Assembly: GCA_018645475.1 (NCBI GenBank)
Contig: JABGWU010000050.1
Location: 1 to 42,479 of the forward strand
DNA: 42,479 nt
DNA from: Opitutia bacterium
GTDB taxonomy: Bacteria; Verrucomicrobiota; Verrucomicrobiia; Opitutales; Seribacteraceae
Direction of reading: 5' to 3'
In this document: piece by piece, positions 1-42,479 of the stretch
Layout of the letters: the number at the start of each line of letters is the position of its first letter
Numbering within the stretch: the stretch's first letter is position 1
Program-made: the position numbers and the translations under genes
Notes under the pieces: model-generated
Told to the model about the DNA's origin: nothing
The model's input: the letters and a program-made list of their open reading frames with translations, nothing else
The model's database searches: none

Positions 1-240
1 AGAAATGAATCAAAAATATGAGTTAAGGAATGCGGAGTTGAACTTTTGTTTATTTTCATAATTTTTTTGGTTATTAATTTACCACATGAATTGCATTAAT
101 AATACCAAAGTGAATGATTACATAAATAGTTGATTAACAGCAACTAAAGATATAGGTCAATCAACAACAAGAGACAATATGACTCACCCGTAAAGAGGGA
201 AAATCAAATAAGCGCCAAATTGACTCGGTTAATTATTGAT
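1..240. other. Left-edge non-coding stretch
   Basis: This AT-rich stretch lies downstream of the minus-strand Sel1-like gene. I see no RNA gene, convincing hairpin or supported coding sequence. A minus-strand ATG at 57-59 opens a frame running off the left edge (19 complete codons), but nothing recognisable is encoded, so it is not called. Confidence 0.4.
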
Positions 241-1401
241 TTAAAATAATGACTTGTAAGACTGGAGAAGGCGACGAGCAGTTTTGTCTCCTTTTTGGGA
301 GGCAACAGAAAGCCACTCTTTTGCTAACTTTAAATCTTTTTCTATCCCCTTGCCACTAAGCCTCATTAACCCGACGAAACGAGCGGCTTCCGCATTGCCC
401 CCTTGGGCTAAAGGGATAAAAAGCTCGTAAGCCATCGCATAGTTTTGCTCCACCCCAACTCCAGTGTAGTACCTGCGCGCCTTGTCCAAACGACTTTTAT
501 CATCATAAATGGTTTTCTGATTTGTTTGAACTTTTATCGGACTAATTGACTGATCTTTTTCAATCTCTATTGAATTACCACTTTTGTGTAAATATTCCAT
601 TGCCAAGAGGTGATTCTGTTTGGCTGCCAGTTTTAAAAGTGCTATGCCCTCGATTGTATTTTTAGAAATTCCGTCAGCACCTTCCAGAAGAAGCAATCCA
701 AGAGAGTACTGTGCTTCAGAAAAGTTTTGCTTTACTGCTAGTCTAAGCCATTGAGATGCTTTAAGGGTATTTTTTTCGACTCCATCCCCATTGTAATAAG
801 CCATACCTAAATTAAACCTTGCTGTTAGTGATTTAGCTCTTACCGCTTTTGATAAAAGATTAATTCCTTTGGCAGTATTTCTTTCAAGCAAACCTGGCAA
901 ACCTCTTAGATAAAGTGCACCGATCGTAGCTTGAGCCTGCGGATAGCCTAAATCAGCGGAACGCACAAACAAACGTAGTGCTTTGTTTACATTTGTAGGA
1001 ATGACCTGGAAATCAATTTCACCCATACAATACATAGCAACAGGGTCTCCATCGGAGGCATACCTCTGCAACCTTAGTGCAGCATCTTGGTATAGTGTAG
1101 TTGCCGAGACAAGATCACCTTCTAGCATTGCCAAGTTGGCAAGATTATATGCCCCAAATGGATGGCCTGCAGATGCAGCAACCTGAGACCACTTTCGAGA
1201 CAGTTCGACATTTACGGCAGAACCTGCTTCTCCTGACCTCAAATAAATTCCTAGTAGCCCTTGATAATATGGCGATCCACTCTTAGCTCGCTCAATAATA
1301 TGTTCGTATGTGATATTTTCATCCCAACGATCAGTATTTGCGTAAATAAAATGACTGCAAAAGAAGAGAGTTAAAAGAATAAGGTTTAACTTTACTAACA
1401 T
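241..1401 (-). CDS. Secreted Sel1-like repeat protein
   Basis: This 386-residue protein starts with a signal peptide (hydrophobic LNLILLTLFFCSHFIYA, cleavage near residue 21). The rest is a run of roughly 36-residue helical Sel1-like repeats. Typical pieces are GLLGIYLRSGEAG, ARFNLGMAYYNGDGVEKN, AQYSLGLLLLEGADGISKN and AARFVGLMRLSGKGIEKD. A non-repetitive linker at about residues 275-300 splits the array into an N-terminal block and a short C-terminal block. Sel1/TPR-like solenoids usually act as protein-binding scaffolds in the envelope; no catalytic motif is visible. The gene is divergent from the TPR gene at 1476 with 74 bases between them, so the two may share a control region. The ATG has no Shine-Dalgarno motif. 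The family call is firm; the specific role is unknown. Confidence 0.85.
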   Translation of the reverse strand: MLVKLNLILLTLFFCSHFIYANTDRWDENITYEHIIERAKSGSPYYQGLLGIYLRSGEAGSAVNVELSRKWSQVAASAGHPFGAYNLANLAMLEGDLVSATTLYQDAALRLQRYASDGDPVAMYCMGEIDFQVIPTNVNKALRLFVRSADLGYPQAQATIGALYLRGLPGLLERNTAKGINLLSKAVRAKSLTARFNLGMAYYNGDGVEKNTLKASQWLRLAVKQNFSEAQYSLGLLLLEGADGISKNTIEGIALLKLAAKQNHLLAMEYLHKSGNSIEIEKDQSISPIKVQTNQKTIYDDKSRLDKARRYYTGVGVEQNYAMAYELFIPLAQGGNAEAARFVGLMRLSGKGIEKDLKLAKEWLSVASQKGDKTARRLLQSYKSLF

Positions 1402-1475
1402 TTTTGCATGTTAATTACTTTAACCAAGCCTTCCAAGCTTGAAAAAAGATGTTCAGTATTCAATAATAACTAATT

Positions 1476-2570
1476 GTGATTTATTGTATCCGCTCAATTT
1501 TATTAGTATTAACAATACTTTTTTTATCTCAAATTACTAGTTCTGCAAAAGAGGAGCAAGTACCCTATGAAATTACACTTTCTGAAAAAATTTTAAAACA
1601 AATTATTGATAGGCAGGAAAAGTTTTTCAGATTTTCAAAATCTGAAAAAAAATCAAATGAGCAAGAATTGACTAGGCATGCACAAGATATTGTTGCTGCA
1701 TATGAAAGTTACCTTAGCGACAACCCAGATGATGTTCATGGATTAATTCTGTTTGGAAAATTTTTAAGAAAAGTTGGACAGGAAGAACATGCAGTGGAAT
1801 TTTTTATGCAAGCAGACAAAATTAACCCAAAACTCGCGGTCGTTAAACAGCAGCTTGCCAATTATTTAATCGAAAAAGGAAAGCCAGTTGATGCTTTCCC
1901 CTATTTCATTCTAACAATAGAATTAAATCCCCAAGAAGCTGTTTATCATTTTCAGCTCGGGAACTTTCTCTTTCTTTTTCAAAAGGAACTCATTGACGAA
2001 GGAATCCTGAACCGAACATCAGCTCAATCTTTCATGCATCGGTCTTTCCTAGAAGCAAGCAAGTTAAAGCCTAAGAACTTTGATTTTCAACTTCGCTACG
2101 CTCAAAGCTTTTTTGATTTTCCTGAATCAAATAAAGCCAAGGCACTTACAACATGGGAAAAAATCGAGGAGAATTTCCCGGATAAATCTAAACTCGAGCA
2201 AGATTATTTTAGGCTTTGCAGAGCTAGAGTTCTTCTAGAACTTAATCGACAGGTGGATGCTTCAACATTAATTAACACCGTTTCTTCAAAATCATTAAGG
2301 CAGGTAAGAGATGCTTTACTCCAGCAAGCTACCGGCAAAAAAAATGATGCCATCGAGCATTCCAAAGAAAAAGAGGATCAAAAAAAACAAAGTTATGTTG
2401 AACCCAATCATAAACATTTTCTTCCATCCGACCCCCATCTTGAAAGACTGAGAAGACTAACCAATCGCCTAGTAGAAGAAAAAATGCTTAGCGAATTAAA
2501 AGTTGATGCGATCAAAGCTAGCTATAATAAATCTGGGCAAATAAAAATTCAGATCAGCAAGGCTCGCTAA
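1476..2570 (+). CDS. Secreted TPR-repeat protein
   Basis: The product is 364 residues, read from a GTG start; no in-frame ATG lies closer to the signal peptide. Residues 1-24 form a signal peptide (hydrophobic SILLVLTILFLSQITSSA). Tetratricopeptide-like helical pairs follow, for example HGLILFGKFLRKVGQEEHAVEFFMQADKINP split over about residues 84-115, and PVDAFPYFILTIELNPQEAVYHFQLGNF-like units to about 160. The C-terminal third is charged and probably not TPR (LERLRRLTNRLVEEKML). It is likely a periplasmic scaffold; partners are unknown. The M50 protease gene begins 76 bases later on the same strand, so co-transcription is possible but not shown. Confidence 0.75.
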   Translation: MIYCIRSILLVLTILFLSQITSSAKEEQVPYEITLSEKILKQIIDRQEKFFRFSKSEKKSNEQELTRHAQDIVAAYESYLSDNPDDVHGLILFGKFLRKVGQEEHAVEFFMQADKINPKLAVVKQQLANYLIEKGKPVDAFPYFILTIELNPQEAVYHFQLGNFLFLFQKELIDEGILNRTSAQSFMHRSFLEASKLKPKNFDFQLRYAQSFFDFPESNKAKALTTWEKIEENFPDKSKLEQDYFRLCRARVLLELNRQVDASTLINTVSSKSLRQVRDALLQQATGKKNDAIEHSKEKEDQKKQSYVEPNHKHFLPSDPHLERLRRLTNRLVEEKMLSELKVDAIKASYNKSGQIKIQISKAR

Positions 2571-2646
2571 AGCCGGAGTAATTATTGCAGTACCAAACAA
2601 CAAAATACTTTAAGAGCATTGATTTAAGCCGTGTTTCAAATTGCTA

Positions 2647-3285
2647 ATGGAATTTGAAAAGATTATTTTATTTTTAGTTCTACTTGTTAGTTTAACGGTA
2701 CACGAATGGGCACATGCATTTACTGCTGATAAATTAGGTGACCCTCTTCCACGAAAACAGGGTAGGGTAACACTGGACCCACGATCTCACATGGATTTAA
2801 TTGGTACCATTATACTACCAATTATTATTATCTTTGTATCACCTAGTTTTGCAATATTTGGTTGGGGAAAACCAGTTCAAATTTCATTACCTAACAAAGA
2901 TAAAAGGAAAAGAGATGACATTCTAATAACCCTAGCCGGTCCATTTTCCAATTTTGCGATCTGCTTGATTACCGTTATTTTTTTTTCTCTTTGGGTATCT
3001 TTTTCGGATATTTCTCATAGTTTCTATTCAGTATTTTTTATTATCGTAAATTTAAATTGTACCTTGCTTATATTTAACCTCATTCCAATACCTCCATTAG
3101 ATGGATCGCATATTTTAAAAAATGCGATTAATATGAGGCCAGCAACATATCAATATTTTTCAAGATATGGATTTTTTATTTTACTAGTTTTAATTAATAT
3201 TCCTGCTTTCCAGAGTATAATAGGAGATTCCATCATAATTCTAAGCGGTGCTTTCTTCAGCATTTTCTCGCAAATCATCAATTAA
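2647..3285 (+). CDS. Site-2 protease family (M50) intramembrane zinc metalloprotease
   Basis: This short M50 protein has about five membrane segments. The zinc-binding HEWAH sits in the first one (residues 19-23 from the ATG). The third zinc ligand is in the classic NLIPIPPLDGSHIL segment, and LDPRSHMD is also typical of this SREBP-S2P-like subfamily. No PDZ or CBS domain is attached, unlike RseP or SpoIVFB. These enzymes cut membrane-embedded substrates, often to release anti-sigma factors, but the compact type has no assigned substrate. An upstream in-frame TTG at 2641 adds two residues; I prefer the ATG at 2647. The rhomboid gene follows after 20 bases, so the two intramembrane proteases are probably co-transcribed. 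Confidence 0.88.
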   Translation: MEFEKIILFLVLLVSLTVHEWAHAFTADKLGDPLPRKQGRVTLDPRSHMDLIGTIILPIIIIFVSPSFAIFGWGKPVQISLPNKDKRKRDDILITLAGPFSNFAICLITVIFFSLWVSFSDISHSFYSVFFIIVNLNCTLLIFNLIPIPPLDGSHILKNAINMRPATYQYFSRYGFFILLVLINIPAFQSIIGDSIIILSGAFFSIFSQIIN

Positions 3286-3305
3286 ATATCTACAAGTAAT
3301 CTATA

Positions 3306-4190
3306 ATGCGAAGCATAGCTACCTTTAAGGAAGAAAAAATTGCCCTGCGGTTTTGGAATTTCCTTCAATCTGAAGATATAGAATCTTCATTAGAAGAAGA
3401 TGAATCAAACCGAGAATGGCTTGTTTGGGTCTTGGACGAAGAAAAGATTCCCCAAGCAATGGTGTCATATAAGGAATTTAAGGTAACGCCGAATGACTCG
3501 AAATTTAATTTAACAAAAAATATTGAGCCAAAACTTAAAGAATCCAATTTGGGTAATCATAACAAAAAATCACGCTTTAAAAATTATAATTTAAGAGAAA
3601 ACTGGAATAAAAAAGATAGAAGTCCGGGAATGTTCTCCCTTTCATTAATAATTACTTCTGTTGCTGTTTTTCTTCTATCGGGCATGGGGCAAAATGCTGA
3701 AATTGTAAATAAATTTTTAATCACGGAAAAATTAAATGGTACACTTTCAGAAGTTCTAAATGGAGAAATATGGAGAATAATAACTCCTATTTTTTTACAT
3801 TTTTCATTCTTTCATATTCTATTCAATATGTTTTGGGTGCATGATCTCGGTGGCCAAATTGAAAAAAGAAAGGGGTCTCGATTCTTTTTCCTGTTTATTT
3901 TTGTAACTGCAATCATATCAAACCTTGCACAATTTAAATTTGGTGGACCTGCCTTTGGTGGCATGTCTGGTGTTGTCTATGGTCTTTTCGGATATGTGTG
4001 GATAAAGTGCAAATTTGATCCTGGTGATGGTTTATTCATCCATCAAACAACTGCAATAATCATGCTTGCTTGGTTTTTTCTATGCTTTGCAGTGAAAGAC
4101 TTCGGTATAGCAAATTGGGCTCACGCGGGTGGACTTATTACAGGAACAGCGTGGGGTTATATTTCTGCGGTTAGATGGAACCGTAAATAA
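3306..4190 (+). CDS. Rhomboid family intramembrane serine protease (GlpG-like)
   Basis: The 294-residue protein has a soluble N-terminal domain (about 1-70) that resembles the cytosolic rhomboid N domain of GlpG. A charged linker follows, then six hydrophobic segments from about residue 108. The catalytic dyad is visible: Ser221 in GGMSGVVYGLFGY and His273 in WAHAGG. The HFSFFHILFNMFW segment matches the conserved oxyanion/His-Asn helix of rhomboids. It cleaves single-pass membrane proteins within the bilayer. It lies 20 bases downstream of the M50 protease gene and is convergent with the metX-metW fusion gene, whose stop is 13 bases away. The ATG lacks a Shine-Dalgarno motif. Confidence 0.92.
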   Translation: MRSIATFKEEKIALRFWNFLQSEDIESSLEEDESNREWLVWVLDEEKIPQAMVSYKEFKVTPNDSKFNLTKNIEPKLKESNLGNHNKKSRFKNYNLRENWNKKDRSPGMFSLSLIITSVAVFLLSGMGQNAEIVNKFLITEKLNGTLSEVLNGEIWRIITPIFLHFSFFHILFNMFWVHDLGGQIEKRKGSRFFFLFIFVTAIISNLAQFKFGGPAFGGMSGVVYGLFGYVWIKCKFDPGDGLFIHQTTAIIMLAWFFLCFAVKDFGIANWAHAGGLITGTAWGYISAVRWNRK

Positions 4191-4203
4191 TATTCCTGTC
4201 TTT

Positions 4204-6015
4204 CTAAACTCTTACTAATTCATAAATTGCCAACCCGGCTCTTAGGTTGGGAATCCATCGACATTCTGTCCTCCAATTTCCGTGATGAAATACTTTTCTT
4301 CCTAATCGAAAGGGTTTCTTAAGTTCAACTGAAGGGTTACAAAAAGACTCAAACTCTTTGATTGAAAAATGGTTTAGCGGATGACTCTTCTCCCATTTCT
4401 CACTATAAACATCGTTCGTAATTCTTGAGCCATACCTGGAAAAATGTAAACGGTTTCGCCAATACCCATGATTCACAAAACTAACTGCAACTCGCTTACC
4501 TACTCTAAGTGCGTCTAAAATTACCTGCCCCGGTTCAGGTAACTCTTCCACCATTCTTGAAAACACCACCCAATCAAATGAATTATCTGAAAGCATTGAT
4601 AAAGCATTACGAATATCACCCTGATAAACATTAACTCCTCTAGAAATGCACGCGGCGGCCTTGGTAGAATCATAATCAACTCCCAATCCTTTTACATTTT
4701 TAGTCTCACGAAGGTGCTCTAAAAGGATTCCTCGTCCACATCCTAGATCCAATACCTTTTCATCCTTTTTTACCCAACCACTAATTACTTTAAGATCGGC
4801 TTCCTTTTTTACATTAGAACGATTATTGCTATGCCTTGATTTTTGTGATTCTTGATGAACAGGTTTTACTAAATTTTCGCCTTTTAAAAATAATTTTATT
4901 AAGCGTAAAAAATCATGCGAATTAAGCAAAAACGAATCATGCCCATGGTCGTGATCAATTTCTAAATAGGATGCATTTTTCCCCAATCGTTGAAGAGATT
5001 CAGCAATCATTTTATTTTGAGAAGGTGTGTAAAGCCAATCAGATGTAAAGCCCACAACCATAACTTTTGCACTAACATTCTTTAAGTTTTCATCTAAACC
5101 ATTATCTCCAACGAGATCAAAACGGTCTAGTGCCTTAGTTAGCTTTAAATAGGTATTAGCATCAAAACGATCAACAAATTTAAATCCTTGGTAATGTAAA
5201 TAACTTTCAACAGTAAACTGGTTATTCTCCGATTTTTGATCTTGTTCATCACCAGCAATCATTAAATCGCGACCAAATTTTTCGGCCATTGCTTTGTCAG
5301 AAAGGTAAGTAATATGGGCCATCATTCTAGCAACTGCTAATCCTGCTTCTGGCCTAGTTTCTGAAGTATACTCTCCATTGTTCCAATGCGGATCACGCTT
5401 AATTGAAGTTCGACCAACTTCATTAAAGGCAATTGTTTGGGCACTATGTTGGGCTGTTGCCGCTATAATCATCGCACTTTTTACGAAACTGGGGAATTCA
5501 ACAACCCATTGAAGTGCTTGCATCCCACCCATACTACCGCCTACAACCGAATAAAGAGACTTTATCATTAAGTGATCTAATAATAGCTTTTGTGCACTCA
5601 CCATATCTTTAATTGTAAGATCTGGAAAGGTCATACCGTAAGGTTTTTGAGTCAAAGGGTTTATCGAAGTTGGGCCAGTCGAACCTTGGCACGCACCAAG
5701 GACATTTGAACAAATTACAAAATATTCACTGGTATCAATTGCTTTCCCGGGACCAACTGCATGATCCCACCAACCCTTTCTTTCATCTTCGTCAGAAATT
5801 CCCGCCACATGATGATCTCCAGTTAGTGCGTGGCAGACAAGTATTGCATTGGAACGGTCCTTATTAAGCCTACCATAGGTTTCATACTTTATTTGTAAGC
5901 TACTCAGTTCACCATAAGACATTACAAATGATTTTTTGTATTCAAAAATTTGAGGTGAAACTTTGCCGATTTCACCTTCCTTGCTTTCCTTGGCTATCTT
6001 TTTAGAAGAATTCAT
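4204..6015 (-). CDS. metX: Homoserine O-acetyltransferase MetX fused to a MetW-like methyltransferase domain
   Basis: One 603-residue chain carries two proteins that are usually separate. Residues about 20-380 are a MetX alpha/beta-hydrolase: nucleophile Ser161 in GGSMGGMQALQW, Asp326 in TSDWLYTP and His359 in DHGHDSF complete the triad. It would acetylate (or succinylate) homoserine in methionine synthesis. After a polar linker (about 380-405) comes a MetW domain, a SAM-binding fold with VLDLGCGRG at about 421-429 and conserved RMVEELPEPGQV. MetW is a known partner that supports MetX activity in several bacteria. I chose the ATG at 6015; an in-frame TTG at 6030 would add five residues. The gene lies 45 bases after yebC on the same strand. 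Confidence 0.92.
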   Translation of the reverse strand: MNSSKKIAKESKEGEIGKVSPQIFEYKKSFVMSYGELSSLQIKYETYGRLNKDRSNAILVCHALTGDHHVAGISDEDERKGWWDHAVGPGKAIDTSEYFVICSNVLGACQGSTGPTSINPLTQKPYGMTFPDLTIKDMVSAQKLLLDHLMIKSLYSVVGGSMGGMQALQWVVEFPSFVKSAMIIAATAQHSAQTIAFNEVGRTSIKRDPHWNNGEYTSETRPEAGLAVARMMAHITYLSDKAMAEKFGRDLMIAGDEQDQKSENNQFTVESYLHYQGFKFVDRFDANTYLKLTKALDRFDLVGDNGLDENLKNVSAKVMVVGFTSDWLYTPSQNKMIAESLQRLGKNASYLEIDHDHGHDSFLLNSHDFLRLIKLFLKGENLVKPVHQESQKSRHSNNRSNVKKEADLKVISGWVKKDEKVLDLGCGRGILLEHLRETKNVKGLGVDYDSTKAAACISRGVNVYQGDIRNALSMLSDNSFDWVVFSRMVEELPEPGQVILDALRVGKRVAVSFVNHGYWRNRLHFSRYGSRITNDVYSEKWEKSHPLNHFSIKEFESFCNPSVELKKPFRLGRKVFHHGNWRTECRWIPNLRAGLAIYELVRV

Positions 6016-6059
6016 AATAAAAGTAAGCAAATTCTTACCTGCCTCCCTTTAGAATACTA

Positions 6060-6809
6060 TCAATGCAAGGATTCAAGCAAAGCATCATCTATGTCATAGT
6101 TACCATGGACAGCTTTTACATCCTCAAGTTCCTCTAAATTATCTACTAATTTTAAAATTTTTCGAGCGGCATCCTCATCTGTAACTTGAACCAAATTATT
6201 TGGAAGATAAGCGAGTTCCGAAGAATCAGGCAATACTTCTGCATTAGATAAAGCCTCCGCTATCTTATCATAGTGAGCTGTTTCACAAATGACTTCATAG
6301 TGTTCATCCTCAACTATCACATCCTCTGCGTCATTTTCTAGGGCTAATTCCGTTAGGGAATCTTCATCAATTTTTTCTTTGGCTAACAAGATTTGCCCTT
6401 TTCTCTTAAAGTTAAAAGCAAGTGCACCTGCACCCGCTAGGTTACCACCACCTTTTGAAAAAGTACTTCTTACCTCTGACGCGGAACGATTCTTGTTATC
6501 CGTAGTTACCTCGACAATTAAACCAACTCCACCCGGTCCATAGCCCTCATAAAGTAGTTCCTCAATAATTACACCCCCTAATTCTCCGGTTCCCTTCTTT
6601 ATTGCTCGGTCAATATTATCGGCGGGCATATTTGACTGCTTTGCCTTGGTTATAAGAGTCCTTAACCTTGGATTGAATTCAGGATCCTTGCCCCCATCTC
6701 TTGCCGCTAAAGTAATTTCTTTACTAACCACACTGAAGATTTTCCCTCGCTTGGCGTCAACGGATGCCTTGTGTCGCTTAGTGGTCGCCCATTTACTGTG
6801 CCCTGACAT
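6060..6809 (-). CDS. yebC: YebC/TACO1 family protein
   Basis: The full-length 249-residue protein opens with the hallmark MSGHSKWATTKRHKASVDAKRGK and contains GPGGVGLIVEVTTDNKNRSASEVRS. Family members were first described as DNA-binding transcriptional regulators. Mitochondrial TACO1 and more recent bacterial work connect the family to translation, easing ribosome passage through difficult sequences. The position between yidC-rnpA-rpmH and metX fits a housekeeping role. No Shine-Dalgarno motif precedes the ATG. Confidence 0.95.
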   Translation of the reverse strand: MSGHSKWATTKRHKASVDAKRGKIFSVVSKEITLAARDGGKDPEFNPRLRTLITKAKQSNMPADNIDRAIKKGTGELGGVIIEELLYEGYGPGGVGLIVEVTTDNKNRSASEVRSTFSKGGGNLAGAGALAFNFKRKGQILLAKEKIDEDSLTELALENDAEDVIVEDEHYEVICETAHYDKIAEALSNAEVLPDSSELAYLPNNLVQVTDEDAARKILKLVDNLEELEDVKAVHGNYDIDDALLESLH

Positions 6810-6849
6810 GTACTAGAATGGAAAATAAGGATTCAAGGTTTTGTCAAGT

Positions 6850-8913
6850 TCACTTCTTTGAAATATCCAAGAGAAATTGATGGGCTTGCTCTAATCTTTG
6901 CTTCTTATCTAAAGCTTGTCGCCTTTTACCGGAATTCATTTCACTCAGCCTAAAATCACTGTAATTCTCGGATCTCTCTTTGTAATTCTTTTCCAAAACC
7001 TTCAAATCAATAAGTCCCTTGCTTTTCAGTCCGAGTAAATTTCTGTAACTTTTCTCTTTATCGGAGACTTCATTTAGAACTTTGGGAACTTCTTCAGTTT
7101 CATGTTCCGTCTCGCGTTCTTTCTTAAAACTATCTTTAGGGTCGGGTGCTTTTTTAGTGATAAGAGTTTGAAGAATAGTCATTAAGTTTTGAACAGTCCA
7201 ATAGAGAACCAACGCTGACGAAAAGAAATAAAGAAAGATTAAAAACATAAAAGGCATAAAGCGCATCATCTTTGCGTTTATCCTTTGAGCGTCACTCAAT
7301 TCCGGTCCCATTTGCATTGGATTCAACTTCATTTGAAACCACTGGGTTATAACCATCAGAATAGGTAGCACATTCAATGAAAAACCTTGTACCTGTGATA
7401 CATGATCTTGTTCCGAAAGGTCAGTAGCCCACAAAAAACTTTGACCATACAGTTCTGCCGCTGAACGAAGCATCCAAAACATTCCAAGAAAAATCGGGAT
7501 CTGTATGAGAATAGGCCAACACCCTGCAAAAGGATTAACCTTATGTTCTTTATAAAACTTCATCATTTCCTGATTAAGTTTTTGTGAATTGCCCTTATGC
7601 TTTTCCCGTAATTTGGACATCGGCCCCTGTAAAGATTGCATCTTTTTCTGTGACTGAGTGGCTTTTGCCGTGAGTGGCCAAAGAACGAGTTTAACTAAAA
7701 TAGTAAGCAAAATTATGGCTAAACCGTAATTTCCAAGTAAACCGTGGAGTTTGTTTAAAAGCCAGCTAAACGGTTCGGAAACCCACCAAAACACACCAAA
7801 CTGCATAACTTTCTTCTGCTCATGCCCGAGTAACGCAAGTCCAGCATAATCTTTCGGCCCTGCATATATTTCAAAAGAAAATTCTTTTGAACTCTGTGGA
7901 GAAAGATAGGCAATCGGAAAAGAAATCGTGCCACTGACTCCCTCAATCGCATCCTGGTCAGTTTCGAGCATTTGGATGGAGCGTCCATCTATCCAAGAAT
8001 TTGCAAATTCGTCCAGAGGGCGAACAATGTTGACGAAAAATTGATTGTTAACACAGGCCCACTTTGCTAAAGACAATTTTTTTGTCTCCATCTCGCCATT
8101 TGCCCCCATTTCGTTAAGTTGAAAAAACTCTTCCTGCTCCCCATCTATTCTTCCGCTACATTCCGCACAGGAACATCCTTCAGCTAAAGGTAAACCTTCA
8201 TTATAATACCCGACATTTAAATATGTGGCAGCATTATCAAAAGGATTATAAAGGCGAGGCATTCTAAAAGCAGAACCTAAATTCAGTTTTATTCGACCCA
8301 GGGGTAAAGGATTAGAACTTAGATTTGTCAGTATTGTTTTATGGCTAAAAACATAAGTGCTGTCATCCTCACGAGTATAAATCCTCTCAATCCTAATTTT
8401 ATTCGGTAGCTCCCATTGATAAACAATAGATCGGTTTCCGGATTCAATTCGCTTATATTGCCTAGGGACTGAAAGATCACCAATTAATCTTTTACCTGAT
8501 TCGTCCTCAAAAGAAAGCGAGAGTAAAGACTCTCCTAGATGAGACATGTTGTAGTCGCGACTTAACCTAGAAAATTGTTTTAGACTGACTTCGCGAATAC
8601 CTCCGTCTTGATTAGTAAAAACGAGTGATGAGAAATTATTAGACAATCCTTCAAACAATTCCTCTTCTTGAATGGAATCAACTAAAGTGGGTCGGGTAGT
8701 TGGTTGGCTTCGATTAATATCTTCAACATCATTTCTATCCGAAGATATAGGTTCAATAGATCTTACTGTCCTATTCAAATCATTGATTGGCTCAGTCTGA
8801 TCTGTCTCGTTTAAACGATCTTGTTCCAAGAACTCTTGTTGCTGTTTTCCTTGTTCCCATAACATATAAAATGCAAGAACGAGCATACCGATACCAATTA
8901 AGATATTTTTCAT
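6850..8913 (-). CDS. yidC: Membrane protein insertase YidC with Cys cluster and J-domain-like tail
   Basis: The 687-residue Gram-negative-type YidC has an N-terminal membrane anchor (residues 2-18) and a large periplasmic domain (about 90-350). The conserved insertase core spans about 372-585, with five membrane segments, GNYGLAIILLTILVKLVLWPLT and NPFAGCWPILIQIPIFLGMFW. It inserts and folds inner-membrane proteins, alone or with SecYEG. Two additions are unusual. A CSCAEC cluster (Cys247, 249, 252) lies in the periplasmic domain. The roughly 100-residue cytosolic tail ends in a segment (about 623-683) shaped like a J-domain but with YSD where HPD would be. Its start overlaps the rnpA stop by 4 bases (ATGA), implying translational coupling. 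Confidence 0.95.
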   Translation of the reverse strand: MKNILIGIGMLVLAFYMLWEQGKQQQEFLEQDRLNETDQTEPINDLNRTVRSIEPISSDRNDVEDINRSQPTTRPTLVDSIQEEELFEGLSNNFSSLVFTNQDGGIREVSLKQFSRLSRDYNMSHLGESLLSLSFEDESGKRLIGDLSVPRQYKRIESGNRSIVYQWELPNKIRIERIYTREDDSTYVFSHKTILTNLSSNPLPLGRIKLNLGSAFRMPRLYNPFDNAATYLNVGYYNEGLPLAEGCSCAECSGRIDGEQEEFFQLNEMGANGEMETKKLSLAKWACVNNQFFVNIVRPLDEFANSWIDGRSIQMLETDQDAIEGVSGTISFPIAYLSPQSSKEFSFEIYAGPKDYAGLALLGHEQKKVMQFGVFWWVSEPFSWLLNKLHGLLGNYGLAIILLTILVKLVLWPLTAKATQSQKKMQSLQGPMSKLREKHKGNSQKLNQEMMKFYKEHKVNPFAGCWPILIQIPIFLGMFWMLRSAAELYGQSFLWATDLSEQDHVSQVQGFSLNVLPILMVITQWFQMKLNPMQMGPELSDAQRINAKMMRFMPFMFLIFLYFFSSALVLYWTVQNLMTILQTLITKKAPDPKDSFKKERETEHETEEVPKVLNEVSDKEKSYRNLLGLKSKGLIDLKVLEKNYKERSENYSDFRLSEMNSGKRRQALDKKQRLEQAHQFLLDISKK

Positions 8914-9239
8914 TGATTAAGGATTGTTTTTTTGATCGCGGCTAAAATTCTTTTCTCAACTTCAACAAATGAAAGAGTGAAAAGTAAAGGTCTTGGTAAC
9001 AGAACAATTTTTGAGCCTTTCGGAAAGTGGTCTATATTTTTACGAAAAATTTCTCGGAATCTTCTTTTTGCACGATTTCTTTGGATTGCACCACCGAATC
9101 TCCGAGATGCAATGATACCAAGTTTTGGAAAATTACTGACATCCGAACTTAAGGATATCTGGAACCAAAATGCTTGATCTCTAAATCTCTTGCCTTTCTT
9201 TTTAACAGAATGAAACTCCCATGATTTTCGCAATCTCAT
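8910..9239 (-). CDS. rnpA: Ribonuclease P protein component
   Basis: From the ATG at 9239 the product is 109 residues beginning MRLRKSWEFHSVKKKGKRF, which matches the usual RnpA start. The in-frame TTG at 9272 adds 11 residues unlike the family and is rejected. The RNR signature is clear: RFGGAIQRNRAKRRFREIFR. RnpA binds the RNase P RNA and helps process the 5' ends of tRNAs. The gene follows rpmH and overlaps yidC by 4 bases; yidD, often found between them, is absent. Confidence 0.93.
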   Translation of the reverse strand: MRLRKSWEFHSVKKKGKRFRDQAFWFQISLSSDVSNFPKLGIIASRRFGGAIQRNRAKRRFREIFRKNIDHFPKGSKIVLLPRPLLFTLSFVEVEKRILAAIKKTILNQ

Positions 9240-9295
9240 TGATTGCGAATAGCATTGGCTCAACTGTTTCAAAGAAACTGAAAGTAAAATATGAA

Positions 9296-9451
9296 CTAGC
9301 GAAATCTGCGTGGAACAGAAGCTGACAAACTAGCTCTTCCTTTGCGACGGCGATTTCTTAATACTTTACGACCAGCACTTGTTTGATTGCGTTTACGAAA
9401 ACCAAATTTACGAGCTCTCCGTAATTTGGATGGATTATAGGTAGGTTTCAT
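9296..9451 (-). CDS. rpmH: 50S ribosomal protein L34
   Basis: This 51-residue gene falls below common ORF cut-offs. Translation from the ATG at 9449-9451 gives [20 protein letters not shown] and continues with [11 protein letters not shown] and RNRRRKGRA, ending in a TAG at 9296-9298. The pattern is the standard L34 sequence, with a slightly extended C-terminus ([11 protein letters not shown]). It is the first gene of the conserved rpmH-rnpA-yidC order, 56 bases before rnpA. Upstream is AT-rich with no Shine-Dalgarno motif. Confidence 0.97.
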
Positions 9452-9565
9452 TAGAAAAAATCTCTACACTAGAGTAGTGGCTACCAAAGTCAAACCTTCA
9501 CAATTATTAGTTATCAATCATTTGAACTTGCGAAATCTAAAATTTACGCCATCATGTCTTTCGTT

Positions 9566-9642
<77 letters not shown>

Positions 9643-9653
9643 TTTATTATGAA

Positions 9654-9691
9654 TTTGTCTGTCTCTGAAAGGCAACTATATACTATAAATG
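9654..9691 (+). promoter_or_regulatory. Possible promoter giving a leaderless uvrA transcript
   Basis: TTGTCT at 9655-9660 and TATACT at 9679-9684 are spaced by 18 bases and resemble sigma-70 boxes (4/6 and 5/6). A start about seven bases after the -10 box would fall at or next to the uvrA ATG (9689), giving an mRNA with almost no leader. No Shine-Dalgarno motif is present. This is inference from motif match only; read-through from the tRNA is the alternative. Confidence 0.3.
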
Positions 9692-12600
9692 GAAAACTGT
9701 GATTCCCCAATTCAGGTTATTGGAGCAAATGAAAATAACCTAAAAAACATAAATTTAGAATTATCCCCTGGGCAGCTAATTGTATTTACTGGATTAAGCG
9801 GTGCTGGAAAGTCCACATTATTATTCGATGTTCTACATGCCGAAGGTCAGAGAAAGTATGTAGAAACATTTAGCCCTTATGTCAGACAATTTCTTGAAAC
9901 ACTACAACGACCGAATGTGGATGAAATTAGAAATATTAGGCCATCGATCGCTGTAGAGCAAAAAAATACTGTTCGTAATTCTAGGTCAACGGTTGGTACG
10001 ATGACTGAACTTTGCGATTATTTTAAAGTTTGGTTCTCCCAAGTAGCTTGTTTTTTTGATCCTGAATCAGGAGAAGAACTACATTATGAAACAAGCGAAT
10101 CACTCGCCAGCAAAAGGATCAAAAGAAAAGAAAATGATATTTTTGGATTTATTGCCAAAAAACCTGAAACCCTGGATTCGAATGATTTTCTAGCTTTTTT
10201 AATACAAGCGGGACACGCTCGTGGTCTGTATCAAAAAAAATATCTTCACCTCGAGAAACTTATTCATTCAGGCTGGAACGAAAATGAGATATTTGTGGTG
10301 GTAGATCGTATTACATCAAAAAAAGAAAATAAATCTCGAGTAACTGAAGCCATTTCGTTAGCGATCAAACACGGTCATGGAATTGGTGAAATTCGTGATG
10401 ATAAGGGAAAACTGTCCAGTTTACTTTATGAAGGTTTGCGATCACCTTCTAATGGTCTTCAATTTTCAACTGCGACTCCATCGGCATTTTCATTTAATTC
10501 GCCTATTGGTGCATGCCCTAAGTGTAAAGGTTTTGGACGAATCATTGAAATAAATCCTAGCCTCGTTATCCCCGACCCAAAACTCAGCATTAAAGAAGGG
10601 GCTATAAAGGCTTTCTCGGGAAAAGTTTACGGACATTGCCAATCTGAGCTAATTGAAGCATGCAAACTAAATAGAATTTCGATTGATACATCATGGCAAA
10701 AATTGACGAAAAAGGAGAGGTATCTTATTTGGCATGGCGATCCAGAATATCAAGAAGGCAACCAAAAATGGTATGGTATTCTCTCTTTTTTTGACTGGGT
10801 TGAGAAAAAAACTTTTAAGATGCATGTCCGAGTTTTTCTTTCTAAATATCGTGGATATTCGGAGTGTCCTGAATGTAAGGGTGATCGATTAAAATCGGAA
10901 TCGTTATATTGGAAATGGAACTCATTTACATTACCTGAACTTTACCGCCTGCCAATTGATGAATTACATGCATTAGTTTCAAATTACGAAATAGCCGGTG
11001 ATCCAAAATTAGACCTAGCAATTGAAAGTATAAAAGCAAGATTATCTTACCTACAAGATGTCGGCCTAGGATATCTAAGCTTGGATCGATCTGCCAAAAG
11101 TTTAAGCGGTGGAGAAACTCAGCGAGTTAATTTAACTGCATGCCTAGGAACCTCATTAACAGACACGCTATTTGCTTTAGATGAACCGACCATCGGATTA
11201 CATGGATGTGACATTAATAAACTTACATCAATACTTAGGGCACTTGCGGACGCAGGAAATTGTGTTTGTGTCGTTGAACATGACGAACAAATAATCAAAG
11301 CAGCAGATAAAGTTTTTGAAATTGGACCCAAACCTGGTGTTGATGGGGGCAGAATATCTTTTGAGGGAACGGTAAAGCAACTATGTCGATCTTCGAAATC
11401 AACAACAGGAAGGTGGCTCTCAAGAAATTTCATACCTGACTATTTAACAAAACCGAAAAGAAAGGTTTTTAAAAAAAATGATTTCTTACAAATAAAAAAT
11501 GCATCATGTCATAACATTGATAATTTATCTGCAACAATACCTTTGTCTAAGTTAGTTTGTATTGCAGGAGTTTCAGGATCTGGGAAATCTACACTTGTTT
11601 ACAACATTATTTATTCTGGTCTGACCAATCCGGGGAAAGGAATGAATGTGCATTCTGATATCGACTTCGAAGATGTTGTACTAATAGATCAAAGTTCCGT
11701 TGTTCGTTCGCCAAGGTCGAACCCAGCACTCTATTCAGATGCTTGGAGCCCAATCAGGGAGGCTTTTGGAAGAACAGAATCTGCAAAACATCTCGGTTTT
11801 TCAGCAAGCGACTTTTCATTTAATTCAGGTAGTGGAAGATGTGCAGTTTGTAATGGACTCGGTTACGAGATTGTTGAAATGCAATTTCTCTCTGACATCA
11901 AGATTCCTTGTGACCATTGTAATGGTAAGAGATTCAAGAATGAAATTCTTTCAGTACATTATGATGGATTAAATATTTTAGATGTACTGAACCTAACGAT
12001 AGATGAAGCTATTATTCGTTTTAAGCAATTTCCTAAAACAAATAAAAAACTTAGCTCTTTAAAACAGGTTGGTCTTGGATATTTAACATTAGGCCAACCT
12101 TTAAATACGCTTTCCGGGGGTGAATCGCAGAGATTAAAATTAGTCAAATATATGACAACTCTCAAAAAGGGCTTTTCCCCCTCTCTGCTTGTAATAGATG
12201 AACCTACGACTGGATTACATCTTGAGGATGTAAATCAATTGATGGATAGCCTTCAAAGCATTGTTGATACAGGTCACAGCCTTTTAATTGTGGAACATCA
12301 CCCTCATGTTCTCGCACAGGCAGACTGGATTATTGAAATGGGGCCTCATTCTGGTAAAAAAGGAGGAGAGTTAGTTGCCTCCGGACCACCACATAAAATT
12401 GCACAACTTAAGACACAAACTGGGACAATTCTAAATAATAAAAGTAATACCGAAATTGAAAAGAAGGATATAAGAAAAAAAGGTAATCAAAAAACAAATA
12501 ATAAACTCGATATTAAGGGGGCTCGCGAAAATAACTTACAAAACATTTCAATTAAGGTTCCTAAAAACCAATTTGTTGTTGTAACAGGTCCCTCTGGCTC

Positions 12601-15118
12601 AGGTAAGTCATCACTCGCATTTGATGTTGTGTTTGCTGAAGGGCAAAGAAGGTTTATGGAATCCATGTCGTCATATGCCCGACAATTTGTTGAACAAATT
12701 GGAAAGCCTTCGGTAGACCGAATATCGGGAATATCTCCAACGGTTGCTATTGAACAAAGAGCCACACGAGGAACAAAAAAATCAACGGTTGGCTCAATAA
12801 CAGAAGTTGCTCAGCATCTCCGACTTCTGTACGCACGAGCTGGGACTCAATTAAGCGTTAAAAATGGAAGACCATTGTCAATTTCTACAGAAGGCGAGAT
12901 TTCAAAGCAAATTGAGAAATTGTTGTTAAAAGCAAGGCCCACAAAACAAAATCCACTTCTACTACTTGCGCCCATAGTATCTAATAGAAAAGGACACCAT
13001 AAACCTGTCGTTAATTGGATAAGAGAAAAGGGATATAATATGGTTAGGTGTGATGGAAAAATTTTCGATACTCAAGGCTTTAAGGGGTTGGACAGGTACC
13101 GTTTACATGATATTGAAGTACTTTTAGAAAGTTGGACAGAAATTCCTAGCAAAGAAAAACTTAAGCAGTGTATTAAAATTTCTCTACAACTTGGTAATGG
13201 AAGATGTTTAATCGCATCGAAAGATGAAAAAACGAGCAGTTGGTATTCAACATCAAGAGTTGATTCTTCGAATGGAGAATCATACCCGAAATTAGAACCT
13301 AGTTTACTGTCATGGAACTCCTCAAGGGGGTGGTGTTCATTTTGTAGAGGATATGGAAAAATTTATCAATGGATGAAGGATGATTTACCTGCAACGGGAA
13401 AATGGTGGCAGATGGAAGATGGTGAATCCTGTTCAGCATGCAATGGAGAGAGGCTAAATCCAATAAGTAGAAATGTAGTTTTATATAGTAATACATATCA
13501 ACAACTATCTATGCCCCAATTATTGAAAAAATCACCCGATCTAATTATTTCTTTCCTTAAAGAAATAAAATTAGAAAAGCGACTCAACTCTGTGGCGAGT
13601 GCAATTATTCCAGAAATTATTGAAAGGCTTCAATTCATGAAGAAAGTTGGGCTTGAATACCTATCTTTGGATCGCGAAACATCTTCTCTGTCTGGTGGTG
13701 AAGCACAAAGAATAAGGCTAGCTGGACAATTAGGATCAAATCTTTCGGGAGTCCTGTATGTGCTTGATGAACCATCAATTGGTCTTCACCCCAAAGATAA
13801 TCAAAAATTACTAACTTCACTCAGGGACTTACAAAGAAAAGGGAATTCCTTGTTGGTAGTTGAACATGACCCAGAAACAATTTTACAGGCAGACTACCTT
13901 GTCGATATAGGACCACATGCTGGAAGCAAGGGGGGCAGAGTAGTAGGATCAGGAAAACCAATTGAAGTTCATAAAATTAAGGGATCTTCCACGGCAACAT
14001 ATATGCGAGAAGGAATCGTACATCCAATACTTGGGAAATGGAGGAAAGTACCACCTAAAAAAAAGAGTACAAAAAATTCAGATTGGATAGGGTTGAAAAA
14101 AATAAACTTCAGGAATCTTAAAAATATCAACATCGATATTCCACTGGGTTGTTTATCGGTATGTTGCGGAGTTTCTGGGTCCGGAAAATCAAGTTTGGTA
14201 AGAGGGTTTATTCATAAAGCAATTAAAGAAGCTATAAAAGAAAAAACGGATACTTTAAAATTAGCTAATGGCACAATATTAAATGGTAATATTTTCAATA
14301 AGTCTATTGAAGTAACCCAAAGTCCAATAGGAAAAACTCCTCGTTCTACTCCAGTTACCTATCTAGGTATTTGGGATAAAATTAGGACAATGATATCTAC
14401 TCTTCCAGAAGCCAAGGCTAAAGGTTTTTCTCCAAGCCATTTCTCGTTTAATGTTAAAGGAGGAAGATGTGAGGTGTGCAAAGGTGCGGGGCGAATAAAA
14501 GTAGAAATGAATTTTTTACCAAATTCATATGTTACCTGTTCAGAATGCAACGGTTTTAGGTACCGCGAAGAAATACTCGGACTGCAATGGAAAGGCAAAA
14601 ATATTGCTGAAATTCTTAATCTAACTTTTGAAGAAGCCGCAGATTTTTTCAAATTTGACCACTTCCTTTCCGAAACATTTTCGATCATGGTTGAAACTGG
14701 TCTTGGTTATATAAAATTAGGTCAAATTTCACCAACCCTTTCTGGAGGTGAGGCACAAAGATTAAAATTAGCTGCCGAATTAGCTCTCGGTATCGATAAA
14801 CAGAAGCATCGAAAACTACAAAAATTTAAACCAACGCTTTACATCTTGGAGGAACCCACAATAGGTCTACATACAGCAGATTGTAAGAAATTAATTCTTT
14901 TGATACAGCGTTTAGTAAACGAGGGAAATACTGTTATCGTCATTGAGCATGATTCCGACATTATAGCCGAAGCAGACTATCTATTTGAGCTCGGGCCTAA
15001 AGGTGGAGAAGAAGGGGGCAAAATAATATTTAAAGGAACAATCTCACAAATTTTATCGAATAAAAGAAGCTTAACGGGTCCTTTTATTAAAAAAGTTTTA
15101 CCTAGGGAATTAAAGTAA
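9689..15118 (+). CDS. uvrA: Tandem-duplicated excinuclease ABC subunit A (double-length UvrA)
   Basis: The 1809-residue protein holds two UvrA copies end to end (about 1-945 and 960-1809), about twice the usual 940. Four Walker A motifs start near residues 35, 627, 967 and 1494 ([32 protein letters not shown]). Each is matched by an LSGGE(T/S/A)QR signature and a Walker B. CxxC zinc knuckles are present, with the C-terminal finger complete in both halves (CAVC/CDHC and CEVC/CSEC). UvrA dimers find bulky DNA lesions and load UvrB in nucleotide excision repair; here the dimer may be one chain. Chlamydiae carry a similar-length UvrA. Oddities: the fourth Walker B reads LEEPT (Asp to Glu at about 1721), and the first zinc module in each half lacks one CxxC pair. 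The 3' end overlaps convergent tyrS by 17 bases. Confidence 0.96.
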
Positions 15119-16286
15119 AGAAGATCTTTTTACCCGCCTTAACAACAATACCTTTACTATTCTCGTGCAACTCAATTAATTCCTCTGGCTTAATTACTTT
15201 TTGACCATCTATTTTTATAGCACCCTGTTCAATTAGTCTACGAATCTGCCCTTTCGAATCAAAAATTTCGGTATTATTGAGAGTATTTAATATATTAGTT
15301 ATTTCTCCATCCGGAATAATTTGACTTAGAGAAAATGTCTCCATCTCATCAGGGTTCTCTTTTTGTGTAAATACATTGGAAAAAGAAATTTTTTCTTTTT
15401 CTCCTATTTTAGTTCCGTAAAATAAACTCGTTAGCTCCCTAGATAAATTTTTCTTCATTTCCATGGGGTGCTTCTGTTTTAAAATTTTGATGGATTCGTC
15501 ACTTTCGAGAAGCAATAATTTATAGTAATTCCACATAGTCTCGTCAGAAATAGACATAGTTTTACCAAAAATATCTCTAGCACTATCGTTAAATGCTATG
15601 TAATTATCTAAGCTCTTAGACATTTTCTTTGTCCCATCTAAACCGACCAGTAATGGCATTGTCAAAACAGCTTGTGACTGCAAACCTTCATCCTTTTGTA
15701 GAGCTCTACCCACTAGCATATTGAAAAGTTGATCAGAGCCACCAATTTCAACATCAGACTCGAGAACAATGGAATCATATCCCTGAATCAAAGGATACAT
15801 AAACTCTACCATCGAAATAGGTTGGTTACTTTTAAAACGTTTTTCAAAATCATCTCTTTCTAACATTCTAGCTACTGTCATTTTTCTTGATAAAGAAAGC
15901 GAATCGGCAAAAGACATTTTACTAAACCATTCGCTATTTCTTCGAACCACAGTTTTTGTACGATCAATTATTCTGAACGCCTGATCGAGATATGTTTTAG
16001 CATTCTCATTTACCTCCGCTTCAGTCAATTCAGGTCTTAAGTCAGATCGACCACTCGGATCTCCGATTCGTGCTGTGTAGTCTCCAATCAACAAAATTGC
16101 CTCATGCCCCGCTTCCTGGAATTGCTTTAATTTGTTAAGTACGACCAAATGCCCAAAGGTTAAATCTGGCCTAGTTGGGTCGACTCCAAACTTTATTTTT
16201 AGCTTCTTACCCTGTGATATTTTATTAACTAATTCTTCTTCACCAATAATAATTTCGGTGTTCGACAACAATTCGGATTTACTCAT
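15102..16286 (-). CDS. tyrS: Tyrosyl-tRNA synthetase
   Basis: The 394-residue class I aminoacyl-tRNA synthetase has the HIGH-equivalent TFGH at residues 43-46 and KMSKS at 221-225. The Rossmann-fold segment GVDPTRPDLTFGHLVVL and the tyrosine-site region GGSDQLFNMLVGR are also clear. A C-terminal S4-like RNA-binding segment follows (IRRLIEQGAIKIDGQKV). It charges tRNA-Tyr in the cytosol. Its last 17 bases overlap the end of uvrA on the other strand, so the two transcripts are antisense there. The ATG is preceded by an A-rich leader and no Shine-Dalgarno motif. Confidence 0.96.
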   Translation of the reverse strand: MSKSELLSNTEIIIGEEELVNKISQGKKLKIKFGVDPTRPDLTFGHLVVLNKLKQFQEAGHEAILLIGDYTARIGDPSGRSDLRPELTEAEVNENAKTYLDQAFRIIDRTKTVVRRNSEWFSKMSFADSLSLSRKMTVARMLERDDFEKRFKSNQPISMVEFMYPLIQGYDSIVLESDVEIGGSDQLFNMLVGRALQKDEGLQSQAVLTMPLLVGLDGTKKMSKSLDNYIAFNDSARDIFGKTMSISDETMWNYYKLLLLESDESIKILKQKHPMEMKKNLSRELTSLFYGTKIGEKEKISFSNVFTQKENPDEMETFSLSQIIPDGEITNILNTLNNTEIFDSKGQIRRLIEQGAIKIDGQKVIKPEELIELHENSKGIVVKAGKKIFFTLIP

Positions 16287-16444
16287 TTTTTAATTAGAAT
16301 GAATCATCTTATAACGAAAATAAAAACATTCTTCGAGCGTAGAATTCTAATTCTTTTTATCTAACCGCTAATTCCGCTTGCTTTCGGTGTATAGTCCGTT
16401 ACCTAATTTATAGTTGAACAAACCACAAAATAACAATTGTTGAC

Positions 16445-16912
16445 ATGACATTAACCGTAGGCACACCCGCACCAGATTTCTCCCTAAAAACAAAAACGCC
16501 CGAAGGTCTATCAGACATAACGCTCAGTTCCTTTAAAGGAGAATCATCAGTCGTATTACTTTTCTTTCCTTTCGCCTTTACTGGTGTTTGTACCGAGGAA
16601 ACCTGCTCAATACGAGATGACATCTCTTCTTACAATAACCTTAATGCAAAAGTTTTGGGAATAAGCGTAGACAGTCCATTTGCTCAAGAGGCTATGGCTT
16701 TAAAAGAAAATCTTAATTTCCCTTTACTTAGTGATTTCAACAAAGATGTATCAACTGAATATGGTGTTTTGTATGAGGATTTTATTGGCTTTAAGGGCGT
16801 TTCCAAAAGATCTGCTTTCGTAATCTCAAAAAGTGGTGAAATTTTATATGCTTGGTCATCTGAAGATCCTAAAAATTTACCTGACTTTAACGCGATTAAA
16901 GAAGTCTTATAA
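16445..16912 (+). CDS. Peroxiredoxin (AhpC/TSA superfamily, AhpE-like)
   Basis: The 155-residue thioredoxin-fold protein has the peroxidatic motif FPFAFTGVCTEETC. Cys49 is the likely peroxidatic residue and Cys54 a possible resolving partner. The short C-terminus (NLPDFNAIKEVL) and the FAFTGVCTEE context resemble AhpE/Bcp-like one-domain enzymes rather than typical 2-Cys AhpC. It would reduce hydrogen peroxide or organic hydroperoxides in the cytosol. It is divergent from tyrS (158 bases apart) and precedes the STAS gene by 88 bases, with a small inverted repeat between them. Confidence 0.9.
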   Translation: MTLTVGTPAPDFSLKTKTPEGLSDITLSSFKGESSVVLLFFPFAFTGVCTEETCSIRDDISSYNNLNAKVLGISVDSPFAQEAMALKENLNFPLLSDFNKDVSTEYGVLYEDFIGFKGVSKRSAFVISKSGEILYAWSSEDPKNLPDFNAIKEVL

Positions 16913-16951
16913 CTTTTTATTTTCTATTTTGCGAAAGAACACATACCATTT

Positions 16952-16974
16952 GTTATCTTACCTACAAAGATAAC
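16952..16974 (+). terminator. AT-rich hairpin after the peroxiredoxin gene
   Basis: The arms GTTATCTT (16952-16959) and AAGATAAC (16967-16974) are perfectly complementary around a 7-base loop. The hairpin lies 39 bases after the stop codon and 26 bases before the STAS gene. The stem has only two G-C pairs and no clear T-run follows, so it may be a weak terminator or an operator for the STAS gene. Confidence 0.35.
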
Positions 16975-17000
16975 TTAGTTTCAAACTCCGACATAGCAGC

Positions 17001-17501
17001 GTGAACAAAGAATCGATATATAAAGTTTGCGCCAGAAATGACAAAGTTTATGTCAAAATTAAAGACAAAGCTTCGTACATAAATTGTGCTCCTTTAAAAT
17101 CCTTTTTATATGAAATGTTCGACGAAGGAAATAGATTGTTTGTGATCGATTTTCAAAATTGCTCAAGCATGGATAGTACATTTTTGGGAATTTTAGTTGG
17201 ACTCGCTCTGCAATTAAGAAAGTCTCATGATGGTGGAGACCTCACTCTTCTCAATTTAATTGGAAGAAACCTAGAAACCGTTAAAAACCTAGGTATACAT
17301 AAAATTGCAACTGTAAGTTCAGAAGTTGTATCTAATTCAGACGAATTAGAAGGGCTCAAAGTGAAATTAAAGAGCGACAAAGCACACCCTGAACTAATTT
17401 ACAATGCTCATAGAAATTTACTAGATCTAAATGAAAAAAACTCAAAAATTTTTAAGGATGTAGTCAATTTTCTAGAGCAAAAAGTTGAGGATTCTGCTTA
17501 G
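17001..17501 (+). CDS. STAS-domain protein (anti-sigma factor antagonist-like)
   Basis: The 166-residue protein starts at GTG. Residues about 10-110 form a STAS fold with the regulatory-serine site MDSTFLGILVGL (Ser59 the likely phosphorylation site), as in SpoIIAA/RsbV. The C-terminal 50 residues are an extra helical region (AHPELIYNAHRNLLDLNEK). In partner-switching pathways the unphosphorylated STAS protein binds an anti-sigma kinase and frees the sigma factor. The phosphatase that would dephosphorylate it is encoded 15 bases downstream. No kinase or sigma gene lies nearby. Confidence 0.87.
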   Translation: MNKESIYKVCARNDKVYVKIKDKASYINCAPLKSFLYEMFDEGNRLFVIDFQNCSSMDSTFLGILVGLALQLRKSHDGGDLTLLNLIGRNLETVKNLGIHKIATVSSEVVSNSDELEGLKVKLKSDKAHPELIYNAHRNLLDLNEKNSKIFKDVVNFLEQKVEDSA

Positions 17502-17516
17502 CAATCTAATTTCCAC

Positions 17517-18959
17517 ATGAATTCATTTTTATATTTTCTTGCAGGATTATTCCTTGGAATATTTGCATGGAATTATACAAGAAAAAAAGCAAAAGCAGAA
17601 AAGTCTCTACTTCAAGATCAAAAGATTCGCCTCCAGCAGGAAAAAGAGATTGTCGTTAATTTCATGCATAATCTAGCCGTTGCAATTGGAGAAGGTGTGG
17701 AGAGAAAAGATCTTTATCAAAGAATTGCTCATACAGCGGTAATGACCACGGGTGCACTTAGTGCATGCGTATATGAAAAATTAACAAATGGAAAACTTCA
17801 AAGTATAGCAGCCGAAGGACTGTTTCCGCCACAGCGGAAATTAAAGTCTTCACCCGATGATGCTAGTTCCACAAGGGCTCGTTTTTTAGAAAAAATTTTA
17901 GCTTCAGAAGTATTAGAAGATGGGGAAGGTATAATTGGTGAAGTAGCCAAGACAGGAAAAGCTGTTTATGTACCGCAGGCAAATATTGATCCGAGGGTTA
18001 TTAAACATGATGATCCATCGCTAATTCTGCGATCACTCATCTATTCTCCCTTAGTACATGACGATCAAATTTTAGGAGTCCTTGTTGTTGCGAATCCTAC
18101 CAATGGCATGCCTTTCAGCGAAACTGACCTGTCACTAGTCAACTCATTAGCAGAGCAGGCAGCTCTTGCCATCAAAAATTCTGATGCGATGAATTTAAGA
18201 GTTGAAAAAACAAGAATGGACTCCGACTTGACTTTAGCCAGAGATGTCCAGGAATTATTCTTAGCCAAAGAATCACCAGATTTCAAAGGCTTGGAAATTG
18301 ACACACAATATGTTCCCTCTTCACAGGTTAGCGGTGACTTTTATGATTTTTATAAATTATCGGCCACTAAATTCGCAGTATCTGTTGCAGATGTATCCGG
18401 AAAAGGAGTACCCGCCTCACTCCTTATGGCTCTCTGCCAGACAAATCTAAGACATTATGTTAAAAAATCTAAAACTCCGCGAGAAATCTTAATTCAACTT
18501 AATCAAGATCTAGAAGAACGAATCCGAGAAGATATGTTCATAACACTTGTTCTCGCGATTATTGACACAAATGCTAATACTATAACTTATACCCGGGCAG
18601 GACATGAACCGGCACTCTTGGGGAGGACGAATGAAGAGGAATTAAAAGTTGATAAACTTCATGGCAGTGGAATGGCACTTGGCATGGTTCCATCTGATCT
18701 ATTCGAAGAAGTTATTGAAGACCAAACATGTTCATTTAATAAAGGGGATATGCTTGTCCTTTACACAGATGGTGTTACAGAATCACAAAACCAATCGAAA
18801 GAAGAATTTGGATTAAATAGACTGTGCGAGAAGCTTAAAGGTGCAAAAGAGAAAAGTCCGCTTTCTTTTAATTCTTCTCTCATGAAAAGCTTGGAAGAAT
18901 TCTCTTCAATATCCAGCGATAGAGATGATTTAACTTTATTAACCGTAAAAAGGATTTAG
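17517..18959 (+). CDS. Membrane-anchored GAF-SpoIIE (PP2C-type) phosphatase, RsbU-like
   Basis: The 480-residue protein has one N-terminal membrane segment (FLYFLAGLFLGIFAW) and a short coiled coil (about 22-50). A GAF sensor domain follows (about 55-230, including LIYSPLVHDDQILGVLVVAN), then a SpoIIE/PP2C catalytic domain (about 255-480). Metal-binding motifs are visible: SGDFYDFY (Asp274), VSVADVSGKGVPASLLMA, LYTDGVTES and the terminal DRDDLTLLTV. It should dephosphorylate a Ser/Thr-phosphorylated STAS protein, most simply the adjacent one, in response to a signal bound by the GAF domain. Substrate and ligand are inferred from context. Confidence 0.92.
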   Translation: MNSFLYFLAGLFLGIFAWNYTRKKAKAEKSLLQDQKIRLQQEKEIVVNFMHNLAVAIGEGVERKDLYQRIAHTAVMTTGALSACVYEKLTNGKLQSIAAEGLFPPQRKLKSSPDDASSTRARFLEKILASEVLEDGEGIIGEVAKTGKAVYVPQANIDPRVIKHDDPSLILRSLIYSPLVHDDQILGVLVVANPTNGMPFSETDLSLVNSLAEQAALAIKNSDAMNLRVEKTRMDSDLTLARDVQELFLAKESPDFKGLEIDTQYVPSSQVSGDFYDFYKLSATKFAVSVADVSGKGVPASLLMALCQTNLRHYVKKSKTPREILIQLNQDLEERIREDMFITLVLAIIDTNANTITYTRAGHEPALLGRTNEEELKVDKLHGSGMALGMVPSDLFEEVIEDQTCSFNKGDMLVLYTDGVTESQNQSKEEFGLNRLCEKLKGAKEKSPLSFNSSLMKSLEEFSSISSDRDDLTLLTVKRI

Positions 18960-18966
18960 CGAAAAC

Positions 18967-19428
18967 CTATTCTATACGCCCTTCATCAAATTCAATAACA
19001 TCTGCAAAAGAGCGTAAATCTGAACGTTTTTCTGCCCCAAGGGCAGATTTTACTTCTTCTAATTTTTCGAATGCCATGTCAGACATTCCCATTTGCACAA
19101 CTTTTCGATTCCAAACATGTGCATTAAGCTCTGCGGGAAAAAGCTCTTTCAATTGACCATCTAACTCCTGCTCCGAGACCGCATTTTTAACACATTCAAT
19201 CACATCTTGTGGATTAATTTCCAAGTGAAGGCATAAAAAACCATCAAAACCTTTAGTGAAATTACGTTGATAACTCTTCGGCAATTCATTTTTCAAATAT
19301 TTTCGAATTTTTGCAATGAAACGTGGAAGATGTAACAACCCAAGTGGATGAGGTTGATACGGAGATGGCAAGTCACGAAGAATTGCACCTGTGGGTCCTT
19401 CTTGGATTGTGTTGTCGATGTTTGTCAA
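18967..19428 (-). CDS. DUF5069 domain protein
   Basis: The protein is about 153 residues from a TTG at 19428. The core SPYQPHPLGLLHLPRFIAKIRKYLKNELP, NFTKGFDGFLCLHL and HVWNRKVVQMGMSD match DUF5069, a small family common in Verrucomicrobiota and relatives with no established biochemical role. No signal peptide or membrane segment is visible in the core. The start is uncertain: in-frame ATGs at 19470 and 19488 add residues unlike the family and would overlap the divergent ABC exporter start at 19469. The gene is convergent with the SpoIIE phosphatase gene (7 bases between the stops). Confidence 0.7.
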   Translation of the reverse strand: MTNIDNTIQEGPTGAILRDLPSPYQPHPLGLLHLPRFIAKIRKYLKNELPKSYQRNFTKGFDGFLCLHLEINPQDVIECVKNAVSEQELDGQLKELFPAELNAHVWNRKVVQMGMSDMAFEKLEEVKSALGAEKRSDLRSFADVIEFDEGRIE

Positions 19429-19468
19429 AATGAAGAAAAAGGGTTTGTCTATCTCTTCAATACCAAAC

Positions 19469-21232
19469 ATGAAACAAAGCAAAAACAAAAAAATTATTAT
19501 TCGGATTTCTTCTTATATTTTGGTGCACAAAATTCTCTTTGCTCTTACCCTATCATTAGCTTTTATAATGACGATCCTATCAGTAATGGTTCCATCTGCC
19601 ATTCAGCAAGTATTGGATCAAATTTTTACCGAAGGCCTCGATAATCAAAAATTTCTTTTGAACGGTATTCTTTTTATTGGAGGACTTTTTCTTGCTAAGG
19701 AAATTTTTAATTGCTTAAGAATCCGGGTAAATAACAAGTTAGAACAAAAAGTTATCTTAAGAATTAGAAAAGCTCTTCATGATAAATTACTTAATTTACC
19801 AATCAATTTTTATGACAAAAGAAAAAGTGGCGACATTGCATCTCGCGTAGTGGAGGATGTACAAAATGTTGAACGGGCAATTTTGGATGGAACTGAACAA
19901 GGAGTCATTGCAGTTCTCACTTTAATTGGTGTAACTATTATGATGTTTGTGCAGGAGCCCAGACTCGCAGCTCTTGTATTTTTTCCTCTACCCATTTTGC
20001 TATTAATGGCTTTTAGATATTCAAAGATATCAAAAAAGAATTGGAAGGAGGTTCGAGAGGCTTCAGGTAATTTAAATTCGTTGTTGGTCGAGGATATTCA
20101 AGGTAATCGATTAATTCATGCATTCGACTTAAAAGCCCGAGAAAAAAAACGGTTTCTTGAATGTAGTCAAAAATTAGAAACTGCATCCCTGAAAGCAATG
20201 TACAGATGGTCTATTCAAGGACCAACCGCGAGTTTTACATCATCTCTCGGAATTTTGGCCGTTGTTGGCATGGGTGCATATCTATTACAGACAGACGCCT
20301 CTTTTTCAAAAGGCCAATTCTTTGCTTTTCTTCTTTATGCAAACATGTTTTACGAACCGGTTAGACAATTGGTCTCCATAAATAATATGATAAGTGCAGG
20401 AAAAGCATCTGGAGAAAGAGTTTTTGAGATTTTGGATGAGGATGTGTTAATTAAGAGCCCCGAACAATCTTTACAATTTCCTAAGGTTGATCACTCCATA
20501 AAATTTTCAAAGGTAACTTTTGCCTATGATGAAAGACAATCCATTGTTCGTGACTTAAATTTTTATTTACCAGCAGGATCAACCACTGCCCTTGTTGGGC
20601 CAACAGGTGCGGGTAAAAGTACGATAGCAAATCTTCTGCTTCGCTATTATGATGTGGAGTCAGGAGAAGTATCCCTGGGTGGAATAAATGTGAAAAAACT
20701 TTCACTCAGCTCTCTTAGAGGTAGTATAGGGCTCGTTTCACAAGACCCATTTTTATTTGATACAACAATTAGAGAAAATCTTCTTCTTGCCTTACCATTC
20801 TCCAGAGATGAAGACATTATAGATGCATTAAAAGTGGCACGAGCATGGGAATTTGTCCAAAAACTACCTGAGGGGCTAGATACTTTAATAGGAGAAAGAG
20901 GCATTAGGCTAAGTATGGGAGAAAAACAAAGACTAACCCTTGCTAGAGTAATACTGAAGTCTCCTCCTATTGTAATCTTAGATGAGGCCACTTCTAGCGT
21001 CGATGTTGAAACCGAAAGAAAAATACAACTTGCCTTAGATCAGTTAATCAAAGACAGAACTACACTTATTATCGCACATAGGCTCAGCACAATTCGAGAG
21101 GCAGACCAAATCATCTTTCTAAATCATGGCGAGATTATTGAACAAGGCAGCCATGAAGAACTTTTAGATTTAGATGGATCTTACGCTAACTTTTGCAAAC
21201 ATCAAGAAAGCTTGATACCAGAACAAATATAG
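19469..21232 (+). CDS. ABC exporter, fused permease and ATPase (MsbA-like)
   Basis: From the ATG at 19469 the protein is 587 residues, a half-transporter with an N-terminal membrane domain of about six segments (about 15-300) and a C-terminal nucleotide-binding domain. Walker A GPTGAGKST is at about 377-385, followed by the Q-loop region (GLVSQDPFLFD), signature LSMGEKQRL, Walker B VILDEATSS and switch His in IIAHRLST. The signature has Met and Glu in place of the common LSGGQ. MsbA-type homodimers export lipids, lipid A precursors or drugs; the substrate here is unknown. The frame stays open upstream to 19391, but those 26 residues overlap DUF5069 and look non-coding. Confidence 0.9.
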   Translation: MKQSKNKKIIIRISSYILVHKILFALTLSLAFIMTILSVMVPSAIQQVLDQIFTEGLDNQKFLLNGILFIGGLFLAKEIFNCLRIRVNNKLEQKVILRIRKALHDKLLNLPINFYDKRKSGDIASRVVEDVQNVERAILDGTEQGVIAVLTLIGVTIMMFVQEPRLAALVFFPLPILLLMAFRYSKISKKNWKEVREASGNLNSLLVEDIQGNRLIHAFDLKAREKKRFLECSQKLETASLKAMYRWSIQGPTASFTSSLGILAVVGMGAYLLQTDASFSKGQFFAFLLYANMFYEPVRQLVSINNMISAGKASGERVFEILDEDVLIKSPEQSLQFPKVDHSIKFSKVTFAYDERQSIVRDLNFYLPAGSTTALVGPTGAGKSTIANLLLRYYDVESGEVSLGGINVKKLSLSSLRGSIGLVSQDPFLFDTTIRENLLLALPFSRDEDIIDALKVARAWEFVQKLPEGLDTLIGERGIRLSMGEKQRLTLARVILKSPPIVILDEATSSVDVETERKIQLALDQLIKDRTTLIIAHRLSTIREADQIIFLNHGEIIEQGSHEELLDLDGSYANFCKHQESLIPEQI

Positions 21233-21236
21233 AAGT

Positions 21237-21512
21237 TCATCTACGCGTAAATTTTAATAAACTTCTTATTGCTAAAGACGACAGCAATGGAAAAAACAAA
21301 ATAATAAGGCTTATTAGAGAGCGAAAATTAAAGTAAGACAGAGGACCATAAACTTTCTGCTCAGCCCATGTTCGTAATGGAAGGTTTACAAAATAGTCAA
21401 CCTGCATACTTTGACCCAAGTAATAGATAATTAAAGGCCAAATAGTGAATCCTATACAGCCGAAAAAAAGTAGATGCCATAGTTCCTTACCCCAATCAAT
21501 TTTTTTAATCAT
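21237..21512 (-). CDS. Small membrane protein of unknown function
   Basis: From the ATG at 21512 this is a 91-residue protein with two predicted membrane helices, about LLFFGCIGFTIWPLIIYYLG and SLISLIILFFPLLSSLAI, and a basic C-terminus (LLKFTRR). I recognise no family. A TTG at 21551 would add 13 residues. It is convergent with the ABC exporter (4 bases between the stops) and divergent from the cytochrome-LRR gene (78 bases). Confidence 0.6.
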   Translation of the reverse strand: MIKKIDWGKELWHLLFFGCIGFTIWPLIIYYLGQSMQVDYFVNLPLRTWAEQKVYGPLSYFNFRSLISLIILFFPLLSSLAIRSLLKFTRR

Positions 21513-21590
21513 ATTATAATCATTTTCTTGCTTTGGATTAGATAACAACAATTATATTGTAATTATTAATAGCAATTTCCCAATCGAATT

Positions 21591-23015
21591 ATGAGAGTAT
21601 CCATTATTTTTTTACTGATCACAATTATTCTGAATTCACATTCGTTGAATGCTGCAACTGAACCTTTATCAAAAAATATTTATGATAGTTTAATTCACCC
21701 TGTATTTGTTGCTAAATGTCAAGAGTGCCACGGGAAGAATAAAAATAAAGGTAAACTAAGGCTTAATTCTAAAGAAGACTTTTTGAAGGGAGGCAGTGGG
21801 GCGGGAGAAGATATTGTCATAAAAGGTAATATTGAAGATAGCGAATTGATTTATCGGATTACTCTCCCAAAAGATGATGACGAAGCAATGCCTCCGATGG
21901 AAGACACGGATCATTATAATCCGGTAACTAAGCAAGAACTTGATGTCATGAAAGCATGGATATCATTAGGGGCATCCTTTGACCTTCTGGTTTCCGACTT
22001 GGATCCAGCATCTACAAATTCTGCTCTTCATGTTTTCAAAAACATGCCGAACAAATTAATTTCCAAAAATGTTGTATTACAACCCAAGCTACCTGTTGTC
22101 CCGAGAGCTAAACCAGAACTTCTAGAAAAAATTCGCGCAAAAGGTATACTAGCTATTCCCGTCGCACAAAACACCAATGCAATTTACGTTAACGCTTCCT
22201 ATGTCGGTAAAAAATTCAGTGATGAAAATATTCACCTACTGGAACCTATTGCCGAACAAATCATTTGGCTTAACCTAGCTAGAACAAATGTATCGGACAA
22301 AGGCATCTCCTTACTTCGGAAATTCAAACTACTTTCGAGATTGCACTTAGAGAATACCTCCATAACAGATGCAGCTTCGATACCTATATCTAGTTTATCA
22401 AATTTAAAATACTTAAATCTTTATGGGACAAATATTTCTGATGCTTCTATCCCTCATCTCCAAAAGCTTGATAATTTAGATAAGGTTTTTCTCTGGCAAA
22501 CGAAAATGACTCCTCATGGAGCAGATACACTTAAAAAACATTTCGTGGACGAAGAAGTTTATGATGATCTCTTGTCTCAAAAAAATACTATTCAAAAATC
22601 AATTAACAAACTCGTTACAACCGAACAATTGAAAGTTAAACAACTAGAAGTAATCAAGAATCAAATTAGTTCTAAATCTTCAGACACAGCGGTTATCAAT
22701 ACAAAATGCCCTGTGACTAAAAAGGACACTGACGATTCCATCTTTTCAATATTTGAAGGAAGAAAAGTAGGTTTTTGTTGCTCTAAATGTAAAGTAAAAT
22801 TCGATGCAGATGGAGCCGTTTTCAGATCTAAGATTATCAACTTTTCAGCTTCACCAAATTTCATTACTGCTAGTAAAAATTGCCTGAAGGCACAATTAAC
22901 AATGGACGAAAAAATCGATAAATTGCAAAAGGAATTAAGGGGTATAAACTCCAGGATTAGCAAAATGGGGCCAGAAATAAACCTAGGATGGGAAAAGCCG
23001 TTATCGGTTAAATAA
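21591..23015 (+). CDS. Secreted cytochrome c (PSCyt1-like)-LRR-Cys-motif fusion
   Basis: The 474-residue protein has a signal peptide (1-21). A planctomycete-type cytochrome domain follows (about 25-140), with heme site CQECH (Cys43, Cys46, His47) and a MPP motif (AMPPMEDTD) that probably supplies the Met ligand. Residues about 220-315 hold four leucine-rich repeat units (LARTNVSDKGISLL, LENTSITDAAS, LYGTNISDASIPHL, LWQTKMTPHGADTL). A C-terminal Cys region (CPVTKKD at 373, FCCSKC at 396-400) resembles YHS/metal-binding knuckles, then a coiled coil ends the chain. Together these suggest a periplasmic redox or metal-handling scaffold. Each part is known in PVC bacteria; the combined role is not established. 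Confidence 0.82.
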   Translation: MRVSIIFLLITIILNSHSLNAATEPLSKNIYDSLIHPVFVAKCQECHGKNKNKGKLRLNSKEDFLKGGSGAGEDIVIKGNIEDSELIYRITLPKDDDEAMPPMEDTDHYNPVTKQELDVMKAWISLGASFDLLVSDLDPASTNSALHVFKNMPNKLISKNVVLQPKLPVVPRAKPELLEKIRAKGILAIPVAQNTNAIYVNASYVGKKFSDENIHLLEPIAEQIIWLNLARTNVSDKGISLLRKFKLLSRLHLENTSITDAASIPISSLSNLKYLNLYGTNISDASIPHLQKLDNLDKVFLWQTKMTPHGADTLKKHFVDEEVYDDLLSQKNTIQKSINKLVTTEQLKVKQLEVIKNQISSKSSDTAVINTKCPVTKKDTDDSIFSIFEGRKVGFCCSKCKVKFDADGAVFRSKIINFSASPNFITASKNCLKAQLTMDEKIDKLQKELRGINSRISKMGPEINLGWEKPLSVK

Positions 23016-23096
23016 ATCCTCTGCAAATTGCTACAATATTTTTCAAAGAAAACCAATTTATTTAGCTAATTATCTGAATTCTGTTGCCAAAGATAA

Positions 23097-23690
23097 ATGC
23101 TTCAAAAAACTAGTCGCATGACAGATAAATCCGATAATGAAGTAATATCTATTTTTAAAGAGACAAGTGCCTTGTTAACTGGGCATTTTATATTACGTTC
23201 AGGTCTTAGGAGTGGGCATTTTTTCCAATGTGCTCAAGTCTGCCAATACATGGATAAAGTAACCAGATTAGCTGAACTATTAATAAACAAGTTAAGAGTC
23301 GATAAACCCAATACAATTGTATCCCCTGCAATGGGCGGACTTGTTTTGGGCCAAGAAATTGCAAGGCAATTAAATTGTAGATTTATTTTTTTAGAGAAAG
23401 TAGATGATAAGCTCGCACTTAGAAGAAATTTCTCTCTTTGTGAGTCTGATAAAGTTTTGCTTGTTGAGGATGTTGTAACAAAAGGGGGAAGAGTTGCAGA
23501 AGCCCTTGCAATCTTAAGAGCAACTAAATGTTCAATTTTAGCGGTTACCTCACTTGTGGACCGTAGTACAGAAGACCTAAATTTCGGTATTCCGTTCCAA
23601 CCTCTGCTAAAATTAGAATTTCCCACTTATCAACCAGATCAATTACCTCAAGAATTATTATCAATAGAGCCAACAAAACCGGGAAGTTAA
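23097..23690 (+). CDS. pyrE: Orotate phosphoribosyltransferase
   Basis: The 197-residue type I phosphoribosyltransferase carries the PRPP-binding loop VLLVEDVVTKGGR and the orotate-side segment LTGHFILRSGLRSGHFFQCA. It converts orotate and PRPP to OMP in pyrimidine synthesis. A second ATG (23118) could also serve, shortening it by seven residues. It is convergent with htrA, 15 bases between the stops. Its substrate PRPP is made by Prs, encoded about 1.5 kb away on the other strand. Confidence 0.94.
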   Translation: MLQKTSRMTDKSDNEVISIFKETSALLTGHFILRSGLRSGHFFQCAQVCQYMDKVTRLAELLINKLRVDKPNTIVSPAMGGLVLGQEIARQLNCRFIFLEKVDDKLALRRNFSLCESDKVLLVEDVVTKGGRVAEALAILRATKCSILAVTSLVDRSTEDLNFGIPFQPLLKLEFPTYQPDQLPQELLSIEPTKPGS

Positions 23691-23705
23691 AGCACAAATT
23701 TAAAA

Positions 23706-25109
23706 TCAAGGAACACGATACGCGAGAAAACGATATTTGTTTCGATACCAAACATAAAACCGATTGATACCACTTTTAATTTGTTCCTCAACTTCCTGAA
23801 CTGAATTAACCTGATATCCGTTAATTTCGACAATCACTACTCCTTGTTTAAATGTTTCAGCGTCACCCGTTGATTTAGTTACTACAACGCCTTTAGTGGT
23901 AGCAGGTATTTGAAATTGAAGTCGATTCTCAACGGTTAATGGTTCCATCATAATTCCGGGTATCGAAATTATATTTTTACTGCCCATTAAATCGAGGGTT
24001 ACAAATAATGTAATTTTTTTTCCACTGCGAATAACATCTATTGGTAATTTAGTACCTGGGGCAGTTTGAGAAATAACGAGTCTGGATTGATTTATTGAAT
24101 CTACTTTTCGATCTCCAACTTTAATTATTTTATCCTTAGGAATAAAACCAGCAAGATCAGCAGCACTTCCCTGCACAATTTTTTCGACTATCGCACCACT
24201 TCCATCGTTAGTCGGTGCCAATTCTACACCAAGAAAACCTCTACGAATACCTCCTTCTTGTACCAAATCTGTAAGAACCTTTTGAACCATATTAACGGGT
24301 ATAGCTAGACCAATTCCAATACTTGATCCAGTTTGCGAGATAATGGCCGTATTGATACCAATTAACCGCCCCCTTGCATCTAAGAGTGCACCGCCCGAAT
24401 TTCCCCTATTAATGGCAGCATCAGTTTGAATAAAATTTTCATAAGAACCCTCCTGCTCAAGTACACCAAGTTCAGTCCGTTTAGTAGCGGATATAATGCC
24501 CATAGTAACTGTCATTCCTATTCCTAGGGGGTTGCCTGCGGCAAATACAACATCACCAACTTCCAACAAATCACTATTTGCTAAAGACACGTGAGGTAAT
24601 GGATTGGGAGATTCTATTTTAAGTACCGCAACATCAGTGGATCGGTCAAATCCGATGATTTTAGCTTGAAATTCTCTCTTATCTGATAAAAGAACCGAAA
24701 CTTCCTCGACTAAATCGCCTGTTCTTGGATCGGTTATAACATGTGCATTAGTTATCGTATGACCTTCCGGACTTACGATTACACCAGAGCCAATTCCAGC
24801 AGGAACCATTTCTTCTTCGATTCGAGGATTATTAAAATTTGGAATTCCCAAATACCTACGAAGAAATTCCTCACGTGGATTAGATGAACCTCCAGGGTAT
24901 AGTCTTCTAACAACCTGTTGGGTTGTTACAGCAACTACAGCAGGTGTAGCTTTTTTAAGTGCAGGTGAATAACTTGTTGGAGCGTTTATTAGTAATCGGT
25001 CAATTTCTCCATTATCAATACTAAGTGTAAAACCTTTTTGTTGAGCAAAAAGAAAATTTACAAAGAAAAATGGCAAAGAAAAAACAAAAGGAATATAAAA
25101 AGTCTGCAT
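23706..25109 (-). CDS. Periplasmic serine protease HtrA/DegP family
   Basis: The 467-residue protein has a signal peptide ending near FLFA (1-22). The chymotrypsin-like domain (about 45-275) has the triad His123 (TNAHV), Asp159 (STDVAVLKI) and Ser238 (RGNSGGAL). A PDZ domain lies at about 285-375 (GFLGVELAP...GFIPKDKIIKVGDR), with a weaker second PDZ-like unit to the end (GVVIVEINGYQVNSV). It would degrade or refold damaged envelope proteins. It is the last gene of the long minus-strand block that includes bamA and skp, which suits an outer-membrane quality-control role. DegP, DegQ and DegS-like assignments cannot be separated here. Confidence 0.93.
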   Translation of the reverse strand: MQTFYIPFVFSLPFFFVNFLFAQQKGFTLSIDNGEIDRLLINAPTSYSPALKKATPAVVAVTTQQVVRRLYPGGSSNPREEFLRRYLGIPNFNNPRIEEEMVPAGIGSGVIVSPEGHTITNAHVITDPRTGDLVEEVSVLLSDKREFQAKIIGFDRSTDVAVLKIESPNPLPHVSLANSDLLEVGDVVFAAGNPLGIGMTVTMGIISATKRTELGVLEQEGSYENFIQTDAAINRGNSGGALLDARGRLIGINTAIISQTGSSIGIGLAIPVNMVQKVLTDLVQEGGIRRGFLGVELAPTNDGSGAIVEKIVQGSAADLAGFIPKDKIIKVGDRKVDSINQSRLVISQTAPGTKLPIDVIRSGKKITLFVTLDLMGSKNIISIPGIMMEPLTVENRLQFQIPATTKGVVVTKSTGDAETFKQGVVIVEINGYQVNSVQEVEEQIKSGINRFYVWYRNKYRFLAYRVP

Positions 25110-25159
25110 AAGACACTCAGCGTATTCGACGCATTCGTTTGTTTATAATTAGCTAAGAT

Positions 25160-26110
25160 CTAAAAACCTTTAATTTGAAAAAGGCTTGAAATACTACTAT
25201 TAGTATTGGTACGACGAATTGCTTCACCAAGAAGAGGGGCAACACTTAATTTTTTTATAGGAAGGTCATCGATATCCATATCAACAGTATTAGTAGTAAT
25301 CAACTCATCTAGAAAACCCTGATTTAATCTATCTTTACCCGTATCATTCAAAACACAATGACTTACTATTGCACTGACTTTTTTAGCTCCCCGTTCTTTC
25401 AAAAGTTTTGCAGCTGCAGTCAAAGTACCAGCTGTTTCTGTCATGTCATCAATGAGAAGAATTTCCCTGCCTTCGACTTCTCCAACTAAATTCATCGCTT
25501 CGACAGTACTTGCACCAGTTCTTCTCTTTGCAACAAATCCAATCGGGCAACCCAACACTTCAGCATATGCACTTGCCATTTTCATTCCACCTACATCCGG
25601 AGAAAAAATAGTCATATTATCAGAATCACGACTTTTAAGGTCTTCAAAGAAAACAGGAGAAGCATATAAGTGATCAACTGGAATATCAAAGAAGCCTTGA
25701 ATTTGCTGAGCATGTAAATCCATAGTCAAGATACGGTTAGCACCTGCAGCAACTAAAAGATTGGCAACTAGTTTTGAAGTTATTGGCACTCTAGGTTGAT
25801 CTTTTCGATCCTGCCTTGAATACCCAAAAAAAGGAAGTACAGCAGTTACCCGAGCAGCTGATGCTCTTTTGGCTGCATCAATCATAATAAGCAGTTCCAT
25901 TACATTATGATTTGCGGGTGAACAAGTTGATTGAACTAAAAATACATCCATTCCCCGAATATTTTCGTTAAAACGAACAAAGCTTTCATTATCAGGAAAG
26001 GAGGTTACAACGGCATCCCCAAGAGGCACTTGAAGGTAATCGCATATTTCTCTCGCCAATGGCTTGTTGGAATTGCCTGTAAATATTTTTAGTTTGTTTC
26101 CGTTTTGCAT
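25160..26110 (-). CDS. prs: Ribose-phosphate pyrophosphokinase
   Basis: The 316-residue enzyme shows the classic ATP-binding region (FPDNESFVRFNENIRG, FGYSRQDRKDQPR) and the PRPP loop LLIDDMTETAGTL. It makes PRPP from ribose 5-phosphate and ATP for nucleotide, histidine and tryptophan synthesis. It lies 8 bases after lpxD and 50 before htrA on the same strand. In many bacteria prs sits beside rplY and pth; here it is in the same block but separated by seven genes. Confidence 0.96.
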   Translation of the reverse strand: MQNGNKLKIFTGNSNKPLAREICDYLQVPLGDAVVTSFPDNESFVRFNENIRGMDVFLVQSTCSPANHNVMELLIMIDAAKRASAARVTAVLPFFGYSRQDRKDQPRVPITSKLVANLLVAAGANRILTMDLHAQQIQGFFDIPVDHLYASPVFFEDLKSRDSDNMTIFSPDVGGMKMASAYAEVLGCPIGFVAKRRTGASTVEAMNLVGEVEGREILLIDDMTETAGTLTAAAKLLKERGAKKVSAIVSHCVLNDTGKDRLNQGFLDELITTNTVDMDIDDLPIKKLSVAPLLGEAIRRTNTNSSISSLFQIKGF

Positions 26111-26118
26111 AAGTAAAA

Positions 26119-27150
26119 TTACTCTTTACCGGTGATACCTTCAAATCTATTGAACAATTCAGGCAATTTTTTTTGTAAGATTGAAATTCTTTGAGACAAA
26201 TGAAAAGGCAAAGCGGGGTTTCCCTTGAGAAAAGCACCTGCCTCCACATTCTTTGTGATTCCAGCTTGGCCAGCAATTTTCGCACCTTTGCCTATTTTCA
26301 AATGACCAGCAAACCCAGCTTGGCCGCCTACAACAACTCCATCCTCGAACTGAGTGCTTCCAGATATTCCGACTTGGGCAACAATTAAACAACCTTTACC
26401 AATTCTAACATTATGACCAATCTGAACTAAGTTATCTATTTTAGTTCCAGAACCAATTCTCGTTTCCTCGAATCGTGCTCGATCAATACAAGTATTAGCT
26501 CCAATTTCCACATCATCTTCTACTACTACTTTTCCAAGGTGAGGAATTTTATGATGAACTCCATCGACTTGATCAAAACCGTATCCCTCAGACCCAATAA
26601 CTACACCTGCATTTAAAATTACATTTTTTCCCAGATCACATCTAGATAAAAGCTTAACACCAGGATGAAGGTAGCTATTCTTTCCAATTGAACATTTATC
26701 TCCCACATGACAATGAGTCCCTACTGAAACATATTCCTCGATCTGAACATTTTTTCCAATAAAAGCAAATGCACCAACAGTTACCCCATTTGCAACTTTT
26801 GCCGTTTTATCCAACCATGCAGTTGGATGAATTGACATTTCTGGAGGAGTTACTAAGTTTTTTTCCAAATAACTACAGACAGAGGCTAATCCTTTTGATG
26901 GATCCTTGATTCGAAGGTAAATCTGTTCATCTTTTGGACTACCGTCATAATCTTCAGGCAATAAGATAAGTGTTGCATTTGTAGATTGAACTAAATTTTT
27001 ATATTTGGGATTCCCAAGAAATGAGAGGTCCCCCTGCCTTGCGCTTTCTAAAGAAGCTACTCCTTTTAAATCTTTATTTTTAGTACTACCTTCTACCTGT
27101 GAATCAGGCAAAATTTCAAACAAACGCTCTATAGATATTTTAAGGTCCAT
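26119..27150 (-). CDS. lpxD: UDP-3-O-acylglucosamine N-acyltransferase
   Basis: The 343-residue protein has the LpxD N-terminal uridine-binding domain (about 1-100, with [10 protein letters not shown]). A left-handed beta-helix of hexapeptide repeats follows (about 105-320) with the catalytic His246 in QIGHNVRIG. It adds the second acyl chain in lipid A synthesis, third step of the pathway. The order bamA-skp-lpxD is shared with several Gram-negatives and Chlamydia. lpxA, lpxB and fabZ are not in the window. Confidence 0.95.
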
Positions 27151-27188
27151 AAACTCTCAAATTCAGAGCAGTCGAAGGTTTACTATTT

Positions 27189-27740
27189 CTATTTCTTGCC
27201 TGAACTTGCGTTTAAGGTAACAATTACATCTTCAGTGATATTAAACTTTTCTCCAGAATAAAAAACTCCTAACTGGGTTTCAGAAGAGTTCAGAATTAAA
27301 TCGTAACCTTTGACTCCGGCAACTTTTTCGACAGCCTTTCTAATATCAGCTAGGTGCTCCACAAGGAGGTTGCGTTGCCTTTGTGCAATAGTTGCTTTTG
27401 CCCTCTTATCATAGGAAACCATATCATCCTGTTTCACTTTGGCTTTCTCAACTTTTTCTTGATATTTTTTTCTAAGTGCTGTGCTATCAATATTTGGATT
27501 CTTAATCTTCTCTTCCATCTCCTTCAACTCTTTTACAATTTTTTCCATTTCAGCACGAAAAATTTCGAGTTCTTCCATAGCGATTTTTTTTGATTTGTCT
27601 AATCTTTCTCTTGCTTCCTTGACCTTTTGATAGCCATCAAAAACTTTTTGTACATCAACAACAGCAACTTTTTGGCCGTATGAATAAGAAATCGAAAACA
27701 AGAACGCTACGATGAGAGGGAAACGAAAAAACGAATTCAT
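27189..27740 (-). CDS. skp: OmpH/Skp family periplasmic chaperone
   Basis: From the ATG at 27740 it is a 183-residue protein with a signal peptide (FFRFPLIVAFLFSISYSYG). The body is rich in Lys/Glu coiled-coil helices (KEARERLDKSKKIAMEELEIF...), the tentacles of Skp. The conserved opening VAVVDVQKVFDGYQKVKEA is present. Skp carries unfolded outer-membrane proteins to the BAM complex, whose BamA is encoded 40 bases upstream. The frame extends to a non-ATG start at 27797 that would overlap bamA; it adds 19 residues ahead of the signal peptide and is unlikely. Confidence 0.9.
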   Translation of the reverse strand: MNSFFRFPLIVAFLFSISYSYGQKVAVVDVQKVFDGYQKVKEARERLDKSKKIAMEELEIFRAEMEKIVKELKEMEEKIKNPNIDSTALRKKYQEKVEKAKVKQDDMVSYDKRAKATIAQRQRNLLVEHLADIRKAVEKVAGVKGYDLILNSSETQLGVFYSGEKFNITEDVIVTLNASSGKK

Positions 27741-27780
27741 TATATGAGTTGGTTTGAGTTGGATTGAGATGCCAGTAAAA

Positions 27781-30156
27781 TTAAAAACGAGTTCCACCAG
27801 AAAAATGGAATTGGGGAGAGCCCCCTGTATTTGTAGGGTCAGTAATAGGAAATCCTAAATCCAAGCGTAAGGGCATACCCATAACCATAATACGAACCCC
27901 CAATCCCCAGTTGTCATGCCATCCTTGCATATCATCACCTGGGAAGAATTTAAAATCACCAGTTCTTAAGAAACCGCCGTCATAAAAAAATGCAAAGCGT
28001 AATGGGTCAGCTATTTTAAAAGTATATTCGGCACTCAGGTAACTATAAGAGTTACCTCCTCTAGGTTCATTAGATGCTTGAGGGCCTGCCTCTCGATAAT
28101 CCCAACCCCTAAGATTGTATGGACCACCTAAAAAAAACTTTTCAAAGAAAGGTACATCGGCATCTTCTCCATCGAAACGACCCAATGTACCACTTCTGCC
28201 AACAAAAGATAAGACCTGCTCCATGGGATCAAAAGTCTCAATAAATTTTGCTCCCTGAATTTCAAAACGTCCGTAATCTGCATCACCACCAAATGGACCT
28301 CCCGCAAATTCTTTTCTAATTGTTACAATACTACCCTCAGAAGGAAACAAAATGCTATTTCGTGTATCTCTTGTTAAGCTAAGCCCAACTTTTGAAACCA
28401 AGAGATCTTCTTCTTTAATAAATTTTGGTACATCGACCGATGTGCTCACATCATCAATTTTAACATCCTCCAAACGATAAAATAAGCGTCCTTCCACAAG
28501 TTCGAACAATCTTTTTCGAAAATACACCTCAAATCCCGCTCTCATTTCGTCATAATATGAGCTGTAGTAGTCAGATTTTTCCCTAAATAATTCGAAACCA
28601 GCAGCAACTCGCCTATTCATAAACCATGGTTCCTCCAATGCAAGTCGAGCTTCATTACTTCGGGCACCGAGTTTTAATCTAAGGCGAAACTTCTGGCCGT
28701 CTCCTTGCAAGCGATGCGGGCTCCTCCACCTCATGATGTCAAAATTTCCTTGTCGGAATTCTGCAAACATCATGGCTTTTTCTAATGTACTAAAACCTAC
28801 TCCGAATGAAACATGCCCAGTTCGACCTTCTTCAACATTAACAACCAGATTCCTTCTACTGCTTTGTAACTCAGGGTCTTGCGAAGCGATCGGTTCATCA
28901 TCCAAGGTTACTTTTTCAAAGAAACGGGTATTACGTAATCGTGCCTCACTTGTTTCCATTCGAACCAAATCAAAAGTTTCTCCCGGGGCCAAGGCCAATT
29001 CTCTCACTATTGCAGTTGTTTTTGTTTTGTCGTTGCCTCGAACTTGGATGGAATTAACCATAAATTTATTGTTTTCTGTAATTTCAAAACGCAGATCAAT
29101 TTGTCCCGTTTTTAAATTTGGTTTGCGAATAGAAATAACTCGGGCGTCTAAATATCCTTTCTTTCCATATTTCTTTCTCAAACGACTTCGCTCTTCTGCA
29201 AGAAGGGTGGGGGAGTAAAAACCTCCGGTCTTAAGTTCTTTGTCACCTCGGTTATCCAAACTTCTTAAATCCTCGGTCGTAATAACCGAATTTCCAACTA
29301 TTGCAATTTCTCCAAAATATGATCTTTCTCCTTCAGCAACATTAATTACCATGTCAAGTGAACCTTTTCCTGCAGGTATAATTTTGACTCCACTTTGCTC
29401 AATAGCCACATCCAAAAAGCCTTCATCCCGGTATGCGGATCGTAGGTTATTTAAATCTTCTTCTAAGACTGCTGGGCGATAACGAGATCTTTTCGACCAA
29501 AACCGCCAAAACCGCCAAGGTGCTGTCTCCATCTCTTTTATCAATTTCTTATCAGAAATATTTTTATTTCCTTCGAAAATTATTTTACTTATTTTTCGTT
29601 TCTCGTTTTCAACAATTGTAAAAACCACGGAAACACTTCTATCTCCTTCTTTTCTAATAATTTGGCTATCTACTTGTGAATTCCAATAACCTTTATCCAG
29701 ATACAATTCCCGAAGGGCTCTTTGATCGGATTTAATTTCTGCCTCGTCGAGTAATTCACCGATACTGATCTCGATTGATTTCTCAAGCTTCTTATCTGAT
29801 AGCTTTTTATTGCCTTCAAAAATTATTTTACCGATACGAGCTTTTGTAAAAACCTTAAAAACCAACGCTACATCTGATCCGGATGTTTTATCAGGATCCA
29901 GGAAAACCTTAACATCATCAATTGCTCCAGTAGCCATTAGGTTTGTAATCGATTTATCAATAGCATTTGATTTGTAAGGGATTCCTGTTTCAATCTGCAG
30001 GTTTTGTAAGATAAAGGATTTTCCGATAGTGTCAGGACCATCTAATTCTATGGAAATGGAGGAAATTGTCTTGCCATCTGGAATGACTTGCGACCACAAA
30101 ATCACAATTCCTGAAAGTAGAAATAGGATAGGAAATAGTGAGCGAATTATATTCAT
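27781..30156 (-). CDS. bamA: Outer membrane protein assembly factor BamA
   Basis: The 791-residue protein has a signal sequence (1-22), then POTRA repeats (about 30-420). Recurring units such as IGKIIFEGNKKLSDKKLEKS and ISKIIFEGNKNISDKKLIKE mark the repeats. The 16-strand barrel (about 440-791) contains the lid-loop motif LRGWDYRE, equivalent to the VRGF region, and ends in Phe as outer-membrane barrels usually do. It is the core of the machine that inserts beta-barrel proteins. It lies 7 bases after dnaB. Confidence 0.96.
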   Translation of the reverse strand: MNIIRSLFPILFLLSGIVILWSQVIPDGKTISSISIELDGPDTIGKSFILQNLQIETGIPYKSNAIDKSITNLMATGAIDDVKVFLDPDKTSGSDVALVFKVFTKARIGKIIFEGNKKLSDKKLEKSIEISIGELLDEAEIKSDQRALRELYLDKGYWNSQVDSQIIRKEGDRSVSVVFTIVENEKRKISKIIFEGNKNISDKKLIKEMETAPWRFWRFWSKRSRYRPAVLEEDLNNLRSAYRDEGFLDVAIEQSGVKIIPAGKGSLDMVINVAEGERSYFGEIAIVGNSVITTEDLRSLDNRGDKELKTGGFYSPTLLAEERSRLRKKYGKKGYLDARVISIRKPNLKTGQIDLRFEITENNKFMVNSIQVRGNDKTKTTAIVRELALAPGETFDLVRMETSEARLRNTRFFEKVTLDDEPIASQDPELQSSRRNLVVNVEEGRTGHVSFGVGFSTLEKAMMFAEFRQGNFDIMRWRSPHRLQGDGQKFRLRLKLGARSNEARLALEEPWFMNRRVAAGFELFREKSDYYSSYYDEMRAGFEVYFRKRLFELVEGRLFYRLEDVKIDDVSTSVDVPKFIKEEDLLVSKVGLSLTRDTRNSILFPSEGSIVTIRKEFAGGPFGGDADYGRFEIQGAKFIETFDPMEQVLSFVGRSGTLGRFDGEDADVPFFEKFFLGGPYNLRGWDYREAGPQASNEPRGGNSYSYLSAEYTFKIADPLRFAFFYDGGFLRTGDFKFFPGDDMQGWHDNWGLGVRIMVMGMPLRLDLGFPITDPTNTGGSPQFHFSGGTRF

Positions 30157-30163
30157 TTAGTTT

Positions 30164-31642
30164 TTAATTGAGGCGAGGATCATATTGTGCACTTTCAAAC
30201 TTTGTGTATTTTCGAACAAAGGCAAGATTTACATAACCTGTTGGTCCATTTCTTTGTTTGGCAAGAATAAGTTTTATTGGCTCAAAATCTTCGACTTGAC
30301 TGTCTCCCTCGCCTTGCGAAATGTCGCTTTCTCTAATATCCTCACCTTTTCTTTGTTTCCCCAATAACATTACAATGTCTGCATCCTGCTCAATCGACCC
30401 AGATTCTCTTAAATCAGAGAGCCTAGGGTCTCTCTTTTCTTTTTCAGAATCACGATTGAGCTGGCTAAGTACAATTACGGGTACTTCCAATTCTTTTGCC
30501 ATGGACTTCAAACCTCGAGATATTACAGAAATCTCATTCTCTCGTGAAGAAGAGTATCTATCACCAGAAATTAATTGTAAATAATCAACTACGATTAAAG
30601 ACAATCCGTTTCTTGATTTAACTCTTCGAGCTTTTGCACGAATTTGGTTGATACTTAATCCACTGGTATCATCCACCCAAATAGGAGCTTGCTGAAATTG
30701 TTGACTAATTTCATTAAGTTTTTCAGCATAATTTTTAGCGACAAAACCCTTTCGTAGGTCATTCATATTAACCTTAGCTTTTCCACATATCAATCGCATT
30801 GCCAAAGAAGAGGCACTCATCTCTAAACTAAAAACCAAAGTATTTTTAGGATTGTTGATATACTTGTGTGAAAAAGCAATATTTTCGACAATGTTCATCG
30901 CCAGGCTTGTCTTCCCCACTGAAGGCCGTGCGGCAATAACAATCATTTCAGCCGACTTCAATCCGTTTGTTAAATTGTCTAGATCCTTATAACCAGTGAG
31001 CAAACCATCTGCCTCTTCTTTCGAAAGCATCTTTTGAATTTCTCCCATTGCCTTTTGTATAGGCTCACGGAAGTGTAACGAAGAGCGTGAATTCTGATCA
31101 TCGCCTAATTCACAAACGCGCTGTTCCATCCCAGAAAGAAAATCATCTACTTCTCCCTGTAAATTGTTAGCACCGTCAATAATTTCAAATGCAACATAAA
31201 TGCATCTTCTCAAAAGTGCTTTTTCTTTCACAATATCCAACCAATAGGTGGCATGTGCGGTAGTATCTATTCTTGAGGTAAGTTCAAATAAAGCATTTTG
31301 CCCACCCACTTGATCCAATTGTTTTCTTGATTCAAGCTTTTCCGCAAGCAGGATTTCATCTGCAGCTTTGTTATCACGATTTAGCTCCAGCAAAGCTTCA
31401 AAAATGATCTGATGATTTAAATGGTAAAAATGATCAGCTCCAATCGCTTGCTCGGCACATCTACCCATTACCTCGCCAGAAGTGTCCATAATACAGGCAG
31501 CAAGTAAACCTTGCTCAGCATCCAAGTTACTTGGTAAAGGCTTACCCTCTATCGTATCCTTAACTGAGGATTTTCTTTTTGTATCGTCGCCTGTGTACCT
31601 GCTACCCGATTTTTCCTTTGAAGAAGGTCCCAAGGTTGGCAT
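30164..31642 (-). CDS. dnaB: Replicative DNA helicase
   Basis: The 492-residue DnaB has its N-terminal domain at about 35-145 (PSNLDAEQGLLAACI) and a RecA-like helicase domain with Walker A RPSVGKTS at 239-246. Walker B LIVVDYLQLI and LRESGSIEQDADIVMLL are also clear. The arginine-finger region is intact and no intein interrupts it. It unwinds DNA at the fork as a hexamer. The first 35 residues are a polar extension of low complexity. It lies 35 bases after rplI, a common pairing. Confidence 0.97.
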   Translation of the reverse strand: MPTLGPSSKEKSGSRYTGDDTKRKSSVKDTIEGKPLPSNLDAEQGLLAACIMDTSGEVMGRCAEQAIGADHFYHLNHQIIFEALLELNRDNKAADEILLAEKLESRKQLDQVGGQNALFELTSRIDTTAHATYWLDIVKEKALLRRCIYVAFEIIDGANNLQGEVDDFLSGMEQRVCELGDDQNSRSSLHFREPIQKAMGEIQKMLSKEEADGLLTGYKDLDNLTNGLKSAEMIVIAARPSVGKTSLAMNIVENIAFSHKYINNPKNTLVFSLEMSASSLAMRLICGKAKVNMNDLRKGFVAKNYAEKLNEISQQFQQAPIWVDDTSGLSINQIRAKARRVKSRNGLSLIVVDYLQLISGDRYSSSRENEISVISRGLKSMAKELEVPVIVLSQLNRDSEKEKRDPRLSDLRESGSIEQDADIVMLLGKQRKGEDIRESDISQGEGDSQVEDFEPIKLILAKQRNGPTGYVNLAFVRKYTKFESAQYDPRLN

Positions 31643-31677
31643 TAGGTTAATCCTATTTCTCTACAAACAGGAAAGAA

Positions 31678-32151
31678 TTATTCGCTGTCTTCTATTGGAT
31701 TTTCTGAAACTACTTCCACTTCGATTTCGGCTTCAACATCATTGTGCAAAGAAACAGCAACCTTGCTGATACCTAATTCTTTTATCGGAGTGAAAGATTT
31801 GATGTGTTTCTTATCAATAGTAAATCCTTTTTCACCAAGCTTTTCGAGAATGTGATTAATGGTAACAGACCCAAAAAGTTTACCGCCTGCACCAGTTTTG
31901 ACTGCGACTGCAATTTTAGCTTCCTTTAATTTTGAAGCTATTTCCTGAGATTTCTGTAATTCTTCAGTTTCTCTAGCAGCACGAGCAACTTTTAGTGCAT
32001 CTAAGCGTTTCTTGTTAGCCAAATTCAAAGGAACAGCTTTCTGTTGTGGCAAAAGATAATTGCGGGCATATCCGGGGCGAACTTTTACAACATCTCCTTC
32101 AGATCCTAAGTTATTTATGTGTTGTACGAGTAGTATTTCTGTTGTGGCCAT
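31678..32151 (-). CDS. rplI: 50S ribosomal protein L9
   Basis: The 157-residue protein starts MATTEILLVQHINNLGSEGD and contains VRPGYARNYLLPQQKAVP, the L9 signature. A long connecting helix and a C-terminal domain with GGKLFGSVT follow. It binds 23S rRNA near L1 and affects reading-frame fidelity. It lies 22 bases after ssb; rpsR (S18), which often separates these two, is missing from the locus. A short acidic tail (VEAEIEVEVVSENPIEDSE) ends the chain. Confidence 0.97.
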   Translation of the reverse strand: MATTEILLVQHINNLGSEGDVVKVRPGYARNYLLPQQKAVPLNLANKKRLDALKVARAARETEELQKSQEIASKLKEAKIAVAVKTGAGGKLFGSVTINHILEKLGEKGFTIDKKHIKSFTPIKELGISKVAVSLHNDVEAEIEVEVVSENPIEDSE

Positions 32152-32173
32152 AATTAAGTAAATTTATGAGTTA

Positions 32174-32632
32174 TTAAAAGGGAACATCGTCGTCTAAATC
32201 ATCTTCTTTATTTTTATCAGGGAGAGATGAATTTTTTGAATCTTCAATTACTTGAGGGGGAACTGAATCGACACTCCGTACATTCGAAGATGAGGCATCT
32301 TGCTTGGAGTCAACAAATTCAAAACTGTCCAATACAACGCGTAAGGCACTTCTTTTTTCACCCTCCTTTGATTCCCATTGATCCAATTTCAAGCGGCCTT
32401 CAATGAAAATAGAACGGCCTTTTGTAAAAAACCTTCCAACTGCCTCCGCACGGGGACCAAAAGATTCAACTTCAACAAAAGTTGTTTCATCTTTTCTGTT
32501 CCCCTCTGCATCTTTATAGGATCTGTTCAATGCTATTCCAAAGTTACAGACAGGTCTGCCATTAGACATCATTCTAACATCTGGATCTCGGGTAAGATTA
32601 CCAATGAGTAGAACTCTATTAAGTGAAGCCAT
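32174..32632 (-). CDS. ssb: Single-stranded DNA-binding protein
   Basis: The 152-residue protein has an OB fold (about 1-107: MASLNRVLLIGNLTRDPDVR and FTKGRSIFIEGRLKLDQWE). A disordered polar linker leads to the acidic tail DDLDDDVPF, the motif that recruits repair and replication partners. It protects single-stranded DNA during replication and repair. It sits between rpsF and rplI, as in many bacteria, and two genes upstream of dnaB. Confidence 0.97.
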   Translation of the reverse strand: MASLNRVLLIGNLTRDPDVRMMSNGRPVCNFGIALNRSYKDAEGNRKDETTFVEVESFGPRAEAVGRFFTKGRSIFIEGRLKLDQWESKEGEKRSALRVVLDSFEFVDSKQDASSSNVRSVDSVPPQVIEDSKNSSLPDKNKEDDLDDDVPF

Positions 32633-32667
32633 TAAGAAAATAAATTTAAATTAAAAAACAATTCTTA

Positions 32668-32958
32668 TTATTTGCGCTCGATGAGAATGCGATCAACCTT
32701 TTTTTCCAACTTTAATTTTTCCTTCAAACGAGTTGGCATTTCTGGATCCGCTTCAATTTCGAATTGAAGAAAAGTTCCAGATGTTCTATCCTTGCTTTGA
32801 GGATATATGAAGTCATGAGAACCTTGATTATCAACTTTAGTTACTTCTCCTTCAACTTGACGAATAATTTCACTGAGTTTAGGTATCATCTCGTCTGCAG
32901 ATCCATCTGCACCGTGAGCGTCGTATACAATTGTTGCTAAATAATTTCGCTTATTCAT
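32668..32958 (-). CDS. rpsF: 30S ribosomal protein S6
   Basis: The 96-residue protein has the ferredoxin-like S6 pattern, with YLATIVYDAH and GTFLQFEIEADPEMPTRLKEKLKLEKKVDRILIERK split over the C-terminal half. It binds 16S rRNA as a pair with S18. The start codon overlaps the pth stop by 4 bases, so translation is likely coupled. The sequence before the ATG is pyrimidine-rich (CCTTCCCAACTATCCTC), the opposite of a Shine-Dalgarno motif. Confidence 0.93.
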   Translation of the reverse strand: MNKRNYLATIVYDAHGADGSADEMIPKLSEIIRQVEGEVTKVDNQGSHDFIYPQSKDRTSGTFLQFEIEADPEMPTRLKEKLKLEKKVDRILIERK

Positions 32959-33548
32959 GAGGATAGTTGGGAAGGTTTGGTTTGGTTGATTAAATTCATT
33001 GTGGCGTCCACCCCATTATCTATAAGATCATACAGAGTATCGATGAGGGTTTCGCTTTTGCTGTCTAATAATTTACATTCCTCCGACGAAAATTTGGAAA
33101 GAACAAAGTCAGAAAGCTTCATTTTTGGGTGTGGTTTAGAACCGATTCCTATTCGAAAACGTATAAGAGAATTGCCAAGAAAATTAAATACGCTGGATAC
33201 CCCGTTGTGTCCGCCAGCACCCCGCCTGTGGGATATTTTCAATTCTCCAAATGGTAAAGTTAATTCATCGTGTATAAGCACTACATTTTCAGTTGTACAA
33301 CGGAAATAAGAAAGTATTTTCGAAAGATATCTTCCACTCTCATTCATAAAGGTTTTCGGCTTTATTAATAAAATTCTTTTATTTTTTCTAGACATTATTA
33401 AATGATCGGCGTGAAAATCATTACTTGATTTAAATAATAAATTTTCTTTCTCCGCAATTGCATCAAGCAACCAAAAGCCAATGTTGTGACGAGTTTTTTG
33501 ATAAACCAATCCTGGATTCCCAAGACCAATTATTGCGAAATTTTCCAC
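32955..33548 (-). CDS. pth: Peptidyl-tRNA hydrolase
   Basis: The 197-residue enzyme has IGLGNPGLVYQKTRHNIGFW, with Asn11 and catalytic His21, as well as KPKTFMNESG, IHDELTLPFG and the RRGAGGHNGV motif. It frees tRNA from stalled peptidyl-tRNA. The rplY-pth order is widespread; the gap to rplY is 23 bases. Confidence 0.96.
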   Translation of the reverse strand: MENFAIIGLGNPGLVYQKTRHNIGFWLLDAIAEKENLLFKSSNDFHADHLIMSRKNKRILLIKPKTFMNESGRYLSKILSYFRCTTENVVLIHDELTLPFGELKISHRRGAGGHNGVSSVFNFLGNSLIRFRIGIGSKPHPKMKLSDFVLSKFSSEECKLLDSKSETLIDTLYDLIDNGVDATMNLINQTKPSQLSS

Positions 33549-33571
33549 AGTTCATTTGGAGAAAACAAATA

Positions 33572-34237
33572 TTACTCTTTAGGGTCTTCCTCCGAAGGGG
33601 AATCCGGGGATTCAGATTCGTCTGCTTCTGTCTCAGTTGCAACTTCTTCATCTTCAGCTGAAGAGCGACCACCAGCACTTCCAACGCAAGAAACCAACAT
33701 CCCATCTGGCTCAGTAACATATTCAACACCATCTAGTTTGGGCAAATCCTTAATTTGAAGATTTTCACCAAGGGCAAGATTAGATATATCAATTTCGATT
33801 TGAGATGGAAGGTTGCTTGGACGACAACGAATTTCTACCTCGTTTGCCAACACCTCCAAAATCCCTCCCTCTGTCTTGACACCTTCTGCTTCACCACTAA
33901 GGGTAAGAGGAATCTTTGTTTGTAGATCTTCTCCCCGATTAACTTGCACAAAATCGATATGCATTATGCTGTTTTTGATAGGGTGCATTTGCATATCTTT
34001 TATTAAGACAAGCTCATCTTCCCCTTTTTCTCCAAGTAATCTAAGTAAAGAAGATGTCCCGGATGCTTTTCGAAGTAAAATTCTCATTGATCTATCTTCA
34101 AGAGAGACAGATTTATTGATTTCTTTACCATAAAGAACTGCCGGTATTCTGCCTGAAGCTCGAAGTTTATTGCAAGCTTGGCGACCAGTTTGATCGCGAG
34201 GTGCTACCTTAATAGTTAAATCACTTAATTCTGACAT
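33572..34237 (-). CDS. rplY: 50S ribosomal protein L25 (CTC/TL5 type)
   Basis: From the ATG at 34237 the protein is 221 residues. It has an N-terminal L25 domain (about 1-95, with GRIPAVLYGKEIN and DFVQVN), a C-terminal TL5 beta domain, and a very acidic tail (EDEEVATETEADESESPDSP). It binds 5S rRNA. The open frame reaches 34309, but the added 24 residues are hydrophobic and not part of L25. This is the first gene of the eleven-gene minus-strand block; its leader has a run of Cs and no Shine-Dalgarno motif. Confidence 0.94.
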   Translation of the reverse strand: MSELSDLTIKVAPRDQTGRQACNKLRASGRIPAVLYGKEINKSVSLEDRSMRILLRKASGTSSLLRLLGEKGEDELVLIKDMQMHPIKNSIMHIDFVQVNRGEDLQTKIPLTLSGEAEGVKTEGGILEVLANEVEIRCRPSNLPSQIEIDISNLALGENLQIKDLPKLDGVEYVTEPDGMLVSCVGSAGGRSSAEDEEVATETEADESESPDSPSEEDPKE

Positions 34238-34387
34238 GATAAATGGGGGGGTACAAAAAATTAGAGAAAGCGATAATAAGTAACAGCTGAAACAAATTCT
34301 TGCAAGCACTTTACTATTTCGGTGCAGATGTATGTTGAAATGATTGAAACTAAAAAACCTAATTCTTTAAGTTTAAAAAATGAAATC

Positions 34388-35803
34388 TCAGGAAAACAAT
34401 TCTTTGACCACACGACCATGAACATCGGTCAATCGAAAATTCCTACCTGTATAATTGTAAGTCAATTTTTCGTGATCCAAACCCAATGCATGAAGGATAG
34501 TGGCATGTAGATCATGCATATGAACCCGGTTATCTACGGCAACACCTCCAATTTCATCCGTTGAGCCAAAAGAAATCCCTGGCTTAACTCCGCCACCGGC
34601 AAGAAATACCGTAAATCCTCTTGGGTTATGATCTCTACCATCTTTTCCTTGAGAAAATGGTGTTCTTCCGAATTCGCCTCCCCACCAAATCAATGTATCT
34701 TCCAATAAGCCCCGAGCTTTTAAATCCTTTAATAATCCAGCAACTGGTTTGTCCGTTGCTTTGGCGTGCTCGGCATGCTTCGGCATATTACTATGTTGAT
34801 CCCACCTAGGATTAGCCGATTCATCAGAGTAATTAACGCTTACAAACCTAACCCCTCTTTCGACCATTCTTCTGGCTAATAAACATTGCTTGCCAAAATC
34901 ATCAGTATGTTTCTCGCCTATACCATAAATACTTCTGGTGGCTTTCGTCTCTTTCGATAAATCGGTTAATTCGGGGGCCTCCATCTGCATTCGCCAAGCC
35001 AACTCGTAATTTTCAATAGTAGCCTCAAGCTGATCATCTTGAAAGTAGCCACTTAATTGAACCGCATTTAAATTCTGTAAAAGATCAAAGCGACTTTTTC
35101 TTTGAGAATCGCTAAGCATGGCATTTTCTACATTTCGAATCTTAGCACCATTGACATTCCCTGCTCTTCCTAGAGCCGTTCCCTGATGAACAGATGGTAA
35201 AAAAGCATTACCGTAATTCCTTGGTCCGCCTTTACTTGAAGATGGGGAAATCGTTACGAAGGCGGGTAAATTATGATTTTCCGACCCCAGACCGTACGAA
35301 ACCCAACTTCCCATAGATGGACGAACCAAGTTAGTGGCTCCAGTATGCATGAAAAGGGTAGAGGGACCATGAGCAACTCCTTCCGTGTGCATGGAATGGA
35401 TAAAGGCAAGCTCATCAACATGCTGAGCAATGTGGGGAAACAAAGTGGACACATGTTTCCCACTTTGACCATACTGCTTAAAACCCCAAAGAGGTTTCAT
35501 CAATGTACGCTTGCTTGCTTTTCCAAAAGTGTTCGTTCGCACCCCAACAAAATCTATTTGTTTATTGTCTTTGGAAAAAAGTTCCGGCTTATAATCGAAA
35601 GTATCAACATGACTAGGACCACCTGCCATGAAAATAAAGATTACACGCTTAGCTCGTTGGGGGAAAAAAGAAGGCTTCGCAGTTAATGAGCTCGAAGATT
35701 GAGCCTTCATATGCTCCAAATTGGCTAAGGCAAGAGAACCAAATCCGCAAGCCACTGATTTCAATAAACTTCTTCGGCTTAATTCTTGCAGGCAGTTAGT
35801 CAT
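34388..35803 (-). CDS. DUF1501 domain protein with Tat-like signal
   Basis: The 471-residue protein begins with a twin-arginine-type signal (SRRSLLKSVACGFGSLALA), implying export in folded form. The body has the DUF1501 (sulfatase-superfamily-like) features IFIFMAGGPSHVDTFDYKP, GVRFVSVNY, DTLIWWGGEFGRTPFSQG and GRDHNPRGF. Such proteins are abundant in Planctomycetes and Verrucomicrobia, nearly always paired with DUF1549/DUF1553 cytochromes as here; their substrate is not established. The start is 7 bases after the DUF1553 gene stop, so the two form one operon. Confidence 0.9.
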   Translation of the reverse strand: MTNCLQELSRRSLLKSVACGFGSLALANLEHMKAQSSSSLTAKPSFFPQRAKRVIFIFMAGGPSHVDTFDYKPELFSKDNKQIDFVGVRTNTFGKASKRTLMKPLWGFKQYGQSGKHVSTLFPHIAQHVDELAFIHSMHTEGVAHGPSTLFMHTGATNLVRPSMGSWVSYGLGSENHNLPAFVTISPSSSKGGPRNYGNAFLPSVHQGTALGRAGNVNGAKIRNVENAMLSDSQRKSRFDLLQNLNAVQLSGYFQDDQLEATIENYELAWRMQMEAPELTDLSKETKATRSIYGIGEKHTDDFGKQCLLARRMVERGVRFVSVNYSDESANPRWDQHSNMPKHAEHAKATDKPVAGLLKDLKARGLLEDTLIWWGGEFGRTPFSQGKDGRDHNPRGFTVFLAGGGVKPGISFGSTDEIGGVAVDNRVHMHDLHATILHALGLDHEKLTYNYTGRNFRLTDVHGRVVKELFS

Positions 35804-35810
35804 GTTTTTA

Positions 35811-38666
35811 TTAATTCAAATATCGGAAATCTAAACATGCAAAAAGAGAATGCACAAGGACTTCCATTACTTTTAAACTTATTTCCCCCTTTAATCTTTG
35901 GTCTAAATAATCATTAATAATTATCCTTTCTTCGTAATGTGGTTCACGCCCCAAGCAGCTCAAAAAAGCTAATTTAATCTTGTCTGCCTCAGCTAAATTT
36001 TTGCGGATGAGAATGTTTTTGGCTGTAAGCTCAGCTTGCTTCATTACAAAATCATTGTTCATCATAAACAATGCTTGGGTGGGAACTGTACTGATGTTGC
36101 GTTTACCCGAAACCAATCCGGGGTTAGGATAATCAAAGACATCAAAAAGTTCAGGCACTTTATTTCGATCAATCTTTTCAAATAATGAGCGGTTTTGATT
36201 TGCCTTAGAGTTTTTGAAAGCAATCTGTCCACTTGCCAAAAGCATAGCATCCTGAATCGCCTCCGCTTCCAATCTTCGTCGATTCTGTCTGGAAAAAAGT
36301 TGATTCTCAGGATCCTTCCTTAATAGCTTCTCAGAAGCGGAAGAAGACATTTGATATGTACCCGATAGTACAATCTCGCGAATGAGTGCTTTTATGGACC
36401 ATTTGTTTTCAATGAAAAACTGTGCTAGGTAATCCAAAAGTTCCGGATGAGTCGGTCGATTTCCCATTTCTCCGAAATTGTCAGGGCTCGCCACGATTCC
36501 TCGACCAAAAAGATGGTGCCAAACACGATTAACAAATACCCGTGCGGTCAGAGGGTTCTGGGAAGATGAAACCCAAGTTGCAAGTTCTAGTCGACCACTA
36601 GATGATTTGGGGATCTTAGGATAAGCAGATATGTTTGGTGGTGTTGCAACAACCAAAAAACCCCTCGGCACAATAGGCCCTAAATTACGCACGCCTCCAC
36701 GTAAATGAATATGCCAATCTCTAGCATCCTTCTGCTCCAAAACGGACATTACCATTTGAACTTTAGGTGGAGTATTCATTTTATGCTTCTCGATAGATTT
36801 TTTCAATTCCTCTACTTGCTTTTCTGCGTTCTTAATCTGAGTTTTTAAAATTGCCTTTTTTTCAGAATTAACTGGGAGCGTTTGAGAGAGTTTTGCAGTA
36901 GAAAATTCTTTAATTACAGGAACTAAACGAATAGCATCCGCGATAACAACTTTCTTTGTGCCATCGGTTGTAATTTGGACGACTTCCCTCTCTCCCTTAT
37001 CGAAATTAAACCTCCCAACGGACTTAAACAATCCAAGTATCTTTGGGGCTTTAGTTTGATCAATGTAGATTTTCTGTTCACCATCTGCATGCATAACAGT
37101 CACCGGAGTTTTCTTCGATCGATTTGGAGCAGAAGTATACGAGACTTGCACATCATATTCTTCCTTATGTGGAATGTTTGCTGAAAAAGTAATCGATTTA
37201 TTGCCCTTATCCTTATTATCATCGTGCAAATATCCTTTTCCGATAAAACCATTTATACTGGTGGAGGAAATCCATTCTCCGGACAACTTGGCATCTAAAT
37301 CATCCATAACAACTCCATCTAAGGAAAGTGGGTCCAGAGATCTTTGTTTTTTAATTAAATTTACCTTTTCGCCACCCAATGACTTTAATGTTGAAAAGGA
37401 TTCCTTTAATTTCTTTTCGAGAGAAGACAAAAAATTTCTATGTTCCTTTCTTTGTACGCCAAACTCGTCCCTTAATTCTCTTTCGTGAAAACTAGCTACA
37501 TTTCCAAGAACTAAACTATTAGTACTCCGAAAGATGCCGGCCATTGAATAGTAATCTTTTATTGGAATCGGATCAAATGGATGATCATGACAACGAGCAC
37601 ACCCTATAGTAATTCCCATAAATGCCCGCCCAACTGTACTAAGTTGTTCGTCTACGACCTCCATCCGCAATAGTTCTTTATCCTGCAATTCGTAATTATG
37701 AGGTCCAAGAGCCAAGAATCCCGTGCCGGTTAAGTTTTCATTATATTCAGAGTCGGAGTCGGTTGGGATCAAATCACCTGCAATTTGCTCGATAATGAAA
37801 CGATCAAATGGCTTGTCTTCGTTAAAACTATTGATCACATAGTCACGATATCGAGTTGCATTTGGAAATGGATTATTACGCCCCCCCCCAGTGGTATCCG
37901 CATAGCGAGCTACATCTAACCAATGACGCCCCCATCGTTCTCCAAATCTTTTAGAATCCAGTAGTCTATCCACCAACCTTGAATATGCCAGTGGTGAATG
38001 ATCCAAAACGAAAGATTCGATTTGGTCAGGGCTTGGAGGAAGTCCGGTTAAATCGAAATAAACCCTTCTTAATAATGTGTTTTGATCAGCTTTTATTGCT
38101 GGTTTAAGATTTTTAGACTCTAATTTTGCTAAAATAAAATAATCGATGGGGCGTTTGGGCCAATTCTTTAAACTAACCATTGGAACAGGATGAGATTGAA
38201 CCGCCTGAAATGCCCAGTATTTACGGCCTTCAGCTAATCCATTAAGCTGAAAAAGACGCTTATTTTCAGCAATTCCTACAATATCTCCCCGTGGACCACT
38301 TGCACCGTTCGTAACCCATTTTTCAAAATCCTCGATTTCTTGCACAGACAACTTTCTATCTGGTGGCATCTGCAGATCATTGTTCTCGTAGCGAATAGCT
38401 TTAATTAATATACTTCTATTCAGATCACCCGGAACAATTACAGGGCCACTATCTCCACCTTTGATCCATCCATCTCTTCTATCGAGCAAAAGGTTGGCTT
38501 TTGGTTTTTGTGATTTTTCAGAATGACATTCATAACAATTCCTAACCAAAATTGGTCTTATGTTTTTTTCAAAAAAAATAAACTTCTTTAAATCATTTCC
38601 GCGCATATAATCCGACGCACATATGGCCGACAAAAAAATCACAAAAATCGAAAATAAAGCATTCAC
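35811..38666 (-). CDS. PSCyt1-DUF1549-DUF1553 cytochrome protein
   Basis: The 951-residue exported protein has a signal peptide (1-17) and the planctomycete domain order. PSCyt1 (about 35-125) has heme motif CYECH (Cys44-His48) and MPPDRKLS. PSCyt2/DUF1549 (about 165-385) has a second heme-like CARCHDHPFDP. A central insert (about 440-560) looks like a beta-sandwich/xanthan-lyase-like module with a coiled coil after it. PSD1/DUF1553 (about 670-930) has SSQNPLTARVFVNRVWHHLFGRGIV. It is thought to act in the periplasm or on the surface in redox or polysaccharide breakdown, but the chemistry is unproven. Two palindromes lie just upstream. Confidence 0.92.
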   Translation of the reverse strand: MNALFSIFVIFLSAICASDYMRGNDLKKFIFFEKNIRPILVRNCYECHSEKSQKPKANLLLDRRDGWIKGGDSGPVIVPGDLNRSILIKAIRYENNDLQMPPDRKLSVQEIEDFEKWVTNGASGPRGDIVGIAENKRLFQLNGLAEGRKYWAFQAVQSHPVPMVSLKNWPKRPIDYFILAKLESKNLKPAIKADQNTLLRRVYFDLTGLPPSPDQIESFVLDHSPLAYSRLVDRLLDSKRFGERWGRHWLDVARYADTTGGGRNNPFPNATRYRDYVINSFNEDKPFDRFIIEQIAGDLIPTDSDSEYNENLTGTGFLALGPHNYELQDKELLRMEVVDEQLSTVGRAFMGITIGCARCHDHPFDPIPIKDYYSMAGIFRSTNSLVLGNVASFHERELRDEFGVQRKEHRNFLSSLEKKLKESFSTLKSLGGEKVNLIKKQRSLDPLSLDGVVMDDLDAKLSGEWISSTSINGFIGKGYLHDDNKDKGNKSITFSANIPHKEEYDVQVSYTSAPNRSKKTPVTVMHADGEQKIYIDQTKAPKILGLFKSVGRFNFDKGEREVVQITTDGTKKVVIADAIRLVPVIKEFSTAKLSQTLPVNSEKKAILKTQIKNAEKQVEELKKSIEKHKMNTPPKVQMVMSVLEQKDARDWHIHLRGGVRNLGPIVPRGFLVVATPPNISAYPKIPKSSSGRLELATWVSSSQNPLTARVFVNRVWHHLFGRGIVASPDNFGEMGNRPTHPELLDYLAQFFIENKWSIKALIREIVLSGTYQMSSSASEKLLRKDPENQLFSRQNRRRLEAEAIQDAMLLASGQIAFKNSKANQNRSLFEKIDRNKVPELFDVFDYPNPGLVSGKRNISTVPTQALFMMNNDFVMKQAELTAKNILIRKNLAEADKIKLAFLSCLGREPHYEERIIINDYLDQRLKGEISLKVMEVLVHSLFACLDFRYLN

Positions 38667-38679
38667 ATTAAAGAATACA

Positions 38680-38695
38680 TTTAAATCGATTTAAA
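38680..38695. promoter_or_regulatory. 16-bp perfect palindrome upstream of the DUF1553 operon
   Basis: TTTAAATCGATTTAAA is its own reverse complement and ends 13 bases before the ATG of the DUF1553 gene (38666). The position and symmetry suit a repressor site. Being AT-rich, chance is possible, but a second palindrome lies 11 bases further upstream. Confidence 0.45.
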
Positions 38696-38706
38696 AATGT
38701 TGAACG

Positions 38707-38724
38707 AGTCAAACAAGTTTGACT
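38707..38724. promoter_or_regulatory. Inverted repeat AGTCAAAC-AA-GTTTGACT
   Basis: Two 8-base arms with a 2-base spacer are perfectly complementary. The site is 40 bases upstream of the DUF1553 start, where a sigma-70 -35 region might be; on the minus strand it includes TTGACT. It could be an operator that controls the DUF1553/DUF1501 operon. Confidence 0.5.
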
Positions 38725-38933
38725 TCATTTCTTAAAATTCTTGAACAAAGTAAAAATCAAAAAAAGATTTTAAACTTTTAATGTATCGCAATGGGTAATA
38801 TATAAAAATCCCACCGATCATGTAAAACGATCGATAATCTCTATGTAAATAACGTTAATTAATTTGCTTAAAATTGGAATAGTCATGCCTAATCTTTGGC
38901 AAACTTCCAAAAAAATTTGGTTAAATAGAACGG

Positions 38934-39038
38934 CTATCTTTTAGCTGCTTTTTTTAATTTCTTGGCTTCCCGCTTTTCTTTTGGAGTCTTGTCAGCTTTC
39001 TTTTTAACTTCCTTTTTTGCGTTTTGTCCCTTTGCCAT
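38934..39038 (-). CDS. Small Lys-rich protein, 34 residues
   Basis: An ATG at 39036-39038 opens a 34-codon frame with product MAKGQNAKKEVKKKADKTPK followed by EKREAKKLKKAAKR and a TAG stop. About half of the residues are Lys or Arg, and no hydrophobic stretch is present. The start MAKGQNAKKE resembles short basic proteins predicted in other bacteria, but I cannot name a family. It lies 109 bases downstream of cspA on the same strand, with an 11-bp inverted repeat in the gap. Nucleic-acid binding is plausible from its charge. It could be chance in an A-rich strand, though codons look natural. Confidence 0.6.
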   Translation of the reverse strand: MAKGQNAKKEVKKKADKTPKEKREAKKLKKAAKR

Positions 39039-39063
39039 TAGCTAATTAATTTTAGTGATTTAA

Positions 39064-39096
39064 GAATTGTTTTTATTACAAATAGAAAAACAATTC
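39064..39096 (-). promoter_or_regulatory. 11-bp inverted repeat between cspA and the small ORF
   Basis: GAATTGTTTTT (39064-39074) and AAAAACAATTC (39086-39096) pair perfectly around an 11-base loop. As RNA on the minus strand it forms a hairpin 26 bases before the small ORF. It might be a terminator-attenuator or an RNA stability element for the cspA transcript. Confidence 0.45.
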
Positions 39097-39119
39097 ACTC
39101 AGTTGAATGAATTTAAAAT

Positions 39120-39140
39120 GTAGCTACAGCTACTTTTTTT
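39120..39140. terminator. Short hairpin with T-run downstream of cspA
   Basis: GTAGC-TACA-GCTAC (39120-39133) is followed on the plus strand by seven T. In the minus (cspA) direction the hairpin begins 14 bases after the stop and is followed by ATTTT, so it may work weakly for cspA. Confidence 0.35.
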
Positions 39141-39147
39141 GATTTCC

Positions 39148-39354
39148 TTAAGCAGGAACAACATTCTTAGCGCAAGGTCCTTTCTGTCCAGTTCCTTCCT
39201 CATACTCAACTTCCTGACCGTCATTTAATGTGGCATATCCGTCACCACTTTTAATTTCAGAATGATGGACGAAAAGATCATCTCCCCCTCCCTCTGGTGT
39301 AATGAAACCGAAACCTTTATCTGAATTGAACCACTTTACTGTACCTTTACTCAT
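39148..39354 (-). CDS. cspA: Cold shock domain protein
   Basis: The 68-residue single-domain CspA-type OB fold has RNA-binding motifs KGFGFITPE (RNP1) and DLFVHHSEI (RNP2), preceded by [14 protein letters not shown]. It binds single-stranded nucleic acid and melts RNA structure in the cytosol. The upstream region contains a TATAAT box flanked by long inverted arms. Paralogue identity (cspA, cspC, cspE) is not resolvable, and a cold-specific role is not shown. Confidence 0.93.
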
Positions 39355-39372
39355 TTTTACTATCTCTATATT

Positions 39373-39415
39373 AATGGTGAATTGTTAGGATTATAATACT
39401 TTCGAATTCACCATT
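39373..39415 (-). promoter_or_regulatory. cspA promoter flanked by an 11-bp inverted repeat
   Basis: On the minus strand a perfect TATAAT (39390-39395) lies about 36 bases upstream of the cspA ATG. Arms AATGGTGAATT (39373-39383) and AATTCACCATT (39405-39415) are perfectly complementary and sit on either side of it, 32 bases apart, close to three helical turns. This layout suits an operator or an RNA start-site structure. No good -35 box is present. Confidence 0.5.
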
Positions 39416-39704
39416 CGAAGTAAAAGTTGAATTGTACGAACTTTGAAAAATAGCCGAAGACATAAACCAAAGTTGCGGACTTCAAGTCAACCATGGTCAA
39501 TATTTTTGATTAAATAGCAATCCTAAACCCCATATTATAATTTTTTACGAAAATTAAATCCCATGAACCATATCAATTTAAACATCCAATATATAACCAG
39601 ACTTTTTTTTTAAGGAACTAAAACGAAGAAATCACTGGTAAAACGGAGTTCGAATTATCATGCTGTATCACAGGTTAATTAAACATATTTCCTGCCTTTA
39701 AAAT
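39416..39704. other. Intergenic region between the sulfatase and cspA genes
   Basis: This stretch runs from the cspA inverted repeat to the end of the sulfatase gene. It is AT-rich, with a T-rich run near 39606. I see no coding frame, tRNA or strong terminator. Confidence 0.5.
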
Positions 39705-41195
39705 TTACAATTGCGGTGCTTCCCAATTCGAAATACCACCATTCTCTATTTGCTTGGCATGTAAAACATGATATGGGCGAGTTGGAGACATTGGTGCCTC
39801 TTCGTTAACCATTAGAGGGCGGGCTTCCTTCCAAAATTTCTCATATGCTTTTCGCATACTTTTAACTAACTCAGGTTTATTTTTGGCAATATCTATTTTT
39901 TGCCCTGGATCGGTTTGCATATCATAAAGGTTTCCACCCACTAATCGATAGCGTTGATTTCTTACCGCAAAACTTTTCCACATATGTTCCGTGGGGTCAG
40001 AACCAGTTTTCCATCGTGCGACCTGGGTAAATAAATGACGATCCTTCCACTTGGCCTTCGGATTCTTGAGAAGAGGTACAAGGCTGCGACCCCCAACCTG
40101 ACCATTAGGTAATTTTTCAATTCCCGCAATATCAGCAAGCGTTGGTAATAAATCAATGTGTGCAGCAATCCTTATAATTTCACGATTTCCCTTCAACTTA
40201 CCTGACCAACGAAAAAAGAATGGTACCCTTACACCACCCTCGTCAGGTGAACCTTTCTGCCCTTTCATATTTGCATTGTATGCCTCCATTGGATTGCCAT
40301 TGACACTCGTGCCAACCTTCCCGTGCCCTGAACCGCCTCCCGTCATTCCATTGTCAGACATGAAGATCAGAATCGTATTTTCACTCAATTTCCAGTCATC
40401 AATTTTTTGCATCAACCGACCCATATTTTCATCAATATTCTCAATCATTCCGTAAAACCCGGCAGTTTTTGCAGAAAATCCTAGATCGGTAAATCGCTTG
40501 GTGTTGGAAGGTGGAGCAATGAATGGACCATGAGGAGCGTTAGTAGTAATGTAGGCGAAGAATGGTTTCCCTTGATCCTTTACTTTTTTTATCCATCCCA
40601 TTCCTGCAGTAAAAAATAGATCTGTACAATACCCCTCGGTCTTTACAAAAGATCCATTATGTCGGATGGTCGGATTAAAATACTTGTTTCCGGGAGCATC
40701 AGCACAGGAACATTTATACGCCTGTCCAATTCCCCCCGCTCCATGAATAAAAGCTTCATCAAAGCCACGATTGTGTGGCTGATAAGGCTCCTCATCCCCA
40801 AGGTGCCATTTACCAAAGATACCTGAAACATAGCCGGCTTTAGACAAAACTTGCGGCAAGGTAACCGTACTCAAGGCCATCCGCTCTCGCTCCAAAATAG
40901 TATGAGTAATTCCATTTTTCATTGGATGACGACCTGACATCAAAGCAGCTCTTGTAGGCGAACAAGTTGGGCTGACTAAAAAACTTTGAAATCTCGTACT
41001 CTGTCCATGAAGAACATCCAAGTTAGGTGTCTTTATCCACGGATGACCATGTTTACCAACAGGCCCATATCCTTGGTCATCTGTTATCACGAGTATAATA
41101 TTTGGCTTTTGAGTAAAGGGTAATTTCTTACAAAATAAATTAATTGTTCCCAGAAAAAGAGATAAGAGGAAGAGAAGTAATGTTCTTGGTGTCAT
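39705..41195 (-). CDS. Arylsulfatase (S1 family)
   Basis: From the ATG at 41195 the protein is 496 residues with a signal peptide (hydrophobic RTLLLFLLSLFLGTINLF). The sulfatase core has PNIILVITDDQGYG (metal-binding Asp39, Asp40) and the formylglycine motif CSPTR at Cys78-Arg82. FGKWHLG, FFAYITTNAPHGP and FMSDNGMTGG also match. The Cys-type motif needs a maturase (FGE or anSME), not seen here. It would remove sulfate esters, likely from marine polysaccharides or glycans. The frame continues to 41429, but the added 78 residues overlap the next gene and precede the signal peptide, so they are rejected. Confidence 0.93.
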   Translation of the reverse strand: MTPRTLLLFLLSLFLGTINLFCKKLPFTQKPNIILVITDDQGYGPVGKHGHPWIKTPNLDVLHGQSTRFQSFLVSPTCSPTRAALMSGRHPMKNGITHTILERERMALSTVTLPQVLSKAGYVSGIFGKWHLGDEEPYQPHNRGFDEAFIHGAGGIGQAYKCSCADAPGNKYFNPTIRHNGSFVKTEGYCTDLFFTAGMGWIKKVKDQGKPFFAYITTNAPHGPFIAPPSNTKRFTDLGFSAKTAGFYGMIENIDENMGRLMQKIDDWKLSENTILIFMSDNGMTGGGSGHGKVGTSVNGNPMEAYNANMKGQKGSPDEGGVRVPFFFRWSGKLKGNREIIRIAAHIDLLPTLADIAGIEKLPNGQVGGRSLVPLLKNPKAKWKDRHLFTQVARWKTGSDPTEHMWKSFAVRNQRYRLVGGNLYDMQTDPGQKIDIAKNKPELVKSMRKAYEKFWKEARPLMVNEEAPMSPTRPYHVLHAKQIENGGISNWEAPQL

Positions 41196-41284
41196 GAATT
41201 TTTGCCTTAAATTAGGTGAATTATTAATGCCATATACCAAAACCTGCTTCAAGCATTCACAAGCTAAAAACAACACCTTGCGGT

Positions 41285-41314
41285 TTGACCAATCATCAGG
41301 TTTCAGTCTAGATT
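41285..41314 (+). promoter_or_regulatory. Possible promoter of the SHD1-domain gene
   Basis: TTGACC (41285-41290) and TAGATT (41309-41314) with an 18-base spacer resemble sigma-70 boxes (5/6 and 4/6). The predicted start would fall at the ATG (41323), again giving little or no leader. Based on motif match only. Confidence 0.3.
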
Positions 41315-41322
41315 CTTTATAG

Positions 41323-42120
41323 ATGTCCTTTCTGAAGCTTATAAACTTACTTTTTTTCCTCACACTCTTTTTGGAAGCGCACACATTTACGAGCTCGGAC
41401 GGCGTTCGAAAAATAGACGCATCCATCACCTCCTACGAAGAAAAATCTGCAATCGTTAGCATTGTTCGAAACGACGGAAAAAGTTTTAGCTGCAAACTTT
41501 CCTCCTTCAGTGACGCAGATCAAGCTTATGTTTTAAAATGGTTAGAAGGAACCAAAGAGAACTATCTTTATGTTGGAAAGGAATACCCTGGGCATCTTCA
41601 GATGTTTCTTAAAATTTTAAACGCTGGAGGAGTGGGATATGGTCAAACAATTTTATATCAGCCCGGCCTTCCTCCGATTGTCATAGGGAACGGGTCAAGC
41701 CCATTTCTTGCTTGGGTCGACGGGTATAACAAATTAGACAGTGCATTTGGTCGGTTTAATGCTACTAAAATAAATTTTGATTTGATCGAAGACAACTGGC
41801 AGGCTAAAATATCCTTTCAATCAAGACGCTCCATCTCCCAAAATTCGCAAGTTGCAATCGTTCCCTCAGGAAATTTATACGGTGTCCAAAGCGTTGGGGG
41901 TCCCATTCTTTATCAACAACCACAGAGAATAGTAATCCTTGGAAAAAATCCAAATCCAAATTCTCTGCTCATCCTTCCCCGTGGACCGGCCCCAGTTTTT
42001 GTCAATCCATACACGGGTGGGATGAACATGAATGGAGTTGGTATAAAAGGTGGAGGATATTCTGGGGTTACACGAACATATTCACGCGGAACCGGAATAT
42101 CAGTTCAGATTAATCGATAA
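41323..42120 (+). CDS. Secreted SHD1-like domain protein
   Basis: The 265-residue protein has a signal peptide (1-19). A module at about 21-75 (TFTSSDGVRKIDASITSYEEKSAIVSIV broken by a turn, then KLSSFSDADQAYVLKWL) matches the SHD1-like repeat common in secreted planctomycete and verrucomicrobial proteins. The remainder is not recognised. It is Gly/Pro/Asn-rich toward the end (GGMNMNGVGIKGGGYSGV), which suggests a flexible surface segment. The gene is divergent from the sulfatase, 127 bases apart. No enzymatic motif is seen. Confidence 0.7.
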   Translation: MSFLKLINLLFFLTLFLEAHTFTSSDGVRKIDASITSYEEKSAIVSIVRNDGKSFSCKLSSFSDADQAYVLKWLEGTKENYLYVGKEYPGHLQMFLKILNAGGVGYGQTILYQPGLPPIVIGNGSSPFLAWVDGYNKLDSAFGRFNATKINFDLIEDNWQAKISFQSRRSISQNSQVAIVPSGNLYGVQSVGGPILYQQPQRIVILGKNPNPNSLLILPRGPAPVFVNPYTGGMNMNGVGIKGGGYSGVTRTYSRGTGISVQINR

Positions 42121-42165
42121 TAAACTCGAGATCAGACTTTTTTCTTTTCCTTGAGAGCTTTTGAT

Positions 42166-42185
42166 AATTGAAAGAAATTTCAATT
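42166..42185 (+). terminator. 8-bp hairpin with GAAA loop after the SHD1-like gene
   Basis: AATTGAAA-GAAA-TTTCAATT is a perfect 8-bp stem with a GNRA-type tetraloop, 45 bases after the stop. T-rich sequence follows about 30 bases later. The low-GC stem makes it a weak terminator at best. Confidence 0.35.
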
Positions 42186-42370
42186 TGTTATTCATAAAGT
42201 TTGATGAAGTTTAACTTTTTTAGTTTTTTTACACTCAAAAGTATCTTTTTTTAAAAGAACAATGTCGTATTAATAAGCATTGACGATTTGAAGGCGGTGT
42301 TACATTCAATTGTTAGAAAACTACATTCATACATCGAATGTTAACCGTCTAGCATTGCTGGCGAAAATAT
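42186..42370. other. Intergenic stretch near the right edge
   Basis: AT-rich sequence with T-runs (42215-42252). I see no gene, RNA or repeat in it. Confidence 0.4.
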
Positions 42371-42479
42371 TTAATAAACATTATGTAAAAATTCCCACAT
42401 CTGGCGTGTACAAAAGTACTCCTCTACCATATTGATATGGCCAAATGGTAATGGAAATTTACGATCTTTCAAACCTTGC
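42371..42479 (-). CDS. Possible C-terminal end of a gene cut by the window edge
   Basis: Reading the minus strand from the right edge gives 35 open codons ending in a TAA at 42371-42373. The product ends FPLPFGHINMVEEYFCTRQM then WEFLHNVY. Its mixed, non-repetitive composition with Trp, Cys, His and Met looks protein-like beside the low-complexity intergenic DNA. I do not recognise a family. An open frame of this length can arise by chance, so this is tentative. Confidence 0.3.
   Translation of the reverse strand, partial: QGLKDRKFPLPFGHINMVEEYFCTRQMWEFLHNVY

Follow-up and report, generated by a model that had tools for sequence, protein, structure and literature searches.

How membrane proteins are handed over from cytosolic chaperones to the insertase YidC is, to our knowledge, poorly defined. 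The nearest working analogy to the locus described here is Pam16 (Tim16, or Magmas), a J-like protein without the HPD motif that helps to bind Pam18 to TIM23, according to the passages on it in PMC12953747. The motif itself is essential for the stimulation of Hsp70 by J-domains in the systems tested, as stated in the relevant part of a review (PMC8215388). Sec63 of the ER translocon also carries a J-domain on translocation machinery, and its J-domain recruits Hsp70 (from a passage of PMC13261788). Finally, long cytosolic C-terminal regions are found on the YidC proteins of Rhodopirellula baltica and Oceanicaulis alexandrii (cited in PMC8595059); the citing passage does not describe a J-domain in them, and it is by this description that they are set apart from the protein considered here.

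The window, by which is meant the whole 42,479-nucleotide stretch of Opitutia bacterium DNA that was analysed, encodes a YidC that, like Pam16, brings an HPD-less J-like domain to a membrane insertase or translocase, and as with Pam16 (in the passages of PMC12953747 that deal with it) an HPD-bearing membrane J-protein occurs in the same organism group. However, Pam16 is a separate subunit whose partner, Pam18, has been shown, whereas the domain here is fused to YidC and its partner is only putative. Unlike Pam16, moreover, it descends from an HPD-bearing YidC tail within one family of Opitutales, and the HPD-bearing sister tails point to an origin separate from that of Pam16. The contrast with Sec63 is of another kind: the J-domain of Sec63 is active and lumenal, while the YidC tail is cytosolic by the usual topology of YidC and has lost the HPD motif. 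No fusion of YidC with a J-domain is described in the titles and abstract openings listed for papers on YidC, Oxa1 or insertases together with J-domains, a body of text mostly without subscription papers, so that the absence of such a report is unproven. The parts of a YidC with a J-like tail are known; their combination is a new domain architecture.

The protein matches Pfam 60KD_IMP at an E-value of 2.1e-59 (200.6 bits against a cut-off of 35), which identifies it as an insertase, and part of its periplasmic domain is matched by YidC_periplas (E 1.9e-10). The features of the gene are listed in Table 1. It is preceded by rnpA (8910-9272, Pfam Ribonuclease_P) and followed by yebC and then by a metX-metW fusion. 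The rnpA and yidC genes overlap by four bases (ATGA, 8910-8913 on the minus strand), with no yidD between them; ATGA is also found at the yidC start in 32 of 34 related loci, and in the remaining two the match starts elsewhere than at the start codon. The fusion is a single frame (4204-6030, minus strand) made up of an alpha/beta hydrolase with a metX-type motif and MetW (Pfam Abhydrolase_1 and MetW). By motif search, this joined frame lies near yidC in 33 of the 34 related loci, the stretch fetched for L016 stopping short of the place. A rhomboid protease with a Rhomboid_N cytoplasmic domain (Pfam) is encoded at 3306-4190 on the plus strand.

Table 1. Features of the window yidC gene, with positions in the window and residues of the encoded protein
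Feature	Position	Strand	Residues	Basis
yidC	8913 -> 6850	minus	687 aa	Pfam 60KD_IMP and YidC_periplas
Insertase core (60KD_IMP match)	7150..7728	minus	396-588	Pfam
Linker, disordered and variable	7072..7158	minus	586-614	pLDDT < 50; 15% mean pairwise identity (aa 589-614)
J-like domain	6853..7068	minus	616-687	pLDDT 94.7; Pfam DnaJ on HPD-bearing orthologous tails; hhalign with controls
Helix I	7036..7062	minus	618-626	Predicted structure
Helix II	6961..7005	minus	637-651	Predicted structure
Lost-HPD site	6952..6960	minus	S652-D653-F654	Family alignment and column counts
Helix III (and beyond)	6856..6933	minus	661-686	Predicted structure

What kind of domain is the tail? The answer depends on its relatives. 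A scan of genome contigs with the body of the window YidC gave 68 loci, among which L005-L039 belong to the lineage of the window. The same tail runs through to the stop codon in 34 of them (L005-L035 and L037-L039), L036 being cut, and five of these 34 tails (L028-L031 and L034) have HPD at the position of the window's S-D-F. The family tail alignment, by which the HPD site is placed and which has no internal gaps, holds 33 of 35 tails (L027 and L032 were omitted for ambiguous letters, while L034 was retained with an X), and its 28 HPD-less rows made up the HPD-less alignment and profile used below. The window tail has no Pfam DnaJ match, either within the protein or alone, and the DnaJ model missed it at E <= 1 across the whole window genome. 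Three HPD-bearing tails searched alone, on the other hand, exceed the DnaJ cut-off of 27.8 bits (28.4 bits for L030, 33.3 for L029 and 37.0 for L034). (The full-length L030 protein, at 23.6 bits, falls below the cut-off that its tail alone exceeds.) Among six HPD-less tails, the sole DnaJ match was a weak one in L023 (12.9 bits, E 0.13). Sub-threshold matches to Pfam HemN_C were seen in L033 (17.8 bits) and in the HPD-bearing L034.

Profile comparisons lead in the same direction. Against 177,635 PDB sequences, the HPD-less profile gave six matches, with HscB J-proteins in first and second place (E 0.0015 and 0.0027); the others were two DevR chains (E 0.26 and 0.42), human DNAJA1 and Hsp40 (1.0 and 1.1). 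Aligned by hhalign with ten J-domains of other genes, it scored 55.5 (probability 97.2); the reversed profile reached 12.1, and 200 column shuffles averaged 10.2 (sd 2.2) and did not exceed 18.1. Since the orthologous tails that have HPD pass the Pfam DnaJ cut-off, sequence comparison makes the tail of the window YidC almost certainly a J-domain by descent.

The predicted fold is that of a J-domain as well, so that the window tail combines J-domain fold and ancestry. AlphaFold2, run on the HPD-less tail alignment, gave a confident model (pLDDT 94.7, pTM 0.80) with helices at tail residues 3-11, 22-36, 38-42 and 46-71. A J-domain is present in every one of the first 13 Foldseek matches in the PDB, which comprise J-domain proteins, J-domain-containing viral T antigens and a J-domain chimera. 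HscB of E. coli heads them with a probability of 1.00 and a query TM of 0.74, although the E-values are weak (best 0.31). VIA-align Z-scores, which for helical folds are not decisive below about 13, were 9.1 and 8.7 for HscB and 8.0 for a Plasmodium Hsp40 J-domain, with unrelated helical proteins starting at 7.1. A Pam16/Pam18 (Tim16/Tim14) structure is absent from the fold matches shown, from which no conclusion is drawn. HscB (Hsc20) is the closest solved protein in both fold and sequence. It is a soluble protein with a C-terminal domain of its own that serves iron-sulphur assembly; the YidC tail differs from it in having no HscB-type C-terminal domain. In a model of the full-length protein from the HPD-less rows, the tail is well folded (block means of 82-91 from residue 621) and residues 586-614 are disordered. 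The membrane core is poorly modelled there (mean pLDDT 64.6), and for this reason no claim is made as to where the tail sits with respect to the core.

A previous sequence-only reading of the window had described the end of YidC, by eye, as a J-domain-like tail without HPD, and the call was right: the predicted fold, the J-proteins among the PDB matches and the HPD-bearing orthologous tails above the DnaJ cut-off all bear it out. The tail sequence that it quoted is present at Y623-D683 of the protein. It had proposed that a disordered prediction would count against the idea and a match to J-domains in favour; the predicted tail is ordered, with the helix order of a J-domain and long helices II and III, and its best PDB matches, by structure and by sequence, are J-proteins. 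The motif is indeed absent where the reading had placed YSD, but that placement was off by one, since the HPD of the relatives overlies S652-D653-F654 and the Y is the residue before it. In the window, the S-D-F tripeptide therefore stands in place of the HPD of an active class C J-domain protein. Where the relatives have the histidine, the 28 HPD-less rows have S (17), T (8) or E (3), and at the proline position D (9), E (8), S (7), P (3) or A (1). Docking of ribosome, SRP or chaperones, the role that the earlier reading had offered for the tail, stands as a hypothesis.

The tail appears to be the property of a single family. A profile search found it on a YidC-sized frame in 35 of 42 genomes of the Opitutales family, divided among all four of its genera (22 in g1, the genus of the window, eight in g2, four in g3 and one in g4), and the HPD motif sorts by genus, being absent from 22/22 in g1 and 8/8 in g2 and present in 4/4 in g3 and 1/1 in g4. 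The seven remaining family genomes are cases of missing data: six have no YidC body at E 1e-5, and in G033 the body is cut (query residues 1-479 of 566). Outside the family, no YidC-sized frame with the tail was found in a sample of 372 genomes from the order, which takes in all 42 of the family (E 1e-4), or in one of 387 from the phylum (E 1e-6), the outside matches being frames of 146-375 residues in eight genomes at the level of the order and seven of 138-275 residues at the level of the phylum. Both sets are samples from larger groups, and some genomes were scored on 15 first-look candidates only, so that a tail that has diverged far may have escaped the search. The conservation that the earlier reading had asked to see checked in verrucomicrobial YidC therefore holds within one Opitutales family and not, judging by the genomes sampled, for verrucomicrobial YidC in general.

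The loss of HPD can be followed in two trees. In a tree of the YidC body (39 rows), the 29 HPD-less rows lie on one side of a single branch (60 bootstrap, 100 SH-aLRT), a split present in 62% of 200 bootstrap trees, and the HPD rows are grade-like, needing two changes; this tree has distant outgroups, includes L034 on a long branch that was flagged by the program, and leaves out L026, L036 and L045. In a tree of the tail, which comprises 74 columns only, those of the HPD included, the HPD-less set is separate at 100/100 on a branch of length 1.67. One J-domain fusion followed by one loss of HPD is the simplest history, and is favoured rather than proven.

Why would an insertase acquire a J-domain, only for the active motif to be lost? 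We propose that, in the ancestor of the Opitutales family, YidC gained a J-domain by fusion at its cytosolic C-terminus. In the form with HPD it would bring DnaK to the insertase, so that newly made membrane proteins could be held or released by the Hsp70 at their site of insertion; such an ancestral role in DnaK recruitment is probable. The title of a paper cited in PMC8215388 names DnaK and YidC together as requirements of two tail-anchored proteins of E. coli. According to PMC6794478, a single model tail-anchored construct had a strict need for DnaJ/K, which in the other cases served to limit aggregation, and the model proteins were inserted independently of YidC. In the lineage of the window HPD would then have been lost, most simply once, and the HPD-less domain should no longer stimulate DnaK by the known mechanism. 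It may instead have been retained as a Pam16-like adaptor, most likely one that docks a chaperone-side partner at the insertase. Pam16 being the nearest working analogy, an adaptor is favoured for the window tail; that its present role is to bind a J-protein or another chaperone part is nonetheless tentative, at somewhat less than an even chance. For the explanation as a whole, with a fused J-domain, recruitment of DnaK by the HPD form and a J-like adaptor in the window, we infer function from sequence and structure and consider the chances about even.

A candidate partner for the HPD-less tail is an HPD-bearing membrane J-protein encoded beside htpG. This free-standing J-protein has HPD in all 25 loci fetched, mostly with 203-290 residues (one is cut by a contig end), and two examples pass Pfam DnaJ. 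It has hydrophobic N-terminal segments that by eye form two spans, while by a simple hydropathy threshold the number of spans varied from none to two. In 23/23 loci of g1-g3 (L115-L117 and L120-L139) it is followed on the same strand by htpG, an arrangement suggestive of a membrane Hsp40-Hsp90 pair in the family; two loci of g4 have no htpG within the fetched stretch. The J-protein was not found in the window's own genome, which is incomplete. There, the htpG match starts inside the gene at the first bases of a contig, and the site of the J-protein is therefore taken to be cut. Three other J-domain genes of the window genome (L001-L003) exceed the Pfam cut-off. Hsp70 was sought in 12 genomes: ten have one full-length DnaK-type frame, that of the window genome is cut, and none was found in G010. 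In g4, a small J-protein of 117-119 residues (L110, L111 and L112) has HPD and one hydrophobic N-terminal segment, a layout like that of Pam18; it occurs twice, in identical form, in G040, a genome with 7% contamination. The membrane J-protein does not track the loss of HPD. A simple swap, in which HPD was lost from YidC when this J-protein replaced it, is not supported, because the J-protein is also present in the genera whose YidC retains HPD. The most elaborate form of the adaptor reading would be a bacterial counterpart of Pam16/Pam18 at YidC, in which an ancestral active J-domain became an HPD-less regulatory subunit that docks the membrane J-protein beside HtpG and so couples an Hsp70/Hsp90 pathway to insertion. 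This is possible, but in such detail rather doubtful.

The main rival is that the tail now serves as a docking module for the ribosome or SRP, as a substitute for the basic tails found on other YidC proteins, and that its J-domain ancestry is incidental to its function. It takes this position on account of work cited in a passage of PMC8595059, by which the long YidC tails of two other marine bacteria, R. baltica and O. alexandrii, interact with ribosomal proteins of E. coli. The window tail has a net charge of +7 and the HPD-less rows a mean of about +6, and the other Opitutia YidC proteins in the scan (L040-L044) end in short basic tails. However, the J fold has been kept, the basic charge is not concentrated as it is in those tails, and the HPD-bearing sister tails imply an origin linked to Hsp70. 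Docking of this kind thus seems unlikely, if still worth weighing.

Less likely again is that the HPD-less domain acts as a tether or holdase, still binding DnaK or client proteins but no longer stimulating the hydrolysis of ATP. The aromatic residue of helix II is retained at column 29 (Y or F in 28/28 HPD-less rows), and column 30 is K in 18/28. On the other hand, the domain is acidic where J-domains are basic, with E at column 31 in 21/28 and E or D at column 26 in 25/28 rows; in J-domains, these positions contact Hsp70.

Could the domain be a relic, slowly decaying since HPD was lost? Purifying selection acts on both forms of the tail. Over 30 HPD-less rows, mean pairwise identity is 53% in the tail, 52% in the N-terminal and periplasmic part, 88% in the core and 15% in the linker, and the tail has no gaps. 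For HPD-less pairs, dN/dS in the tail is 0.04-0.17 in eight of ten pairs (undefined in the other two), close to the 0.07-0.13 of the periplasmic part over the ten, while four HPD pairs gave 0-0.06 in the tail against 0.20-0.25 in the periplasmic part. Single ratios are rough, since several pairs come close to saturation in dS and two of the ten have no defined tail dS; nor is every pair independent of the others. Compared with the periplasmic domain, then, constraint on the tail is weaker in HPD-less than in HPD lineages, which partial decay would also give, yet it is still strong. Moreover, column 10 is N and column 44 is M in 28/28 HPD-less rows and in 0/5 HPD rows; such invariant residues fit a changed function better than none. 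Because it is under purifying selection and has invariant residues of its own, the HPD-less tail is not simply decaying, and the relic is very improbable. A chance resemblance of an ordinary helical hairpin, for which the missing Pfam match of the window tail, the modest structural scores taken alone and the weak HemN_C matches of L033 and L034 might be cited, is ruled out by the far lower shuffled and reversed profile controls and by orthologous HPD tails above the DnaJ cut-off at the same place.

In one marine bacterial family, then, the branch that includes the window has retained a J-domain on its YidC under selection while losing the active motif. A domain that recruits Hsp70, fused to an insertase, points to a direct hand-off between DnaK and YidC, and the genera with and without HPD provide a natural comparison for the role of a J-domain that is unable to act on Hsp70.
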